DNA of 64,000 bases from a bacterium (GCA_016124895.1 WGMU01000024.1:1-64000), one strand, 5' to 3'; counted from the stretch's first letter, positions 1-64,000 are shown. The notes: generated from the sequence alone by a model not told the origin. Program-made: numbers and translations.

Positions 1-69
1 GTCCGTGTAAGATCGCTGCTTCCTGCGACCGAACTCGTCGCTCGCGGCTTCTGGGATCGGCTTGCTCAT
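1..69 (-). CDS. Partial N-terminus of an unidentified protein (possibly transposase)
   Basis: A minus-strand frame opens at an ATG (69-67) and runs off the window edge, giving 23 codons that begin MSKPIPEAASDEFG and continue RRKQRSYTD. An AAAGG stretch lies about 10 nt upstream of the ATG, so it can be read as the start of a gene lying to the left. The basic stretch ending in SYTD resembles the start of many small transposase/HTH proteins, but this is far too short to identify. It could equally be a chance frame. The 266 bases between it and the next gene show no feature I can support. Confidence 0.3.
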   Translation of the reverse strand, partial: MSKPIPEAASDEFGRRKQRSYTD

Positions 70-335
70 GAACTTCAGACCTTTCGAGAGGGGAGAGGAA
101 AAGTATCACTCACACCTGTCCGTTTTTCATGGGCTCCCGCAGTCCAATGCACGCCCCATCCTTGCGGCTTAGTCGCACTGTGGACCACTGTGCCTTCGCG
201 CTGCAATGACCGCCTGGCTCAGGTTCAGTCTGTCGGTTGTCGTTGGCAGCAACCGCAACGCGCTCAGTTTTCTCTGAGTCAGCCCGGCGATACGGTTCCG
301 CTTCGCTGATCAGAGTTCACTTCGGAGAAAACACG

Positions 336-2408
336 ATGCTGCGTTACTGCCTGGCTGGTTTGCTGTCGGTCTGCGGGCTCGCCCTGCCTGTTGTGTCTGT
401 GCCGGCCGCGGAGCCCGAATATGATGTCGTCGTGTACGGCGGGACTTCCGCTGGAGCGGCGGCGGCGGTTCAGGCCGCTCGAATGGGGCGGACGACGATT
501 GTCATCGAGCCGGGGCGGCACATCGGCGGACTGACCAGCGGCGGGCTCGGCTGGACGGATTCGGGGAACAAGGCCGTCATCGGCGGCGTCTCGCGCGAGT
601 TCTATCAGCGGATCAAGAAATACTACGACAACCCAGCCGTCTGGACGCTCGTGGATCGCGACAAATATGACCGTTACCGCGCCAGCGACGACGCGATGTG
701 GACGTTCGAGCCGAAAGTTGCCGAGCAGATTTATCTGGAGATGCTTGCCGAAGAGAAGATCCCCGTCGTGCGAAACGAGCGGCTGAACCGGGAATCAGGC
801 GTCGTGAAACGCGGCAAGCGGATCGTGTCGATCGCGATGGAGTCCGGCAAAACCTACCGCGGCCGGATGTTTATTGACGCGACCTACGAGGGCGATCTGC
901 TGGCGGCGGCTGGTGTCAGTTATACGGTCGGTCGCGAATCAAACTCGAAATACGGCGAAACGCTGAACGGCGTCGAGAAGAAGTACAACAAGCACAACCA
1001 CCTCTTCACGCACAACGTCGACCCGTACCTCAAACCAGGCGATCCGTCGAGCGGCCTGCTGCCGGGCGTGCATGGTGACTCGCCGGGCGAAGACGGACAG
1101 GGCGACCAGCGCATTCAGGCCTACTGCTTCCGCATGTGCATGTCGAACGTGCCGGAAAACAGCGTGCCGTTTCCGAAGCCGGAAGGTTACAGCGAACTGC
1201 GGTACGAACTGCTGCTGCGGAACTTCGAGGCCGGTGACCTGCGCATCCCCATGAAGCCGGACATGATGCCCAACGGCAAAACTGACACGAATAATAACTG
1301 CGCGTTTTCGACCGATAACATCGGGATGAATTACGACTACCCTGATGCTTCGTACGCTCGACGCGAGGAGATCATCCGTGAGCACGAGACTTACCAGAAG
1401 GGACTGATGTGGACGCTGGCCAATCATCCGCGCGTGCCACAGAAAGTCCGCGACTGGATGAGCAACTGGGGGCTCGCGAAAGACGAGTTCGTCGATAACG
1501 GCAACTGGCCGCACCAGCTTTACATCCGCGAAGCCCGTCGCATGGTCAGCGACTATGTCCAGACGGAACTCGACTGCCGTCGCGTGCGCAAGTGCGAAGA
1601 CTCAGTCGGACTCGGTTCGTACAACATGGACTCGCACAACGCGCAGCGCTACGTGACGCCGGAAGGCTTCGCGCAGAATGAAGGCGACGTGCAGGAATCG
1701 CCTGGCGGTCCGTACCTGATCAGCTACCGCTCGATCGTGCCTAAACGCGGTGAGACGGAAAATCTGCTCGCGCCAGTCTGCGTCTCGTCATCGCATATTG
1801 CTTACGGGTCAATCCGGATGGAGCCGGTCTTCATGATCCTCGGCCAGTCCGCGGCAACGGCAGCCGTCCAGGCGATAGATCGCCAGTCGTCCGTGCAGGA
1901 CGTTGACTACGCCGACCTGCGGACGCAACTGCTCAAGGACGGCCAGGTGCTTGATCTGCCCGCCGGCCTGAAGCCGAAAAAGCTGCTGAAGAAGTCGACG
2001 ATCCTGGGCATCGTGATCGACGACGACGACGCGGAACTCACCGGTGCCTGGTCAACGAGTGGCTCGGCCCCGCCGTTCGTCGAAAGCGGTTACCGTCACG
2101 ACGGCAACGAAGGCAAAGATCAGAAGTCCGCCCGCTATACGGCGAAGCTGAAACCTGGTCGCTATGAAGTGCTGATGAGCTGGTCGCCGAACCCGAACCG
2201 CGCGACGAACGTCCCGGTCACGATCGAACACGCTGGAGGTTCGACGAAGAAGACGATCAATCAGAAGCAGCCGCCGAAGCTGGAAGACGGTCTGCTGGAG
2301 TCACTCGGCATGTACGAGTTTGGCGATTCCGGCAGCGTCGTCATCAACTGTGCCGGCACCAACGGCTACGTGATTCTCGACGCGGTTGTCTTCCGAGCGG
2401 TGAAGTAG
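336..2408 (+). CDS. Secreted FAD-dependent oxidoreductase with C-terminal xanthan-lyase/golvesin-like domain
   Basis: The 690-residue protein has a clear signal peptide (hydrophobic LAGLLSVCGLALPVV, cleavage near VPAA). A Rossmann FAD-binding segment follows (YDVVVYGGTSAGAAAA) and an FAD-dependent oxidoreductase body (FAD_oxidored family) occupies roughly residues 25-560. The last 110 residues (around SARYTAKLKPGRYEVLMSW) form a beta-rich domain like that of xanthan lyases and golvesin proteins. In planctomycetes such proteins are often linked to polysaccharide breakdown, but the substrate is unknown. The ATG at 336 is preferred to the upstream TTG at 237 because it has GGAG at the right spacing and begins the signal peptide. 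The gene stands alone. Confidence 0.85.
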   Translation: MLRYCLAGLLSVCGLALPVVSVPAAEPEYDVVVYGGTSAGAAAAVQAARMGRTTIVIEPGRHIGGLTSGGLGWTDSGNKAVIGGVSREFYQRIKKYYDNPAVWTLVDRDKYDRYRASDDAMWTFEPKVAEQIYLEMLAEEKIPVVRNERLNRESGVVKRGKRIVSIAMESGKTYRGRMFIDATYEGDLLAAAGVSYTVGRESNSKYGETLNGVEKKYNKHNHLFTHNVDPYLKPGDPSSGLLPGVHGDSPGEDGQGDQRIQAYCFRMCMSNVPENSVPFPKPEGYSELRYELLLRNFEAGDLRIPMKPDMMPNGKTDTNNNCAFSTDNIGMNYDYPDASYARREEIIREHETYQKGLMWTLANHPRVPQKVRDWMSNWGLAKDEFVDNGNWPHQLYIREARRMVSDYVQTELDCRRVRKCEDSVGLGSYNMDSHNAQRYVTPEGFAQNEGDVQESPGGPYLISYRSIVPKRGETENLLAPVCVSSSHIAYGSIRMEPVFMILGQSAATAAVQAIDRQSSVQDVDYADLRTQLLKDGQVLDLPAGLKPKKLLKKSTILGIVIDDDDAELTGAWSTSGSAPPFVESGYRHDGNEGKDQKSARYTAKLKPGRYEVLMSWSPNPNRATNVPVTIEHAGGSTKKTINQKQPPKLEDGLLESLGMYEFGDSGSVVINCAGTNGYVILDAVVFRAVK

Positions 2409-2612
2409 CGAGATCAAACTGGCCGGGGTTAGCAAATCTCCGTAACGAAAGTCTGCGCAGACTTTCCAGACCGCTTCGTGATTGTTTGTGTCCTGCTGCT
2501 GCGCGTGAAGAAACGGAGCGTCGCCCCCCGGCAACCAGCAATTCCGAGTTCTCGACGACCTGCGGTGGTTGCAGGGCGGAAACCTCCTGCGTCGAGTGAG
2601 TTGCCCGTGAAT

Positions 2613-3032
2613 TCAATCGAATAATGCTCGAATCTCTGGATCCGTCACATACTCGACCGGCCGCTTGCCACTCTTATTGCGAATCGACGGATCGGCTCCG
2701 TGCTTCAGCAGCAGGTTGATGATCTCGATCGCTTCGGCTGTTCGACCGGCCGTCCCCGGAGCCCCGGTCGATGTGACGGCTCGATGCAGTGGTGTGCCGC
2801 CCGAGCGTCTGCACTGCTGATTGACGTTCGCCCCATGCTCGATCAGCGTCGCGACGGCTGTTGGACTGCGAAACCGCACCGCGTGATGCAGCGCGGTTAC
2901 TCCGTTCTTGTCCGTCGCGTGAATGTCCGCCCCGGCCGCCAGCAATTCCTCAATCGCCCGCCGCTGATCTTCCGACACCGGGTTGCGGTCGCAACAGATT
3001 GAGGAGAGATCGTCGGGCATGTCTGCATTCAT
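2613..3032 (-). CDS. Ankyrin-repeat protein
   Basis: This 139-residue protein is mostly ankyrin repeats: LLAAGADIHATDKNGVTALH, then a second repeat with IEHGANVNQQ, and a third with LLKHGADPSIRNKSGKRPVE. It has about three full repeats and no signal peptide, so it is probably a cytoplasmic protein-binding adaptor. The start is set at the ATG (3032-3030), which overlaps the TGA of the upstream membrane-protein gene in an ATGA arrangement, implying translational coupling. A longer open frame upstream exists only because of that overlap. The partner may be the coupled membrane protein, but this is inference. Confidence 0.8.
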   Translation of the reverse strand: MNADMPDDLSSICCDRNPVSEDQRRAIEELLAAGADIHATDKNGVTALHHAVRFRSPTAVATLIEHGANVNQQCRRSGGTPLHRAVTSTGAPGTAGRTAEAIEIINLLLKHGADPSIRNKSGKRPVEYVTDPEIRALFD

Positions 3033-3412
3033 TCCGCCGGCATCGGCTCTTCGACGTCTGACCTGGGAGTCCTGACCACGAACCATAACCCGGTCAGGGA
3101 GCACGGAAGGCCAACGACAGAGAACAAGGCGAAGACAGTCATCACCAGTTCGTGTCGTTGTAACAGCAGTCTGAATCCAGACAGGCTGACACACCAGTAA
3201 GCGACGACCAACAGATGCAGGAGTGCCGCGACGGTCTTGTGCTTCCCGGTGCTGCGGTACGCTATTCCCAAAGCTCCTGCGATGATTTGCAGAACCACGA
3301 TTAACGAGAACCGTGACTCGACAACCACGATCGGAAGCATCAGACCACCCAGCACCACTTCGGTCGCACTCACGCGGAACAGCCCATTTAATGGTTTGTA
3401 TGCGCGTCCCAT
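3029..3412 (-). CDS. Small multi-pass membrane protein
   Basis: The 127-residue protein has about three to four hydrophobic segments (VVLGGLMLPIVVV, LIVVLQIIAGALGIAY, LLHLLVVAYWCVSL, VFALFSVVGLPCSL) joined by short basic loops, and a charged C-terminus (RSDVEEPMPAE). I do not recognise the family. It is the first gene of a two-gene unit: its stop codon overlaps the start of the ankyrin gene by four bases. Confidence 0.65.
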   Translation of the reverse strand: MGRAYKPLNGLFRVSATEVVLGGLMLPIVVVESRFSLIVVLQIIAGALGIAYRSTGKHKTVAALLHLLVVAYWCVSLSGFRLLLQRHELVMTVFALFSVVGLPCSLTGLWFVVRTPRSDVEEPMPAE

Positions 3413-3464
3413 TGGCGTCGTCCTTTACATTGAAGGAAGGCGTATTTGAGAGAATAGGCTGTAT

Positions 3465-4538
3465 CTACTGCACCAGTCCTTTCGTCAGTTCCATGAACGC
3501 GGTTTCGAGGTTCGTTTCCTCTTCGCGGAACAGCGTCAGGCGGCAGCCGCCTTCCAGAAGAAGCTGAGGGATGTCGCTGTAATCTTCGACTTCCGGCTTC
3601 AAACCGGCTTCGATCAGAGCAGTGCTCGTTACGTTGACCGAGTCGACCAGATCGGACTGTTCGAGCAGGGCGGCAGCTTTATCTGTCTCACCCTTCACGC
3701 GGATGTGCAGCAGGATGCGCTGGCGGGCCTTGCGCATGACCTCGTCGACGTAGCCATCGACGATCAGGTTGCCCTTTTCGATCATCCCGACGCGCGTGCA
3801 GACGTCGGCCAGTTCCGGCAGGATGTGGCTGGAGACGATGACCGTCTTTTTCATACTACCCAGCCGCTTGAGCAGGTTGCGGATTTCGATGCGGGCACGC
3901 GGGTCGAGACCGCTGGCTGGTTCGTCCAGCAGCAGGACCTGCGGATCGTGCAGCATGACTCGGGCGAGGCCGATGCGTTGCGTCTGACCGCGGGAGAGCT
4001 GATTGACCATCGCGTCGCGTTTGAATGCCATGTCAACAAGTTCGAGTTTCTCTTCGACCACCTTCCGGCGGCTTTCCGGTTTGACGCGATAGGCGGCGGC
4101 GAAGAATTCGAGGTACTCGACAACGGTCATGTCCTCGTACACGCCGAAGAAGTCCGGCATGAACCCGACCAGTCGGCGGATCTCCTGCGCGTGCGTGTAG
4201 ATCGATTTGCCGCAGACGTAAGCCTCGCCGTAATCCGGCTGCAGCAGCGTCGCGATCATCCGCATCGTTGTCGTTTTGCCGGACCCATTCGGACCGATGA
4301 ATCCGAAGACGTCGCCTTCCTTCAGTTTCAGATCGATATGGTTCACAGCGATCAGATCGCCGTAGCGTTTCGTGAGCTGGCTGGTTTCGATCACGGATGG
4401 CGGCTCGGGTTTTGCAGGCGGTGTCGACTGGTCGGAAGCCCGGCAGTCTGAGACAATACGCGTCCCTCCCGGCCAGGCGGCCCGGTAAGTTACCGAGTGC
4501 CCTGGTCGAAAGAAACAACCCGCCCCACGTCCCTTCAC
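3465..4538 (-). CDS. ABC transporter ATP-binding protein
   Basis: This is the ATPase subunit of an ABC exporter of the CcmA/NatA type. It shows Walker A (GPNGSGKTTTMR), the signature LSRGQTQRIGLAR, Walker B VLLLDEPASGLD, and the switch histidine in VSSHILPEL. The family normally pairs with an ABC-2 permease, but no permease gene is adjacent, so it is an orphan ATPase or its partner lies elsewhere. The N-terminus is uncertain. The coordinates give the longest frame (a GTG at 4538, 357 residues), but homology begins only at VIETSQLTKRYG, so the GTG at 4394 (309 residues) is an equally good start. The first 48 residues are low in recognisable structure. Confidence 0.85.
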   Translation of the reverse strand: MKGRGAGCFFRPGHSVTYRAAWPGGTRIVSDCRASDQSTPPAKPEPPSVIETSQLTKRYGDLIAVNHIDLKLKEGDVFGFIGPNGSGKTTTMRMIATLLQPDYGEAYVCGKSIYTHAQEIRRLVGFMPDFFGVYEDMTVVEYLEFFAAAYRVKPESRRKVVEEKLELVDMAFKRDAMVNQLSRGQTQRIGLARVMLHDPQVLLLDEPASGLDPRARIEIRNLLKRLGSMKKTVIVSSHILPELADVCTRVGMIEKGNLIVDGYVDEVMRKARQRILLHIRVKGETDKAAALLEQSDLVDSVNVTSTALIEAGLKPEVEDYSDIPQLLLEGGCRLTLFREEETNLETAFMELTKGLVQ

Positions 4539-4607
4539 AGCAGATTCACGCGACAGACTGATGCTTTTCCTGAGTCGGGATGCCTCAGACAGGCTCAGGC
4601 TGAGATT

Positions 4608-4676
4608 GAACAGAAGGAAACGAAGTTAACGAAGATCAGCCTGTCAGAGTCTTCGTTGTCTTCTCTCCTTCTGTTC
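4608..4676. repeat. Small palindromic repeat (69 bp) in a divergent intergenic region
   Basis: The ends GAACAGAAGGA (4608-4618) and TCCTTCTGTTC (4666-4676) are a perfect 11-bp inverted repeat. The interior continues as an imperfect dyad of CGAAG/AACGAAG against CTTCG/CTTC blocks. The element lies between the divergently transcribed ABC ATPase and PSCyt genes. Its A/G-rich repeated units resemble dispersed intergenic palindromes seen in many genomes. No gene lies inside it. Confidence 0.7.
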
Positions 4677-4726
4677 GAGCAGTGAGTTTCTCGCGTGCCC
4701 GCCTTTGATTCAAACTCAGGTTTACC

Positions 4727-7354
4727 ATGAGCACCTGCCGACCAGTCTCTGCCTTTGCGCGAGGTTTTTCCCGACGGCGATTTGTCGCGCTGTTGCTGCT
4801 TGGCTATACCTCCAGCGCGAACTTTGCGCGAGCCGATGAAGCCGAGCACTTTTTTGAGACGCGCATCCGGCCGGTGCTGATCGAGAAGTGCTTCAAGTGC
4901 CACGGTGGCGACAAGGTCAGCAGCGGGTTGCGGGTTGATTCGCGGGACTCGCTGCTGAAGGGTGGCGAGTACGGCGAGCCGAGTATCGTTCCCGGCAAGC
5001 CGGAAGAAAGTCTGCTGATCGACGCGATCGATCCGCAGAACGAAGACATCGTCATGCCGCCGGACGAGGAACTTCCGGCGTCGGTCATCGAAGATTTCCG
5101 GACGTGGATCCGCAACGGAGCCGCCTGGCCGAAGCCGCCGGACGGGAGCGCGAACGATCCCGCATTCGTCGCCGAAGGCCACTGGGCATTTCGCCCGATC
5201 AAGCGCCCCACACTGCCGACCGCGCAGAACAGTGAGTGGACGAACAACGAAGTCGACCAGTTCGTGCTCGCGAAGCAGGAAGCGGCTGGAGTAATGCCTT
5301 CCCCGCGAGCCGACCGCGCGACGCTGATCCGTCGACTGAGCTTTGACCTGCTGGGTCTGCCTCCGACTTACGACGAAGTGCAGGCGTTCGTGGCGGACGA
5401 GTCACCGGACGCCTGGCCCCGGCTGGTCGATCGCTATCTGGCCTCACCGAAGTACGGTGAACGCTGGGGTCGGCACTGGCTCGACGTCGCCCGCTACGCT
5501 GACACGAAGGGCTACGTGTTTCAGGAAGATCGGAATTATCCCTTCGCCTATGCGTACCGTGACTGGGTGATTCGCAGTCTGAACGAGGACCTGCCGTACG
5601 ATGACTTTCTGATCCGGCAGATCGCCGCCGACTGGCTGACTGGCGACGGTACGCTGCCGCAGAGCGAACTTGCGGCGATGGGTTTTCTGACGCTCGGCCG
5701 CCGCTTCCTCAACAACCGGCACGACATCATCGACGACCGGATCGACGTGCTGACCCGTGGCACGATGGCGCTGACCGTGACCTGTGCCCGCTGCCACGAA
5801 CACAAGTACGACCCGATTTCACAGGCCGACTACTACGGACTGTATGGTGTCTTCGCGAGTTCGACGGAGCCGGAGAAACCCGAAGGCGCGATGCCCCTGC
5901 TGGAAGCCGACAAGCCGTTCAACCCGTACGTGTTTCTCCGCGGTCAGCCGGGCAATCGAGGTCCGCAGGTCAAGCGGCAGTTTCTGGAAGTGCTCGCCGG
6001 ACCGGATCAGAAGCCGTTTGAAAAAGGCAGCGGCCGACTGGAACTCGCGCAGGCGATCGCCAGTGCTGACAACCCGCTGACGGCGCGCGTCATGGTCAAT
6101 CGAATCTGGCGGCAGCATTTTCACGCGTCGCTGGTCACCACGCCGAGCGACTTCGGTCTGCGCTGCGATCCGCCGACGCATCCAGGGCTGCTCGACTGGC
6201 TGGCCGCCGACCTGATCGAGAACGGCTGGTCGCTCAAGTCGCTGCACCGCAACATTCTGCTCTCGGCGACGTGGCAGCAGAGCAGCGTCGACGATCCGGC
6301 GAAGCGGGTGGTTGATTCCGAAAACCGGCTCTACTGGCGAATGAACCGCGGCCGGCTGGAACTGGAGCCGATGCGCGATTCGATCCTCGCCGTATCGGGC
6401 ACGCTCGACCCGACGATGGCTGGCCCGTCGGTCGATATCGTCAAAACACCGAGCACCCCGCGGCGCACGGTTTATGGTTTGATCGATCGCCAGAACCTCC
6501 CGGCACTGTTTCGCACGTTCGACTTCGCCATTCCCGATACTCACAGCCCCGGCCGGTTCCAGACATCCGTGCCGCAGCAGACGCTGTATCTGCGGAACAG
6601 CCCATTCGTGCGGAATCAGATCGCGGCTCTTGTGAGGTCGCTGCCAGAGGACTCGCCGACGATCCGCATCCGCGACCTGTTCCGCCGTGTTCTGTCGCGC
6701 GACCCGTCCAGCGATGAAGTGCTGCGCTGCGAGCTGTTCCTGCAGCAGCCCGCGGAGGTTTCGCTTCCCGATGGCTCGTTTGCCTGGTCTTACGGTTATG
6801 GCCGCTTTGACGCCACAGCCGGTCGCCTGGCAAGCTTCACACCACTGCCGCACTTCACCGGCCAGGCCTGGCAGGGTGGCGAGAAGCTGCCGGACGACAA
6901 GCTCGGCTGGGTCACTCTGCGAGCGGACAGCGGGCATCCCGGCGACAGAGACCACGCGGCCGTCCTGCGCTGGACCGCTCCGCGTTCAATGACGCTGCGG
7001 CTGGCCGGCACGCTGAAGAACTCGACCGAACCCGGCAACGGCGTCGAAGCCATTCTCGTAGCCACCGACAAAGTCCTCGGCCGCTGGACGGCGAGTAACG
7101 GTCAGACGTCGACCGCTTCCAAACCCTTCGCGGTCGAAGCCGGCCAGCACGTCGACCTGATCATTGACAGTCGCGGCGACACGAGTCACGACAGCTTCAA
7201 CTGGAACCCCGTCCTGCGCAACGCCAGCGGCGATGAAGCGACCGAATGGAACGCGGCAAAAGACTTCCACGGCCCGGCACCGTCCGAACTCGATAACTGG
7301 TCCCTGCTCGCTCAGGTGCTCGTGCTGTCGAACGAGTTTCAGTTCGTGGACTGA
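4727..7354 (+). CDS. PSCyt1-DUF1549-DUF1553 planctomycete cytochrome protein
   Basis: This 875-residue exported protein has the planctomycete-specific domain order. An N-terminal signal is followed by a cytochrome-c-like PSCyt1 domain with a haem motif CFKCH (Cys55, Cys58, His59), then DUF1549 (PSCyt2, about residues 165-390, with a second CARCHEHKYD motif) and DUF1553 (PSD1, about 415-640). A beta-rich extension of about 180 residues follows. In most relatives DUF1549 and DUF1553 are separated by a long linker or an extra domain. Here only about 30-50 residues separate them, so the protein is compact in the middle and extended at the end. It probably acts in the periplasm in carbohydrate-linked redox chemistry, but no enzymatic activity is established for the family. 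The DUF1501 partner often found beside such genes is not adjacent. Confidence 0.93.
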   Translation: MSTCRPVSAFARGFSRRRFVALLLLGYTSSANFARADEAEHFFETRIRPVLIEKCFKCHGGDKVSSGLRVDSRDSLLKGGEYGEPSIVPGKPEESLLIDAIDPQNEDIVMPPDEELPASVIEDFRTWIRNGAAWPKPPDGSANDPAFVAEGHWAFRPIKRPTLPTAQNSEWTNNEVDQFVLAKQEAAGVMPSPRADRATLIRRLSFDLLGLPPTYDEVQAFVADESPDAWPRLVDRYLASPKYGERWGRHWLDVARYADTKGYVFQEDRNYPFAYAYRDWVIRSLNEDLPYDDFLIRQIAADWLTGDGTLPQSELAAMGFLTLGRRFLNNRHDIIDDRIDVLTRGTMALTVTCARCHEHKYDPISQADYYGLYGVFASSTEPEKPEGAMPLLEADKPFNPYVFLRGQPGNRGPQVKRQFLEVLAGPDQKPFEKGSGRLELAQAIASADNPLTARVMVNRIWRQHFHASLVTTPSDFGLRCDPPTHPGLLDWLAADLIENGWSLKSLHRNILLSATWQQSSVDDPAKRVVDSENRLYWRMNRGRLELEPMRDSILAVSGTLDPTMAGPSVDIVKTPSTPRRTVYGLIDRQNLPALFRTFDFAIPDTHSPGRFQTSVPQQTLYLRNSPFVRNQIAALVRSLPEDSPTIRIRDLFRRVLSRDPSSDEVLRCELFLQQPAEVSLPDGSFAWSYGYGRFDATAGRLASFTPLPHFTGQAWQGGEKLPDDKLGWVTLRADSGHPGDRDHAAVLRWTAPRSMTLRLAGTLKNSTEPGNGVEAILVATDKVLGRWTASNGQTSTASKPFAVEAGQHVDLIIDSRGDTSHDSFNWNPVLRNASGDEATEWNAAKDFHGPAPSELDNWSLLAQVLVLSNEFQFVD

Positions 7355-7431
7355 CCGCGATATGGTTGAGCAGACAACGCGGTGGGAACGAGAGAAGTTG
7401 GCGTGAGACCTCCAGCATCAGGTGTGGCTCG

Positions 7432-8274
7432 ATGTCGTACTACAAGTACGTGACGCCGGCGCGGATCGACGTTCTTGAGCGATTAAAGATTCGATATACC
7501 CAAGTATCAGCGTTGAATGACCCCTTTGAAGCACTGCCCGCTATCGACCATGTCGTACCGAATCGAGGGGTTAAGAAACTAATTAAACGACACGCACTGA
7601 TTGCTTCGCGTCAAAAACGTCGCGCTAGTCGAAGAAAAGCGAAGGAAGTTCGCCGTGAAATCGTTCATCGGTTGATGGTTGAGTTCGATGAATTGTACGG
7701 CGAAACCGCGGCAGAAAGATTTCAGGACAAGATTCGTAAGGTAACGGAAGCGACTACCGGAATACTGAGTTTGAGCAAAGTGTGCGACAACATTTTGATG
7801 TGGTCACACTATGCCGATAGTCACCGCGGGATGGCCATTGAATTTGATTCCGAACATGCCTACTTCGATTATGGAACGCAGGATGTGAACTACTCTGACC
7901 AGCGTCCACGGATGGAATTGAAGTCGGGTCGGCATTCGGCTGAGATTCTGACGACCAAAAGCAGCGACTGGTCCTACGAGCAAGAAGTCCGGAGAACTGA
8001 GAATCTGACAGACAACGTTCGACGGATGCCAGGAGGCGGCTCGTTTGTCGCAGCACCTCTCAATTTGAAAGACGATCCGGATGCGATTCATCTATTCGAC
8101 CTGCCAGACAACGTGATCGTTGGCGTGATCCTCGGTTGGAAGTCGAGCAAAGGACTGCTTGAAAGCGTACGCGAGGTGATACAGTCCAACAGCAAACTTC
8201 AAGGCATCCAGCTAAGGCGTGCTGTTCCATCGCGGTTTGAGTATCGAATGGAAATCGAGCCAATATGCTCATAA
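7432..8274 (+). CDS. DUF2971 family protein
   Basis: The 280-residue protein matches DUF2971 in three places: the start (MSYYKYV), the early ALNDPFE motif, and the central ILMWSHYADSHRGMAIEFD motif. Biochemical function is unknown. Members are often strain-variable and found near defence or mobile genes, so a role in phage or toxin response is possible but unproven. The start is the ATG at 7432, where the family homology begins. Base composition is visibly more AT-rich than the flanking genes (runs such as attaaagattcgatatac), which suggests horizontal acquisition. Confidence 0.8.
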   Translation: MSYYKYVTPARIDVLERLKIRYTQVSALNDPFEALPAIDHVVPNRGVKKLIKRHALIASRQKRRASRRKAKEVRREIVHRLMVEFDELYGETAAERFQDKIRKVTEATTGILSLSKVCDNILMWSHYADSHRGMAIEFDSEHAYFDYGTQDVNYSDQRPRMELKSGRHSAEILTTKSSDWSYEQEVRRTENLTDNVRRMPGGGSFVAAPLNLKDDPDAIHLFDLPDNVIVGVILGWKSSKGLLESVREVIQSNSKLQGIQLRRAVPSRFEYRMEIEPICS

Positions 8275-8345
8275 CAAGACGGGCGATCGAGAGGTGACGA
8301 CAACTGATTTGGTCGCGATGGAAGTCTGCTGTCGGTAGCTGCTCC

Positions 8346-11300
8346 TCACCGTGGCGTGACTCGGGCCAGGCCGGCGGAGGTGGCGAGCCAGAGGTTGTTG
8401 CCGATCGTGACGGCGGCGTAGGTTGAATAGGTCGTGCTCATGCGGAAGCCGTCGCGCAGGCCGTACATGCGGAACTCGCCGCCATCTGGATCGATGCTGT
8501 AAAAGCCCGCGCTGCGGAAGCGTGCCCACGGACTGCCGCCGAACCAGACTCGACCGGCGTGTTCGACAACGAACTCGACGCTGTAGCCGGCTTTGCCTTT
8601 GTCGCTGAACCAGGCATCGCGATAGCGCTTCGCCGTCGTTTCGTCGCTGTTGAACGGTGCAAGCTCGCGACCACTGGTCGAGGTCCAGGCGTGCGAGCTT
8701 CCGGAGAAGATCGCCACGCCGCCTGGACTTGAAGGCACTTCGACAGTCGACCATTGGTTCGCTTCAGGATCGAATTCATGCACAGTCGATCGCGTTGTTG
8801 CAAGCAGCCGGCCAGCCTGAGCGACAAGGTGGGATGGCGCAATCGCCGGTGAGTCTTTTCCGTCGAGGACTTTCACCGAGCCGTCGGCGTCGATGTGAAC
8901 CACTCCGCCAGCGGCTCCGGTCCCGAGCCCGACGAACACACTGGCTTCGGAAACAGCCAGCGAGGTCACGCGGTCATCAGGCAGTCGTTCTCGCTCGGGC
9001 AATTCGTCGGAAGTCGACCACTGCTTCCAGTCGCTGCCAGTCAGACTGCCTCGCCACACGCCGTCGCTCGCAGTGCCGATCCACAGATCGCCGCCGCGCA
9101 CGGCCAGAGCAGTCACGCGGCCGAACTGAGTTGTCAGCGTTCGCCAGGTTTCCGTGCGGGGCTCAAAAGCCAGCACGCCCTGAGCGACGCCGCCTCGAAA
9201 GCCGCCCGCGCAGAACAATGTCGTGCCGTCCGTCGCCAGTACCCGACACATCAGTGGCTGACCAGACGGGTCGGCGAAATACGCAACATCGATATCGCGA
9301 TCCTCGCGCAGCGGTACGCCGCCGAGTTCGCGGATCAATCCTTCGACCGGGCTGTTATCACGCAGGCTCGGCACGGTTTCGGCAGCGCTGACGAGCAGTT
9401 CAACAGCTCTCTCGGGCTCATTCAGATCGCGGTAACACTGGGCGAGTTCCACGGCGTAATAGCCCGCGTTGAGCGACGTCATATCGGCTGGCTGAAACGC
9501 TTCCAGAGACCGCCGCGCTGCGTCCACCTGACCGGCCTGACGCAGACATCGCCCCGCATGAATCCGCAGATTGTCGTGCGCCGTCTGATCGGAACCGGAA
9601 CGGCTGCCGGCCAGTGCGTCCGCTCCGGTCTGATACCACTTCGCCGCCGAGGCAAAGTCACGCTGCCGTTCGGAGTTGATCGCCAGTCCGCGCACGGCGA
9701 TCTGCTTCAGTATCGGTTGATCGCTCGCGACCCAGCGTTCCAGCAGCGGGATCGGATCGATCGCTGCGTTGTCGCTGTTCGTTGCCGCGCGTCGAGCCAG
9801 CAGGCCGTTCGCCAGAGCACGCACACCCATCGCCAGTTGATAAGTGAACTTCGCGTCGGGCTTCTCAGCTTCGGCCGCGGCCAGTTCGATGATCTGCATC
9901 GTCCGTCGCGTATCACCAAGCCGCGCCAGCAGCGGCGACATCGTTGACGGCAGCCGCGCCCAGATCACGTCGCGATCCTGCTCTGGCAGATCCCGAAACA
10001 CGTCTGTCAATTCGTCGACGGCCTGTTCTTCGCGACCAGGCAGCACTTGCCCCGACTTGTGATCAAAGCTGACTTCGGCCAGCAGTCGCAGTGCCGCCGC
10101 ACGCAGCCGTTCGTCCTCCGCTCCCGCCGCTCGACGCAGCAGTTCATCCGCGCGATCGGGATTGCCGATTTCCGGAACAGAAAACGAACAGCAGAAGCCG
10201 AGCGAATAAGCCGCGTCCAGCCGCTGCGGCTGAAGGAACAGCGTCGCTTCCAGGCGGTCGATCGACTTCTTCAGGACTGCGCGCCCCAGCGGCGAGCCGG
10301 CGTCGACGATGTTCGGTCCAGAGGCACGCGGTGCATCCGGCAGTTCAAACCGGCGCAGACTGAAGTCAATCGGCCGCACGCGATGAAAGCGTCTGAGGTC
10401 CGCCGCGACACCGCTCAGCAGCGCGTCGACTTCGTTGAGTTCCCGCAGCGGACCGGGTGTCTCACTCACGTCACTGTCTGCTCCGACCAGCCGACCGGCG
10501 ATCAGGTCGACCTGATGCGCCAGCTCGACTTCCAGTTTCCCCGGCGGCGTCTCGAACCCGAATTCGAGCACCGGGCGATTCGACGCCGCATGGATCAGTT
10601 CGCCGGTCACGACAACCCGAAACTGACCGCCGTCGTTTATTTCGTCGATTGTCCCACGCACCAGAAACGCCGCCGCGCGCGACGGCAGCGTCCGCGGCAG
10701 TCGGCTGCGGTCGGTCAACGCCGACTGAATCAGCTCGAACTCACGCAGCAGTTCCCGCATGTTCGATCGCTGCAGCACCAGAAAGCCACGCGGCTTTGAG
10801 CCGTCGCGCTGTGCGGATTCCGTTTCGTCTTTTCCGTCGTTCGCAGCCTCTTCGACATCGCTGTCTTCGCGGGCGAACCGGTCGCTCCACAACCGCAGCC
10901 GCGTCGCGACCATGTCCCGCAGTCCGAGTTCCAGCGCCCGCAGCCGGTCAAACCGTCCGAGACTTTCAAACGGAGCAACGGCGACGGTGACGGGAGGCCG
11001 CTCCGGCTGCGCCTCGACCAGGGTCAGATACTCGGCAACCTGCGTCGCCGTCTCGTCGAGTCGTGCTTCGTCGATCGTCACGACAACGACGCCGCGGAAC
11101 GCTCCGGTCAGTGACTCGACAATCCGAATCAACGCCCGTGGCGCCGTCACGCCCTGCGATTCGGGAGTGTCGTCGTCCGCAACGTCTTTGTCTTTGGTGG
11201 CCCGCCGCTCGTCGCTGACGTCCGGCTTCAGCAGCTCCAGCGTGACGATCAGATCCGCTGCCGCGATCTTCCCAAGCTGCAGCCGCGCGTCGCTGTCCGC

Positions 11301-11567
11301 CGCGAAGCCGTCGCTTAAGGCCAGCTCCAGCAACGCGAGATCAATCTGCCGCCGTTCGACAACGCTGAACTCGGATCGCGACGCAACGTCGACCTCCAGC
11401 AGCGCGAGCAGCGAACCCATCAAATCCCGCTCGGCCTGGCCAGCTTCTTCATACACGCTGGCGGTCAGTGAAACCGTCGTCTGGCTTTGCGATTTGTCCG
11501 CCGCGGCAGCGATTGATCTAAACGCGAAGAAAATCGCCAGACAGAGCAGTAAGCGGTTGAGAATCAT
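8346..11567 (-). CDS. Large exported protein: CsgG-like N-terminus, TPR-like middle, beta-propeller C-terminus
   Basis: The 1073-residue product begins with a signal peptide (MILNRLLLCLAIFFAFRSIA). Two N-terminal segments resemble the CsgG/LpoB-type fold: SEFSVVERRQIDLALLELAL followed by AADLIVTLELL, then VTVAVAPFESLG. The middle (about residues 430-770) is helical and TPR-like (AAKWYQTGADAL, ELAQCYRDLNEPERAVELLV). The C-terminal 290 residues form repeated propeller blades (VTALAVRGGDLWIGTASDGVW; LWLATSAGLARVTP at the end). It is the last gene of the ECF operon that starts at 15158 and follows another CsgG-like gene, so the two may work together at the envelope. The start was moved inward from 11696 to the ATG at 11567 because a palindromic repeat fills the upstream part. 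Confidence 0.72.
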   Translation of the reverse strand: MILNRLLLCLAIFFAFRSIAAAADKSQSQTTVSLTASVYEEAGQAERDLMGSLLALLEVDVASRSEFSVVERRQIDLALLELALSDGFAADSDARLQLGKIAAADLIVTLELLKPDVSDERRATKDKDVADDDTPESQGVTAPRALIRIVESLTGAFRGVVVVTIDEARLDETATQVAEYLTLVEAQPERPPVTVAVAPFESLGRFDRLRALELGLRDMVATRLRLWSDRFAREDSDVEEAANDGKDETESAQRDGSKPRGFLVLQRSNMRELLREFELIQSALTDRSRLPRTLPSRAAAFLVRGTIDEINDGGQFRVVVTGELIHAASNRPVLEFGFETPPGKLEVELAHQVDLIAGRLVGADSDVSETPGPLRELNEVDALLSGVAADLRRFHRVRPIDFSLRRFELPDAPRASGPNIVDAGSPLGRAVLKKSIDRLEATLFLQPQRLDAAYSLGFCCSFSVPEIGNPDRADELLRRAAGAEDERLRAAALRLLAEVSFDHKSGQVLPGREEQAVDELTDVFRDLPEQDRDVIWARLPSTMSPLLARLGDTRRTMQIIELAAAEAEKPDAKFTYQLAMGVRALANGLLARRAATNSDNAAIDPIPLLERWVASDQPILKQIAVRGLAINSERQRDFASAAKWYQTGADALAGSRSGSDQTAHDNLRIHAGRCLRQAGQVDAARRSLEAFQPADMTSLNAGYYAVELAQCYRDLNEPERAVELLVSAAETVPSLRDNSPVEGLIRELGGVPLREDRDIDVAYFADPSGQPLMCRVLATDGTTLFCAGGFRGGVAQGVLAFEPRTETWRTLTTQFGRVTALAVRGGDLWIGTASDGVWRGSLTGSDWKQWSTSDELPERERLPDDRVTSLAVSEASVFVGLGTGAAGGVVHIDADGSVKVLDGKDSPAIAPSHLVAQAGRLLATTRSTVHEFDPEANQWSTVEVPSSPGGVAIFSGSSHAWTSTSGRELAPFNSDETTAKRYRDAWFSDKGKAGYSVEFVVEHAGRVWFGGSPWARFRSAGFYSIDPDGGEFRMYGLRDGFRMSTTYSTYAAVTIGNNLWLATSAGLARVTPR

Positions 11568-11577
11568 GTCGAGCTTC

Positions 11578-11660
11578 CGTAGGCCGGAACAAGCTATGCG
11601 CCGTTCCGGCATGTTGGCAGAAAGTCTGCCGGAACTTCGCAACGCTTGTTCCGGCCTACG
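11578..11660. repeat. GTAG-headed nested palindrome (REP/BIME-like)
   Basis: The outer arms are a perfect 17-bp inverted repeat (11578-11594 and 11644-11660, beginning CGTAGGCCGGAAC). Inside it lies a second inverted repeat, GTTCCGGCA (11603-11611) with TGCCGGAAC (11627-11635). A GTAG tetranucleotide heads each outer arm, as in REP elements mobilised by RAYT transposases. The repeat sits in the gap between two genes of the same operon, where the transcript could fold. Confidence 0.8.
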
Positions 11661-11699
11661 AATCTGAAACGCTTTCAGCGTTGGGGATCGAATCACGGA

Positions 11700-12677
11700 C
11701 TACTTGCGAACGATCTTTGGCAGCAGACGTTCGGCGATCTCACCCGCGGCTTCCTGCAGTGCAGTCTTGCCGGCAATCTGTTCGGCGAGGTCGACGGCGA
11801 CACTGACCTCACGATCGACGGCCAGTACCCGGCCGCTTTCCCGGTCGAGGGCCTTCAGCTCAAGCCGGGCTTTCACCGACTGCAGGTTGCCATGCCGCGA
11901 GGCGAACTGACTGAAGCCTTCGCCGATCAGGAGGACGTCGGCCGAGTTGCGATCTCCGCGCTCGCGGTCGATCACCTTGAAGCCCAGCTCGTCGCACAGC
12001 CTTGCCAGCTCGGTCGCCGCGGCCGGGTCGGTCGCCGTCTGCCCGACGTGCCGCTCCCTGACATCAATCCAGACACTTGGCCGCTTCCCTTTTCCAAGAG
12101 TCTTTGCAATCGCCGCAACACGGTCCGTTGCCGTGACGGGTTTCGCGACGAGTTCACCAGTTCTCTCCTGGATCGTCTTCGACACGTCACCCGCGAGTTT
12201 CTCGACCAGGCTGTCGAGATCGTCGTCGATGCGACCCTTGGCGGACGCTCCGAGCACGCGCGACGTTTCGGTGCCGATCACCTTCGCGACGAGATACAGA
12301 TTGTCGCCGCTCACAATGACCGAACCAGTCACGATGATCTTCGCCCCGGTCAGATGCCCGATCAGCGTTGCCCGCTGCGGATCAACAAGGCCCGACAGAT
12401 TCAGCTCCTGTTCGTCAAACAGTTTTTTGACGTCTTCACGTTCGACGAGGAAGAGGTCGGGATTCGTGACCAGGCCGACGAACAGCAGATCGGAGACCTG
12501 AGTCCCCAGCTCGCTGGCCTCGCGACCGCGTTCCTGAAACGGCAGCACGGCGACGGGATAAACCGCAGGCTGCTCGTCATCTTTCTCTTCGCGATCCTTC
12601 GCCCACACAGCGGATGAACTCAGCACCACGATCGCCAGCAAAGCCGGCACACTCCAACGCAACGTTCGACGCATCAT
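11700..12677 (-). CDS. CsgG-like exported protein
   Basis: The 325-residue protein has a signal peptide (LRWSVPALLAIVVLSSSAVWA). A CsgG/FlgO-type domain follows, with YPVAVLPFQERG, LFLVEREDVKKLFDEQEL and LTGAKIIVTGSV. The second half (from about residue 190) again resembles a nucleotide-like alpha/beta envelope domain (VDVRERHVGQ, ADVLLIGEG). Family members assemble curli pores or regulate envelope synthesis. There is no lipobox cysteine, unlike true CsgG. AGGAG precedes the ATG, with a second ATG immediately after. It is the fourth gene of the ECF-led operon, 41 nt from the exported protein upstream. Confidence 0.72.
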   Translation of the reverse strand: MMRRTLRWSVPALLAIVVLSSSAVWAKDREEKDDEQPAVYPVAVLPFQERGREASELGTQVSDLLFVGLVTNPDLFLVEREDVKKLFDEQELNLSGLVDPQRATLIGHLTGAKIIVTGSVIVSGDNLYLVAKVIGTETSRVLGASAKGRIDDDLDSLVEKLAGDVSKTIQERTGELVAKPVTATDRVAAIAKTLGKGKRPSVWIDVRERHVGQTATDPAAATELARLCDELGFKVIDRERGDRNSADVLLIGEGFSQFASRHGNLQSVKARLELKALDRESGRVLAVDREVSVAVDLAEQIAGKTALQEAAGEIAERLLPKIVRK

Positions 12678-12718
12678 GATTTCGGTCTCCTGTGAGAGGG
12701 ATTCAGTTCAAGTCCGGC

Positions 12719-13807
12719 CTACCGTTCTGGAACCACCGCCGGTTCTGTTCGCGACAGCGATTCGAGCATCCGCACCAGCAGATAGCGCGGCGTCGGGCCA
12801 TGCTCCCAGTGCTCGACGATGCGGAAACCGCAGACGATCAGCACGCCACCGCTGCCCGGATACCGCAGCTCAATCCACGGCCAGCCGTTGCCATCGCCGG
12901 TGATGTCCGCCCGAAGACGCCCGCGGACGGCCTCGATTCGCAGCCCACGAAATGGCACGCGATTGCCCACGCCGAGCCACGCCTGCGTGTCCAGTCGCTT
13001 GTCGAATTCCGTGATGACCGAATTCCGTGTGATGCGAACTTCTCCGGCTCTCACGTCGCCGCGAGTGGCGTCTTCGCTGAGTCCCGGCATCTCGAACGAG
13101 CCGTCCCGCGGAGCGAGCACGATGACTCGTCGCCCGGCCAGCGCTGCTTCAACAGCGGTTTCGATCAACGACCCGTTGCCCAGCGCCGCTCCCTCGCCGA
13201 CCAGCAGGATGCCATTTTGATTCGCTTCATCGGATGCTGCTCCGATCCGAACTGAATTCCATGCCCGCAGGGCCTGAGACGGCAGGTCGATCGATGCCAG
13301 CGCCTCGGCGGTTTTCCCGTTCGCGTCAAACAGATCCAGATCAAGTGATTCTGCCCAGGCACTCCGGCCGAACAGTGGCTTGCGGGGAAACAGCCACAGC
13401 GTCCGCTCATGCCTGGCCATCGGCGTGTTCTCCCCTGGCGGGAGGAATTCAGCGGTGAGCGTTGTCGGATAAATGATTCCGTCTCGAACCTCCGGCAGTC
13501 GCAGACGAAAGCTCACTTCTGAATCACCGTCCGGTCCGCGACGAACCGCCACCTCACCACGATCCAGAGTTCGTTGTTCCGCGGAGTGCGACCAGTTCAG
13601 CTTGCCCTCAACCGGCTGCTCTGCTTTGACGTGGAAGGCAATCATCACTTCGTCGCCAGCAAACACCGTCGAGAAGTTCTCGACGGGCGAGAGGCGGATC
13701 TCGTCCGCGCAAACAGCGGAAGTGATCTGCAGAGAAGAGAGTACGACGGTCACGCCAAAGACAGCGATCTGTGTCGTTTGCCTGAGTTTCTTCTTCAAAC
13801 CGTTCAT
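12719..13807 (-). CDS. Exported protein of unknown function in an ECF operon
   Basis: The 362-residue protein has a signal peptide (TQIAVFGVTVVLSSLQITSA) followed by a beta-sandwich-like region (VFAGDEVMIAFHVKAEQPVE). The second half has alternating hydrophobic strands (RRVIVLAPRDGSFEMPG, GVLIVCGFRIVEHWEHGPTP) that resemble a Rossmann-like or glutamine-amidotransferase-like fold. I do not recognise the family. The ATG at 13807 overlaps the TGA of the anti-sigma gene (TGATG), so the two are translationally coupled. A GTG three bases earlier is an alternative start. The protein could sense or act on the envelope under control of the upstream sigma/anti-sigma pair. Confidence 0.65.
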   Translation of the reverse strand: MNGLKKKLRQTTQIAVFGVTVVLSSLQITSAVCADEIRLSPVENFSTVFAGDEVMIAFHVKAEQPVEGKLNWSHSAEQRTLDRGEVAVRRGPDGDSEVSFRLRLPEVRDGIIYPTTLTAEFLPPGENTPMARHERTLWLFPRKPLFGRSAWAESLDLDLFDANGKTAEALASIDLPSQALRAWNSVRIGAASDEANQNGILLVGEGAALGNGSLIETAVEAALAGRRVIVLAPRDGSFEMPGLSEDATRGDVRAGEVRITRNSVITEFDKRLDTQAWLGVGNRVPFRGLRIEAVRGRLRADITGDGNGWPWIELRYPGSGGVLIVCGFRIVEHWEHGPTPRYLLVRMLESLSRTEPAVVPER

Positions 13808-14610
13808 CACCCGACCTCCCTGTCGAGCCGTGCGACGGTCTGGAAGACTCGATACTCGACGCCGTTCTGCGAGACCGCCGCGACCTCCTGTGGCTGGCCG
13901 TCTTTACAAAGCGTCGTCGTTGCGGAACGAAACGCGTGGTCGCCGCCGAGTTGCACATCGCAATCGACCGCGATCAGTCCGTCGGGAAGCTCGTACGCCC
14001 ACAGCCGCAGTTCGTCGCCGTTCGCGTCGCGCGGAGTGACTCGAACCTGTTCCTCGGCCGGCGACGTCACGTCCATTGCCCACGCGACCTGCCAGTCAGC
14101 GCGGCCGCGTTCTCGACGAACCACCACAACGCGAATGGCCAGCGGATTCGCTTCGCCCGGATGACCAATCCGCGCCGCCGACTCGTCAAGGCCCAGCTCA
14201 ACACGATCACCGCTTTCGGCCAGCCAGACGAGTTGCCCGTCGAACAGGGACTCCAGCTCGGACAGCAGAAGCGTCTTACTCTGAAGCTGTTCGCCGCGCA
14301 GCCAGGTGAACTCGGGCGGAACGTCCGTTGTGGCGACTATCGACAGTTGGCGCTGTTCGACAGCCAGAAACACACACAGCGAAACCAACAGTGTCGCCGC
14401 GACACCGACAGCGAAACCGGCCGACCAGCGACCTGGTTCTCTGACTGGTTGCGACGCCGTTTTAACGTCATTTGAATCCACTGATCGCGCTTCGGCCGCT
14501 GACAGAAGGATTCGCTGCTGCAGAATCTCCAGTCGCTCCGAGAAGACGGACTGCCCGGCCCAGTCGGACAGCAGTTCGTCAAGCCGGTCGTCGTCGTGTC
14601 TTGAGTTCAT
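13807..14610 (-). CDS. Single-pass membrane protein, probable anti-sigma factor
   Basis: The 267-residue protein has a short cytoplasmic N-terminus (DDDRLDELLSDWAGQSVFSE) resembling the sigma-binding helix region of planctomycete anti-sigma factors. One membrane segment (FAVGVAATLLVSLCVFLAVE, about residues 65-85) follows, then a periplasmic domain of about 175 residues. There is no HxxxCxxC zinc motif. Its start overlaps the stop of the ECF sigma gene (ATGA), the usual arrangement for a sigma/anti-sigma pair. Function is inferred from architecture and position rather than from strong domain identity. Confidence 0.65.
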   Translation of the reverse strand: MNSRHDDDRLDELLSDWAGQSVFSERLEILQQRILLSAAEARSVDSNDVKTASQPVREPGRWSAGFAVGVAATLLVSLCVFLAVEQRQLSIVATTDVPPEFTWLRGEQLQSKTLLLSELESLFDGQLVWLAESGDRVELGLDESAARIGHPGEANPLAIRVVVVRRERGRADWQVAWAMDVTSPAEEQVRVTPRDANGDELRLWAYELPDGLIAVDCDVQLGGDHAFRSATTTLCKDGQPQEVAAVSQNGVEYRVFQTVARLDREVG

Positions 14611-15158
14611 TGCAGATGCTCCTCAAGCAGTTGTTTCAACTGGCGCCGAGCTTCGTGGACTCGCCAGTACATGGTGTCGATCGAGCACCCTTCAATTTCT
14701 GCCGCAACGGACGCCGGTTGTTTCTGCAGACAGACAAGCACGACGGCCGCTCGCAGTTGTGGTGAGAGCTGGCCCAGTGCCGCCTGCACTTCAGTGGTCA
14801 GCTCCTGCAGCAGCGCCGCGGAGTCGGGGCATCCTGACGCAACCGCCACGCCTTCGGGCAGCTCATTGCGGAATTCAACCCGCGACTGACTGTGCTGCTT
14901 CAGAAAGGTCCGCGCGGAATTCATCGCGACCTGAAACAGCCACGTCGAGAATTCCGACCGGCCCTCGAACCGGTCGATGCCGCGGACGACTCGCAGAAAC
15001 ACGTCCTGCGTGACGTCGTCCGCCGCGTCGTGATCGAGCAGCATCTGAAACACCAGGCCGCGGATCGGCTTCAGGTGGCGGCGCAGCAGTTCGTCGAGGA
15101 ACTCGCCGCGTCCGGTCTCCCGAAACTGTCGCAGCAGATGCTGATCAGAGTCCGCCAA
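14607..15158 (-). CDS. ECF RNA polymerase sigma factor
   Basis: The 183-residue protein has region 2 (MLLDHDAADDVTQDVFLRVV, FSTWLFQVAMN) and region 4 (LSPQLRAAVVLVCLQKQPAS, then DTMYWRVHEARRQLKQLL) of ECF sigma factors. The residue usually found as SxGTVKSR at the end of region 4.2 is replaced by CSIDTMYWRVHEA, a recognised planctomycete-type variant. The TTG at 15158 is chosen as the start because it has GAGG just upstream and gives the family length. The open frame continues upstream to 15464 but that part lacks any sigma homology. The gene heads a five-gene operon down to 8346. Confidence 0.85.
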   Translation of the reverse strand: MADSDQHLLRQFRETGRGEFLDELLRRHLKPIRGLVFQMLLDHDAADDVTQDVFLRVVRGIDRFEGRSEFSTWLFQVAMNSARTFLKQHSQSRVEFRNELPEGVAVASGCPDSAALLQELTTEVQAALGQLSPQLRAAVVLVCLQKQPASVAAEIEGCSIDTMYWRVHEARRQLKQLLEEHLQ

Positions 15159-15363
15159 ATCCGCCTCACCGCTTCTGAAGTTTCTGAACCGGGAGAATGA
15201 GACCGCGCCCGGATGAAATTCCTGGCGGACATTTTGAGGTTTTCCCGGAATGGTCCGCAGAGTAACGAAGTCGGCATGCGGAAGTCGGAGGCGGGACGGA
15301 TTGGAAGCTCGTCCTGCGCAAGACGCAATCGCCTCTGCCGGAGCTCGCTGCGCTCGGATCGAC

Positions 15364-16524
15364 CTACTCGGAAGGCAGCAGCGCAGTGAGGACCGGATTG
15401 GGGATGCCAAGCTGGTCGACAAACTGTTCTGCGGCGGCGAGCGCGGCGATTGAGCGTTCGCCACCCGAACGCCGCACAGCGCGGATCAGCAGGTTGCGAG
15501 CGGTATGTTCGAGGTCGATGAACTCGACAACCTGCGCGCGATAGCCAAACGCTTCGAGCATCTGAGCGCGGTAGGCGTCGGTCGCGATCTCGGCGAGCCG
15601 TTCGCGCAAGATGCCGTGCTGCTGAACTGGCGGCAGCAGGTCGCGGTTCATCTTCGAGGCAAACTCATGATGACAGCAGGGAACACTGAGGATCGCCTGT
15701 GACTGCCACGCAACCGCTCGCGCCAGCGCGACGTCGGTGGCGGTATCGCAGGCGTGCAGCGAGACGACCAGGTCAACCGGACCGGACGGCTCGATATCAG
15801 TCACGTTGGCAGCACGAAACTCCAGCCCGTCGCAGCCGAGCCGTTCCGCAACGCCACGACAGTCGTCAATCACGTCCTGCTTGAGATCGACGCCCAGCAT
15901 CTCGACTTTTCGGCCGTGTTTCCGGACCAGCAGGTGGTACATCGCGAACGTCAGGTAACTTTTGCCACAGCCGAAATCGATAATGTGCAGCACGCCGGTC
16001 GGCGGCAGCGTCGAGTAGACATCCTCGACGAATTCCAGAAACCGGTTGACCTGCCGGAACTTGTCGTACTTCGAGGCACGGACGCGACCGTCGGCGGTCA
16101 TGACTCCGATTTCGATCAGAAACGGACACGGCACTCCGTCCGGAATCAGATACTGCTTTGATCGATTGTGTTCAGCGGACGTCGCTGACTTTGTTGGAGC
16201 ACGCCGTGACAACTTGAGCTTGCCGCCGGCTCGCTGCTTCGCTGCGATGTCGGCCGATGTCGTAAACAGGTGAGCGTGCCGGAAGTGCGTGCCAAGCAAC
16301 CGTTCGACTTCGCTGGCTGCGTCGACCGGTTCGAAGTTCTGATGCGTCTCGCGCGCGGCTTCGTGCCGCGTGAACTGGATCGCTCGTCCGGAACCCAGTT
16401 CGACGGGCCGGGCCGAGATTTTCTGCACATCCGGCTCGACGTTCTTCACGGGGCTGCTGAGCACAAGCTGAATAAAGCCGTAACTCTGCACGCTCTCCGA
16501 GAACTGCTGCACGAATTCGTTCAT
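15364..16524 (-). CDS. SAM-dependent methyltransferase, Methyltransf_32 type
   Basis: The 386-residue protein carries a Rossmann methyltransferase domain in its second half. It shows motif I IDFGCGKSYLTFAMYHLL, motif II VEMLGVDLKQDVIDDC, then LVVSLHACDTATDVAL and the family signature SVPCCHHEF. The N-terminal 130 residues (FIQLVLSSPV to FRHAHLFTTSAD) match the extended form common in bacteria and related to eukaryotic GSTCD-like proteins. The substrate is probably an RNA, but this is inference. It lies on the same strand as the sigma gene but with about 200 nt between them, so it is likely a separate unit. Confidence 0.85.
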   Translation of the reverse strand: MNEFVQQFSESVQSYGFIQLVLSSPVKNVEPDVQKISARPVELGSGRAIQFTRHEAARETHQNFEPVDAASEVERLLGTHFRHAHLFTTSADIAAKQRAGGKLKLSRRAPTKSATSAEHNRSKQYLIPDGVPCPFLIEIGVMTADGRVRASKYDKFRQVNRFLEFVEDVYSTLPPTGVLHIIDFGCGKSYLTFAMYHLLVRKHGRKVEMLGVDLKQDVIDDCRGVAERLGCDGLEFRAANVTDIEPSGPVDLVVSLHACDTATDVALARAVAWQSQAILSVPCCHHEFASKMNRDLLPPVQQHGILRERLAEIATDAYRAQMLEAFGYRAQVVEFIDLEHTARNLLIRAVRRSGGERSIAALAAAEQFVDQLGIPNPVLTALLPSE

Positions 16525-16631
16525 GGTATTTCGCTGCGGCTCGGCTTCGGTTTAAGCTCCGCCGGTTCTTCAGAAACCCGTTGAGCGGTCTCCCGACGAT
16601 CGCCTTCCACAGTTTGACAGACCTGCGAAAA

Positions 16632-16811
16632 ATGGCACTCAACAAGAAACAGAAAAAGCAGATCGACGTCATTAAGAAAAAGCTGGCTGGCCTGCGGCAG
16701 CAGCTTGCTGGAGAGAAGCGGCAGATGGACGACGTCGCCGCGGTCCAGCGTCTTGAAGCTGAAATCGCGCAACTCGAAGACCAGCGCCGCGCCATCGAAG
16801 CCGAAAAGTAA
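16632..16811 (+). CDS. Small coiled-coil protein
   Basis: This 59-residue, lysine-rich protein (MALNKKQKKQIDVIKKKLAG...) is one continuous coiled coil. It has heptad-spaced L/I residues through GLRQQLAGEKRQMDD and LEAEIAQLEDQRRAIE. The ATG at 16632 is in a plausible context, and codon use fits the genome. It is divergent from the methyltransferase gene. No function can be assigned. Small proteins of this kind may be nucleic-acid or ribosome associated, but nothing here shows that. Confidence 0.65.
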   Translation: MALNKKQKKQIDVIKKKLAGLRQQLAGEKRQMDDVAAVQRLEAEIAQLEDQRRAIEAEK

Positions 16812-16838
16812 CGCGCCGACGAATCAGGCGATTGCCTG

Positions 16839-16896
16839 GCTGGACAGCGTCACTTGAGCAAAATGTGCTTGTACGGCAACCGAAAGTGGCACTCTC
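16839..16896. repeat. Degenerate copy of a palindromic repeat family
   Basis: Positions 16865-16890 are the exact reverse complement of 45777-45802, a 26-nt identical core. The block begins TGGACAGCGTCACTT and ends AAGTGGCACT, which form imperfect outer arms (8 of 10 bases pair). It looks like a shortened, decayed copy of the full element at 45765-45899. It lies between convergent genes, just beyond the stop of the coiled-coil gene. Confidence 0.75.
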
Positions 16897-16949
16897 GCCT
16901 GAAACGGCATGTCGTGCCGGACGCGATCGTGCGGGCGCTGAGTGACGAT

Positions 16950-18977
16950 TTAGAGCAGAACGTCGTCGTCGGAAAGGTCGCTCAGCACGTCATTGCCGGC
17001 GCCGCCATCGATTGTGTCGCTGCCAGGACCGCCGATCAGCGTGTCATCACCGTCGCCTCCGGTCAGCACATCGAGCCCGACGCCTCCTGAGATCGAATCC
17101 CGGTCGCCATCCAGGAAATCGTTTCCGCTGCCGCCATCGAGAACGTCGTTGTCTCCGGTACCAAGCAGCACGTCGTCGCCACCGTTACCGATCAACGTGT
17201 CGTTGCCGTTGCTGCCTCGCAGTGTGTCGTTGCCGGCTCCGTCGACAAATCGATCATTCCCACGGCCGCCGATATACAGAATCGCGAAGTCGGGATTGGT
17301 GATCCCGGACGCGTCGATGTTGTCGTCGAAGCTGTAGCCGTTGACCCGGATCATCTCCACGCAGACGTAGTCGCCCTCGACAATAACACCGCTCTTGTCA
17401 GGACTGTCGGTGAGTGTGGCGTTCTGCAGGCTGTAAGCGGTCTGATCGTAACCCGAGTCCCCAATGAGTCGGTCTCGTCCTGAGTTGCCATACAGCGAAT
17501 CGTTGCCGTTACCACCGCGAACCGTGTCCTGCCCTCCGCCGCCAAAGATGGAATCATCGCCGGCATTTCCGTAGATCACGTCGTTATCGTTGCCGCCGTA
17601 GACGGTATCGCCGCCTGGCCCGGCATAAATCGAATCTTCTCCTGCATCGCCTGCAATGAAGTCCTCGCCGTCTCCCCCTTCAATGAAGTCATTGCCGGCA
17701 TCGCCGTACAGAGAATCGGACAGGCTGGAGCCGCGGATGACGTCGTCGCCGACGCAGCCGTAGGCCACCAGTTCCGTTCCCGCTGCGCCGATGATTGTGT
17801 CGTTTCCAGCGTTGCCGAAGACCGTATTCGCCAGTCCGCCGCCAGTGAACCGGTCATTTCCGCCTTTGCCATGAAACACGATCGCGGTGATGGGTGATAC
17901 GGCCGACGCGTCCACGATGTCGTCTCCGTTTGTTCCACGAATCACAATGACGGCGTCAGTGACAAGATCTCCGTTAACCAGCGTGCCGTTCTGATACTGA
18001 CCCGCGTCGCTGCCGCTGACGAGTGTCAGGTTGCGGGATGAGACCGGAGCGATATTCGCTCCGGCACCGCCACGGAGGTTGTCGATGCCGCCATTTCCAT
18101 ACATGACATCGTCGCCACTGCCGGCGTGAACCAGGTCGCAGCCTGAGCCGCCCATCATGGTGTCGTCACCCCCCTGGCCGAACAGTGAATCGTTCCCGGC
18201 GCCGCCGCGCACAACATCCGAACCTGCCCCCGCCTGAATCGTGTCAGCTCCCGCCCCACCTGAGATCACATCCGCGCCCGCGAAGGTTTCAATCGAGTCT
18301 CGCCCCATCCCTCCGAATACCGTATCGGGACCGTTGGTCCCCAGGACTGTGTCCCGGCCAGCTCCGGCATCGATCTCGCTGGAATCGCTGCCCTGAACGT
18401 CGATCAGGTCGTTACCGTCGCTGCCAAAAACCTTCGCCAGGTGGCCTGCCAGATCAGTCAGCGTGTCGGCACCCAGCGAACCGAGCAATGTGTCGTTGCC
18501 AGCTCCACCGTCGAGCGTGTCTGAAACTCGACCTCCGTTAATCCGGTCGTTGCCGTCCCCACCGCTGATCCGGTTGGGGATGTTCGCAGCGCCGGAGATA
18601 CGGTCGGCACCATCGCCACCATCAACGGAGATCTGCAGCAGACCAGGCAGAAAGACGGCGTTCAGCTTGTGCAGGTCGATTACGTCCTGGTCTGGACTGC
18701 CAGTCACTCGAATCTCGGTCAGCGGTAGCCCCGACGCCAGAATCTCACCGTTGACAGTGATGTTCGAGTCGCTGTCGACTCCAAATGTCAGTTCGCCACT
18801 GCCCGAGACGCTCAGAACGGTACCGGCAACTGAAGACGACAAAACGGTCAGTAACTGACGCGGTTCGAGTGCTTCCAGCCACCGTGACCAAATCCTCTGA
18901 CCGCGATGTCTGCGGCGACGCGGCCACCGCGGCCGGAGCTGGAACAGATCGGTGAAACGAAATCCCACACGTTTCAT
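16950..18977 (-). CDS. Secreted calcium-binding (RTX/hemolysin-type) repeat protein
   Basis: The 675-residue protein begins with an arginine-rich N-terminus (RPRWPRRRRHRGQRIW) followed by LEALEPRQLLT, the LEPR motif that marks exported planctomycete adhesin-like proteins. From about residue 125 nearly the whole sequence is GGxGxDxxx nonapeptides in several blocks (GGDGNDRINGG, GGAGNDTLLGSLGADTLT, GGSGNDFLDGD), interrupted by short spacers containing DGVIVEGDYV-like or SGVIVEGD strands. It probably folds as calcium-loaded parallel beta-rolls outside the cell, in matrix or adhesion. The start is the ATG at 18977. No type I secretion genes are adjacent. Confidence 0.85.
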   Translation of the reverse strand: MKRVGFRFTDLFQLRPRWPRRRRHRGQRIWSRWLEALEPRQLLTVLSSSVAGTVLSVSGSGELTFGVDSDSNITVNGEILASGLPLTEIRVTGSPDQDVIDLHKLNAVFLPGLLQISVDGGDGADRISGAANIPNRISGGDGNDRINGGRVSDTLDGGAGNDTLLGSLGADTLTDLAGHLAKVFGSDGNDLIDVQGSDSSEIDAGAGRDTVLGTNGPDTVFGGMGRDSIETFAGADVISGGAGADTIQAGAGSDVVRGGAGNDSLFGQGGDDTMMGGSGCDLVHAGSGDDVMYGNGGIDNLRGGAGANIAPVSSRNLTLVSGSDAGQYQNGTLVNGDLVTDAVIVIRGTNGDDIVDASAVSPITAIVFHGKGGNDRFTGGGLANTVFGNAGNDTIIGAAGTELVAYGCVGDDVIRGSSLSDSLYGDAGNDFIEGGDGEDFIAGDAGEDSIYAGPGGDTVYGGNDNDVIYGNAGDDSIFGGGGQDTVRGGNGNDSLYGNSGRDRLIGDSGYDQTAYSLQNATLTDSPDKSGVIVEGDYVCVEMIRVNGYSFDDNIDASGITNPDFAILYIGGRGNDRFVDGAGNDTLRGSNGNDTLIGNGGDDVLLGTGDNDVLDGGSGNDFLDGDRDSISGGVGLDVLTGGDGDDTLIGGPGSDTIDGGAGNDVLSDLSDDDVLL

Positions 18978-19503
18978 AGTGAAGCAACCGGGCGGAGGTA
19001 GTATCGAGAATGACTTTTCAGAGTTCGCGGCCTCGGTCCTGGAGGTCCACAGCCGATGAATGAGCCGGGCGCGATGACTCGATCGGGCAAGGCGTGTAGG
19101 GAACCAGAATGAGTGTCCGGACAGCGACGCGTTGCCATGACTCTTCCCGCTGTCGATGCTGATAACAAATCTCGAGTGACAATAATCTGCCAGGTTGGGC
19201 AAGCAACTGGCCGCCATGCAGCACAATCCGGGAGACCGTCAAAGCCCAGGGATCGTTGGGAGGGGAGGTGGGGTGGCAGACTCAACGCAACAGAACGCTC
19301 TGAACGAACCGTTATGCAGGAGGCGGTCGAAACAGACACCGCAGGCGATGTCGCCGGCTCAGTCACCAGCCTGGGGATTGATCCGGGCAACCGTCCGGCG
19401 CTGACGAATTGACGGAAACCCGTTAAACGCGAAACTTTACGGGAATAAGCTTCCGGCCGGACGGATCAGCACACCAGACGATGAGCTTCAGGACTGGCCT
19501 TGC
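18978..19503. other. Divergent intergenic region, no gene seen
   Basis: About 525 bases separate the divergent starts of the calcium-binding repeat protein and the ECF sigma gene. Frames here have no homology or plausible start signals. It presumably contains both promoters, but I cannot point to convincing -35/-10 or ECF-type boxes. Confidence 0.5.
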
Positions 19504-19992
19504 GTGGACATTTCAGCGCTCGTTGAACAGAACTACGAAGCGGCTTACCGCTTTGCCTACCGGCTTTCCGGAACGGCTCACGAGGCGGAAGATCTGACGC
19601 AGCAGGCCTTTCTGGACGCTCAGCGGAAGCTCGACACGCTTCGAGAGTCAGACAAAGCACGCGCGTGGCTGTTCATGATCATTCGGAATCTGCATCGACG
19701 ACGGCTTCGTGACCGCGGCGTCCACCGCGAGGTTGCTGTCGATCCGTCGTTCGATGTGCCGGACCTGACCGCCACCGCAGAGGCCACCACACTGAACAGC
19801 GACTCGCTGCAGCAGGTTCTGAACGAACTGCCGGCCGAATTCCGCGATGTTCTGGTCCTGTTTTACTTTCGTGAACTGAGTTACCGGGAAATCGCCGAGC
19901 GGCTGGACGTTCCGATCGGCACGGTGATGAGCCGGTTGTCGCGTGGCAAACAACAGCTCCGTGGCCGGCTCAGTCTTGATGGATTTCCCTGA
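19504..19992 (+). CDS. ECF RNA polymerase sigma factor
   Basis: The 162-residue protein starts at a GTG (MDISALVEQNYEAAYRFAYR). It shows region 2 (GTAHEAEDLTQQAFLDAQRK, ARAWLFMIIRNLHRR) and region 4 (LPAEFRDVLVLFYFRELSYR, then EIAERLDVPIGTVMSRLSRG). Length and motifs are standard for SigE/RpoE-type ECF factors. A zinc-finger anti-sigma gene follows after 68 nt, and then a sulfatase-fold gene, so this heads a three-gene operon that is probably autoregulated. Confidence 0.92.
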   Translation: MDISALVEQNYEAAYRFAYRLSGTAHEAEDLTQQAFLDAQRKLDTLRESDKARAWLFMIIRNLHRRRLRDRGVHREVAVDPSFDVPDLTATAEATTLNSDSLQQVLNELPAEFRDVLVLFYFRELSYREIAERLDVPIGTVMSRLSRGKQQLRGRLSLDGFP

Positions 19993-20060
19993 TTTATTTC
20001 CTGTTCCCGGTTCTGTGTTTGACCTTCTTCGCCCGCTGTTCCCTGTTTGTTGCCGGACCA

Positions 20061-20891
20061 ATGGACTGTCAGACTGCTCTCGAAATTCTGGATTGTGTTC
20101 GACCGAAATCCAGTGACCTGGAATTGCCGGAGTTTGAGGAGGCTCGTGCGCATCTGACAGAGTGTGAGTCGTGCCGCGTCGAGTTTGATCGGCGACAGCA
20201 GTTCGACACCGAAGTCAGCCGTGTTGTTGCGGACGTCGCCGTGCCCGACTCGCTGCGAATGTCGTTGCTCGCTGCGATGCACGGCTCGGTCGCCGAGTTT
20301 GCCGCAGCCGAACCGGCTCTGCAGCCGGCTTCTGTGGCGACGGCAGCCCGGATGCCACAGGCTCCTGCAGCAGTGCGTTCACGGCGCCGAGTGAACCTTG
20401 TCGTGTCGCTGTCGGTATGCCTGGCGATCGCTGCCCTCTCGGCGTGGTTCTGGCAGCCGGGACTGCCGCTGCTTTCGCTGGCAAAGATTCAAAGTGAACT
20501 CAACCTGACGTTGTCGGATGCTGAGTTTGACAACGGTTTTTCCTTCAGCCTGCCGTCGTCCTGGGCGAGCAATCCGGGGTTGCGGGTTTCTGAAAAGCTG
20601 TCTGGACTGGACCTGGATGATCGTTCCGGGCACGACGCTGCGGGAGCGTATTTCGCGTTTGCTGCCGGGCGTGCTGCGCCGATCCGCGGCGTTCTGGTCG
20701 CACTGCCGACAGCCCGGATCAGTGACATACCGACAGCAACCGTGTTTGCCCGGGCGCCAGTCGCCTATCCGCAGAAGGGGATCGTTGCGACAGCCTGGCA
20801 CGAAGGCGATCTCGTTTACGTTTGCTTCGTGTCGGGTAGTGCCGCTCAACTGGAGTGGGTTCAGCACGGCATGACGGGGTCCGCGGCGTAA
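20061..20891 (+). CDS. Zinc-finger anti-sigma factor
   Basis: The 276-residue protein has the ZAS anti-sigma signature near its N-terminus: Cys3, then His31-xxx-Cys35-xx-Cys38 (HLTECESC). A membrane segment (VNLVVSLSVCLAIAALSAWF, about residues 113-133) follows, and then a periplasmic domain of about 140 residues. It should bind and hold the preceding ECF sigma until an envelope signal releases it. The ATG at 20061 is preferred to an in-frame TTG at 20019 because it begins the motif-bearing region. Its TAA shares one base with the ATG of the next gene. Confidence 0.85.
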   Translation: MDCQTALEILDCVRPKSSDLELPEFEEARAHLTECESCRVEFDRRQQFDTEVSRVVADVAVPDSLRMSLLAAMHGSVAEFAAAEPALQPASVATAARMPQAPAAVRSRRRVNLVVSLSVCLAIAALSAWFWQPGLPLLSLAKIQSELNLTLSDAEFDNGFSFSLPSSWASNPGLRVSEKLSGLDLDDRSGHDAAGAYFAFAAGRAAPIRGVLVALPTARISDIPTATVFARAPVAYPQKGIVATAWHEGDLVYVCFVSGSAAQLEWVQHGMTGSAA

Positions 20892-22330
20892 TGAAAGTCG
20901 TCGTTCTCACGTTCGACCGACTGCCCGCGAGCCTGCTGGGCTGTTACGGCAACGAATGGGTCGAGACCCCGCACTTTGACCGGCTGGCAGCCGAGTCGAC
21001 GGTTTTTCCCTCGACCTTCGTTGAGATCCCCGGTGTGGCCGGGCCCGAACATCCCTGGTGGACTGGCCGATTTGAGTTCTTCCAGGGCGTTTCAGATGGT
21101 GCGCCAAGCGGCCGGCCGATGTCCCTGTTTGGGCAGCTCACTGCGGCGGGAATTACATTTCGCCTGCTCTCGGAGCGGGCAGACGGACTGCCGCCGCGGG
21201 GCGTCGCGAGTTCGACCGGTGAAGAGTCGAGCACTCGGGAATCAGCCAGCGCTTCTGAGTCCGCCTTCGAGATCGTTTCCGGAGACGACGGCCTCGACAT
21301 TGAACACGGCGATGTTCCGTTCGCGCGGCTGGTCCAGCGGGCGACAGAGATTCTCGACGGTCCGGCCGACGAGATCCCCGACCTGCTGTGGCTGCACTCG
21401 CGTGGAGTCCCCTCGCCGTGGTTGCCGCCGGAGTTCTTTGCCGGTCTGTATCTCGACGAACTCGAAGATCAGGACGAGTCTGAAGCGACCGGTCGCGAAA
21501 TCGCCGACGCACTGCTCGACCAGCTTCGCGACGAGCCCGACCTTGTTCGCTTGCTGCTGTCTGATCCCGACGATGATGGTGACGACGCAGCCGCCGACGC
21601 GGAATTGATCGCGACCGAACTGGGCGACCTCGGCGATCGCGTCCGCAAGTACGTCTTCGCGGGCTATGTCTCGCTGCTTGACCACTGCCTGCAGACGCTG
21701 CTGGAAACCGTCTCGCGCCGCGACGACACGCTGCTTCTCGTCACCGCGGCGGGCGGCGTCACCTTCGGCGAACGGGCGGCGTTTCTGGCCAGCGATCGGA
21801 CAGCCCGCGACCTCGCGGAAGCGGACGACGACGTCTGCGACAGTCTGCTCCGTGTGCCTCTGCTGATTCGGCCGCCGGGACCAGCGACGTTTGGCAATCG
21901 CTCGATGCAGACGGTTCTGCCTCCGGATATTTGTGCGACGCTGCTCGGAACGCTGACCGACTCCCGGCAGCCAGGGACTGGGCCGTTAACCGCTGCAGTC
22001 ACTGGCCAGCACTCTTCAACCGGAATCAATCTGCTGCCACCTTCAGCAGCCGGTCCCGAGGGTTCTGCTCCACGAACCGCTCTGCATCTTGGAGCGGCCG
22101 GGACTCTGGGGATCCGTTCCCGTGAGTGGCTGTTGACGATTCCCGACGGCCTGCAGGCCATTCGAGACGGCGCGAATCCGGACGACATTGAGGACCAGGC
22201 CGGACTGTACGCACAGCCGGATGATCGCTGGAGCCTGAACAACCTCACGCGTCAGCGGCCGGGTATCTACAGCGAACTCTTTGCCGAGTTGCGGTCGCGG
22301 ATGAGTGCTTTGAATCGAGCGGACGGATAG
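20891..22330 (+). CDS. Sulfatase-fold protein lacking catalytic residues
   Basis: The N-terminus (VVVLTFDRLPASLLGCYGN, then VETPHFDRLAAEST) and C-terminus (DDRWSLNNLTRQRPGIYSEL) match the alkaline-phosphatase/sulfatase superfamily. The catalytic parts are missing. The metal-binding DD pair is reduced to a single D (TFDR), the C/S-x-P-x-R formylglycine nucleophile is absent after FPSTF, and the usual DHG metal site reads TAAGGVTFGERAAF. The 479-residue length is typical. An acidic insertion (SDPDDDGDDAAADAE) lies in the middle. With no signal peptide it should be cytoplasmic. It is translationally coupled to the anti-sigma gene, suggesting a sensing or regulatory role rather than hydrolysis. 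Confidence 0.72.
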   Translation: MKVVVLTFDRLPASLLGCYGNEWVETPHFDRLAAESTVFPSTFVEIPGVAGPEHPWWTGRFEFFQGVSDGAPSGRPMSLFGQLTAAGITFRLLSERADGLPPRGVASSTGEESSTRESASASESAFEIVSGDDGLDIEHGDVPFARLVQRATEILDGPADEIPDLLWLHSRGVPSPWLPPEFFAGLYLDELEDQDESEATGREIADALLDQLRDEPDLVRLLLSDPDDDGDDAAADAELIATELGDLGDRVRKYVFAGYVSLLDHCLQTLLETVSRRDDTLLLVTAAGGVTFGERAAFLASDRTARDLAEADDDVCDSLLRVPLLIRPPGPATFGNRSMQTVLPPDICATLLGTLTDSRQPGTGPLTAAVTGQHSSTGINLLPPSAAGPEGSAPRTALHLGAAGTLGIRSREWLLTIPDGLQAIRDGANPDDIEDQAGLYAQPDDRWSLNNLTRQRPGIYSELFAELRSRMSALNRADG

Positions 22331-22538
22331 AAAATCGACGCCCTTTCAATCCCGCCCGAGCCGTCAACTCTGCGATGCCTTCGCGTTGATTGATTCGTCG
22401 CGAGTCCGGTCGTTACGCTGCCGCTCCGGGCGAATCTGCCACCCCGCGCTTAACTCGTCGCGGGAATGTTCTGGCCGTTTGTCTGGATACTCCGCCCACT
22501 TTCTACTTCGTCGATCAGCAGCTTCTGAGGACCTCAGC

Positions 22539-23762
22539 ATGGCCAGTGCCGCAACTCTCGCGTCGGCAGTTCTGTCGGAAACCAATGGTATTTTTCGTCT
22601 CGCGCCGAACTGGGTACCTCGATCGTTCCTGCAGCCGGGCCGCCGGCTCAAGCTGCACCCGGCTCACTATTACGCTCTCGGAATGGACCGAGGCGGCATC
22701 GACGAACGCTGGTTCGGTTCGACGACCGAAGCCGCCAACGAAAACCGAAACTGGGACGAAGGTCTCAGCTACTGCGTGACACCGTCCGGCGAAAAGTTCC
22801 TGCTGCGGGATGCCGTCGCGGAACTCGGTGCTGAAATCATTGGCGACGAGATCTGGTCGAAATACCAGAAGTGGCCGGTGTACTCGAAGTTCTTCGACAA
22901 TATGGGCCCGATCCCGCATCACATGCACCAGAACGCGGAACAGGCTGCGAAAGTCGGCCAGGAAGGCAAGCCGGAATCGTACTACTTCCCGCCGCAGTAC
23001 AATCCGACCGGCAACAACTTTCCCTACACGTTCATGGGGCTCGAACCGGGCACGACCAAAGAGCAGGTTGTGCAGTGTCTTGCCGACTGGAACAAGGGCG
23101 ACAACGGCATCCTCGATCTGTCGAAGGCGTACCGTCTGAAGCCCGGCACCGGCTGGCTGATTCCGCCGTGCGTGCTGCATGCTCCGGGCAGCCTGCTGAC
23201 CTACGAACCGCAGTGGGGCAGCGACGTCTTCGGCATGTATCAGTCCCTGGTTGAAGGCCGCATGGTGCCGCGTTCGCTGCTGACCAAGGACTTCCCGGAA
23301 GAGTTTCACGACGACAATCAGTATATGGTCGACGCTCTGGACTGGGAAAAGAACGTCGATGCGAGCTTCAAAGACAGCAACTACCTGGAGCCGGTTGTGT
23401 GCTCGGAAGGCGACGGCTTCGTCGATCGCTGGATCGTGTACGGTAAGGTCAACGGCGAGCAGCTCTTCACGGCCAAAGAACTCACCGTTCAGCCCGGCGC
23501 CAAAGTCACGATCAGGGATCCTGGTGCTTACTCGTGGATCACGACGCAGGGTGAAGGGCGTATTGGTAGCCTGAAACTGCAGACGCCGGCGATGATCATG
23601 TTCGGTGATCTGACCGAGGACGAAGTCTTCGTCACCGCCAAACGAGCCGCTGAAGGGGTCGAGTTTGAAAACACCGGCTGCGACCCGCTGGTCGGTCTCC
23701 GCTACTTCGGCCCGAACGCCCAGCCCGACGCTCCGGCAGTTGGGGCTTATAAGAATCAGTGA
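22539..23762 (+). CDS. Cupin-type protein in a sugar-metabolism cluster
   Basis: The 407-residue protein has a cupin-like metal site in PIPHHMHQN (about residues 125-133), a following LHAPGSLLTYEPQWGSD segment, and a second beta-rich half (LTVQPGAKVTIRDPGAYSWI). It resembles planctomycete cupins distantly related to mannose-6-phosphate isomerase, but it lacks enough of that signature for a firm name. It is followed by a TIM-barrel isomerase and a Gfo/Idh/MocA dehydrogenase, which suggests isomerisation or binding of a sugar or sugar acid. The ATG at 22539 is chosen because the longer upstream frame has no homology. Confidence 0.7.
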   Translation: MASAATLASAVLSETNGIFRLAPNWVPRSFLQPGRRLKLHPAHYYALGMDRGGIDERWFGSTTEAANENRNWDEGLSYCVTPSGEKFLLRDAVAELGAEIIGDEIWSKYQKWPVYSKFFDNMGPIPHHMHQNAEQAAKVGQEGKPESYYFPPQYNPTGNNFPYTFMGLEPGTTKEQVVQCLADWNKGDNGILDLSKAYRLKPGTGWLIPPCVLHAPGSLLTYEPQWGSDVFGMYQSLVEGRMVPRSLLTKDFPEEFHDDNQYMVDALDWEKNVDASFKDSNYLEPVVCSEGDGFVDRWIVYGKVNGEQLFTAKELTVQPGAKVTIRDPGAYSWITTQGEGRIGSLKLQTPAMIMFGDLTEDEVFVTAKRAAEGVEFENTGCDPLVGLRYFGPNAQPDAPAVGAYKNQ

Positions 23763-23777
23763 CTGACTGAATCTGCC

Positions 23778-23864
23778 CCGTAGCCTCGCAGGGTGCGTCT
23801 TGCCGCACCTTGCTTTTTCAACTGGCAACAGATTCTCAATGGTGCGTCGAGACGCACCCTACGG
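23778..23864. repeat. GTAG-headed palindromic repeat abutting a ribosome-binding site
   Basis: The left part (23778-23808) and the right part (23841-23864) both carry the CCGTAG...GGTGCGTC sequence in inverted orientation, with CTAC on the right end. The left arm has about eight extra bases after GTAG. The right end runs directly into ACGGAAAGG, the likely Shine-Dalgarno of the isomerase gene at 23877. It belongs to the same class as the repeats at 11578 and 34773. Confidence 0.75.
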
Positions 23865-23876
23865 AAAGGCTTCGTG

Positions 23877-24894
<1,018 letters not shown>

Positions 24895-24896
<2 letters not shown>

Positions 24897-25315
24897 GTCG
24901 GAGTTCGGAACGCGGAAGTCGGAACAATTGTGATGCGAATGGTTGAGCTGCGAGAGCGGACCAAACAGTTTGCCTTGCGGATCATCCGACTGCAGTCCGC
25001 ACTTCCGAAGAACGATGTCGGGCGAGTGATTGGAAATCAGGTGCTGCGGTCAGGAACGAGCGTAGCAGCCAATCTACGAGAGGCTTCGCGTGCCCGTTCC
25101 GACGCTGAATTTATTGCAAAACTGGGGATCGTTGAGCAGGAACTGGATGAAACGGCACTCTGGCTGGAATTACTCGTCGAGTCGGGTACGGTTTCCGGCA
25201 CACGGCTTGAATCTCTCCAACAGGAAGCCGATGAGTTGATTCGCGTTATTGTCGCATCGATCAAGACAGCGAAGCGGAAACGCTAATCCGACTTCCGCGT
25301 TCCGAATTCCGACTT
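24895..25315. mobile_element. 421-bp element: four-helix-bundle gene between 29-nt inverted repeats
   Basis: The left arm (24895-24923) and right arm (25287-25315) are inverted repeats matching at 28 of 29 positions (the difference is at 24903). Each arm is built of GTCGGA and TTCGGAACG units. The left arm starts inside the stop codon of the isomerase gene, and the right arm begins immediately after the stop codon of the enclosed gene. The element therefore splits what would otherwise be a continuous isomerase-dehydrogenase operon. Four-helix-bundle genes are known from intervening sequences in 23S rRNA genes, but no rRNA is present here. Mobility is inferred from structure alone. No transposase is encoded. 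Confidence 0.72.
24933..25286 (+). CDS. Four-helix-bundle protein (S23/IVP family)
   Basis: This 117-residue protein belongs to the four-helix-bundle (formerly S23 ribosomal) family. The signature is the run LPKNDVGRVIGNQVLRSGTS with VAANLREASRARSDAEFIAK, then EQELDETALWLELLVESG. Such proteins occur as intervening-sequence proteins and are related to the Avd accessory protein of diversity-generating retroelements. No reverse transcriptase or variable repeat is seen nearby. ATG codons at 24933 and 24942 and a GTG at 24930 are all possible starts. Composition is lower in GC than its neighbours. It fills almost the whole space between the two inverted repeats. Confidence 0.9.
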   Translation: MRMVELRERTKQFALRIIRLQSALPKNDVGRVIGNQVLRSGTSVAANLREASRARSDAEFIAKLGIVEQELDETALWLELLVESGTVSGTRLESLQQEADELIRVIVASIKTAKRKR

Positions 25316-25354
25316 TAGACCACTAACGGCGGAAATGCCGAAGGGAGAACAAGC

Positions 25355-26494
25355 ATGACCAGGAAACCCCTCAACATCGGACTCGTCGGCTATGGTTTTA
25401 TGGGCCGGACTCACTCGAACGGCTACAAGCGGGTCAACGACTTTTTTCCGGACGTCGAGTACCGTCCGGTCCTGAAAGCGATCTGCGGCCGCAACCAGGA
25501 AAAGACAGCAGCCTTTGCTGAGCAGTGGGGGTACGAGTCAGTCGAGTCGGACTGGAAGGCTCTGATCGCGCGCGACGATATCGACGCCATCGATATCTGC
25601 ACGCCGAACGATACTCACGCGGAGATCGCCATCGCCGCTGCCGAAGCCGGCAAGATGGTGCTCTGTGAAAAACCGCTGGCTCGAACCACCGCGGAAAGCC
25701 TGCCAATGGTGGAGGCTGTCGAGAAAGCCGGCGTCGCCAACACCGTGTGGTACAACTACCGCCGCGTGCCGGCGGTGACGCTGGCGAAGCAGATCATCGA
25801 CTCCGGCAAACTCGGGAAGATCTTTCACTATCGCGCCAACTTCCTGCAGGACTGGACGATCTCCGAAGACCTGCCGCAGGGCGGTGCTGCTCTGTGGCGA
25901 CTCGACGCTCAGGCGGCCGGCTCTGGCGTGACCGGCGACCTGCTGGCGCACTGTATCGACACCGCGATCTGGCTGAACGGTGGCATCAAAGATGTCTCGG
26001 CCATGACGGAAACGTTTATCAAAGAACGCGTCCACACCGCGACCGGTCAGAAGCAGGCCGTGACGATCGACGACGCCTGCATTTTTCACTGTCACTTTAA
26101 CAACGGCTCGCTGGGTCTGTTCGAGTCAACTCGTTATGCGCGCGGTCACAAGGCACTGTACACGCTGGAGATCAATGGCGAACACGCGTCGATCCGCTGG
26201 GACCTGCACGACCTGAATCGGCTGGAGTTCTTCGATCACAGCGACGAAGGCATCGTCCGCGGCTGGCGGAGCGTCCATGTAACCGACGGTGACCAGCCCT
26301 ACATGGATAAGTGGTGGGTGCCGGGTCTGTGCATTGGTTATGAGCACACCTTCGTGCATCAGGTCGCCGACTTCCTCGCGTCACTGACGAGCGGCGAGCC
26401 GTGCAGCCCGACGTTCCGCGACGCCCTCGAAACTGCGAAGGTCTGCGACGCGGTCCTGGCGAGTGCGGCAGACGGATCGTGGAAGACGATCTGA
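25355..26494 (+). CDS. Gfo/Idh/MocA family oxidoreductase
   Basis: The 379-residue protein has the N-terminal Rossmann motif ([19 protein letters not shown]), the active-site EKP motif in [11 protein letters not shown], and the family C-terminal alpha/beta domain. It should be an NAD(P)-dependent dehydrogenase of a sugar, inositol or related polyol, working with the cupin and TIM-barrel isomerase upstream. The ATG at 25355 follows AGGGAGAAC. The only thing between it and the isomerase gene is the repeat-bounded element. Confidence 0.92.
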
Positions 26495-26568
26495 GCCCTG
26501 CAACTCGGATGGCACGCTGAACTGAGCGGCCCTATACTCGCTCAGTCTAATCCGACCAACTCAACACT

Positions 26569-26603
26569 GGCGGTCGAGCTGAACTGTCATCGGCTCGACC
26601 GCC
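26569..26603 (+). terminator. Stem-loop after the sugar cluster, possible terminator
   Basis: A perfect 11-bp stem, GGCGGTCGAGC (26569-26579) with GCTCGACCGCC (26593-26603), encloses a 13-nt loop about 75 nt after the dehydrogenase stop. The following sequence is only moderately T-rich (ATGCTGTTGCG), so it may end transcription weakly or work with Rho. Confidence 0.5.
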
Positions 26604-26672
26604 ATGCTGTTGCGCCTCGAATAACGGCAACACGACTCAGAAGTTTTACGCTCAACAGATTGGAGCAGTCCG

Positions 26673-27149
26673 ATGCCCGAACCTATTTCCAAAGAAGGCT
26701 ACGACAAAATCCGCGAAGAGATTCGCCGTCTCGAAGAAGATGAGATGCCGAAGATCGCGCAGAACATTGCCGAAGCCCGCGCCGAAGGCGACCTCAAGGA
26801 AAACGCCGAATACCACGGTCAGCGCGAAGCTCAGGGGCTGATGCAGGCCAAGATCAACCAGCTCAAGACGAAGCTGGCGAACTGCTCGATCGTCGACAAG
26901 ACGACGTTGCCCAAAGGCGAGGTCACGTTCGGATCGCTGGTCACCGTCAAGGATCTCGAACTCGACGACCTGGAGAAGTACGAATTCGTCGGTCCGGGCG
27001 AAGAGGACTACACCGGCGACGTCATGAAGATTCTGACCAGCAGCCCGCTGGCCAGCTCGCTCGTCGGCAAGAAAGTCGGCGACCGCGTTGAGGTTGAGGT
27101 TCCCAGCGGAATGCTCAAACTGGAAATCGTCGAGATCGTCGATCCGTAG
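26673..27149 (+). CDS. greA: Transcription elongation factor GreA
   Basis: The 158-residue protein has the standard GreA layout. The N-terminal coiled coil carries the acidic tip ([20 protein letters not shown]) that enters the RNA polymerase secondary channel and restarts backtracked complexes. The C-terminal FKBP-like domain follows ([13 protein letters not shown], ...[20 protein letters not shown]). Length and motifs are normal. An upstream GGAG supports the ATG. It sits alone between the sugar cluster and the PQQ-propeller gene. Confidence 0.97.
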
Positions 27150-27179
27150 TCCAACCGCCAGTCTCACGAGACCCCGCCC

Positions 27180-28454
27180 ATGACTCGCTCACTGCTCGTC
27201 GTCTCTGCGTTCACCTTACTCGTTTTGAGTCATTCGTCAGCAGACGCTGACTGGCCTGAATTTCGCGGCCCGGATCAGCAGGGCCATGCTCCCAATATCG
27301 GCCTGCCGGTTGAATGGAACGCTGATAAAAACGTCGAGTGGAAGACTGCGATTCCCGGTCTCGGCTGGTCGTCGCCGATCGTCCTCGATGGTCGTATCTA
27401 CCTGACGACCGCCGTCAGCGATGCTGGCTTTCGTGACCCGAATCAATCGCTGAGGGCACTTTGTCTGGACGCGAAGGACGGGGTGGTCCTCTGGGACATT
27501 GAGGTCTTCAAGCAGTCGTCCGAAGGCGCCTCCGTTGACCGCATTCACACCAAGAACAGTCAGGCCAGCCCGACGCCGATTACTGACGGGCAGCACATCT
27601 TCGTGCATTTCGGCACGCGCGGAACCGCGTGCCTGACTCCTGACGGCGACGTGGTCTGGAAAACCCGTGAGCTGAAGTACCAGCCGGTACATGGCAACGG
27701 TGGCTCGCCGATTCTGGTCGGCAATCAACTGATCATCGCCTGCGACGGAGGCGACGTTGAATATCTCGCCGCTCTCAACAAAAGCACAGGGCAGATCCTC
27801 TGGAAGCAGGATCGGACGGCGGACCATCTGAAGAAAAAGTTCTCGTTCACAACACCGCTGCTGATCGAAGTCAACGGTCAGTCACAGATCATCTCGCAGG
27901 GAACCGGAGCCGTTTACGCATACCGTCCTGACGGCAGCGTCATCTGGAAGGCCGACTACGGCGACGGCTACTCGATCATCCCGCGGCCGGTTTACGCGCA
28001 TGGACTCGTTTACGTCGGCAGTGGCTATGACCGGGCGAAACTGCTGGCGATCGATCCGACCGGCGAAGGTGATGTCACGGAAACTCACGTCAAGTGGATC
28101 ATGACAAAAGGCGCTCCGCATACGCCGTCGCCGCTGGTTGTCGGTGATGAACTCTACGTCGTCAGCGACAAAGGCATCCTGACCTGCCTCGACGCCGTCT
28201 CCGGCGAAGAGATCTGGCAGGAACGTCTCGGGGGCAACTTCTCGGCCTCGCCTCTGAGTGCCAATGGACTGATTTACCTGCAGAGTGAAAACGGCGAATC
28301 GATCGTTTTCCGCCCCGGCCGCACGTATCAGGAAGTCGCCCGCAACCGCCTGGAAAACGACGATGTTCGCACGTTTGCCTCGTATGCCGTCATCGACTCG
28401 TCATTTCTGATCCGTTCGGAAACGAGCCTGTTCCGCATCACCGTTGCCCGCTGA
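27180..28454 (+). CDS. Exported PQQ-type beta-propeller protein
   Basis: The 424-residue protein has a signal peptide (SLLVVSAFTLLVLSHSSADA) and opens with WPEFRGPDQQGHAPN, the usual start of planctomycete PQQ-like propellers. Repeated WD/PQQ-type blades follow (GKILWKQ-like, YIYLTTAVSDAG, SGEEIWQERLGGNFSASPL). It may assist outer-membrane assembly in the manner of BamB, or bind a substrate. No quinoprotein catalytic residues can be identified, so an enzymatic role is doubtful. It lies 30 nt after greA and 12 nt before the PhyH gene, so these may be cotranscribed. Confidence 0.85.
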   Translation: MTRSLLVVSAFTLLVLSHSSADADWPEFRGPDQQGHAPNIGLPVEWNADKNVEWKTAIPGLGWSSPIVLDGRIYLTTAVSDAGFRDPNQSLRALCLDAKDGVVLWDIEVFKQSSEGASVDRIHTKNSQASPTPITDGQHIFVHFGTRGTACLTPDGDVVWKTRELKYQPVHGNGGSPILVGNQLIIACDGGDVEYLAALNKSTGQILWKQDRTADHLKKKFSFTTPLLIEVNGQSQIISQGTGAVYAYRPDGSVIWKADYGDGYSIIPRPVYAHGLVYVGSGYDRAKLLAIDPTGEGDVTETHVKWIMTKGAPHTPSPLVVGDELYVVSDKGILTCLDAVSGEEIWQERLGGNFSASPLSANGLIYLQSENGESIVFRPGRTYQEVARNRLENDDVRTFASYAVIDSSFLIRSETSLFRITVAR

Positions 28455-28466
28455 AGACGCTGCGCC

Positions 28467-29303
28467 ATGTCAACTGACCTGAGCTTCAAAGCAGTTCCCG
28501 ATGAAGACGATCTCGCCGGCATGGAGCGGGACCTGCGCTTCTATCCGGGGCCTGTTACCGAACCCGTGGCAATGACGGCCGAGCAGGTCGAGCACTACAA
28601 CCGCGAGGGCTACGTCAGACCGTTCAATGTTTTTTCTGTGGAAGAGATCGGGGCGATCCGCAGCTACTTCGACGACCTGCTCGAACGAACGATCGCGGCC
28701 GGTGGTGACAGCTACTCGATCAGCACCGCGCATCTGAAGCATGGCCGCGTCTACGACCTTCTGACCGACCCGCGGATTGTTGCTCTCGTGCGTGACGTGC
28801 TGGGCAACGACGTCATCGGCTGGGGTTCGCACTTCTTCTGCAAGATGCCCCACGATGGTAAAGCCGTCACCTGGCATCAGGACGCCAGCTACTGGCCACT
28901 GACTCCATCGAAGGCCGTCACCGTCTGGCTGGCGATCGACGACGCGACCATTCAGAACGGCTGTATGAGGTTCATCAGCGGCTCGCACCTCTTTGGACAC
29001 ATGACGTACCGTCCCAGTGCCGATGACGAAGGCAACGTGCTCAACCAGACGATCGACAACGTCGAGCAGTACGGGACGGAAGTCGTCAACGAACTGAAAG
29101 CCGGCCAGGTCTCGCTGCACTCGGACCTGCTGCTGCACGGTTCGGAAGCCAACGATTCCGACAACCGCCGTTGCGCACTGACCATGCGTTACTGCACGCC
29201 CGACGTTCAGGCCGGCTCGAACTGGCACGCCAAGGGCATCGTCGTCAGCGGCAGTGATTTCTCAGGCAAATGGGCGAATCCGGCACGTCCGGACCGGGAT
29301 TAA
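28467..29303 (+). CDS. Phytanoyl-CoA dioxygenase (PhyH) family protein
   Basis: The 278-residue protein carries the Fe(II)/2-oxoglutarate dioxygenase triad: His137 and Asp139 (VTWHQDASYW) and His224 (LLLHGSEAND), with an arginine at 234-235 suited to bind 2-oxoglutarate. The family hydroxylates varied small molecules. The substrate here is unknown. No signal peptide is present. It follows the PQQ-propeller gene by 12 nt. Confidence 0.88.
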   Translation: MSTDLSFKAVPDEDDLAGMERDLRFYPGPVTEPVAMTAEQVEHYNREGYVRPFNVFSVEEIGAIRSYFDDLLERTIAAGGDSYSISTAHLKHGRVYDLLTDPRIVALVRDVLGNDVIGWGSHFFCKMPHDGKAVTWHQDASYWPLTPSKAVTVWLAIDDATIQNGCMRFISGSHLFGHMTYRPSADDEGNVLNQTIDNVEQYGTEVVNELKAGQVSLHSDLLLHGSEANDSDNRRCALTMRYCTPDVQAGSNWHAKGIVVSGSDFSGKWANPARPDRD

Positions 29304-29478
29304 AGACGCGTGCCTTTTTCTGTAGCGAATAGCACGACGTATTCCGGCTCGTGAAACGGTCAAAATTCTCGGCGAGTTTCACTGGGACAGCGAAGACGGA
29401 GTCTGGCAAACCTCGCTGGCGAGCAGGACTTCGAGGACAGTAACACGACTCTGGCAGACACCGTAACGGAACACAACG

Positions 29479-30807
29479 ATGACGCACTCACGCCGATCCT
29501 TCCTGGCCATTGCTCTGCTGATCGCATTGCTGCCGACGCTTTCAACGGGAACTTTGCGGGCGGCCGATCCGGCGTACTCGCTGAAGGTCGTCGCCGATCG
29601 TCCCGACGCGCTGTACGCGGTTGGTGATGAAGCCGCTTTCCTGATCTCGGTCACACGCGACGACCAGGCCGTGACTGACGGCAGCATTTCGTTTCTCGTC
29701 GATGACTTTCTGACTGGCGGCAAGGCGGCGGGACTGCCCGAAGGCAAACTGTCACCTGGCCTGGAGCCGGCTCGCGTCACGGTCAAAGGACGCAAGCCTG
29801 AATTCCTGCGCTGTCTGGTGACGTTTCAGCCATCCGCAGGCAAGGCGTTGCAGGCGACTGCTGGCGCCGGGTTCTCGCCGGAGAAGATCGGTCTGAGCCT
29901 GCCGGTGCCTGACGACTTCGACGAATTCTGGGCTGAGCAGAAACGGCAGCTTGCTGAGGTGCCGCAGAATCCGAAGCTGACTTCCGTCGAACACGCCGAC
30001 AAATCGCTGGCCTGCTTTGACGCACAGGTGCAGTGCCTCGGCGGGGCTCCGGTGTCGGGCTATTTCGCGAAACCGAAGGACGCGCAGGCAAAAAGTCTGC
30101 CGGCGATTCTGTGGGTGCATGGTGCCGGTGTTCGGAGTTCCGTGCTCGGCAGCGCGGTCAAGGGCGCGCAGGCCGGGTTCCTCTCGATGGATATCAACGC
30201 GCATGGTCTTCCTAACGGAAGGCCGAACGAGTTCTACGCCGAACAGAACACCGGGCCGCTGACCAATTACCGTCATGCCGGACGGGAAAGCCGGGACACG
30301 ATCTACTTCAAAGGGATGTTCCTGCGGCTGGTCCGAGCGATTGACTTCCTGACTTCCCAGCCGGAATGGGATGGCAAACACGTCGTCGTGATCGGTCACA
30401 GCCAGGGCGGCGGACAATCGCTGGCAGCCGGTGGCCTCGACGAACGAGTGACGCTTATTGCGCCCGGCGTGCCGGCCATCTGCGACCATTCCGGTACGGC
30501 CGCCAGCCGCGTCGACGGCTGGCCGAAACTCGTCCCAAACGGCCCCGACGGAAAGCCCGATCCGCAGATTCTGCAAGCCGCTCGCTACGTCGACGCGGTC
30601 AACTTTGCGACTCGCTGCAAAGCGGATGCGATCATGAGCGTCGGGTTTATCGACGCGGTCTGTCCGCCTTCAAGCTGTTACGCGGCCTACAACGCGCTGC
30701 GGGGTGAGAAGTCAATCATCACGGAACCACTGATGGGGCACGCTGCTCCGGCTCACATTCACGAGGCCTTTTTCGCCCGCGTGCTGGAGCACGTTGGAAA
30801 GAAGTGA
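29479..30807 (+). CDS. Exported acetyl-xylan-esterase-like alpha/beta hydrolase
   Basis: The 442-residue protein has a signal peptide (SFLAIALLIALLPTLSTGTL). Its alpha/beta hydrolase domain (about residues 140-440) resembles the AXE1/acetyl xylan esterase family. The nucleophile is Ser308 in VIGHSQGGGQS, an acid residue lies near FIDAVCPPSS, and a histidine lies in MGHAAPAHIHEAF. An N-terminal beta domain (residues 30-135) resembles carbohydrate-binding-like modules. It may remove acetyl groups from polysaccharides in the periplasm. A lone ATG with no strong Shine-Dalgarno is used. Confidence 0.85.
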   Translation: MTHSRRSFLAIALLIALLPTLSTGTLRAADPAYSLKVVADRPDALYAVGDEAAFLISVTRDDQAVTDGSISFLVDDFLTGGKAAGLPEGKLSPGLEPARVTVKGRKPEFLRCLVTFQPSAGKALQATAGAGFSPEKIGLSLPVPDDFDEFWAEQKRQLAEVPQNPKLTSVEHADKSLACFDAQVQCLGGAPVSGYFAKPKDAQAKSLPAILWVHGAGVRSSVLGSAVKGAQAGFLSMDINAHGLPNGRPNEFYAEQNTGPLTNYRHAGRESRDTIYFKGMFLRLVRAIDFLTSQPEWDGKHVVVIGHSQGGGQSLAAGGLDERVTLIAPGVPAICDHSGTAASRVDGWPKLVPNGPDGKPDPQILQAARYVDAVNFATRCKADAIMSVGFIDAVCPPSSCYAAYNALRGEKSIITEPLMGHAAPAHIHEAFFARVLEHVGKK

Positions 30808-30882
30808 TCCAGCGCATCTCGCCGCGTTTTCCTGTGTGGCAGGCTTAGTTTGTCAGCGCAGCATCGCGACCGGGAGAACTGA

Positions 30883-31140
30883 ATGGTTTCCGTGCCGACA
30901 AAATGGAAGCTGGCTGCCGCACTCTTCTGCCTGACGCTGGGCGGACTCTGCTTCGCGGCCTTCCTCGCGGTAGCTCGACAACGACTCGAGCATCCGAACG
31001 GGCAGACAGTTGGGCTCAACGACATCACCTGGGTGGCAGAGACTGGAAGTCTTCTGCTCTTCTGCGGACAGACCATTCTCTTCTACGAATTGCTAACAGT
31101 CGCAATCCGAGGATTTAAACGCTGGCGAAGGCGAGCTTAA
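30883..31140 (+). CDS. Small two-pass membrane protein
   Basis: The 85-residue protein has two hydrophobic segments (LAAALFCLTLGGLCFAAFLA and SLLLFCGQTILFYELLTVAI) and a basic C-terminus (RGFKRWRRRA), consistent with an inner-membrane protein with both ends inside. No family is recognised. Its stop codon overlaps the stop of the convergent lipoprotein gene by four bases. Confidence 0.6.
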   Translation: MVSVPTKWKLAAALFCLTLGGLCFAAFLAVARQRLEHPNGQTVGLNDITWVAETGSLLLFCGQTILFYELLTVAIRGFKRWRRRA

Positions 31141-31637
31141 TCGTGCTTCGTCGCGCCGCACCCGGCGCCGCAACTCGCCGAGCAGACGTGGACCCTGGTC
31201 ATCGTGAACGTGCCGTGGTCGCAGTTGTCAGCTTCGTAGTGAGCCTCGAAGTTTGTCGGCGTGGCCGTGCCGGTGTAGACATAATTGCCGCCCGCCAGCC
31301 AGCCAAGGTCCTGTTCACCGCTGAACTGGTAGATGTGGCCGTCGTCGGTGACCAGCAGCGGCATCTCGAACTCGAACGGGATCACCGCCGCATAGGTCGC
31401 GTGAAAGTGAGCGTTGTAGTAACCGTCGCCTTCCTTGGTGACGATCGCCCGCAGGTCGCCGTGATGGCCGTTGTGGTCGCTCTGCCAGGTGCCTTCCCAG
31501 CAGCCCGCCAGCTCATGCTCCGGATACGAATAGCTGCAGGCGGACTGCCATTCACGATCAAACGCGCAGCCGGTCAGTGAGCACAGACCGACAGACAGCA
31601 GCAGACAGGCGACGCGGTTAAGGCGAAGTTCACTCAT
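31137..31637 (-). CDS. Lipoprotein of unknown function
   Basis: The 166-residue protein has a lipoprotein signal (VACLLLSVGLCSLTGC) with the lipobox cysteine directly after LTG. The mature part is beta-rich (CWEGTWQSDHNG, YYNAHFHATYAAVI, MPLLVTDDGHIYQFSGEQDL) and cysteine-rich at the end (VCSASCGAGCGATKHD). Such architecture suggests a small lipocalin-like or DUF-type envelope domain. The start is the ATG at 31637. An upstream extension of the frame lacks any signal. Confidence 0.8.
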   Translation of the reverse strand: MSELRLNRVACLLLSVGLCSLTGCAFDREWQSACSYSYPEHELAGCWEGTWQSDHNGHHGDLRAIVTKEGDGYYNAHFHATYAAVIPFEFEMPLLVTDDGHIYQFSGEQDLGWLAGGNYVYTGTATPTNFEAHYEADNCDHGTFTMTRVHVCSASCGAGCGATKHD

Positions 31638-31977
31638 GACAGAATTCGCGAGCGGAGATTGCAAGGACACTCGACGGGCCTCACGACCATGCGAGCGGTC
31701 CGGACGTCTTGCCTGAAAGACTTCGATCGAACCGACTCGACGCGATGCTCCAGCAATGCCTGTCGAATCGGCAGGGTCTACCTGGTTTTCCTGGCCGTCC
31801 GATCCTTCGGATGTTTCCTTCTCAGGCCACAATTTCGCTCATTTCGGCAATTGACGGTCCCGTTCTGGATCGGTCACGATCCCGTGTCGCTCGCGGGTCG
31901 ATCTGAAGAGAAGCTGCCTTGCGTCTGCGAATTCGCCACGACATCTGCCCTCTGCCGGGGTCCCGAGGTCTCCTCAC
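31638..31977. other. Divergent intergenic region, no gene seen
   Basis: About 340 bases lie between the lipoprotein start and the ExbD start. Frames here look like chance. No ExbB gene, which would be expected beside ExbD, could fit in this space. It probably holds the two divergent promoters. Confidence 0.5.
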
Positions 31978-32400
<423 letters not shown>

Positions 32401-32408
32401 TCGCCAGA

Positions 32409-34688
32409 ATGCTCGCTGCAATCCCACTTGTTGAATGGCTGGCTGAAACGTGCGACACCAGTGTCCGCACCGTCGAGCTGGCTTTGTGGGCTTCGCTGCT
32501 GTCCGGGCTACTGTTTGCGACCGCGAATTTCATTCTGATGATGGTGACCCGCTGGGGCGACAGCGATCCGACAAAGAAAGCGTTCATGTTTTCGGTGCTG
32601 GTGCATCTGTCGCTGGCGTTTGGAGCCGTCGCCGTCACGCCGCCGCAGCCGACTGTCGAAGCGAGCATCGAACCACCGCCGAAAGCGTTTGAGATCCGTG
32701 TCGAGAGCGAAGAACAGGTCGAACTCGAACAGAAAGGCAACACACGCATCTGGGAACAGTTGCCCGAGAATCGTGCCCGGCTGCTCAGTCGCACCGAGCG
32801 GTCACCGCTTGAGTTTCAACCACTGCAGGGGCCGGAGCGGACGGCCGAACCGTTGACGACGCCGGACATCGTTGTCCCTGAGTTGCCGGAACTTCCTGAG
32901 CAGAACGTCGCCCGGCCGGAAGCTCAGCAGATGGCTGACCTGGGCGAAAAGATCGAGTCGGTCGCTCCGCTGAGAATTGACGATACGTCAGCCGAGGCAC
33001 GACCGGACATCAACGTGCCGTCGATGTCGCCGTTGCGTCGCCGGGAACTCAACAGCGGACTCGTTGAAGATGTCACGATCAATCGGACGCCGACTCGCGG
33101 TTCAGTTGACCAGATTGACCCGAAGTTTGATACACAGCGAGAACTGGTGAAGCTCGACACGCCGAGCGATCCGTCGGCGTTTCTGCAGAAGGTCGAGTCT
33201 GGTGATTCCGTCCGACGACTCAGCGGACCGGCACCGGCAGAGTTGCCTGACGAGACTCCGGGGACAAAGACGCCGGAAACGACCGACGATTCGCAGTCGG
33301 GCTCGGTCGGACCGCCGACGTTTACACGGCTGAGGACGCGCACGCCGAAGATGGAAGCACTCGGCGGCGTCGAACGTTTTAAACCGGACCTGACACCGCA
33401 GACGCCGCTGCCGATTCCCGGACCGGCCATCGCGATGCGCGACGGTGTGCCGTCAGCTTTCCCTAAAGACGGCCTGGAACCGAATGCCGTGCGTCCGAAC
33501 TTCGATCCGATCGATGTCAAGGCGACGACGAAAATCCCGCCGACGTACCGGCTACGGAGTCTCGCGAAACGTCAGGAGATCGCTCGCCAGTACGGCGGCA
33601 CTGACGCGTCGGAGAAGGCCGTCGAGGGCAGTCTGCGCTGGCTGGTTCTGCATCAGAGCCCCGATGGCCGCTGGGACGCCGACGGCTTCATGTCGATGTG
33701 CCCGGACGGCGATCGCTGCACGGGACGCTCAGGGTTGGTCAAGATCGACGAGGAAAATGTCGACCGCCAGAACGCCGGAATACACGCCGACGCGGGCGTC
33801 ACCGGGCTGACGATTCTGGCGTTCCTGGGCGCCGGGTACACACACGAGGAAGGCCAGTACGCCGATCAGGTCGACCGGGCGCTGAACTGGCTGGTCCGGC
33901 AGCAGGAGTCCGACGGCTTTCTCGGCGGCGACGCGACTCGTTACGCCCGCATGTACTGCCACGCGATCGCCACTTACGCACTCGCCGAAGCACTCGGCAT
34001 GCAGACGGACCGAACGAACGACGCACGACTGCGGATTCCGCTCGAAAAAGCCATCGCGTACATCATTGACGCTCAGAACCAGACGGACGGCGGCTGGCGA
34101 TACCTCAAAGGCCAGAAGAGCGATATGAGTATGTTCGGCTGGCAGCTCATGGCGCTGAAGAGCGCCGAGATCGCCGGCATCCCGACGCCGCCAAAGACGC
34201 GCGAGCTGATGATTCAGTTTCTGAAGGACCGTAGTCTGGGCAATCGGAAAGGCCTGGCCTCTTACCGTCTACTCGAGCCCGAATTCCCACCGTTGCCGCC
34301 GACGCCGTCCATGACTGCCGAAGCACTGTTCTGCAAGCAGATGCTCGGCATCGCGCGGACGAATCCGCAGAGCCTGGAAGCCGTCGAGTTCCTGCAGGCA
34401 CGACTGCCCAGCCGCCGTCAGGAAGACCTTTACTTCTGGTACTACGGCACGCTGGCGATGTATCAGTATGGCGGCGACGGCTGGCAGGCCTGGAACAACT
34501 CGCTGCGTGACCTGCTGGTCGCCGACCAGCGTCTGAGCACACACGCCATCGGAAGCTGGGACCCAAAAGCTCCCTGGGGACCGTACGGCGGCCGGGTCTT
34601 CTCAACGGCCGTCAGCACGCTCTGCCTCGAAGTCTACTACCGCTTCCTGCCGCTCTATCAGGTCGGGGACGACGTGCTGAATCGGTAG
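32409..34688 (+). CDS. TonB-like/prenyltransferase-squalene-oxidase repeat fusion protein
   Basis: The 759-residue protein has one or two N-terminal membrane segments. The second (KKAFMFSVLVHLSLAFGAVAV) contains Ser62-xxx-His66, the SxxxH arrangement that TonB uses to contact ExbB/ExbD. A proline- and charge-rich periplasmic stretch follows to about residue 380 (VVPELPELPEQ, PLPIPGP). The C-terminal domain (about 395-750) is an alpha/alpha-barrel of prenyltransferase/squalene-oxidase repeats (SLRWLVLHQSPDGRWDADG, ALNWLVRQQESDGFLGGD, AIAYIIDAQNQTDGGWRYLK). It is unlike cytoplasmic squalene-hopene cyclase and should sit in the periplasm. The role is unknown. Coupling to the ExbD motor is inferred from position and motif. 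Confidence 0.78.
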   Translation: MLAAIPLVEWLAETCDTSVRTVELALWASLLSGLLFATANFILMMVTRWGDSDPTKKAFMFSVLVHLSLAFGAVAVTPPQPTVEASIEPPPKAFEIRVESEEQVELEQKGNTRIWEQLPENRARLLSRTERSPLEFQPLQGPERTAEPLTTPDIVVPELPELPEQNVARPEAQQMADLGEKIESVAPLRIDDTSAEARPDINVPSMSPLRRRELNSGLVEDVTINRTPTRGSVDQIDPKFDTQRELVKLDTPSDPSAFLQKVESGDSVRRLSGPAPAELPDETPGTKTPETTDDSQSGSVGPPTFTRLRTRTPKMEALGGVERFKPDLTPQTPLPIPGPAIAMRDGVPSAFPKDGLEPNAVRPNFDPIDVKATTKIPPTYRLRSLAKRQEIARQYGGTDASEKAVEGSLRWLVLHQSPDGRWDADGFMSMCPDGDRCTGRSGLVKIDEENVDRQNAGIHADAGVTGLTILAFLGAGYTHEEGQYADQVDRALNWLVRQQESDGFLGGDATRYARMYCHAIATYALAEALGMQTDRTNDARLRIPLEKAIAYIIDAQNQTDGGWRYLKGQKSDMSMFGWQLMALKSAEIAGIPTPPKTRELMIQFLKDRSLGNRKGLASYRLLEPEFPPLPPTPSMTAEALFCKQMLGIARTNPQSLEAVEFLQARLPSRRQEDLYFWYYGTLAMYQYGGDGWQAWNNSLRDLLVADQRLSTHAIGSWDPKAPWGPYGGRVFSTAVSTLCLEVYYRFLPLYQVGDDVLNR

Positions 34689-34772
34689 GCATCGTTCGTC
34701 GGTCACGAGAAGCTCACAGTTGACCGTTATCCGGTAGTTCGTCTTCCAAGTCGCCGAGTTCTCGCAAGTCGC

Positions 34773-34846
34773 GTAGGGTGCGTGGAGCGCAGCGGAACAC
34801 ACCGTCAAGGTAAATGGTGCGTTCCGCTGCGCTCCACACACCCTAC
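34773..34846. repeat. GTAG-headed inverted repeat between convergent genes
   Basis: The arms 34773-34803 and 34816-34846 are inverted repeats pairing at 29 of 31 positions, starting GTAGGGTG on the left and ending CACCCTAC on the right, with a 12-nt loop. It lies between the stop of the fusion gene (34688) and the stop of the DUF1501 gene (34856), where it could act as a bidirectional terminator. It shares the GTAGGGTGCG head with the repeat at 23778. Confidence 0.85.
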
Positions 34847-34855
34847 AGTTTCAGA

Positions 34856-36340
34856 CTACGCCAGAACGCCAGAGACGGCTTCGCCATGGACGTCGGTCAG
34901 GCGGTAATGGCGACCCTGGAATTTGAAGGTCAGGCGGGTGTGGTCGATGCCGAAGAGATGCATCAGTGTGGCCTGCAGGTCGTGGACGTGGACCTTGTCG
35001 CGGACGATGTTGTAGCCGTACTCGTCGGTCTGCCCGTACGTGCTGCCGGCTTTAACTCCGCCGCCAGCCATCCAGATTGAATAACAGTACGGGTGATGGT
35101 CGCGGCCATGTGTCTTCGGGTTGTTGATGTCGCCCTGGCCGAACGGAGTCCGGCCGAACTCGCCGCCCCAGATGATCAGCGTGTCTTCGAGCAGTCCACG
35201 CTGCTGCAGATCCTTGACCAGCGCTGCTGACGGCTGGTCCGTGTCCTTGCACTGCTCTTCAAGCTGCGTCGGCAGGTTCGAGTGCTGGTCCCAGCCGGAG
35301 TGCATCAACTGGATGAACCGGACGCCTCGTTCGGCCAGACGCCGAGCCAGCAGGCAGTTGGACGCGAATGTGCCCTTCTGTGTGACCTGCGGACCGTACA
35401 GGTCGAGGATGTGCTTCGGTTCCGTCGAGATATCGACGGCCTCGGGCATCGCGGCCTGCATTCGGAAGGCCATTTCGTACTGAACGATCCGCGTCTGGAT
35501 TTCCGGATCGCCGACCTGCTCGAACTTCTGCTGATTCAGTTCAGCGACGCTGTCGAGCAGCTTGCGGCGAAAGTCGCGTGAGATGCCGTTCGGGTCTTTC
35601 AGATACAGCACCGGGTCACCGGTCTGGCGAAACTTCACGCCCTGGAACTTCGATGGCAGAAATCCGCTGCCCCAGTAGAAATCGTAAAAGAGCTGCCCGC
35701 AGGTGCCTTCCCGGTCGCGCGATGTCATCACACAGTAGGTCGGTAGATTGTCGTTGCTGCTGCCCAGCCCGTACGACAGCCACGCTCCGGCACTGGGCCG
35801 ACCGGGTTGCTCTGCACCTGTCAGTAGAAACGTCATCGCCGGCGCATGATTGACCGCCTCGGTTTTCATCGAGTGGATCATGCAGATGTCGTCAGCGATC
35901 GACGCGGTGTGCGGCAGGAAGTCGTTTATCCAGCGGCCGCATTCGCCGTGCTGATGAAACGGGGCGCGCGAACCGAGACACGGCTTGCCCTTTCCCTGCG
36001 TCATCGTCGAGAGCTTCTGGCCCTGGTGAATCGACTCAGGGATCTCTTCGCCGCGATGTTTATCGAGCAGCGGTTTGTAATCGAACAGGTCGACGTGCGA
36101 GGGCGCTCCGGACATCATCAGCCAGATCACGCGTTTGACTTTCGGCGGAACGTGCGGCAGGCCGTCGAGACCTCGATAGCCACCGTCTGCCAGCGCCGAG
36201 TTGTCTCCGCCCGCCGCATCCGCATCACGACCGAGCAGACTGGCGAGCGCCAGCGATCCGACACTGACGCCGGACGCTCCCAGAAATGAGCGGCGCGTTT
36301 GCGCGAGCAGGCGGTCGGCGAAAGGTGACGCCATCGTCAC
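34856..36340 (-). CDS. DUF1501 protein, Tat-exported
   Basis: The 494-residue protein has a twin-arginine signal ([20 protein letters not shown]) and the DUF1501 features: [39 protein letters not shown], and [20 protein letters not shown] near the end. The fold is sulfatase-like without the formylglycine site. Usually DUF1501 genes pair with PSCyt/PSD1 proteins. Here it instead follows the TatD-like gene, whose TGA overlaps the GTG at 36340. An ATG at 36334 is an alternative start. It is probably periplasmic, and the substrate is unknown. Confidence 0.92.
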
Positions 36341-37143
36341 ACCCCCTCGATGCGGAAGTTCGGCGACTGGCCCAGGAACTGTTTCGGGTTCTCCAGCGAG
36401 ACCCGATTAACGGTGTCGGGCGAGTGGCCACGGCGTTTCATTTCGAGTCGCGCTTTCGGCACGGCCAGCGGATCGCTGATGCCCCAATCGCCGGCCGAGT
36501 TCATCCACAGCCGCTCGGTGCCATACATCTCGATGATGTCAGCGGCTCGCTGCGGCGTGCATTTCGTGTCGGGGTACAGCGTCATGCCGGCCCAGAAGCC
36601 GCGGTCGAGCACCTCCGCAACGGTGTGCTCTTCGACATGGTCGATCAGCACGCGGCCCGGATCGATCGAGCTGGCGGCGATCGCGTCCATGATGATCCGC
36701 GTGCCCTTGAGCTTGTCTTCCAGATGCGGCGTGTGAACCAGGACAAGCTGATTGTGCTGCTCGGCCAGCGCGATGTGTTCTTCGAGAATCGTCAGCTCGT
36801 TCTTTGTGTTTTTGTTGAGGCCGATCTCGCCAATGCCCAGCACGGTGCCGCACTTCAGAAAGTCCGGGATCAGTGAGATGACTTCGCGGGCGAAGCCGGG
36901 GTCGTCGGCTTCCTTCGGATTGATACACAGCCAGGTGAAGTGCTGAATGCCGAACTGGGCGGCGCGGCGCGGTTCGTATTCGGTGAGCTGCCGGAAGTAA
37001 TCGAAGAAGCCCTGCGCGGACGAGCGATCGAAGCCAGCCCAGAACGCGGGTTCGGTGATCGCGATACAGCCAGCCTGAGCCATGCGCTGATAATCGTCGG
37101 TCGTGCGCGAGACCATGTGGATGTGCGGATCGATGTAGCTCAT
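36337..37143 (-). CDS. TatD-type metal-dependent hydrolase (EboB-like)
   Basis: The 268-residue protein has the TatD/amidohydrolase metal motifs: [13 protein letters not shown] near the N-terminus, [26 protein letters not shown] and, late, [13 protein letters not shown]. The shape of the sequence ([25 protein letters not shown]) is closer to the TatD protein of the ebo cluster (EboB) than to classical TatD. The other ebo genes are not beside it. It begins with an ATGA overlap with the small upstream gene and ends overlapping the DUF1501 start, so all three form one translationally coupled operon. Confidence 0.83.
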
Positions 37144-37481
37144 AGCGAGCCTCCTTCCGCACCGGCGACTGCGCTTGCGACGATACTCTGCGGAGCGCCG
37201 CTGGCCCCCTTCATGCCTTCGGCCGACTGCGGCATGTCAGTCGAATGATCGCTGAGCAGTTCCAGAACGCGACGCGCCCGCTGTGGCTGACCGTCCGTCA
37301 GCACGGCGAGGCAGCGAGTGAAGGCGACGTCTCGGAAGTCGGTCTCGTCGCTGTCGGGCTGCGCCCGGTCGAGCCGGTCAAGATAAGCAGCGATGTCGAG
37401 CAGCTTGGCTCGGTGCTCAAGAAAGTACGCATTGATGACCTGCATGCGCGTCCGCGGGCAGGAGTAAGTCGAGTTGGTCAT
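37140..37481 (-). CDS. Small protein of unknown function, first in TatD/DUF1501 operon
   Basis: The 113-residue protein is helical ([40 protein letters not shown]) with a low-complexity, alanine/glycine-rich tail. No signal peptide is seen. The ATG at 37481 is preferred to that at 37493 because AGGG lies at a good spacing. It ends in an ATGA overlap with the TatD-like gene, which suggests it works with that hydrolase, perhaps as a subunit, but the family is not recognised. Confidence 0.6.
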
Positions 37482-37855
37482 GGTCGCCCTCATAGTCGAA
37501 GATCGCGTTTTGCCAGTGTGGCATTGATTCGGCATTGGCTGATCAGTCAACAATTATTGTGAGTCGATCGACCGACTGAAACTCGACACGCGATCGCGAC
37601 AGAACTCCCGTTACCGAGGGCGCAGAAAAACGGGCTCGCCGGTGATGGCGAGCCCGTGGTTTAAGCAGTCGTCAGTAACGCTGATTTCAGGCGATCGGAG
37701 GCGTTGCCGATGTGGAATCATCGAGAGCGATGGCCTGGCATCGCTCTGGCTTCCGATCCTCTCTCGACGATTCCTCTGAGCTTTTGAATGGGATTTCGAA
37801 AAAGGTAAAAGCGGTTCCGGGCAACCTTGCTTCAAAACGCAGCAGCCACAGTTGG
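37482..37855. other. Intergenic region with terminator, no gene seen
   Basis: The 374 bases lie between the end of the repeat-protein gene and the start of the small operon gene, both on the minus strand. They contain a rho-independent terminator (37625-37656) and presumably the promoter of the operon at 37481. No coding frame is convincing. Confidence 0.5.
37625..37656 (-). terminator. Rho-independent terminator
   Basis: A perfect 10-bp GC-rich stem (CGGGCTCGCC at 37631-37640, GGCGAGCCCG at 37647-37656) has a 6-nt loop. On the minus strand it is followed by five T residues (37630-37626). It lies about 200 nt downstream of the repeat-protein gene and ends its transcript before the next operon. 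Confidence 0.85.
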
Positions 37856-39460
37856 CTAAGGCGTGATGATCGAATCCATCGCATCGAAGATGATGTTGTC
37901 GTTGCCGTCGTCGAAGATAATGTCCGCACCAGCACCACCGTCGATGCGATCCGTACCCGGGCCACCATCAAGAACGTCGGCACCGGCGTATCCTCTCAGC
38001 ACGTCTCCGGAGCCTTTTCCACCCAGAAGCCGGTCATTGCTGCTGCCGCCCCACAGGGTGTCGGAACCAGAATTTCCGGCCAGGACGTTTACTCCTGAGC
38101 CACCAAACAGCCGGTCGTCACCGGCGCCGCCAATCAGACGAGTTCGCCCACTGAAGCCCCGAGCATCAATCCTGTTGTCCCCGACGTTTCCTGTGATTCG
38201 CGCGTTTTCGATGGAGAACAGTCTGTCGACTCCGACGAACTGTCCATTCAGAGCGCTGTACGTGCTGTCTGAAAGCACGACATTCCGATCCGTGGACTCA
38301 ACCAGAAAATCTGTCCCCGAACCGCCGTCGATACGATCGTTTCCCTGACCGCCGGTGAGACGATCGCGACTCGCCCCCTGACCGAAGAGGAGGTCGTTGC
38401 CGTCGTTTCCGATGAGCACATCGCTGCCACCACCTCCGCGGAGAGTGTCGTTGCCGCTGCCGCCGATCAGAGTGTCATTGCCGGCGTATCCAACGGCGAG
38501 GATCGGTACCTCCATTGCCGAGCCGTCGATGGAGTCATCGCCGCTCGTCCCGTTGACCACAAGAACGCCAGAGGGCGTAGCGAGCACCTGATCATCGACA
38601 TTGCCGTTGCCGTCGGACAGGACGATGTGCCCGTTCACATCAACGCTCAGCTCAAGATTGCCCTGCCCTGGATCAGTCGGCTCGATGCTCAGATCACCAG
38701 CGGCGTTTTTGCTGACCGGAATGTAGTTCAGATTCTGCAGGTCAGTGAAGCTGCCGTAAATCCCGACACCGTTCGACAGATACAGTTCTCCGTCACTGAA
38801 TCCGCCTGTGCCATCCACGTCGAAGTCGCCTGTTCCGAACGTAAATGTTCCGGTGCCTTGAGTGACGCTGAAGATCTCATCAAAGATCGTGGAGTCCTGC
38901 CCGAGCGACTCCAGAAACGTAATCGAACCGATGGCGTGGGAAACGCCCATCGTGTTCGTCAGAACCTGCACATAGGACAGGCCACCTTCTGCGACTTCGA
39001 CGCCATTGTTCTTAAGAACAACCCGGTCCTCAAAGCCCATGCCGGTATGCGTGTAAAGTTCCTTGGCGGTGCCGTCAGTAAGCCCGTCATCAAACGAGGT
39101 CAGGGTGAGAACCGGCGGGTCCGACTCGTTCATCGAACCGAATTCAAGAGTCAGGTCGCCGATGTCTGCGAGAGTTGCTGATGTCATCGGCAGACCCGAC
39201 AGCGCCGTAAACTGCACCTGTCCGTAGTTGATTTCCGTAAATGCCGGATCCGATCCGAATATCAGTTGCCCGGAATCCGGATTGCTGGCAATCACTCCGA
39301 AAGCAAATTGCCCATAGGCCGCCGACAGAACCATCCGCGATTCGAGAGAGTCAATCGCTCGAATGTCTGCCTGCCTGTTAGAACGACGTTGGCCGCGAGG
39401 GCGTCGACACACGGAAAATCGGTTGGCAAAGAGGCTCAAAAGTCGGCTGGGTCGGATCAT
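37856..39460 (-). CDS. Secreted calcium-binding (RTX/hemolysin-type) repeat protein
   Basis: The 534-residue protein has a basic N-terminus ending in IDSLESRMVLSAA, the LESR export motif typical of planctomycetes. A beta-rich region of about 280 residues follows, including IASNPDSGQLIFGSDPAF and GTGTFTFGTGDFDVDG. The C-terminal third consists of GGxGxDxxx calcium-binding nonapeptides (GNDTLIGGSGNDTLRGGGGSD, split by short strands). It is probably an extracellular matrix or adhesion protein. GGGAG precedes the ATG at 39460, so this is preferred over the ATG at 39475. No dedicated secretion genes are adjacent. Confidence 0.83.
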   Translation of the reverse strand: MIRPSRLLSLFANRFSVCRRPRGQRRSNRQADIRAIDSLESRMVLSAAYGQFAFGVIASNPDSGQLIFGSDPAFTEINYGQVQFTALSGLPMTSATLADIGDLTLEFGSMNESDPPVLTLTSFDDGLTDGTAKELYTHTGMGFEDRVVLKNNGVEVAEGGLSYVQVLTNTMGVSHAIGSITFLESLGQDSTIFDEIFSVTQGTGTFTFGTGDFDVDGTGGFSDGELYLSNGVGIYGSFTDLQNLNYIPVSKNAAGDLSIEPTDPGQGNLELSVDVNGHIVLSDGNGNVDDQVLATPSGVLVVNGTSGDDSIDGSAMEVPILAVGYAGNDTLIGGSGNDTLRGGGGSDVLIGNDGNDLLFGQGASRDRLTGGQGNDRIDGGSGTDFLVESTDRNVVLSDSTYSALNGQFVGVDRLFSIENARITGNVGDNRIDARGFSGRTRLIGGAGDDRLFGGSGVNVLAGNSGSDTLWGGSSNDRLLGGKGSGDVLRGYAGADVLDGGPGTDRIDGGAGADIIFDDGNDNIIFDAMDSIITP

Positions 39461-39732
39461 TGAACGTTCTCCCATTCATGAAAAGAATTTCCGTACGCGG
39501 CCAATCGAGAATCGATCGTGGCTTTGCATGGGTCGCAGACTACCCAACCTTCCATTGTTCATCAACGCACAGCACGATCTGTATATGCCTGATGCTTGTA
39601 GTAATTCTGCGTTTGAGCGCGACGGATTTTCGAACACGGTTTTTCGCGCTCTCGCCCTCATCCTCAGATGGAAGCGACAACCCATCGACATTTTCCAATG
39701 TGACTGTGTCTCGTCGTCAGTGATTGGGCACG

Positions 39733-41208
39733 TCAGCAAAACGTCACATCGGACTCAAACGGAAACAGCGGGCGACGGCGGTGCTCAAACGAGAGTTGTG
39801 TCATGTCTGCGCACGTTGAGCCGGGCGTGTTGACACGCAGGTAACTCGGGCAGACTTCGCGGTAAGCGGCCAGCGGAGCGTTGACCCCTTTCGCGACCAG
39901 GATGTCGAACGCGGCCGGAACGAGATTGCACGAGCAAAGTTGTTCGAGGCTGAAGGGGACCATGCGACGCGATGTCAGCATGACAGTGACGTTGCCGGTT
40001 TCGACGACTGCCGTCGGCCCTTGGTCGAACTGACTCATGCCGCCGTGCCGCGGCTGAGACTCACTGAAGCGGCCATCGTGCAGACCGACGACGCGGCATT
40101 CGCAGTGGACCGGTTCGCCGTGCTGAGAATCGGAGTGGCCGCCGAGACTGAATTCGCAGGTTTCACCGACTCCGGTCTGAGTCGCAGCAGCGACGGCTTC
40201 CGGATCGAACAGACAGACGAACGATTTCCACTGCGGACGATTCAGCAGGCCCTGCAGCAGGAAGGTCCCGTCCGCCGCCGAGCCGCCGCCGACGTTGTCG
40301 CCCATATCAAGCAGGCAGATCGGTGTCGGGAGGTCAGCGCAGCGATCAAGCGCCTCGTCGACACTCAGCAGCGAGCCGCGCAGCTCCTCGCGGTGCTGCC
40401 AGAGTCGAGCGGCGAGTTCCCCAGCGAGTTGTTGTGCGAGGGACTGGTCATTGTCGGTGACGACGATCGTGGCCGAGCCCATTTCGGCAACGTCCGCGTA
40501 CGGAAAGCCGAGCACGATGCTGTTTGTCAGAACGCCGGACTGCTGAAGCTGGGCGTTGGCGAAGTCGTAATGCGGCGCGAGATGTGGTGCCGCAGTCTCC
40601 TGCTGTTCGATACTGATCGCCATGGGCGGAAACACGGCAGCCATCGTCGGCTGGACCTCGCCGCGCAGCGTTCGGATCAGCAGCGACGCTGCTTCGAGGC
40701 CTCGTTCACGCTGGTCGAGATGCGGGTTCGAGCGGTACGCAATCAGCGCGTCAACGGCGTCGACCATCTGCTGCGACAGGTTGGCATGCGGGTCGATCGT
40801 TCCGACGATCGGCAGCGAGTCACCGACGCGTTTCCGAACCAGCGACAGCCAGTGTCCGTCCGCGTCGGGCCAGTTGGCAGCGACGGTGGCTCCATGCGGC
40901 GCGACGAGCAGACCATCAAGCGGTCCGGCATTGTCGAGTGCGGCCAGTAACCGGCTTGTCAGCTCATCGAATGATTCCGCATCGATCGTTCCCGCCGGGA
41001 GCGCCCGCGCGACAAAGATCGGGACGGCTGTTTCGCCAGCAGCGTCGATCCCGGCGAGGAAACCACCGATCTCGTGATGCGCCGTCTCGAACGCCGGACG
41101 AATATCGTCGCCGGCCAGAAGCACGGCGTCGCGGAAGTTTTCAATCGTCGTCGGCCGCGTGACGAACGTGTTCGATTCGTGCAGCAGTCCAAGAATGCCG
41201 ATCCGCAT
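39733..41208 (-). CDS. M81 family metallopeptidase (MlrC-like)
   Basis: The 491-residue protein begins MRIGILGLLHESNTF, the typical start of the M81/MlrC (DUF1485) family, and contains the central GTIDPHANLSQQMVDAVDAL segment with putative Zn-binding Asp and His. The C-terminal MlrC domain includes CLLDMGDNVGGGSAADGTFL and FSLGGHSD. Family members open cyclic or D-amino-acid peptides (microcystinase is the best known), but most in planctomycetes have no known substrate. It is divergent from an RraA-like gene, a combination often seen in catabolic clusters. Confidence 0.88.
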   Translation of the reverse strand: MRIGILGLLHESNTFVTRPTTIENFRDAVLLAGDDIRPAFETAHHEIGGFLAGIDAAGETAVPIFVARALPAGTIDAESFDELTSRLLAALDNAGPLDGLLVAPHGATVAANWPDADGHWLSLVRKRVGDSLPIVGTIDPHANLSQQMVDAVDALIAYRSNPHLDQRERGLEAASLLIRTLRGEVQPTMAAVFPPMAISIEQQETAAPHLAPHYDFANAQLQQSGVLTNSIVLGFPYADVAEMGSATIVVTDNDQSLAQQLAGELAARLWQHREELRGSLLSVDEALDRCADLPTPICLLDMGDNVGGGSAADGTFLLQGLLNRPQWKSFVCLFDPEAVAAATQTGVGETCEFSLGGHSDSQHGEPVHCECRVVGLHDGRFSESQPRHGGMSQFDQGPTAVVETGNVTVMLTSRRMVPFSLEQLCSCNLVPAAFDILVAKGVNAPLAAYREVCPSYLRVNTPGSTCADMTQLSFEHRRRPLFPFESDVTFC

Positions 41209-41325
41209 GGTTGACTCCTTCGCAAAGAAAACCGGTGCGTGCCATCATAGGCCGCGTCGGCCCGAAGTGCGTCTCCGCAGGACACTCGGCCGAGCCGTCA
41301 CGCGTCCGTTTCCGAAAGGCCCGCC

Positions 41326-42006
41326 ATGACTGATTCCACGACCGAACCCACTCCGCAGGAAATCACGCTCGCCATGATGCGCGAGTGTTTCTACTCAGCC
41401 GTCGTCTGTGACGCGCTCGACGGACTCGGATACCGACATCAATCGCCGCGACTGCCGCTGCCGCCGCTGACCATCGACCGGGTCATTATCGGACGCTGCA
41501 GAACGACGCTGTGGTCGGACATGTTTCACGAAGACCCGCGGCCATACGAACTGGAACTCAAAGCCGTCGACGAGTGCCGGCCTGACGACGTGCTGATCGC
41601 CGCGGCGGGTGGATCGACGCACTCGGGCGTCTGGGGCGAGCTGCTCTCAACGGCGGCAAAAAACAGCGGCTGCGTCGGAGCGATCGTCGACGGCATGGTC
41701 CGCGATGTCTCGAAAATGCGGACCATGGAGTTTCCGGTGTTCGCTCGTGGCACCTGCGTTTACGACAGTGCTCACCGGCAGCGTGTCATTGAACTCGACG
41801 TGCCGGTCGAGATCGACGGCGTCCGCTTCTGCTCAGGCGATCTGGTCATCGCCGACGTGGACGGAGTCGTCGTCGTGCCGCAGGAAATCGAAGCGGAGGC
41901 TGTCCGTGCCGCCTGGGAAAAAGTTCATGCTGAAAATGAGACGCGGGACGCAATCCGCGCCGGCATGAAAGCCACGGTGGCCTGGGAGACGTTCGGCGTT
42001 CTCTGA
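41326..42006 (+). CDS. RraA-like aldolase/demethylmenaquinone methyltransferase-family protein
   Basis: The 226-residue protein is of the RraA fold: GELLSTAAKNSGCVGAIVDG, then MVRDVSKMRTMEFPVFARG, and SGDLVIADVDGVVVVPQEI. The Arg/Asp pair in GMVRDV matches the HMG/CHA aldolase branch, which cleaves 4-carboxy-4-hydroxy-2-oxoadipate-type substrates, but not all RraA-like proteins are enzymes. Assigning one activity is unsafe. It is divergently placed from the M81 peptidase gene, 117 nt away. Confidence 0.85.
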   Translation: MTDSTTEPTPQEITLAMMRECFYSAVVCDALDGLGYRHQSPRLPLPPLTIDRVIIGRCRTTLWSDMFHEDPRPYELELKAVDECRPDDVLIAAAGGSTHSGVWGELLSTAAKNSGCVGAIVDGMVRDVSKMRTMEFPVFARGTCVYDSAHRQRVIELDVPVEIDGVRFCSGDLVIADVDGVVVVPQEIEAEAVRAAWEKVHAENETRDAIRAGMKATVAWETFGVL

Positions 42007-42441
42007 GTCAATCTCCCTCCGTGACCTGGTCTGGCCGCAACGGAGACTTCGTGTCTGTCGAGTCGCGGGTTCAATCCGCTGCAAAGCGAAACGACAGGAA
42101 ATCATCCAGACGCCATGAAACACAAAAAGTTACCTCACTGGCCGGACCGAAAAACTACATCAGTAGCAGTGGCAACGAATCATGACGTCACGCAGCCGCG
42201 TTCTGTACCGGCAGGAAGCCGCACGGGCTTCGCTGCCTTGTGTCGAGCTACCTCGAACGCATTTGCAGAATTGTCAAAAGTGCTGCGCGTTCCACAATTC
42301 GACTCAACTCCACACGACATACCGGTGCCGTTCGCTACCGTCACTTTCTGCCATTGGATTTCGTCATCGAACAGCGGAAACCTGATGACGCTGTTGAGCC
42401 GCGAAACCCTTTGCACTGAAACACCAGGCAGGGAAGCCTCT
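42007..42441. other. Region upstream of the PAP2 gene, no separate gene
   Basis: The frame of the PAP2 gene stays open up to 42115 but its N-terminal 100 residues have no homology or signal. The signal peptide begins near the GTG at 42442. I see no other gene or regulatory element here. Confidence 0.45.
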
Positions 42442-43629
42442 GTGAATTCCACTGTGAAAGCGGATGGCGCCACCGTGGCGATAAGACCGCGATCCGCTGG
42501 CCGCGGTCGGTTCATTCGAGCTGCAGACCTGGCCGTCGTGTGCTGCTTTGCAGTCTCTATCTTCGGATGCGCGAGCACAGAAACGCTCGCACTTGCAGAA
42601 CCCCCCGGCGCGAACGGAATCGTTTCGACAGAGGCCTCGCAGCAGGCAGAGCATCCATCGGAAGCCGTCGAAAATGGCAATGCCGCCGAGTCGCAGACGG
42701 TTCGTCAGACTGCCTGGCTCGTCGGGGACATCGATACGGATGAAATCCCGACGTTGGATTCGCCCGCAGTTCACGAGCCGAGTCTGTCAGCCGTCAAACT
42801 GACGGCTGTAGAGTTTGACTCGGAAGATGCGACGTGCGTTCCGCCTTGTTTCCCGTCGTCAGAATTGACGAGTGACAGCGAGCTTGAACTGTCGGACGAC
42901 GAAACGTTTCGTTCCTCGACTGTGTGCTGGTGGCAGAGCGTCAAATCGGATCACTGCCATTTCTATTCTGAGCAGTCGCTCGCTCGTCTGGCGGGTGGAA
43001 CGCTGATTGCCGGCGTGATGGCAAACACGTCGATCGACCGGAAACTCCATGACGGCTATCAGGCCAGCGTGGCATCGCAGGGAGAATGGTCCGAACTGTT
43101 TCACTCGCCGAAGGTGCTTGGGAACGGCAAATACACGATCCCGACGTTTGTGGTCGCCTGGGCGGCTGGTGCGGCATTTGACGAAACTCGAACGGGATCG
43201 CTGGTCGGTGACTGGGGCGAACGTTCGCTGCGGACTTTCCTCGTTGGCGTCCCGCCGCTGATCGTGATGCAGCAGCTCACTGGCGGATCGCGTCCCGGCG
43301 AAACGGCGCACAATTCGGAATGGCGACCATTCCACGATGATAACGGTGTCAGCGGTCACAGCTTCATGGGAGCCTTGCCGTTTCTGACGGCCGCGAAGAT
43401 GACTGACAATCCGTGGTTGAAGGTGGCGTTTTACGTGGGGTCGACGGCGACTGGGATCTCTCGAATCAACGATAGTGCCCACTATCCGTCACAGGCTGTC
43501 CTCGGCTGGTGGATTGCCTGGCTGGCGACTGACGCGGTGGATCGAACACAGGCGGCTTCGTCGACCTGGACGCTGGCGCCGTACCCGGATCCACAGACAA
43601 CCGGCATCGCTCTGGCGGTCGACTTCTGA
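42442..43629 (+). CDS. PAP2-type phosphatase lipoprotein
   Basis: The 395-residue protein starts at a GTG preceded by AGGGAAG. It has a lipoprotein signal with the lipobox in VCCFAVSIFGC. A disordered acidic stretch of about 140 residues follows. The C-terminal PAP2 domain has the three phosphatase motifs: GSRPGE, VSGHSFMGALPF and SRINDSAHYPSQAVLGW, containing the catalytic histidines. The family hydrolyses lipid phosphates or acts as an acid phosphatase. Here it would face the periplasm, anchored by lipid. An ATG at 42385 and an ATG at 42115 are alternative starts. Confidence 0.78.
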   Translation: MNSTVKADGATVAIRPRSAGRGRFIRAADLAVVCCFAVSIFGCASTETLALAEPPGANGIVSTEASQQAEHPSEAVENGNAAESQTVRQTAWLVGDIDTDEIPTLDSPAVHEPSLSAVKLTAVEFDSEDATCVPPCFPSSELTSDSELELSDDETFRSSTVCWWQSVKSDHCHFYSEQSLARLAGGTLIAGVMANTSIDRKLHDGYQASVASQGEWSELFHSPKVLGNGKYTIPTFVVAWAAGAAFDETRTGSLVGDWGERSLRTFLVGVPPLIVMQQLTGGSRPGETAHNSEWRPFHDDNGVSGHSFMGALPFLTAAKMTDNPWLKVAFYVGSTATGISRINDSAHYPSQAVLGWWIAWLATDAVDRTQAASSTWTLAPYPDPQTTGIALAVDF

Positions 43630-43732
43630 AAGTCACCGGAACTCGGAAGCGAATTCCGGCAGCGTTCTCTAAACTCATTGCAGCCGCAGGGCAGCTCTTG
43701 AATCGGACTTTCAACTTCTTTCCAGGTGCCGC

Positions 43733-43972
43733 ATGGACTCAGCCGCCGATCACGAATTTATTCCGCGCAATGCGTCGCCGGCGTTGAAGGCAGCGATTGC
43801 CGAACTCGCTGCAAAGTCAGGACGTCTGGAAAGCGAGTTCGCAGGGATTCGTCTTGGTGACGCCTACAACCTGGCGGTTGAGGTCTTTGGAGATGAGCTG
43901 CCCGAGTTCTGGCGCATCTGGAACAGTTGGAACGACATGTCCGATACGCCGGCCGCCTGGGGCGATCTGTAG
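43733..43972 (+). CDS. Small acidic hypothetical protein
   Basis: The 79-residue protein (MDSAADHEFIPRNASPALKA...) has a helical body and a conserved-looking C-terminus (ELPEFWRIWNSWNDMSDTPA). AGGTG lies before the ATG. No family is recognised. It lies between the PAP2 gene and a convergent small gene. Confidence 0.5.
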   Translation: MDSAADHEFIPRNASPALKAAIAELAAKSGRLESEFAGIRLGDAYNLAVEVFGDELPEFWRIWNSWNDMSDTPAAWGDL

Positions 43973-44049
43973 CGTTCATTCGCCAGGAAGTCGCTGGCGA
44001 CCTCACGTCGGCATAGCCGCCTCTGTCTGTCCTGCCGACGCTAACAACA

Positions 44050-44082
44050 AGGCCGCCTCGAAGCGTGCCTTCGAGACGGCCT
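44050..44082 (-). terminator. Stem-loop downstream of small gene, probable terminator
   Basis: Arms 44050-44063 and 44069-44082 pair at 13 of 14 positions around a 5-nt loop. On the minus strand the hairpin is followed by TTGTTGTTAGC, a weak T-rich tract. It lies 44 nt past the stop of the gene at 44127-44384 and may also serve the convergent gene at 43733. Confidence 0.6.
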
Positions 44083-44126
44083 GTCTGACTTCTCTCCGTG
44101 GTCGCTGTTCGCCTGGAACACTGCGT

Positions 44127-44384
44127 TCAGTTTGTCTTGGTATAGCCGAGGCCGGTAATGACGTCATGCAGTTCTTCGTAAGTAATGAAGCGGCGGCGGT
44201 GCGTAAGTTTGTAACTGTCGACCGCGTTGGCCAGTTCGGCGGCATCTGGATTGCGATAGTTACGGGCGTCCTGAAACTGCCGTCGTTCCGGGAGTCCATC
44301 CGGGCGTGAGTTGTCGGAACGCTGACGGCGATCTTCAAATGTTGCCGGGCTGTCCGCCTGAGGCTGCAAAGTTGCGGCTTGCAT
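44127..44384 (-). CDS. Small planctomycete-type conserved protein
   Basis: The 85-residue protein has a disordered first half (QADSPATFEDRRQRSDNSRP) and a helical C-terminus: AVDSYKLTHRRRFITYEELH then DVITGLGYTKTN. The pattern YK...R.FITYEE...VI..LGY is one I associate with short, abundant planctomycete proteins of unknown function. GGAG lies about nine nt before the ATG. The gene is followed by a stem-loop on the same strand. Confidence 0.65.
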   Translation of the reverse strand: MQAATLQPQADSPATFEDRRQRSDNSRPDGLPERRQFQDARNYRNPDAAELANAVDSYKLTHRRRFITYEELHDVITGLGYTKTN

Positions 44385-44771
44385 GAAGTGGCTCCTGATT
44401 GACTGCCGGAGGGAGTTCCGGGACCTTTCGCTGCGGGCGGAATTTCGCGATGAAATGAACTGGTTGAACCTGGATCAGAAAATGGGTTGCGGCAAATCGA
44501 AAGCCGCAAAACCGGCGCGACTTCGATCACCGCCCGTCGCTGTAATCCGAATCTCGCGAACAAGCCGCACAACTGAACGTTGCAATGGGCTCGCCTGCCA
44601 CCGAACTCTGTTGATTGACGACGGGAATCGCGACCAGCGCAGACGACGTGAATCTGCGAAATCCATCTCGGAAACCGCGTGAGGTCCGGTGGCGGTCTGC
44701 GCCTCAAGCAGTCATCTTCCCGGTCGATCTGCGACTTCACAGATACTTTTCTGCATCGGATGATTCCCGCG
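44385..44771. other. Divergent intergenic region, no gene seen
   Basis: About 390 bases separate the small minus-strand gene from gpsA. Open frames are present but their sequences look random. It presumably holds both promoters. Confidence 0.45.
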
Positions 44772-45767
44772 ATGAAGATCACGATTCTCGGCGGCGGAGC
44801 AATGGCGACTGCGTGTGCCGTACTCCTGTCCGAACAATCCGACCATACCGTGACGATCTGGGCCAGGAATGCGGAATATGCCGCTCAGATGGCGCGGGAT
44901 CGCGAGAACCGCCGTCTGCTGCCGGGCATCCGGATTCCCGACAGCGTGCTCATCACGTCCGACGTTCAGGCCGCCGCTGACGATGCCGAACTGCTTGTTG
45001 TGTCGATTCCAACGGCGTTTCTGCGCGAGGCCCTGACGACGCACCGTGACGTGCTCAGCAGAAATCAATTGATCGTCAGCGTGATCAAGGGCATCGAGAA
45101 CGAGACTTTTCTGCGGCCGAGCCAGATCATTTCCGAAGTGCTGAGCAACGACCGCATCGTTGTGCTGGCTGGGCCGAGTCATGCGGAAGAAATCGCACGA
45201 CGCAAGCCGGCGAGTCTGGTCGCGGCAGCGGGCGATCCGGAACTGGCGACCGTCGTCCAGCAAGTGTTTTCGACCGATCGCTTCCGCGTCTATACGAACA
45301 CCGATGTCGTCGGCGTCGAACTCGGCGGCGCATTGAAGAACGTTCTCGCAATCGCCGTCGGCATCTGCGACGGACTCGGTTGCGGCGACAACGCCAAAGC
45401 TGCATTGATGACCCGTGGCCTCGTCGAGATGAACCGTTTCGGCACAGCGTTTGGTGCCGAGCCGACAACGATGTTCGGTCTCGCAGGCATCGGCGATCTG
45501 ATCACAACCTGCGTCAGCGGCTTCAGTCGCAACCGATACGTTGGCGAAGAACTCGGCCGCGGCCGCAGGCTCGACGAAATCCTCGCAGAGATGTCCGCCG
45601 TCGCCGAAGGTGTGCGGACAACGCGCAGCGTGTACGGCCTCGCCGCAAAGCACGACATCGAGATGCCGATCACGCGTGAGGTCTACGCGGTTCTGTTCGA
45701 GGGGAAGGATCCGGAAGCGGCGACTGATTCCCTGATGGCAAGACCGCCGCGGGACGAGGGAGATTAG
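44772..45767 (+). CDS. gpsA: NAD(P)H-dependent glycerol-3-phosphate dehydrogenase
   Basis: The 331-residue protein reduces dihydroxyacetone phosphate to sn-glycerol 3-phosphate for phospholipid synthesis. It shows the Rossmann motif ITILGGGAMATACAV, the substrate-binding motif VLAGPSHAEEIARRKPASLV, and the catalytic lysine region in ELGGALKNVLAIAVGICDGL with GDNAKAALMTRGLVEM. The length is normal for GpsA. The ATG at 44772 is preferred to one at 44760 (giving MIPA before). The stop codon lies inside the left end of a palindromic repeat. Confidence 0.95.
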   Translation: MKITILGGGAMATACAVLLSEQSDHTVTIWARNAEYAAQMARDRENRRLLPGIRIPDSVLITSDVQAAADDAELLVVSIPTAFLREALTTHRDVLSRNQLIVSVIKGIENETFLRPSQIISEVLSNDRIVVLAGPSHAEEIARRKPASLVAAAGDPELATVVQQVFSTDRFRVYTNTDVVGVELGGALKNVLAIAVGICDGLGCGDNAKAALMTRGLVEMNRFGTAFGAEPTTMFGLAGIGDLITTCVSGFSRNRYVGEELGRGRRLDEILAEMSAVAEGVRTTRSVYGLAAKHDIEMPITREVYAVLFEGKDPEAATDSLMARPPRDEGD

Positions 45768-45899
45768 TTGGACAGCGCCACTTTCGGTTGCCGTACAAGC
45801 ACGAAGCGCAAGCGAGTGAGTGTTTTACGTCAAACACACTCGCTTGCGCCTCGTGCTTGTATCCTCGCAGATTTCGCCAAAGTGGCGCTGACCAATTAG
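45765..45899. repeat. Palindromic repeat element (135 bp)
   Basis: The whole stretch is a long imperfect palindrome. Outer arms are TAGTTGG.CAGCGCCACTTT and its complement near 45879-45899. Inner arms are ACAAGCACGAAGCGCAAGCG and complement, with CACTCG units near the tip. It starts at the gpsA stop codon. Positions 45777-45802 are identical to a 26-nt segment (reversed) at 16865-16890, so at least two copies exist in the window. Confidence 0.85.
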
Positions 45900-45933
45900 C
45901 CGCTCCTTGCGGTCAGCAATGACGATTTGAGCT

Positions 45934-45995
45934 GGCAGAATAATTCGGGGCAGAATGATGACTGCCGGAATCATTCTGCCCCGAATTATTCTGCC
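45934..45995. repeat. Perfect 26-bp inverted repeat
   Basis: Arms 45934-45959 and 45970-45995 (starting GGCAGAATAATTCGGGG) are perfect inverted complements with a 10-nt loop. It begins 34 nt after the end of the element at 45765-45899 and ends 44 nt before the start of the BatA-like gene. It could fold strongly in the mRNA leader or serve as a transcription stop after gpsA. Confidence 0.9.
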
Positions 45996-46039
45996 TTCTC
46001 TACAGCACTGCAGAGGAGGCGAGACTGTGTATTTCTCAC

Positions 46040-48367
46040 ATGCTCGACTTTCTGAATCCGTGGATGCTCGCCGGACTCGCAGGCCTTGCTCTGCCGGTCA
46101 TCGCGCATCTGCTGAGCCGGCGGAAGTTTGACGTCGTCCACTGGGGGGCGATGCAGTTTCTGGAGCTGAGCAGGACGACGAGGCGGCGCGTGCGGCTCGA
46201 AGAACTGCTGCTGCTTCTGCTCCGCATGGCGATGGTCGGGCTGATTGCGATCGCTCTTGCGCGGCCGTGGCTGTCGGGCAGCGTGGCTTCGCTGTTTTCG
46301 ACGCGGCCGGCGTGCGACGTCGTCATTGTGATCGACAGTTCTTACAGCACCGACTGGGCTGGCGATGGCAGAACTCCGCACCTGACAGCGCGAGCGTGGT
46401 CGCGGTCATTGCTCGACGCGCTGGCTCCCGGTGACGCTGCCGGACTTGTCGACAGTCGCGAGGCACCGCAGCCGGTCCTCGAATCGCTGACGCAAGACTT
46501 CAGACTGATCCACACCGCGGCGGAGGAGCTGCCGGCGCCGACAGCTTCCGGCCGACTCAGCGAATCGATTCTCAAAGCGTTTCAGTTGTCGTCGGCGGGG
46601 ACAAATCTGTCGCGGCATATCGTTGTCGTGACGGACGGGCAGGCGCAAGCGTGGCAAGGCATTGATGACCATTTTCAACTGCAGCTTGACGAACTGCACG
46701 AGCAGGCGACTGTGCCACCGGAACTCTGGATCGTCAATACGCGAGCGCAGCACGCGACACCGGTGAACCATTCGGTCGATCGGCTCGAGCTGTCGCGTGA
46801 GGTCACCGTCGCCGACTTTCCGATCCGTATTCGCACCAAGATTCGCAACTCCGGCGGCAAGGCGGTTTCAACGCTGCTCACTCATCTGGAGATCGACGGC
46901 CAGCGGCTCGCCGAGCAGTCGCGCTCGGTACGCGTGCATCCAGGCGGTGAGGCGCAGGTTGAATTCGAGCATCGCTTCCGCACGCCTGGCTGCCATCGGG
47001 TGACTGTCGCGATTGACGCTGACAATCTGACCGCAGACGACCGATCCGATGCCGTCGTTGAAGTGGCCGCCGCGCTGCCCGTGCTGATGATCGACGGCAG
47101 TCCGCATCCCGACCCGACGCGCAGCGAAACGTTCTTTGCTCGACTGGCACTGTCACCGCCGAACAATCCTGCTCCGTGGATCTCCGTGCGAGTCGTCTCT
47201 GCCAGCGAGTTTCGTGCGGACTCAATCGGCGCGGCTCAGGTCGTCGTGCTCGCGAACGTCGCCTCGCTGACGGGGACTCAGACCGAAGCACTGACGACCT
47301 TCGTTGCCGACGGCGGCGGACTGGCGATCACGCTTGGCGATCAGATCAAACCGGCCTGGTACAACGAATTTCTGTTTGCCGACGGGACCGGTCTGCTCCC
47401 CGCGTCGATTGTCGAGTTTCGCAAGGCACCGCAGACACCCGAACAGAACGAACCGCCGCCGCCCGTGACGATCGACAGTGACAGCCTCAGGCTTCCCTGG
47501 ACCAGCCGGTTCCAGGCGGGTTCGGACGACGGTTTCCTGTCGGCGAGATTCACGAACTGGTACCAACTGCAGGAAGTAGAGAAACGGCGCAAGCTGTCCG
47601 GTCCAGACCTGGCATCCGACGAGCGACCGGACGGCTCGCGCCGTTCCACTGCCAAAGATAACTCAACGAATCGAACAAATCCTCCCGACGCCGTTGTCGC
47701 GGCGACGCTGTCGACCGGTGATTCGCTCATCGTGCAGCGGAAGTTCGGCCGCGGTGAGGTCGCTGTGTTTGCCTCGACGCTCGACGCCGACTGGTCGACG
47801 CTGCCGGCGAAGCCGGACTACGTCGAGTTTCTGCACGAGCTGATTTTTCGGCTGGCTTCGAGTCGCAGCCCGCGAAACCTCGACGTCGGAACTCCGATCG
47901 TCATGCCGATTCCTCGCGGCGAATCTGCGGCCGACTGGCTCGCGCTGTCGCCGCGCAGCGAGGAACTCGACATCGTCACGGCCGGCAACGAACTGCAACC
48001 GCTGCTGCGCATCGATGCGGTTTCGACGCCCGGTGTTTATCGGCTGCGTCATCGCGGCGCTGCCGCCGATCAACGCGCGAATGCCGCCACATCGTCCGAC
48101 GAACTGTTCGTTGCGAACGCCAACCGCGACGAGTCCGACTTGACGCCGCTGACCGACGAACGCTGGACCGAACTGACGGCCGAGGGCCGCTTCCGACTGA
48201 TCGAAGCTCCGAGTGACCTGTTCGGGGCCGTGCGCGAGGAATCTGCCCGCGTCGAAATCTGGTTCGGTCTGCTGCTGATTTTCGTTCTATTTCTGATCGG
48301 CGAAGTCCTGCTGACGCGCCGCCTCGTGCAAGGCGGGCATTCGTACGGCCCCGACGCGGTGGTTTGA
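46040..48367 (+). CDS. BatA-type membrane protein with vWA domain
   Basis: The 775-residue protein begins with the BatA N-terminal domain (MLDFLNPWMLAGLAGLALPV then IAHLLSRRKFDVVHWGAMQF) with two membrane segments. A von Willebrand A domain follows, whose MIDAS motif is DSSYS (residues 99-103). After a long beta-rich periplasmic part there is a final membrane segment (IWFGLLLIFVLFLIGEVLL). Planctomycetes usually carry such genes in clusters with MoxR ATPases and DUF58 proteins. None of those is adjacent here. The function is envelope-related but unknown. Confidence 0.85.
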   Translation: MLDFLNPWMLAGLAGLALPVIAHLLSRRKFDVVHWGAMQFLELSRTTRRRVRLEELLLLLLRMAMVGLIAIALARPWLSGSVASLFSTRPACDVVIVIDSSYSTDWAGDGRTPHLTARAWSRSLLDALAPGDAAGLVDSREAPQPVLESLTQDFRLIHTAAEELPAPTASGRLSESILKAFQLSSAGTNLSRHIVVVTDGQAQAWQGIDDHFQLQLDELHEQATVPPELWIVNTRAQHATPVNHSVDRLELSREVTVADFPIRIRTKIRNSGGKAVSTLLTHLEIDGQRLAEQSRSVRVHPGGEAQVEFEHRFRTPGCHRVTVAIDADNLTADDRSDAVVEVAAALPVLMIDGSPHPDPTRSETFFARLALSPPNNPAPWISVRVVSASEFRADSIGAAQVVVLANVASLTGTQTEALTTFVADGGGLAITLGDQIKPAWYNEFLFADGTGLLPASIVEFRKAPQTPEQNEPPPPVTIDSDSLRLPWTSRFQAGSDDGFLSARFTNWYQLQEVEKRRKLSGPDLASDERPDGSRRSTAKDNSTNRTNPPDAVVAATLSTGDSLIVQRKFGRGEVAVFASTLDADWSTLPAKPDYVEFLHELIFRLASSRSPRNLDVGTPIVMPIPRGESAADWLALSPRSEELDIVTAGNELQPLLRIDAVSTPGVYRLRHRGAAADQRANAATSSDELFVANANRDESDLTPLTDERWTELTAEGRFRLIEAPSDLFGAVREESARVEIWFGLLLIFVLFLIGEVLLTRRLVQGGHSYGPDAVV

Positions 48368-48491
48368 AATCGGTCGTCGTGCCACAGATTCTCAGGCAGT
48401 GGTGGTTGCTGTGGTCGACCGAGGCTGCAAGAATTTTCGCAAGGTTCTCTGTCAAAAATCAGACTATGCGAATCCGTTGGAGTTTCCCGAA

Positions 48492-49088
48492 ATGAGCGAC
48501 GTCAAAATCACGGCCGAACCGCTGGCAGTTGGCTCGATGTGCAAATTCATCGTCGACAGGCCAGTTTACGAAAACCGATCGTACTGGTTTGGCAATGCGG
48601 AAGCCGCGGAACTCGCCCCGCTGGCCAGGCGGCTGTTTGCGGTGCCCGGTGTCGCTCAGGTGTTGATTTCGCATCAGACGATCACGGTGACAAAGATCAG
48701 CCCGCAACCGTGGCAGATGACCGGTCCCCAGATCGGCGCGGCCATTCGCGAGCACATCGCGTCCGGCGAGGCCGCAGTCAGTAGCGAGTTGCAGGACAAG
48801 TTGCCGTCTGCTGAGGAACTGCGGACACGAGTTGAGACGATCATCAACGACGAGATCGCTCCGTCGGTCGCTTCGCACGGCGGCAGCATTCGCGTGGTCG
48901 ACGTCAAAGACAACGTCGTGCTGCTGCAGATGGGTGGCGGCTGCCAGGGCTGCTCGTCCGCGACGGCAACACTGAAGTTCGGTGTCGAAGCCGCCATCCG
49001 CCGAGCGATCCCGGAAGTCGGCGAGATCATCGACACGACGGATCACTCGGCCGGAGCTAACCCGTACTACACCGCCGACACGGCGTAG
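48492..49088 (+). CDS. Nfu-type iron-sulfur carrier protein
   Basis: The 198-residue protein has an N-terminal Nfu_N-like domain (NAEAAELAPLARRLFAVPGV, then VLISHQTITVTKIS) and a C-terminal NifU domain with the CxxC cluster site (MGGGCQGCSSATATLKFGVE). It should assemble or transfer 4Fe-4S clusters. The N-terminal domain lacks the cysteines of a true A-type scaffold, as usual for Nfu. The start at 48492 is chosen because homology begins there. An upstream frame to 48399 adds an implausible tail. Confidence 0.9.
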   Translation: MSDVKITAEPLAVGSMCKFIVDRPVYENRSYWFGNAEAAELAPLARRLFAVPGVAQVLISHQTITVTKISPQPWQMTGPQIGAAIREHIASGEAAVSSELQDKLPSAEELRTRVETIINDEIAPSVASHGGSIRVVDVKDNVVLLQMGGGCQGCSSATATLKFGVEAAIRRAIPEVGEIIDTTDHSAGANPYYTADTA

Positions 49089-49148
49089 ACTGTCGTGCTG
49101 ATGGGGGCGAGCGTTTCTCTGCTCGAATCTTTCTGCAGCCGGGATTGC

Positions 49149-51584
49149 CTATTGTGGCTGCAGTTCAGGGAATAGTCGGCCAAACAGCATTTCGCCATTG
49201 CGGACGACAAAGAACTTCAACGACGTCCCTCGCTCCATTTCGGCGATCCGCTGCAGCGCGTAGTCAACGTTCTCTGGGCTGAGCGTTTCCCACTTGTCGA
49301 GTCCGACGAGCACGTCGCCCGACTGCAGACCCGCTCGCGAGGCCGGACTGATTTTCCGGACCTCGCTGATGCGCATCCCACCGTGGTAGGTATGGTTCTT
49401 TTCGCCTGGATCACCTGCGACGGCTGGTCCGAGTTTCAACCCGAGCCGCGTCCAGAGCGTTGCTGCTTTGCCTGACTCGGGTTCCGCGTCGGCATCACTG
49501 GCCGCCAGTCCGGAGTTCGTTTCGGCGTCAGGCTCTCCGGTTTTGGGTTTGCCGGCTTCGGCCTCGCTGGTCGCGGATGCAGCAGCCTTGACCTCGGCTT
49601 CCATCCGTTCGAACAGTCGCCGAATCCGATCGTGCGCACCCGGCGTGTGGCGAATGGCAATCCGCACAAAGCCGTCAATGACGACTTCCGCCTGCACGTC
49701 ATCTGACTTCCAGGAATCCGGATTGATCGACGACCGAACGTGTTCGACGAGTTTTCTTGCCGCGTCGGCATCCGATTCTCCATCGTTCAGGAATTTCAAC
49801 AGCAGACGACGACTCGGCGTGTAGTGGCGTACGACGAGTGCCACTGTTGACGGCAGGATCGTTTGATACCGCCCGTCCGAGACCCGCACCGGCGGCAGTT
49901 CGGTGACCGCGGAAGTCTGAAGCCCGCCGTTATCGACCTGCAGCGGCTGTCCCGTCGAACGTTGAGGGCGAAGGTCCGTCAACGGTGAGTCGGTTGGCAT
50001 TGCGGGCAGCGCATTGACCACCATGGTCGAACGGATCGGTAACTCAACAATTGGAGTGCTGATTCTCCCGACGCGATGCAGCATTTCCAGATTGTTGGGT
50101 GAGGTTTTTGCTGCTGGCACGCCTGACGTTTCGCGGTCCAGCAGTCGAGTGAGTGACTGCAGCAGTCCCTGAATCTGAGTATGAACCTCCTGGCTCTGAC
50201 GGATGACCAGCGAACTCCCTCCGACGAAGGTGCTGATCGTTCCCTGGCCACCGACCTCGGCCCAGGAATCTGGCTCAATCGTCGAGACGATCAACGTCGT
50301 CAGTCGCTCCAGCCGTACTTCCCGATCCGCTTCTGTACCGGCCAGTTCCGGAACGCGGTATGCCTGCACGATCAGTTTTCCAGCCGCTCGCACTCGGCTG
50401 GTGATTTTCAGAACTTCGTTATCAATCACTGTCGTCAGGCCCAGATCATCCAGCAGCAGGTGGAGCGTCGACCGCAGCGTGACGCCTTCCAGAGCCATCG
50501 AGACAGCGTGATCAGGCGCGACACCCTCTTCTTCGAACGCCATCGCGTCAATGACGACGTTGATCCCAGCCTTCTGCGCCAGATCTCTGATGACTTCCTG
50601 CAGCGGAGCGTCGTGTGCAACAAGTTCGATTGGCTGATTGAGTGCCCCTTCAATTGCAGCCTGAGCGGAACCCGCTGCTGGCTGGGATCCGGTTGGCTTC
50701 GTCTCTCCTTGCTGCTGTGGCGTTTGATGTTCGCGGTTTCGCAGAGCTGCTTGCAGGTTCAGCACGTCGCCTCCGACGTCCTGAATCAGTGTTCGCAGGG
50801 ATCGAATCTCTGAGATCACCTGCTGGAGTTCTGGCGCCGCTGGCGCATCCTCTGCAGCAGCGGTTCTGTTCATCGACGCGGGCTGAGATTTACGGTTTGA
50901 TTCCGGGTGTTGCTCGCCGAAGGAAGTTGCATCGCTCGTTGACGAAGCGGCCAGTGAATCGTGCTGCGATGGAACCTTCAGCCAGTTCAGAACGCGAGGA
51001 TAAAACTGCTCGGCAACTTCAACCGCCTGCTTCACCTGGGCAGCGTCCGTCAGTGTGCCGGTCAGGATGACTGCGTCCTGGACCGCGTCGACGCCAATCT
51101 TCGCGTCGGGAAAATGCCTTCGCAGAATCAGCTCCAGTTGCCGCGTGTCTCCGTCGACAAGAACAACGAAGTGCTGTCTGTTTCCGGCTTCGTCGACAAC
51201 GTCGAAGGCGGTTACTCCCGGACGCTGCGGCCTGAGCTGCAACGTATTCGCGTCGAGCGATTCGACTCCGAGAATCTCCTGATTGATTCCGTCAATTGAG
51301 GCGACCTTCTTCTCGAATCGCAACTCGCGCGGCTGCTGTTCGGTCACGTAAAGTGTGTTTTCCGGATCTGGCGAAACAGCCTGTCGTCTGATGGCGACCT
51401 CCGGTTCACTCTGCTCGCCGGTCGGGTTCGGCGCCGCCGAAGGGGCGTTCTCCGCCGACAGACCCGGCGGGGCGGGAGTCGTTTCGATGCCGCGTGCTCC
51501 CGACTGCGCCACCAGCGGCCTTTGGCTAACGGCAACCGCCGCAAGTATCAGGATGGCAGGTGTGCTGAGTTTCTTCCTGAACAT
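49149..51584 (-). CDS. Exported protein with secretin-N/BON-like domains and C-terminal PDZ
   Basis: The 811-residue protein has a signal peptide (STPAILILAAVAVSQRPLVA). A pilus/secretin N-terminal domain (about residues 75-145, LDANTLQLRPQRPGVTAFDV) is followed by a BON-like segment (GVDAVQDAVILTGTLTDAAQ), a helical linker and a secretin-type STN domain (about 325-400, DAPLQEVIRDLAQKAGINVV). The end is a PDZ domain (GMRISEVRKISPASRAGLQS, GDVLVGLDKWETLS). It is not a full secretin, since the pore-forming C-terminal domain is missing. It lies directly downstream of the M56 peptidase gene, so it may share its BlaI control. Confidence 0.75.
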   Translation of the reverse strand: MFRKKLSTPAILILAAVAVSQRPLVAQSGARGIETTPAPPGLSAENAPSAAPNPTGEQSEPEVAIRRQAVSPDPENTLYVTEQQPRELRFEKKVASIDGINQEILGVESLDANTLQLRPQRPGVTAFDVVDEAGNRQHFVVLVDGDTRQLELILRRHFPDAKIGVDAVQDAVILTGTLTDAAQVKQAVEVAEQFYPRVLNWLKVPSQHDSLAASSTSDATSFGEQHPESNRKSQPASMNRTAAAEDAPAAPELQQVISEIRSLRTLIQDVGGDVLNLQAALRNREHQTPQQQGETKPTGSQPAAGSAQAAIEGALNQPIELVAHDAPLQEVIRDLAQKAGINVVIDAMAFEEEGVAPDHAVSMALEGVTLRSTLHLLLDDLGLTTVIDNEVLKITSRVRAAGKLIVQAYRVPELAGTEADREVRLERLTTLIVSTIEPDSWAEVGGQGTISTFVGGSSLVIRQSQEVHTQIQGLLQSLTRLLDRETSGVPAAKTSPNNLEMLHRVGRISTPIVELPIRSTMVVNALPAMPTDSPLTDLRPQRSTGQPLQVDNGGLQTSAVTELPPVRVSDGRYQTILPSTVALVVRHYTPSRRLLLKFLNDGESDADAARKLVEHVRSSINPDSWKSDDVQAEVVIDGFVRIAIRHTPGAHDRIRRLFERMEAEVKAAASATSEAEAGKPKTGEPDAETNSGLAASDADAEPESGKAATLWTRLGLKLGPAVAGDPGEKNHTYHGGMRISEVRKISPASRAGLQSGDVLVGLDKWETLSPENVDYALQRIAEMERGTSLKFFVVRNGEMLFGRLFPELQPQ

Positions 51585-51658
51585 GATTCATCTCCGAATG
51601 CGAAAGGCTGTTCTGCGCCGGCAGCCGCAGGAGTCGGTTCTGTGAGATAGAGAACGGG

Positions 51659-53314
51659 TCAATCCGATGGCAGTTGGTTCGCGTCGAGGTTTCTGAGAAT
51701 GGCCAGCCGTGACCGCAGCCTGTCGATGGCCTGCCCCAGCTGCGAGTCGCTCTCATGCGAAGCGAGAAGCCGATCCAGTTCGACCAGTTCGTCGGTCAGC
51801 AATGCTGTTTCGATCGCCAGGTGAGCGGCTTCGTCTGCGAGCTGGCTCCGCAGACCGGCGCTGTTCTCGACGCTGGCTGGGGCAGCAGTGACAGGTGGCA
51901 GCGCTGAGGCTGCCAGGTCGTATCGCGGTTTCGATTCCGGATGCGACGATTCGAGCTGTATTGTCGGCTGAGTGGTCAAGCCATTCTCTGACAGCGAAGC
52001 TTTGTCCGAAGAGCCCTCCGCGTATCGGACGCTGGGGCCATTGACTGCCAGGAGTCCGCCGACCAGCGTCAGGCACAAAAGCAGCACTGCTTGCCGTCGT
52101 CGACTCGACCAGATGTCCGTATCGGTCGGCGCGAGCAGACGTTCGACTCGGTCCGTGATGTGACTGCGGTGGCCGCCGGCGGACAGGGCGACGGCGCCGA
52201 GCCGTTGCGCTGATCGCCATTCCGCGACGACCGTCAGGCAGCGGGCAAGCGAAACCGGATCGATGGAGCGGCTGACTGCCCAGTCGTCAGACTGGAACTC
52301 CGCCTGTAACTGCCACTGTCGCCGCGCGAGAAAGTTCAGTGGCTGCCAGGCAAACACGGACGTCAGCAGTCGACCGACGTGCAGCCACGCAACGTCGCCG
52401 CGAACCAGATGAGCGATCTCGTGCGCGAGCAGCGAGGTCAGTTCGGTTTCGGCCAGACGACTGTCGAGATTCGCTGGCAGGACAATCTTCCAGTGCCGGA
52501 CGCCGAACGCGACCGGCTCGGAAAACCGTTCGCTGGTCAGCAGCTCGACGTGCTGTTTCACATTAAGACGTTTCCGCAACTCGTCGAGCAGCTTCAACTG
52601 GTGCCAGCTTGCCGGCCTCAGTCCGCGCGTTGTGTGTAGAAAAAGCACCCACTCGATGCAGTACCACAGCAATCCGGCTGTACTGACCACAGCGAGCAAC
52701 AGCGTCGCCAGGAACAGCCACCGTGCCGTCTTCTCCGACGCTTCCCGGGCGGATGGACTTGAGGAATCAGAATGAGCCGGCAGCACAATTGAGGCCGAAC
52801 GCAGCAGCGTTGGTGACTCCGTCGGTTCTGTCAGTGTTAAGACACCAGCAGTCGGTCGCGCGAAGATCGGTGTTTCCTGCTCAGCGGAGGCAATCGTCGC
52901 TTCGCTCGCCATGTCAGTTGCTTCTGCGGATGCGACTGGCTCGACACTGCGCAGGCGATTGAGCGATTCCCGCACAAGTGACAGCGAGTCTTCGACGGTC
53001 AGATTCAGATCGGCAGATACTTCCGTGAGGTCAACGTCGCGCGCGGCCGGCGGCAGTGGCGACAATCCTGCCGGAGCCGGAGCTTCGCGTGCTTCCAGCA
53101 GTGGAATTCCTGATCCCGTGACAGTCTGCAGACCGGCTGTGAACAGCCCGGCAGTCGCGGCAAACTTCCACAGACGCTCCTGCAGCGAATGGCTCGCTGT
53201 CTGGCGCAGCTTCAGCCAGAGCCAGACGCCGCCGAGCAGTGCCGTCGAATGCAGCCAGTAAGTCGTGGCGAACGACAGCGCCGCCTCGCAGACACGGATC
53301 GATTCACTGCTCAT
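51659..53314 (-). CDS. M56 metallopeptidase, BlaR1-like sensor
   Basis: The 551-residue protein has hydrophobic segments at residues 20-36, 198-228 and again near 395-415. The zinc-protease motif HEIAH (His298-Glu299, His302) sits in the loop after the second group. Such M56 proteins sense a signal and cleave the paired BlaI-type repressor. The penicillin-binding sensor domain of true BlaR1 is absent. Instead, the C-terminal 130 residues form a periplasmic helical region. The start overlaps the end of the repressor gene by 11 nt. Confidence 0.88.
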   Translation of the reverse strand: MSSESIRVCEAALSFATTYWLHSTALLGGVWLWLKLRQTASHSLQERLWKFAATAGLFTAGLQTVTGSGIPLLEAREAPAPAGLSPLPPAARDVDLTEVSADLNLTVEDSLSLVRESLNRLRSVEPVASAEATDMASEATIASAEQETPIFARPTAGVLTLTEPTESPTLLRSASIVLPAHSDSSSPSAREASEKTARWLFLATLLLAVVSTAGLLWYCIEWVLFLHTTRGLRPASWHQLKLLDELRKRLNVKQHVELLTSERFSEPVAFGVRHWKIVLPANLDSRLAETELTSLLAHEIAHLVRGDVAWLHVGRLLTSVFAWQPLNFLARRQWQLQAEFQSDDWAVSRSIDPVSLARCLTVVAEWRSAQRLGAVALSAGGHRSHITDRVERLLAPTDTDIWSSRRRQAVLLLCLTLVGGLLAVNGPSVRYAEGSSDKASLSENGLTTQPTIQLESSHPESKPRYDLAASALPPVTAAPASVENSAGLRSQLADEAAHLAIETALLTDELVELDRLLASHESDSQLGQAIDRLRSRLAILRNLDANQLPSD

Positions 53315-53696
53315 CGCGAAGCTCCTTCTCCTTGTCCCGGACGAGCTTCTTCAACCGGGCGAGTTCGTCCGCCGTGATGTCCGCACCGGCGAGCAGGTGC
53401 GCGACGAGCTGCGTCCGGTCGCCCTGAAACATCCGCTCGGCGAGGTCGCTGACCATCGACTGCCCGACGTCTTCGCGGCGGATTTTCGGGCGATAGATGT
53501 TCGCCCGACGTTCGCTGCGGTGCGTGACGTAGCCGGCGGTCTCCATACGCGAGAGCATCGTCGCGACGGTCGTATGCGCAACGGAATGTCGCGGCTCGAT
53601 GGCCTCACGCACCTCGGCGACTGCTGCCTCACCACGATCCCACAGGACCTGCATGATGGCCAGTTGAAGTTCCGCCAGCCTGACTCGCCGCCTCAT
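53304..53696 (-). CDS. BlaI/MecI-type winged-helix repressor
   Basis: The 130-residue protein has the BlaI winged-helix layout: LAELQLAIMQVLWDRGEAAV, then VAHTTVATMLSRMETAGYVT and HRSERRANIYRPKI. The C-terminal dimerisation helix includes DRTQLVAHLLAGADITADEL. AAGGAG precedes the ATG. It should repress its own operon (repressor, M56 peptidase, secretin-N/PDZ protein) by binding the palindromic sites found just upstream. Confidence 0.93.
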   Translation of the reverse strand: MRRRVRLAELQLAIMQVLWDRGEAAVAEVREAIEPRHSVAHTTVATMLSRMETAGYVTHRSERRANIYRPKIRREDVGQSMVSDLAERMFQGDRTQLVAHLLAGADITADELARLKKLVRDKEKELRDEQ

Positions 53697-53723
53697 CTGC
53701 TGCTCCTTGTTACGTCGCCACTG

Positions 53724-53758
53724 CTACTCAAGTAGAAGATATCTACGACTGCAGTAGA
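53724..53758. promoter_or_regulatory. Array of overlapping palindromes, probable BlaI-type operator
   Basis: Three overlapping dyads lie 28-62 nt upstream of the repressor ATG: CTACTCAAGTAG (53724-53735), GTAGAAGATATCTAC (53732-53746) and TCTACGACTGCAGTAGA (53742-53758). All use the CTAC/GTAG arms that BlaI-family repressors favour. Their position fits autoregulation. The rest of the 343-base gap (53697-54039) shows no gene. Confidence 0.65.
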
Positions 53759-54039
53759 AGATCGTCAAGAGCGGTTTCCGAATTCTCCTGCTGCGTGAAC
53801 CTTCTTCGGCTGTCGTCAGCGACGTCGGCGTCGGCTGTCAGTAGTTACTGGCACAAAAAGACAGATTTATGAACAAACGATTTCAGAAATCTCTGAGGGC
53901 GGCGTTGTCGCCAAATCCACCGAGACGTATAAGTTCGGCCGAGCTGCTGACCCGCTGGTTGTGACATCCGACTGAGTCAATCCGGTGACTCGCGGGCGGG
54001 TTCAGCCACACCGCTAATCTCTTCGCAGGGAACCGTGAC

Positions 54040-54459
54040 ATGACACAGGCATGTCTGACGGAAACCCAGGCTCAGAGCCTGATCGAAGCTGCCTACCACG
54101 AGGCGCGGCGCCACCAGTGGATCGAAAGTCAGAAGCAGCGTCGTGACCTCGGCGACACCGCCTTCCGTGACTGGTATCGCCACCACTGGTGGTCCTTCCT
54201 GCGGCATCGGCACATCGAACATCTGATGGGCGAGTGCCTGTGGTTCGAATTCGAGTCGGCAACGTTCGGCTGCCTGCACAGCCTGCTGGTTACGTTTGAC
54301 GACGTCGCCGAGGAGATTATAGAGCAGTACCGAAATGGACGTGAGAATCTGGATATCATCAACTGGGCGCTGCACTATCGCTGGGACATGGACAGCGTTT
54401 ACGAGTGTCTGGTCCAGATCAACATGAATGGTGCGCGGATTCAGCCCGACCTGATGTGA
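54040..54459 (+). CDS. Hypothetical aromatic-rich protein
   Basis: The 139-residue protein is rich in Trp, His and Tyr (RDWYRHHWWSFLRHRHIEHL) and in helices (YECLVQINMNGARIQP). There is no signal peptide or membrane segment. I do not recognise the family. It stands about 250 nt before a sigma-factor gene with no clear link. Confidence 0.55.
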   Translation: MTQACLTETQAQSLIEAAYHEARRHQWIESQKQRRDLGDTAFRDWYRHHWWSFLRHRHIEHLMGECLWFEFESATFGCLHSLLVTFDDVAEEIIEQYRNGRENLDIINWALHYRWDMDSVYECLVQINMNGARIQPDLM

Positions 54460-54714
54460 CAGCACCGTTCCACGTTGTCAGGTCGGACCGATCTGCCGGG
54501 TCAAATCCGGGTCTCGTTTTCGCTTCGCGTCCCGGAGCGGTGAGTAAGATTTCGTACTCCGCGGAATTTCGTTGGAGCAGTTTCAGGAGACGACACCGCG
54601 GGTTAATTCTCTGTCCGTTTCATCACATTCCTGGGCATTCCGGACTTGAAGCCCGAAATCGGTCTGCCTGATAATCCGTCACGTTTTCGACGACCAGAAC
54701 CAGGGCCATTCGCT

Positions 54715-55308
54715 ATGCAGAGCAGACTGGCTGACTTCGATACGCTGATCCTGCGGCTGACAAACGGTGACAAGGACGCACCGCGTGAACTGGTTGAGCG
54801 ATTCGGGCCGCACATCATCCGTGCGATTCGCAGACGCTTCCGAACTCAGAAGATGCGGACCTTGTACGAAACGGAAGACTGCCTGCAGTCCGTATGGGCC
54901 TCGATCTTCAGTGATCTGGAGCGGCTGAGAGAACTCGAATCACCGCAGCAGCTCGTCAATTATCTGGCGACAGTGGCCGCAAACAAACTGGTCGACAACA
55001 ACCGCAGGCACAGTTCGCAGAAGAACAATGTCGGCCTGGAAACGTCCGTCGAGTCCGAGGCTGATGCCTTCGAGATGGAAGCAGCAGACCCCAGTCCCAG
55101 TCAGATGGCAGCCGCCCGCGATGAATGGGATCATCAGACAAAGAAGCTGACGAACCGCGAGAAGACCGTTCTGTCGCTGCACCTGGCGGGTCACAGTAGC
55201 GGTGAGATCGCACAGCAGATGGACGTGACCAGCCGGGGTATTCGTCAGATGATTGCGCACGTCTCTGACGTGCTGCTGCGTCGGCGTATGCGTCCGCCGG
55301 GCGAGTAA
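54715..55308 (+). CDS. ECF-type RNA polymerase sigma factor
   Basis: The 197-residue protein has region 2 (VERFGPHIIRAIRRRFRTQK, LYETEDCLQSVWASIFSDLE) and region 4 (LTNREKTVLSLHLAGHSSGE, then IAQQMDVTSRGIRQMIAHVS). It is of the planctomycete ECF group that is linked to protein kinases. The ATG at 54715 gives the family start. The next gene, 89 nt on, is a Ser/Thr kinase on the same strand, a typical ECF-STK pair. Confidence 0.85.
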   Translation: MQSRLADFDTLILRLTNGDKDAPRELVERFGPHIIRAIRRRFRTQKMRTLYETEDCLQSVWASIFSDLERLRELESPQQLVNYLATVAANKLVDNNRRHSSQKNNVGLETSVESEADAFEMEAADPSPSQMAAARDEWDHQTKKLTNREKTVLSLHLAGHSSGEIAQQMDVTSRGIRQMIAHVSDVLLRRRMRPPGE

Positions 55309-55397
55309 AGTATGGCGAAACGTTGACTCAAGAGCTGCCGGACACGCGGTAGACTTCGACCCGCTTCTGTTTTTTCAAGTTTTTCAAAGTCGACACA

Positions 55398-57914
55398 ATG
55401 CTGAGCGTTCTCAAGAAAATCACGACATGGACATTGTCCTCGATAGGCTGGAACGGTCGTACGCCAGGTGACGCGTTGCAGCAGATCAATGATGTGACGC
55501 GGATCATCATGGAGTGGCCGGAGGGCGAACTCTTCACGGCGGAAAAAGCATTGTGCCGGTTCCCGCATCTGCAGAACTCTCGAGAATCGCTGATCAACCT
55601 GGTAGTGCATGAGTTTGCCGAACGTCGCGTGAACGGCGATTTCGTTGATCTCGATGAATTTCTGGAGGCATTTCCAGAGGACCTGCGCAGCGACCTGTGC
55701 GATGCAATTTCTGTCGACCGAGGTCTGACGGTCCTGTCTGGACTGGTTACTGGCCTGCACAACGGAACCCGAAGTTCACTGTCGCGTCTGACTCGCAAGC
55801 TGGACTGGCCGGAATCGGGAGAAGTCTTCGCCGGATTTCTGCTGGAAGAGCCACTGGGACGTGGCGGTTTCTCTCGTGTTTTTGCGGCTCGCGAAATCGC
55901 ATTTGAAAATCGCAGAGTTGCAGTGAAAGTCTGCCGCAACGACACGCATGAGCCCAGCGTCCTGGCAAACCTGCAGCACTCAGGGATCGGTACCATTCAT
56001 TCCGTCACTGAGGTTCCGGAACGCGGCCTGATCGCGATCTGTATGCCATTGTTGAGTCGGACGACGCTGCTTGATGTTCGCAGTCACGTCTGGTCACGCA
56101 CCCGCCGCCCATCAACAGCCCTGCCCGTCTGGGAGTGCATTCGTCGCGGAAACAATCTCAATCGCGCGACACCGCTGTGGGCGGAAGCCCGCTATTGCGA
56201 ATGGGTTCTGGACGTCACGATTTCACTCTGTCGGGCTCTCAGCGTTTCGCACGAGAAAGGGATTGTTCACTGTGACATCAAACCCAGCAATATTCTGCTG
56301 AGCGAAGACGGCCGCCCAATCCTGTTTGACTTTAATATTGCTTTTCGCGAACTGGCGACAAACAGTCCTGCCAATATCGGCGGCACAATCCCCTATATGG
56401 CTCCGGAACAGATTGTTGCCTTTTCTGGCTCTGGAGCTACGGAAGTTGGACCGGGAACCGATCTGTTTGCTCTCGGCGCCACGATTTATGAACTGCTGAC
56501 GGGCACTGCGCCGTACGGCGGCATTCAGACTTCGCAGGGGGGAATTGAAAAACTTCTGGCGCTGCGGCAGGTTCCTCCAGTCCGTATCAGGCAACTCAAC
56601 TCCAGTGTTCCGTCTGATATTGCCGAACTGATTCAGCAATGTCTCTCCTACTCGCCGCAGGAGCGATTTGGCAGTGCGGCCGAACTGGTTGATCAGCTCG
56701 AACGAATGAAGAAGAAGATTTATGGCCGGATTTCTCCCCGCCGACGATTGGTTGCGACTCTGACAGGGACAGTGGCAGCCGTTGCAGCAGCGGCTGCGTT
56801 CTTTGCCAGTCAGTCACCTGAAAAGTGGCATCTGAATTCCAATGCGACAATCGTTTCCGGAGCGGTCGTCGGTACAGAAGCGCTGGAGCCGGAACGAATT
56901 TCGCTGACCACCGAGCAGATTACAGAGCTGATGCACAAAGGATACAAGCAGCTTGACAATGGGGATCCTGATTCAGCAGTGGATGCGTTCTCAAAAGTTC
57001 TCATGTCGAATCCTCATCATTCCGGCGCTGCCATTGGAGCGATCCGCGCCGCAATCAGAATGCCCGGCATCCCTGAGAACCCGGACGTGCGGCGTATTTC
57101 GCAGATCTTTAACCCATGCTCAATACCGGAACTTGAAGCACTCTGCGGCACAGCAGACAGTGGAATTCTGACCGGAGACTTCAGTCGCGCTGAAATTCGA
57201 CTCCGACGTGCCATGACCGCCGGTAGAAACGACGTGGCAACGCGTAATAACCTGGCCTACTGTCTTCTGGCTCAGTCCCGGCATAATGAAGCACGCAGCG
57301 TCCTGGAAGAAATTCTGGCAGACGGAGACGCTCCTGATGTGTCGCGGCTTCTATTAGCTCGTGCTCGAATGAATATTCTCTACCAGCACGTAACGAGGAC
57401 AACTCCGGATTCCGTATCACTGGAAGCTCGAATTGCTGAGCAACGATTTGAGAATCTGATAGAACCGTGCAAACGTTCTGCGCTGCGATCCATCACGGAA
57501 GCGCTGGTTGCTCATACCTGTTGTGTCGGCTACGGACAACTGGCCTCCAGCGGCATGCCCGATGGACAGAATGAGGAATGGTTGCGGTACAGTCGGCGGG
57601 TCGTCGAGGCGTATGCAGAGGCTGTTGAACAGGGTATTTCCCCTTACACCTGGAGATTACTTTACGACAGCCTCCATATTGGTGTCACAGATACGGCCCG
57701 AGTTCGCGACCTGCATGTACGATTTCAGCGGTCTGGCCCTGACGTGCTGACGATGAATGAATATCGTCGCGCCTACCTGCTCGATCCTGTTGAAGGCACT
57801 CCGTATGAACGCTGGAAAGCCCCAACGACCGTTCCCGCTTCCAAAGTCTCAAAGACTCAGATTGAGCCTGAGAATCTCCAGCCAGAAGCGGCTGCGATTG
57901 CCAGAGTTCAGTAA
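55398..57914 (+). CDS. Membrane Ser/Thr protein kinase with TPR-like C-terminus
   Basis: The 838-residue protein has an N-terminal helical region (residues 1-140) and a kinase domain (about 145-430) with the glycine loop EEPLGRGGFSRVF, catalytic Lys177 (VAVKV), HCDIKPSNIL (His291, Asp293; the usual HRD reads HCD), and DFN at 311-313 in place of DFG. MAPEQ (334-338) follows. A membrane segment (ATLTGTVAAVAAAAAFFASQ) separates it from a TPR-like C-terminal half (GYKQLDNGDPDSAVDAFSKV). The HCD and DFN variants occur in other planctomycete kinases, so activity is still likely. It would signal alongside the ECF sigma just upstream. Confidence 0.88.
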   Translation: MLSVLKKITTWTLSSIGWNGRTPGDALQQINDVTRIIMEWPEGELFTAEKALCRFPHLQNSRESLINLVVHEFAERRVNGDFVDLDEFLEAFPEDLRSDLCDAISVDRGLTVLSGLVTGLHNGTRSSLSRLTRKLDWPESGEVFAGFLLEEPLGRGGFSRVFAAREIAFENRRVAVKVCRNDTHEPSVLANLQHSGIGTIHSVTEVPERGLIAICMPLLSRTTLLDVRSHVWSRTRRPSTALPVWECIRRGNNLNRATPLWAEARYCEWVLDVTISLCRALSVSHEKGIVHCDIKPSNILLSEDGRPILFDFNIAFRELATNSPANIGGTIPYMAPEQIVAFSGSGATEVGPGTDLFALGATIYELLTGTAPYGGIQTSQGGIEKLLALRQVPPVRIRQLNSSVPSDIAELIQQCLSYSPQERFGSAAELVDQLERMKKKIYGRISPRRRLVATLTGTVAAVAAAAAFFASQSPEKWHLNSNATIVSGAVVGTEALEPERISLTTEQITELMHKGYKQLDNGDPDSAVDAFSKVLMSNPHHSGAAIGAIRAAIRMPGIPENPDVRRISQIFNPCSIPELEALCGTADSGILTGDFSRAEIRLRRAMTAGRNDVATRNNLAYCLLAQSRHNEARSVLEEILADGDAPDVSRLLLARARMNILYQHVTRTTPDSVSLEARIAEQRFENLIEPCKRSALRSITEALVAHTCCVGYGQLASSGMPDGQNEEWLRYSRRVVEAYAEAVEQGISPYTWRLLYDSLHIGVTDTARVRDLHVRFQRSGPDVLTMNEYRRAYLLDPVEGTPYERWKAPTTVPASKVSKTQIEPENLQPEAAAIARVQ

Positions 57915-57964
57915 GACGTTCGGAACTGCCGTGCCGGAGGTTGTGAGCAAGGTTGATGTGCGTT

Positions 57965-59623
57965 TTAACGGCCGGCAGCAAGCGCTGACTCCTGTTCGTA
58001 GTAGCGGACGAGCGACTGGTTATTGAGGCGGTTGACTTCCACCTCGGTCGGTTGCATATCCGCAGGCAGGTGAAACAGGTCGCGCAAAGCTTCTCGATTC
58101 AGAAACCGGACGTGTTTCGCTGGCGACTCCGGCAGGTATTGTGGGGGATTGATGTGGCGCAGCCCTCCCAGTGCAAACCCCCATTCTCCAAACGACGGAA
58201 CTGATACATGGTAAGGAAGTACCTGAAAACCGGAAGCTTCCAGCGTTCTGATCACACACCAGTATGACTGACGGGCCAGTAACGGTGACGTGCTCTGAAT
58301 GCCCAGAACCGCGTGCTCTTTCAGACAACGCTTCAGTAGCTGAAAGAACCTGACGGTGTAGAGCTTTCCCAGAGCGAAGGAATTCGGGTCGGGAAAGTCA
58401 ATGAGCACTGCGTCAAACGTCTGCTCGCAGCCATCGAGCCAGATCATCGCGTCGTCGTTGATCACCGTGACACGGGGGTCGCTCAGCGAAGACCTGCTGA
58501 GTTCACGAAGCGGCGCAAACCCGGCGGCCAGCGATGTCATGCCGGGGTCGATATCAACCAGCGTGACCGTAACGACGTCGTCGTAACATAATACCTCTCG
58601 CAGCGCGAGCCCGTCTCCACCTCCGAGAATCAGAACGTGATTCCGTGATTGCGCGGCAGCCAGCGGCGGATGCACGAGAGCTTCGTGATAGCGATACTCG
58701 TCAAACGAGTCGAACTGCAGATTGCCGTTCAGGTGAAGCTGGAATCCTCGATGACTCTGTGTCACTACGATTCGCTGATAAAGCGTCGTTTTCGTATAGA
58801 CAATCGCCTGTCCGAAGAGCTGGTCCTCGGCGAGCGTTGTCAAGCGGTCGGCCTTGAGGATGCCCGCGGTCAGCAGCGTTAACACGACGGCGGCACGGAG
58901 CCGCAGGCCGGTCACCGGGCCGGAAAGAATCGGCCGCAGCAGCGAGGTACCCCAGAGGCCGACGGTCGCGTTGAGCATTCCGAATACCAGAGACGTTCGA
59001 ACCAGGCCAAGCGTCGGGACAAGAAACAACGGGAACAATAGAGACGCCATCAATGCGCCCAGATAGTCAAACGCGAGCACGCGCGAGACCAGCTCCTCAA
59101 AGTCCAGATGGTCTTTCAGGATCCGCATCAGCAACGGCAGTTCCAGTCCGACGAGAACGCCGATCATAAAGACGACTCCGTACAGAACCGGATGGAACCA
59201 CATTAGCCGGGCAAAACTGAGAAACAGCAGCGGCGTGCTCCCTCCGCCCAGCAGAGCGACTCCCAGTTCGACCTCGATAAACACGCGGGCCAGGTTGTGC
59301 TTCACAAAGCTCGACAGCCACGCACCGACGCCGAGTGCCGACAGGTAAACGCCAATGATCAGCGAGAACTGAGTAACGGAATCCCCGAGCACGTAACTGG
59401 CCAGCGTTCCGGCCAGCAGCTCGTAGACGAGCCCACACGTCGCAATGATCAAGACGTTGAGATACAGCAGGGCGAGTGGCGCCCGCATCAGGCCATCGCG
59501 CTTCCGTCCGGCACGTGCCGCTGCCGCGGTATCGCTGCCGTTGTCCGTTGCCCGCCGATCGGCAGTGTCGTCCATTGCTGCGTGGGACTGCTCACCGTCT
59601 CTGTCTGGTTCGAATTCAACCAT
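57965..59623 (-). CDS. Membrane-bound spermidine-synthase-like protein
   Basis: The 552-residue protein has about seven membrane segments in its first half ([56 protein letters not shown]). A spermidine-synthase Rossmann domain follows ([33 protein letters not shown]), with [19 protein letters not shown] as the acidic catalytic part. It would transfer an aminopropyl group to an unknown acceptor at the membrane. No S-adenosylmethionine decarboxylase gene is adjacent to make the donor. The ATG at 59623 overlaps the end of the DUF350 gene by 8 nt. Confidence 0.85.
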
Positions 59624-59888
59624 GAATCGCTGCGGCAATAATGATCGAGATGCCCAGGATAATTGCCCCGCACAGAATGCCCAGTGCCGTGTTCTGGTCT
59701 TCTTCGATCTCTTTCCAGAACGGCAGCGGCATCAGCTTGCTCATCAGGAAGATGGCCAGTGTCAGGACAGCCAGGCCGATTGCAGCAAACACGACGGCGG
59801 CAATAATGTGCTCGACCAGAAGTGAATCGTCTTCGGCCGCAAGCAACGGACTGACCACCAGAGTGAGGTGTGACAGAATTCCGGACAT
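59616..59888 (-). CDS. DUF350 membrane protein
   Basis: The 90-residue protein has a hydrophobic start and two more membrane segments ([20 protein letters not shown] and [20 protein letters not shown]) with [17 protein letters not shown] between, the pattern of DUF350 (related to E. coli YjfL). The ATG at 59888 has AGGAG upstream. Such proteins neighbour spermidine-synthase-like and DUF4178 genes in many bacteria, in what is thought to be an envelope-stress module. Its end overlaps the next gene. Confidence 0.82.
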
Positions 59889-59971
59889 ATTGACTGGCTC
59901 CTTGATTGACTGGTCCTGCACGTTGATTTGTGACGAAAGCAGCCCGCCGCCGCTCGGCCGAATTCCGGATT

Positions 59972-60160
59972 TCACTTCCCGAAGCTCCAGCCCGACGAAC
60001 CATAACCGTAACCTCGAATGCCGACTCCGCCACGAGAGTTCCCTCCTGAAGAAAAGCCGTCCGCGAAACCGAGATTCGGAGCTTTCCAGCCCAGCGCAAA
60101 CGCAGTTCCCAGGCCAACGCACAGTGCCAGTCCAACAGCGAGATAGAATCGAACGAGCAT
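59972..60160 (-). CDS. Small glycine-rich secreted/membrane protein
   Basis: The 62-residue protein has a signal-anchor segment (FYLAVGLALCVGLGTAFALG) and a Gly/Ser-rich tail (SSGGNSRGGVGIRGYGYGSS). No family is recognised. It lies within the DUF4178-DUF350-synthase run on the same strand, so it is probably part of that operon. The start at 60160 follows GGAG; a start at 60187 is possible. Confidence 0.55.
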   Translation of the reverse strand: MLVRFYLAVGLALCVGLGTAFALGWKAPNLGFADGFSSGGNSRGGVGIRGYGYGSSGWSFGK

Positions 60161-60231
60161 TGCTGCGGGCTCCTGGTTGAATCTCAATTCAGTAAAGCGT
60201 CGATTGTCTGCGCGGCAGTACCGCGAGTGAG

Positions 60232-61806
60232 TTATCCGGTCGAGTACGGGCTGAAGTCACTGTCCGACCAGCGATTCACGTCGAAGATCAGATTAAAGAT
60301 CAGCCCGCCGACTGGAATCACCGAAACCAGAAACAGCCCCCAGGCAAGCAGCCACGGGTCCGCCTGCTGACTGATGAACCGTGAGGCGATGTAGTAGATG
60401 GCGACCATCGCCGCGGCAAACGTCGCCCAGTAGCCGAAAACTGCTTTGTCACATGGTGCCGGCTGATTTGGAGCGACGCCCCAGGCTCGCGGCAGTCCAC
60501 TGACTCCAAACGCGGACTCAACGTCCGCATGTGGCAGGTAGCGGGCGAGAGTGTAGTTCACCTCGCCGAGATTCATGCGCAGCTTGTCGCCTGGCTCGCC
60601 GTCGGATTGCGGTGCGACCGCCATCGTTCGCTCGACCGAAATGCTGTACGGCGGGCAGATCAGATCGCGACAGCCGACTTCTTCGTCGATCTTAACTTTC
60701 CAGTAGAACTCGCCAAGCACGTACTCGACCCGCGCGATCGCTCGCTGAAACAACTTGAATGTCTGGCCGTTCCAGCGGACAGCGTTTTTGAAGTCGTGAA
60801 CTTCGGCCGGAGAAACCGGTTCGGCGAAACTCCAGTGATTGTCGCTGTTGATCAGCCAGCGAAAGCCAGCGTCAGGCTGATACAGCAGGTACTCGGTCCA
60901 GTAATATTTGCGGTCAAAGGTCACCGACCGCTGCATGAAGCCGATGACTGCGTAATCGACATCGTCAATTCGCCCCTCCGTACCGAGCGGAATGAGCGGA
61001 TTGACGGGACTGGTCAGCGTCGAGAGATACTTCAGATTTCCGGAATCACAGTCGAGCAGCGCATTGCAGAACGGACAACTGACGCGCTGCGTTTCGTCCG
61101 GTGCCCGCAGATCGAGTGTCCCGGCACATTGCGGGCAGTTGACCTGTTTCGCTGTGACCTGCTTCGTCTGCTTGTGTGCCGGTTTGAGTCCGGCCAGTCC
61201 GATTTCATCAAGCGAAACCTGCCAGCCGAGATGGCCAGCCGGATCGGTTCCATATTCCAGTGTCGCGAACTGGCCGTCGGGACCATACAGATCGACGAAA
61301 CGGTGTTTCGTTTCGGGTTTCAGGTCCCAGGGAATCTCGCCTTCCGCTCCGGCCGCCGCCGCAATGCCGACCTCTGCGACGGTGAACTCCGTTTCGCTTA
61401 GCGGCACCTTTTCACCGGGATGCAGCGACTCGATCGCCGGGAAAGCCGAACCGCTTTTCGGTTTCTTCCGAAACGTGAAGTAGAAGCGGCCCTGTGCTTC
61501 GGCGAGCCAGCCCAGTTTGCCATTGGAGAATTCAGCATACCACTCGTCCCAGACGCCGCCGGCTGAGTGATGATACTGAACCCGGCCCACGATGCGGAAT
61601 GGCTTGCCGCGAAAGCGACCTTTGAGCCCGATGCTCAGAGGCGATTCTGTATTGACCAGGTCTGCCACTTTGCCGTGATCCTGGAGCTGCTTATCGCCGC
61701 GGGCGATGATTGACCGGCAGAATTCGCAGATTGTGACCAGAGACTCTCGGCTCTTGAACTCAACCGGTGCTGCACAGGCAGGACAGGGAGCTTTCAGCCG
61801 AGTCAT
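60232..61806 (-). CDS. DUF4178 protein with two zinc ribbons and two membrane segments
   Basis: The 524-residue protein has an N-terminal zinc ribbon (CPAC...CEFC), a first DUF4178 domain (GLKGRFRGKPFRIVGRVQYH), a second zinc ribbon (CPQC...CPFC) and a second DUF4178 domain (VDYAVIGFMQRSVTFDRKYY). Two C-terminal membrane segments (YWATFAAAMVAIYYIASRFI and WLLAWGLFLVSVIPVGGLIF) follow. The duplicated architecture is seen in other DUF4178 proteins. GGGAG precedes the ATG at 61806. It is the first gene of the module that contains DUF350 and the spermidine-synthase-like protein. Confidence 0.85.
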   Translation of the reverse strand: MTRLKAPCPACAAPVEFKSRESLVTICEFCRSIIARGDKQLQDHGKVADLVNTESPLSIGLKGRFRGKPFRIVGRVQYHHSAGGVWDEWYAEFSNGKLGWLAEAQGRFYFTFRKKPKSGSAFPAIESLHPGEKVPLSETEFTVAEVGIAAAAGAEGEIPWDLKPETKHRFVDLYGPDGQFATLEYGTDPAGHLGWQVSLDEIGLAGLKPAHKQTKQVTAKQVNCPQCAGTLDLRAPDETQRVSCPFCNALLDCDSGNLKYLSTLTSPVNPLIPLGTEGRIDDVDYAVIGFMQRSVTFDRKYYWTEYLLYQPDAGFRWLINSDNHWSFAEPVSPAEVHDFKNAVRWNGQTFKLFQRAIARVEYVLGEFYWKVKIDEEVGCRDLICPPYSISVERTMAVAPQSDGEPGDKLRMNLGEVNYTLARYLPHADVESAFGVSGLPRAWGVAPNQPAPCDKAVFGYWATFAAAMVAIYYIASRFISQQADPWLLAWGLFLVSVIPVGGLIFNLIFDVNRWSDSDFSPYSTG

Positions 61807-61955
61807 CAGTTGCTCTCCCGGAAAGTTGTATCGAAACACCGCGTCGATCGGTGGCGTGTCCGGATTCTGTCAGACCGGTTTCCGTGCGTCGAGTCGCCCA
61901 GAACGGATCGCTGCGATGTCGGTTCAGTACGGCGCTGATTCAGCAATGTGTCGCA

Positions 61956-63233
61956 TTAGAAACGCGCCGGCGAGTAGGGCGTCACGTCGAGCAACGCTGG
62001 CTGTCCGGTGATCATCTCGGCGATGATTCTACCCGTCGCGGGCGCCAGCGTCAGACCGAGCATGTTATGGCCAGCGGCGAGGAACGCGTTCGTCAGTTTC
62101 GGCACGCGTCCGATGATTGGCAGGCTGTCCCAGGTCATCGGTCGCCAGCCGTACCAGGTTTCCTCAGCGGGACCGTCAACCGGGGCGACGAGATATGGTT
62201 TTGCGGAGTCTCGCAACTGCTGAATTCGATGCGCAGGGATCGTCGAGTCGTAGCCGGAGAATTCCATCATCGAGCCGAGTCGATAGCCGTTCTCGAATGG
62301 TGAGACGCCGACCTTGTGCTCGGGAAACAGGATCGGGTAGCGCGGACACGGCTCCGGTCTCGGCATCGTAATCGAGTAGCCCTTACCCGGCTGAATGGGA
62401 ACCCGGCATTCGAGTTCTTCAGACCAGCGGGCGCTCCATGCTCCCATGGCGAAGACGATCTCGCCTGCCGTGAGATCGCCCTGCGATGTCCGCAGTTCCG
62501 TGATCCGACCACCGGACTTGCTGATACCGAGCAGCTCGCAGTGCTCGATGAACTGAACGCCGCGTTCGCGGAGCCGTGCTGCCCACTCGGCGTTCAGTCG
62601 GTCAGGGCGGACCGACGCGTCGCCGGGATAATGGAACGCTCCGGCGAGGCCCGCTTTCAGAGCCGGATCGAACGATGGCAGACTGGTGCCGTCGATTCGT
62701 TGTGCCGAAACCCCAAAGTGATCAGTCAGCAGCCGGTCTGTCTCCGCAAAGTGTTTCATTCCCTGCTCGGTCTGCAGGACGTACAGCAAGCCGTTCTCTT
62801 TCCACTCGCAGTTCAATGACTGCTCGGGAATAAGTCGTCGGTATTCGGCAATGGACGTGTCGAGAATCGCCCGCAGAGCCTTTCCGGCGGTCAGCATCTG
62901 CCGACGGTTGCAACGTCGCGCGAATTGGAACATCCAGTTCCACAGTGCGGGACTGATCCGCGGTTTCACTCGAAACGGAGCCCGCGGATTGAGCAGCGAG
63001 CGGAGAGCCACACCGATCACACCAGGTTCCGTCAGAGGCAGTACGTGGCTCGGGCAGATGTAACCGCAGTTGGCGTGCGAGCACGCACCGGCAATCGTGC
63101 CTCGATCAATCACCGTCACGCGCAGGCCGGACTCGGACAGATAGTGAGCACACGCAATGCCGACGATGCCGGCGCCGACGATGATCACAGAACCGTCCTG
63201 ATCGGCAGCTTTCTGCGGAGTCGACGGTGTCAT
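61956..63233 (-). CDS. D-amino-acid dehydrogenase-like FAD oxidoreductase (probable D-hydroxyproline dehydrogenase)
   Basis: The 425-residue protein has the FAD-binding motif ([20 protein letters not shown]) and the DadA-type oxidoreductase body, including [36 protein letters not shown] and [20 protein letters not shown]. It is coupled by an ATGA overlap to the 4-hydroxyproline epimerase gene. This suggests it oxidises cis-4-hydroxy-D-proline formed by that epimerase, in hydroxyproline degradation. The substrate is inferred from context and is not proven by the sequence itself. Confidence 0.85.
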
Positions 63234-64000
63234 GCCGGACTCCCGCCGATTCCGAACGGAAACGGATCGCCCGGTTGCTGAATCAGAATGCCTTCACCGC
63301 AGACGTAAGCGTGTCCTGTGATGGTTGGGACAATTCTGCCGTCGGCAGCCGCGCGATAACTCGCAGTGAAGCGGCTACCGATGATGCTTTCCTGAACCCA
63401 CGCGTCGCCGGGTGACAGTTTGCCATCGGCGGCCAGGCACGCGAGTTTCGCACTGGTTCCGGTTCCGCAGGGCGAGCGATCGTACGCTCCGCCGGGGCAG
63501 TACACGAAGTTCCGGCTGTCAGCGTCCGGAGACTGAGCCGGACCGAAGAACTCAATGTGGTCGATCTCTGCACCGTCGGCTCCCATGATGCCTTCGCGTT
63601 CGAGTGCGTCGCGGACGAGTTGCGCGGCGTCGGACAGCGGTCGCAGATTGCTCATCGTCAGCGGAACCGGCAGGCCATCGACCAGAAAAAACCAGTTCCC
63701 GCCCCAGGCAACGTCACCGGTCAGAGTTCCAAGCCGTTCGACATGGAGGCTGACCCGCGTGCGATGTCGGTAACTCGGCACGTTGGCAATCGCGACCTGG
63801 TTCGGACTGAGCAGACTGACCTCGACGACGCCAACCGGTGTCTCGATTCGCTGGACGCCGAGTCCGATCCGGCCAAGCCAGTGCAGCGTGACCGCGATAC
63901 CCATCGCACCGTGCCCACACATGCCGAGATAGCCGGTATTGTTGAAGAAGATGACCCCGGCCGCGCACGACGGATCCTGCGGTTCGCAGAGCAGCGCTCC
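63230..64000 (-). CDS. 4-hydroxyproline 2-epimerase (proline racemase family), N-terminus cut by window
   Basis: The visible 256 codons are the larger part of a proline-racemase-fold enzyme. Its frame is open to the window edge, so the first 50-80 residues are missing. Both catalytic cysteines are present, in [12 protein letters not shown] and [10 protein letters not shown], so it should be an active epimerase rather than the Thr-containing dehydratase. The combination with a D-amino-acid dehydrogenase points to trans-4-hydroxy-L-proline degradation. Its stop codon overlaps the next start by four bases. Confidence 0.88.

Follow-up and report, generated by a model that had tools for sequence, protein, structure and literature searches.

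What does an ECF sigma factor control when the genes behind its own encode two CsgG-like proteins and a propeller? The question is raised by a 64,000-nt stretch of bacterial DNA (GCA_016124895.1 WGMU01000024.1:1-64000; the window, to which all coordinates refer), which belongs to an 8.13-Mb genome from the phylum Planctomycetota. Planctomycetota harbor unusually many ECF sigma factors and have an unusual envelope, with few functions assigned. The original prediction regarded the locus as a possible envelope-response system and its products as a device that might monitor the cell surface or the outer membrane.

Organization of the locus

Five genes are present within 8346-15158, all on the minus strand, as had been predicted. 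They encode a sigma factor, a membrane protein, an exported protein, a stand-alone CsgG-like protein and a large exported protein. All five have counterparts in a relative of the same genus, with pN/pS values of 0.19-0.49, which argues that the genes are genuine and that purifying selection acts on them. The predicted overlaps exist as well: ATGA joins the genes of the sigma factor and the membrane protein, and the gene of the exported protein overlaps the end of the membrane protein gene. The sigma gene is nested within a longer ORF reaching 15464. The large protein comprises 1073 aa when counted from its ATG; its open frame runs on to 11696.

The gap between the CsgG-like gene and the large gene holds a REP-like inverted repeat, a hairpin of 80 bp at about 11579-11659, whose arms consist of the 16-mer GTAGGCCGGAACAAGC. 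Allowing one mismatch at most, the arm is found at 30 places in the genome and at none in the reversed control. With this hairpin lying between the two genes, we consider a single transcript spanning all five genes likely rather than certain. The hairpin could uncouple the expression of the large gene. A search of the same genome revealed no paralogues of the anti-sigma factor, the CsgG-like protein or the large protein.

Two neighbors of the locus should be mentioned. Two genes upstream of the sigma gene, positions 16950-19226 (minus strand) encode a protein of 758 aa that is rich in calcium-binding nonapeptide repeats of the RTX type (PF00353, 5e-73). A second ECF sigma gene, unrelated to the first one, lies about 4.3 kb away at 19504-19992 (plus strand).

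Sigma factor and its partner

The product of the first gene (14607-15158, minus strand; TTG start) is short, 183 aa, and has regions 2 and 4 only (PF04542, 9e-16; PF08281, 5.5e-6), which defines it as an ECF (group IV sigma-70) factor. Its top NCBIfam matches are generic sigma/ECF models, and none of the listed equivalog cut-offs is reached.

The adjoining gene (13807-14610, minus strand) encodes a protein with an N-terminal cytoplasmic domain, one transmembrane helix at residues 66-84 and an exported C-terminal domain of approximately 180 aa, which is the build of a class I anti-sigma factor. The zinc motif Hx3Cx2C is absent from it, in line with the original description of a zinc-less protein. 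Three distant orthologues (in loci L015, L097 and L102) do carry Hx3Cx2C, with a zf-HC2 match of 5.4e-7 in L015. These orthologues provide the best evidence for reading the membrane protein as the predicted anti-sigma factor. The missing motif is compatible with class I membership, since about 44% of class I anti-sigma domains lack Hx3Cx2C, and zinc and non-zinc domains are mixed within one group (PMC7406223).

Promoter and extent of the regulon

Phylogenetic footprinting revealed a bipartite motif, C[CA]A[AG]GA[AT]T-N14-GTC[TA][AC]A, upstream of the sigma gene in 9 of 10 family loci. Its spacing is invariant, and a single match occurred among 20,000 shuffled upstream regions. The tenth family locus (L060) has a near match only. 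In the window, the predicted autoregulatory promoter is situated at 15198-15225 (minus strand) and consists of the -35 element CCAGGAAT, a 14-nt spacer and the -10 element GTCTCA. This shape agrees with that of RpoE-type ECF promoters (AGGAAT... GTCTAA). The conserved promoter ends 39 nt upstream of the TTG and thereby supports this start codon. Outside the family, CCAAGAAC-N14-GTCTAA can be read from the sequence upstream of the L015 sigma gene; at other distant loci it is mainly the -10 element GTCTAA that stays recognizable, the -35 element having drifted.

In the whole genome a single place matches the pattern exactly, and it lies ahead of the sigma factor's own operon. When up to two mismatches were allowed, 477 places were found versus 461 in the reversed control, so that no excess pointing to a wider regulon is visible. 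In 170 genomes of the family a strict form of the pattern has 9 matches, 4 of which are the promoter of the sigma operon. The relative of the same genus has a second match to the pattern (L010:5647), within its gene for the exported protein.

Because the predicted promoter occurs once and stands before its own operon, we favor an autoregulated, probably single-target switch over a global stress regulator. The simplest reading of the promoter search is that the operon is the principal target of the sigma factor, and probably the only one. It is possible that a few further targets are reached through degenerate sites, which a pattern search may miss. Autoregulation as such is usual among ECFs (PMC8103513).

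Exported proteins

The protein encoded at 12719-13810 (minus strand) has a signal peptide. It matches no Pfam domain, and the search for solved relatives by sequence profile gave nothing useful. Its predicted structure (pLDDT 66) begins with an Ig-like domain. Both domains of the model align to the GH2 structure 8u01 (194 residues, Z 10.3, rmsd 4.1), and one homologue shows a DUF4350 match of 0.04. According to the model, the protein probably resembles the non-catalytic C-terminus of GH2 enzymes, i.e. an Ig-like domain followed by a GATase1/flavodoxin-like domain, the second of them being uncertain.

For both CsgG-like proteins the fold that was claimed for them is supported. In the stand-alone protein (11700-12677, minus strand) the support comes from Pfam and from the predicted structure, in the large protein from Pfam and profile comparison. 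The stand-alone protein has a signal peptide, and PF03783 matches it with 3.4e-10. The search for solved relatives by sequence profile returned only a weak match to CsgG. The model (pLDDT 80) consists of two tandem alpha/beta domains, residues 37-172 and 181-325. The best match of domain 1 is domain 1 of TolB (Z 14, 122 residues, 2.7 A); LpoB and GNA1162 (Z 11) match it as well. FlgT (Z 12) and PelC (Z 11) are also among the best structural matches of the protein. Domain 2 matches the core of CsgG (Z 12).

Does the stand-alone protein form a pore of the curli type? We rejected this candidate. Neither the protein nor its relatives carry a lipobox cysteine, and the predicted model has no transmembrane beta-hairpins, which makes the function of a pore unlikely. 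No CsgA, CsgE or CsgF partner was recognized among the flanking genes that were scanned.

The large protein (8346-11567, minus strand) contains the CsgG-like, TPR and propeller parts anticipated from the sequence, the TPR score being weak. Two CsgG-like domains occupy about residues 33-186 and 186-372; a helical, TPR-like region comes next, and a Kelch/Reg_prop-type propeller takes about 746-1073. Pfam gives 3.2e-6 for CsgG and 2e-5 for Kelch; TPR and Reg_prop are weak, below the cut-off. The C-terminus matches Kelch propellers in the PDB, and there is a PorZ-type match of 8e-4. Its CsgG/TolB-N fold was assigned from profile comparison: when aligned by hhalign with domain 1 of the stand-alone protein, the two CsgG-like domains give E-values of 6e-9 and 3e-6, whereas the helical and propeller regions, used as controls, give 0.26-0.68.

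Conservation across genomes

The genes were expected to co-occur in relatives if they formed a unit, and they do. The order of sigma, anti-sigma, exported and CsgG-like gene, followed by one to three large proteins, is kept in about 17 loci, which cover separate families of Planctomycetota and extend in part to a MAG of Armatimonadota. The first four genes occur in this order in the window, L010, L012/L055, L053, L054, L056, L057, L058, L020, L060, L017, L095, L097, L099 and L102, and in part in L062; some partners in L062 and L099 were recognized by position, not by sequence score. The Armatimonadota locus (L015, Ca. Zipacnadia MAG) has these four genes, running to the end of the contig. The CsgG-like protein is matched in 24 of 170 genomes of the family, about 16 times near its full length. 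Among 392 genomes sampled from the phylum as a whole, 10 hold a match at E 1e-30.

The flanks of the loci are mostly different. Those shared are one neighbor common to three loci of one genus, and a downstream DUF1553 gene common to L010 and the window. At L096:6602-15979 the sigma and anti-sigma genes are divergent from the genes of the exported protein, the CsgG-like protein and two large proteins, and the two groups are still linked; in the AT-rich intergenic region of L096 we did not find a clear motif. A chance neighborhood or plain synteny can thus be rejected, because the order of the block is kept amid mostly different flanks and linkage persists in the rearranged locus.

For the sigma factor, anti-sigma factor, exported protein and CsgG-like protein of 17 loci, tree distances are correlated with r of 0.81-0.91 (0.91 for sigma versus anti-sigma), and none of 2000 permutations reached values as high. 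Such a correlation between sequence-derived trees shows joint inheritance, not contact.

Variation was observed too. Loci L018, L019 and L021 have the exported and CsgG-like protein with no sigma or anti-sigma gene nearby. The large proteins carry WD40 in L018, an FGE-sulfatase domain together with a CsgG domain in L014, and unrecognized domains elsewhere. In L019 (9942-14849) the position of the large gene is occupied by a relative of 1635 aa with 3-keto-disaccharide hydrolase, FlgO/CsgG and DUF4350 domains. One MAG labelled Desulfobacterium carries the exported and CsgG-like protein on contig ends; this may be a case of misbinning.

Model of the operon

We consider it probable that the locus is a self-contained, autoregulated switch of an ECF sigma and its anti-sigma factor, which acts mainly or probably only on its own operon and makes a periplasmic or cell-surface assembly. 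At rest, the membrane anti-sigma factor would hold the sigma factor, as is typical of its family; its identity is backed by the zinc-finger orthologues. An envelope signal perceived by the exported C-terminal domain of the anti-sigma factor would then free the sigma factor, which presumably binds the footprinted bipartite site in front of the sigma gene and thereby raises the expression of the whole operon. As a consequence, the exported products would accumulate: the Ig/GATase-like protein, the tandem CsgG/TolB-N-fold protein and at least one large CsgG-like protein with TPR and propeller or other domains. To judge from their fold and co-occurrence, the exported proteins probably co-assemble via shared CsgG-type domains, by analogy with the rings of PelC and CsgG. 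The variable propeller or enzyme-like domains might give the envelope structure its specificity. One can even speculate that the exported products feed back on the anti-sigma factor.

A more elaborate version seems to us possible, though doubtful. It sees the locus as an envelope apparatus with a private circuit, in which a one-promoter ECF loop governs a CsgG-fold scaffold. The large proteins (propeller, WD40, FGE-sulfatase, glycoside-related) would be interchangeable and bind to this scaffold via homologous CsgG-like domains. Such an apparatus would occur widely among Planctomycetota and, in part, in Armatimonadota.

The main rival is the monitoring device of the original prediction, which we find rather unlikely. 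Here the propeller/TPR/CsgG proteins would be upstream sensors that signal the state of the outer membrane or surface to the anti-sigma factor, and the sigma factor would drive a wider envelope response. The Kelch, Reg_prop and PorZ-type signatures of the large protein and the co-inheritance of the exported genes with the anti-sigma gene speak in its favor. However, the single promoter site leaves no wider regulon visible, so that the idea of an envelope-response system has to be revised; its sigma/anti-sigma part is strengthened by the zinc-finger orthologues. Moreover, the exported core persists at loci devoid of sigma and anti-sigma genes, and it is the large protein that differs from locus to locus. 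Since this core exists independently and the further domains of the large proteins are not constant, it is more likely that the CsgG/propeller proteins represent the regulated output, perhaps with feedback, rather than merely the sensor.

Two other readings start from the CsgG fold itself. One takes the CsgG-like protein for a channel in the outer membrane through which the large protein, or some other substrate, would be exported; its fold and its Pfam match to CsgG speak in favor. We nevertheless hold such secretion to be very improbable, given the absent lipobox, a Pfam match that is limited to profile positions 33-99 of 210, and a model whose alignment to the CsgG core lacks the membrane-hairpin residues (141 of 219 spanned); besides, the N-termini of the window's exported proteins are themselves hydrophobic and resemble signal peptides. 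Alternatively, the CsgG-fold protein might be a periplasmic scaffold comparable to LpoB, TolB or PelC, which tethers or helps to assemble peptidoglycan or outer membrane; the role of the sigma loop would then be limited to adjusting the amount of this protein. The best structural matches (TolB, FlgT, LpoB and PelC) point this way. We regard it as improbable in this form, as function does not follow from similarity of fold and partner genes of the Pal, PBP or Pel kind are missing from the operon. It is largely compatible with the autoregulated switch that we prefer.

The preferred switch can also be compared with known systems. With pairs of the RpoE-RseA and SigW-RsiW type it has in common a sigma factor of regions 2 and 4, a co-encoded single-pass anti-sigma factor and a promoter before the sigma gene; it differs by its apparently single target and by its cargo of CsgG-fold, Ig/GATase-like and propeller proteins. 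The curli channel CsgG shares the core alpha/beta fold (PF03783), but here two such domains stand in tandem, and lipobox and membrane hairpins are missing. TolB resembles domain 1 of the CsgG-like protein, and the large protein also pairs such a domain with a propeller; yet this propeller is of Kelch/Reg_prop type, accompanied by a TPR-like insert and two CsgG-like domains, and the operon is under ECF control and lacks Tol-Pal genes. The group of LpoB, PelC, FlgT and TraT has the same fold and export by signal peptide, whereas partner genes of those systems are absent from the operon.

Significance

The folds are known ones, and the regulation follows a standard logic. What we did not find described in the open-access literature is their combination and the loop with a single promoter; no paper linking CsgG with ECF/anti-sigma factors and Planctomycetes was found there. 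The operon is compact and conserved, a promoter and an anti-sigma factor are predicted for it, and its exported products are defined; therefore its target, its signal and its assembly are each directly testable. If our assumptions hold, the CsgG/TolB-N fold would be extended to an undescribed, ECF-controlled assembly of the envelope.
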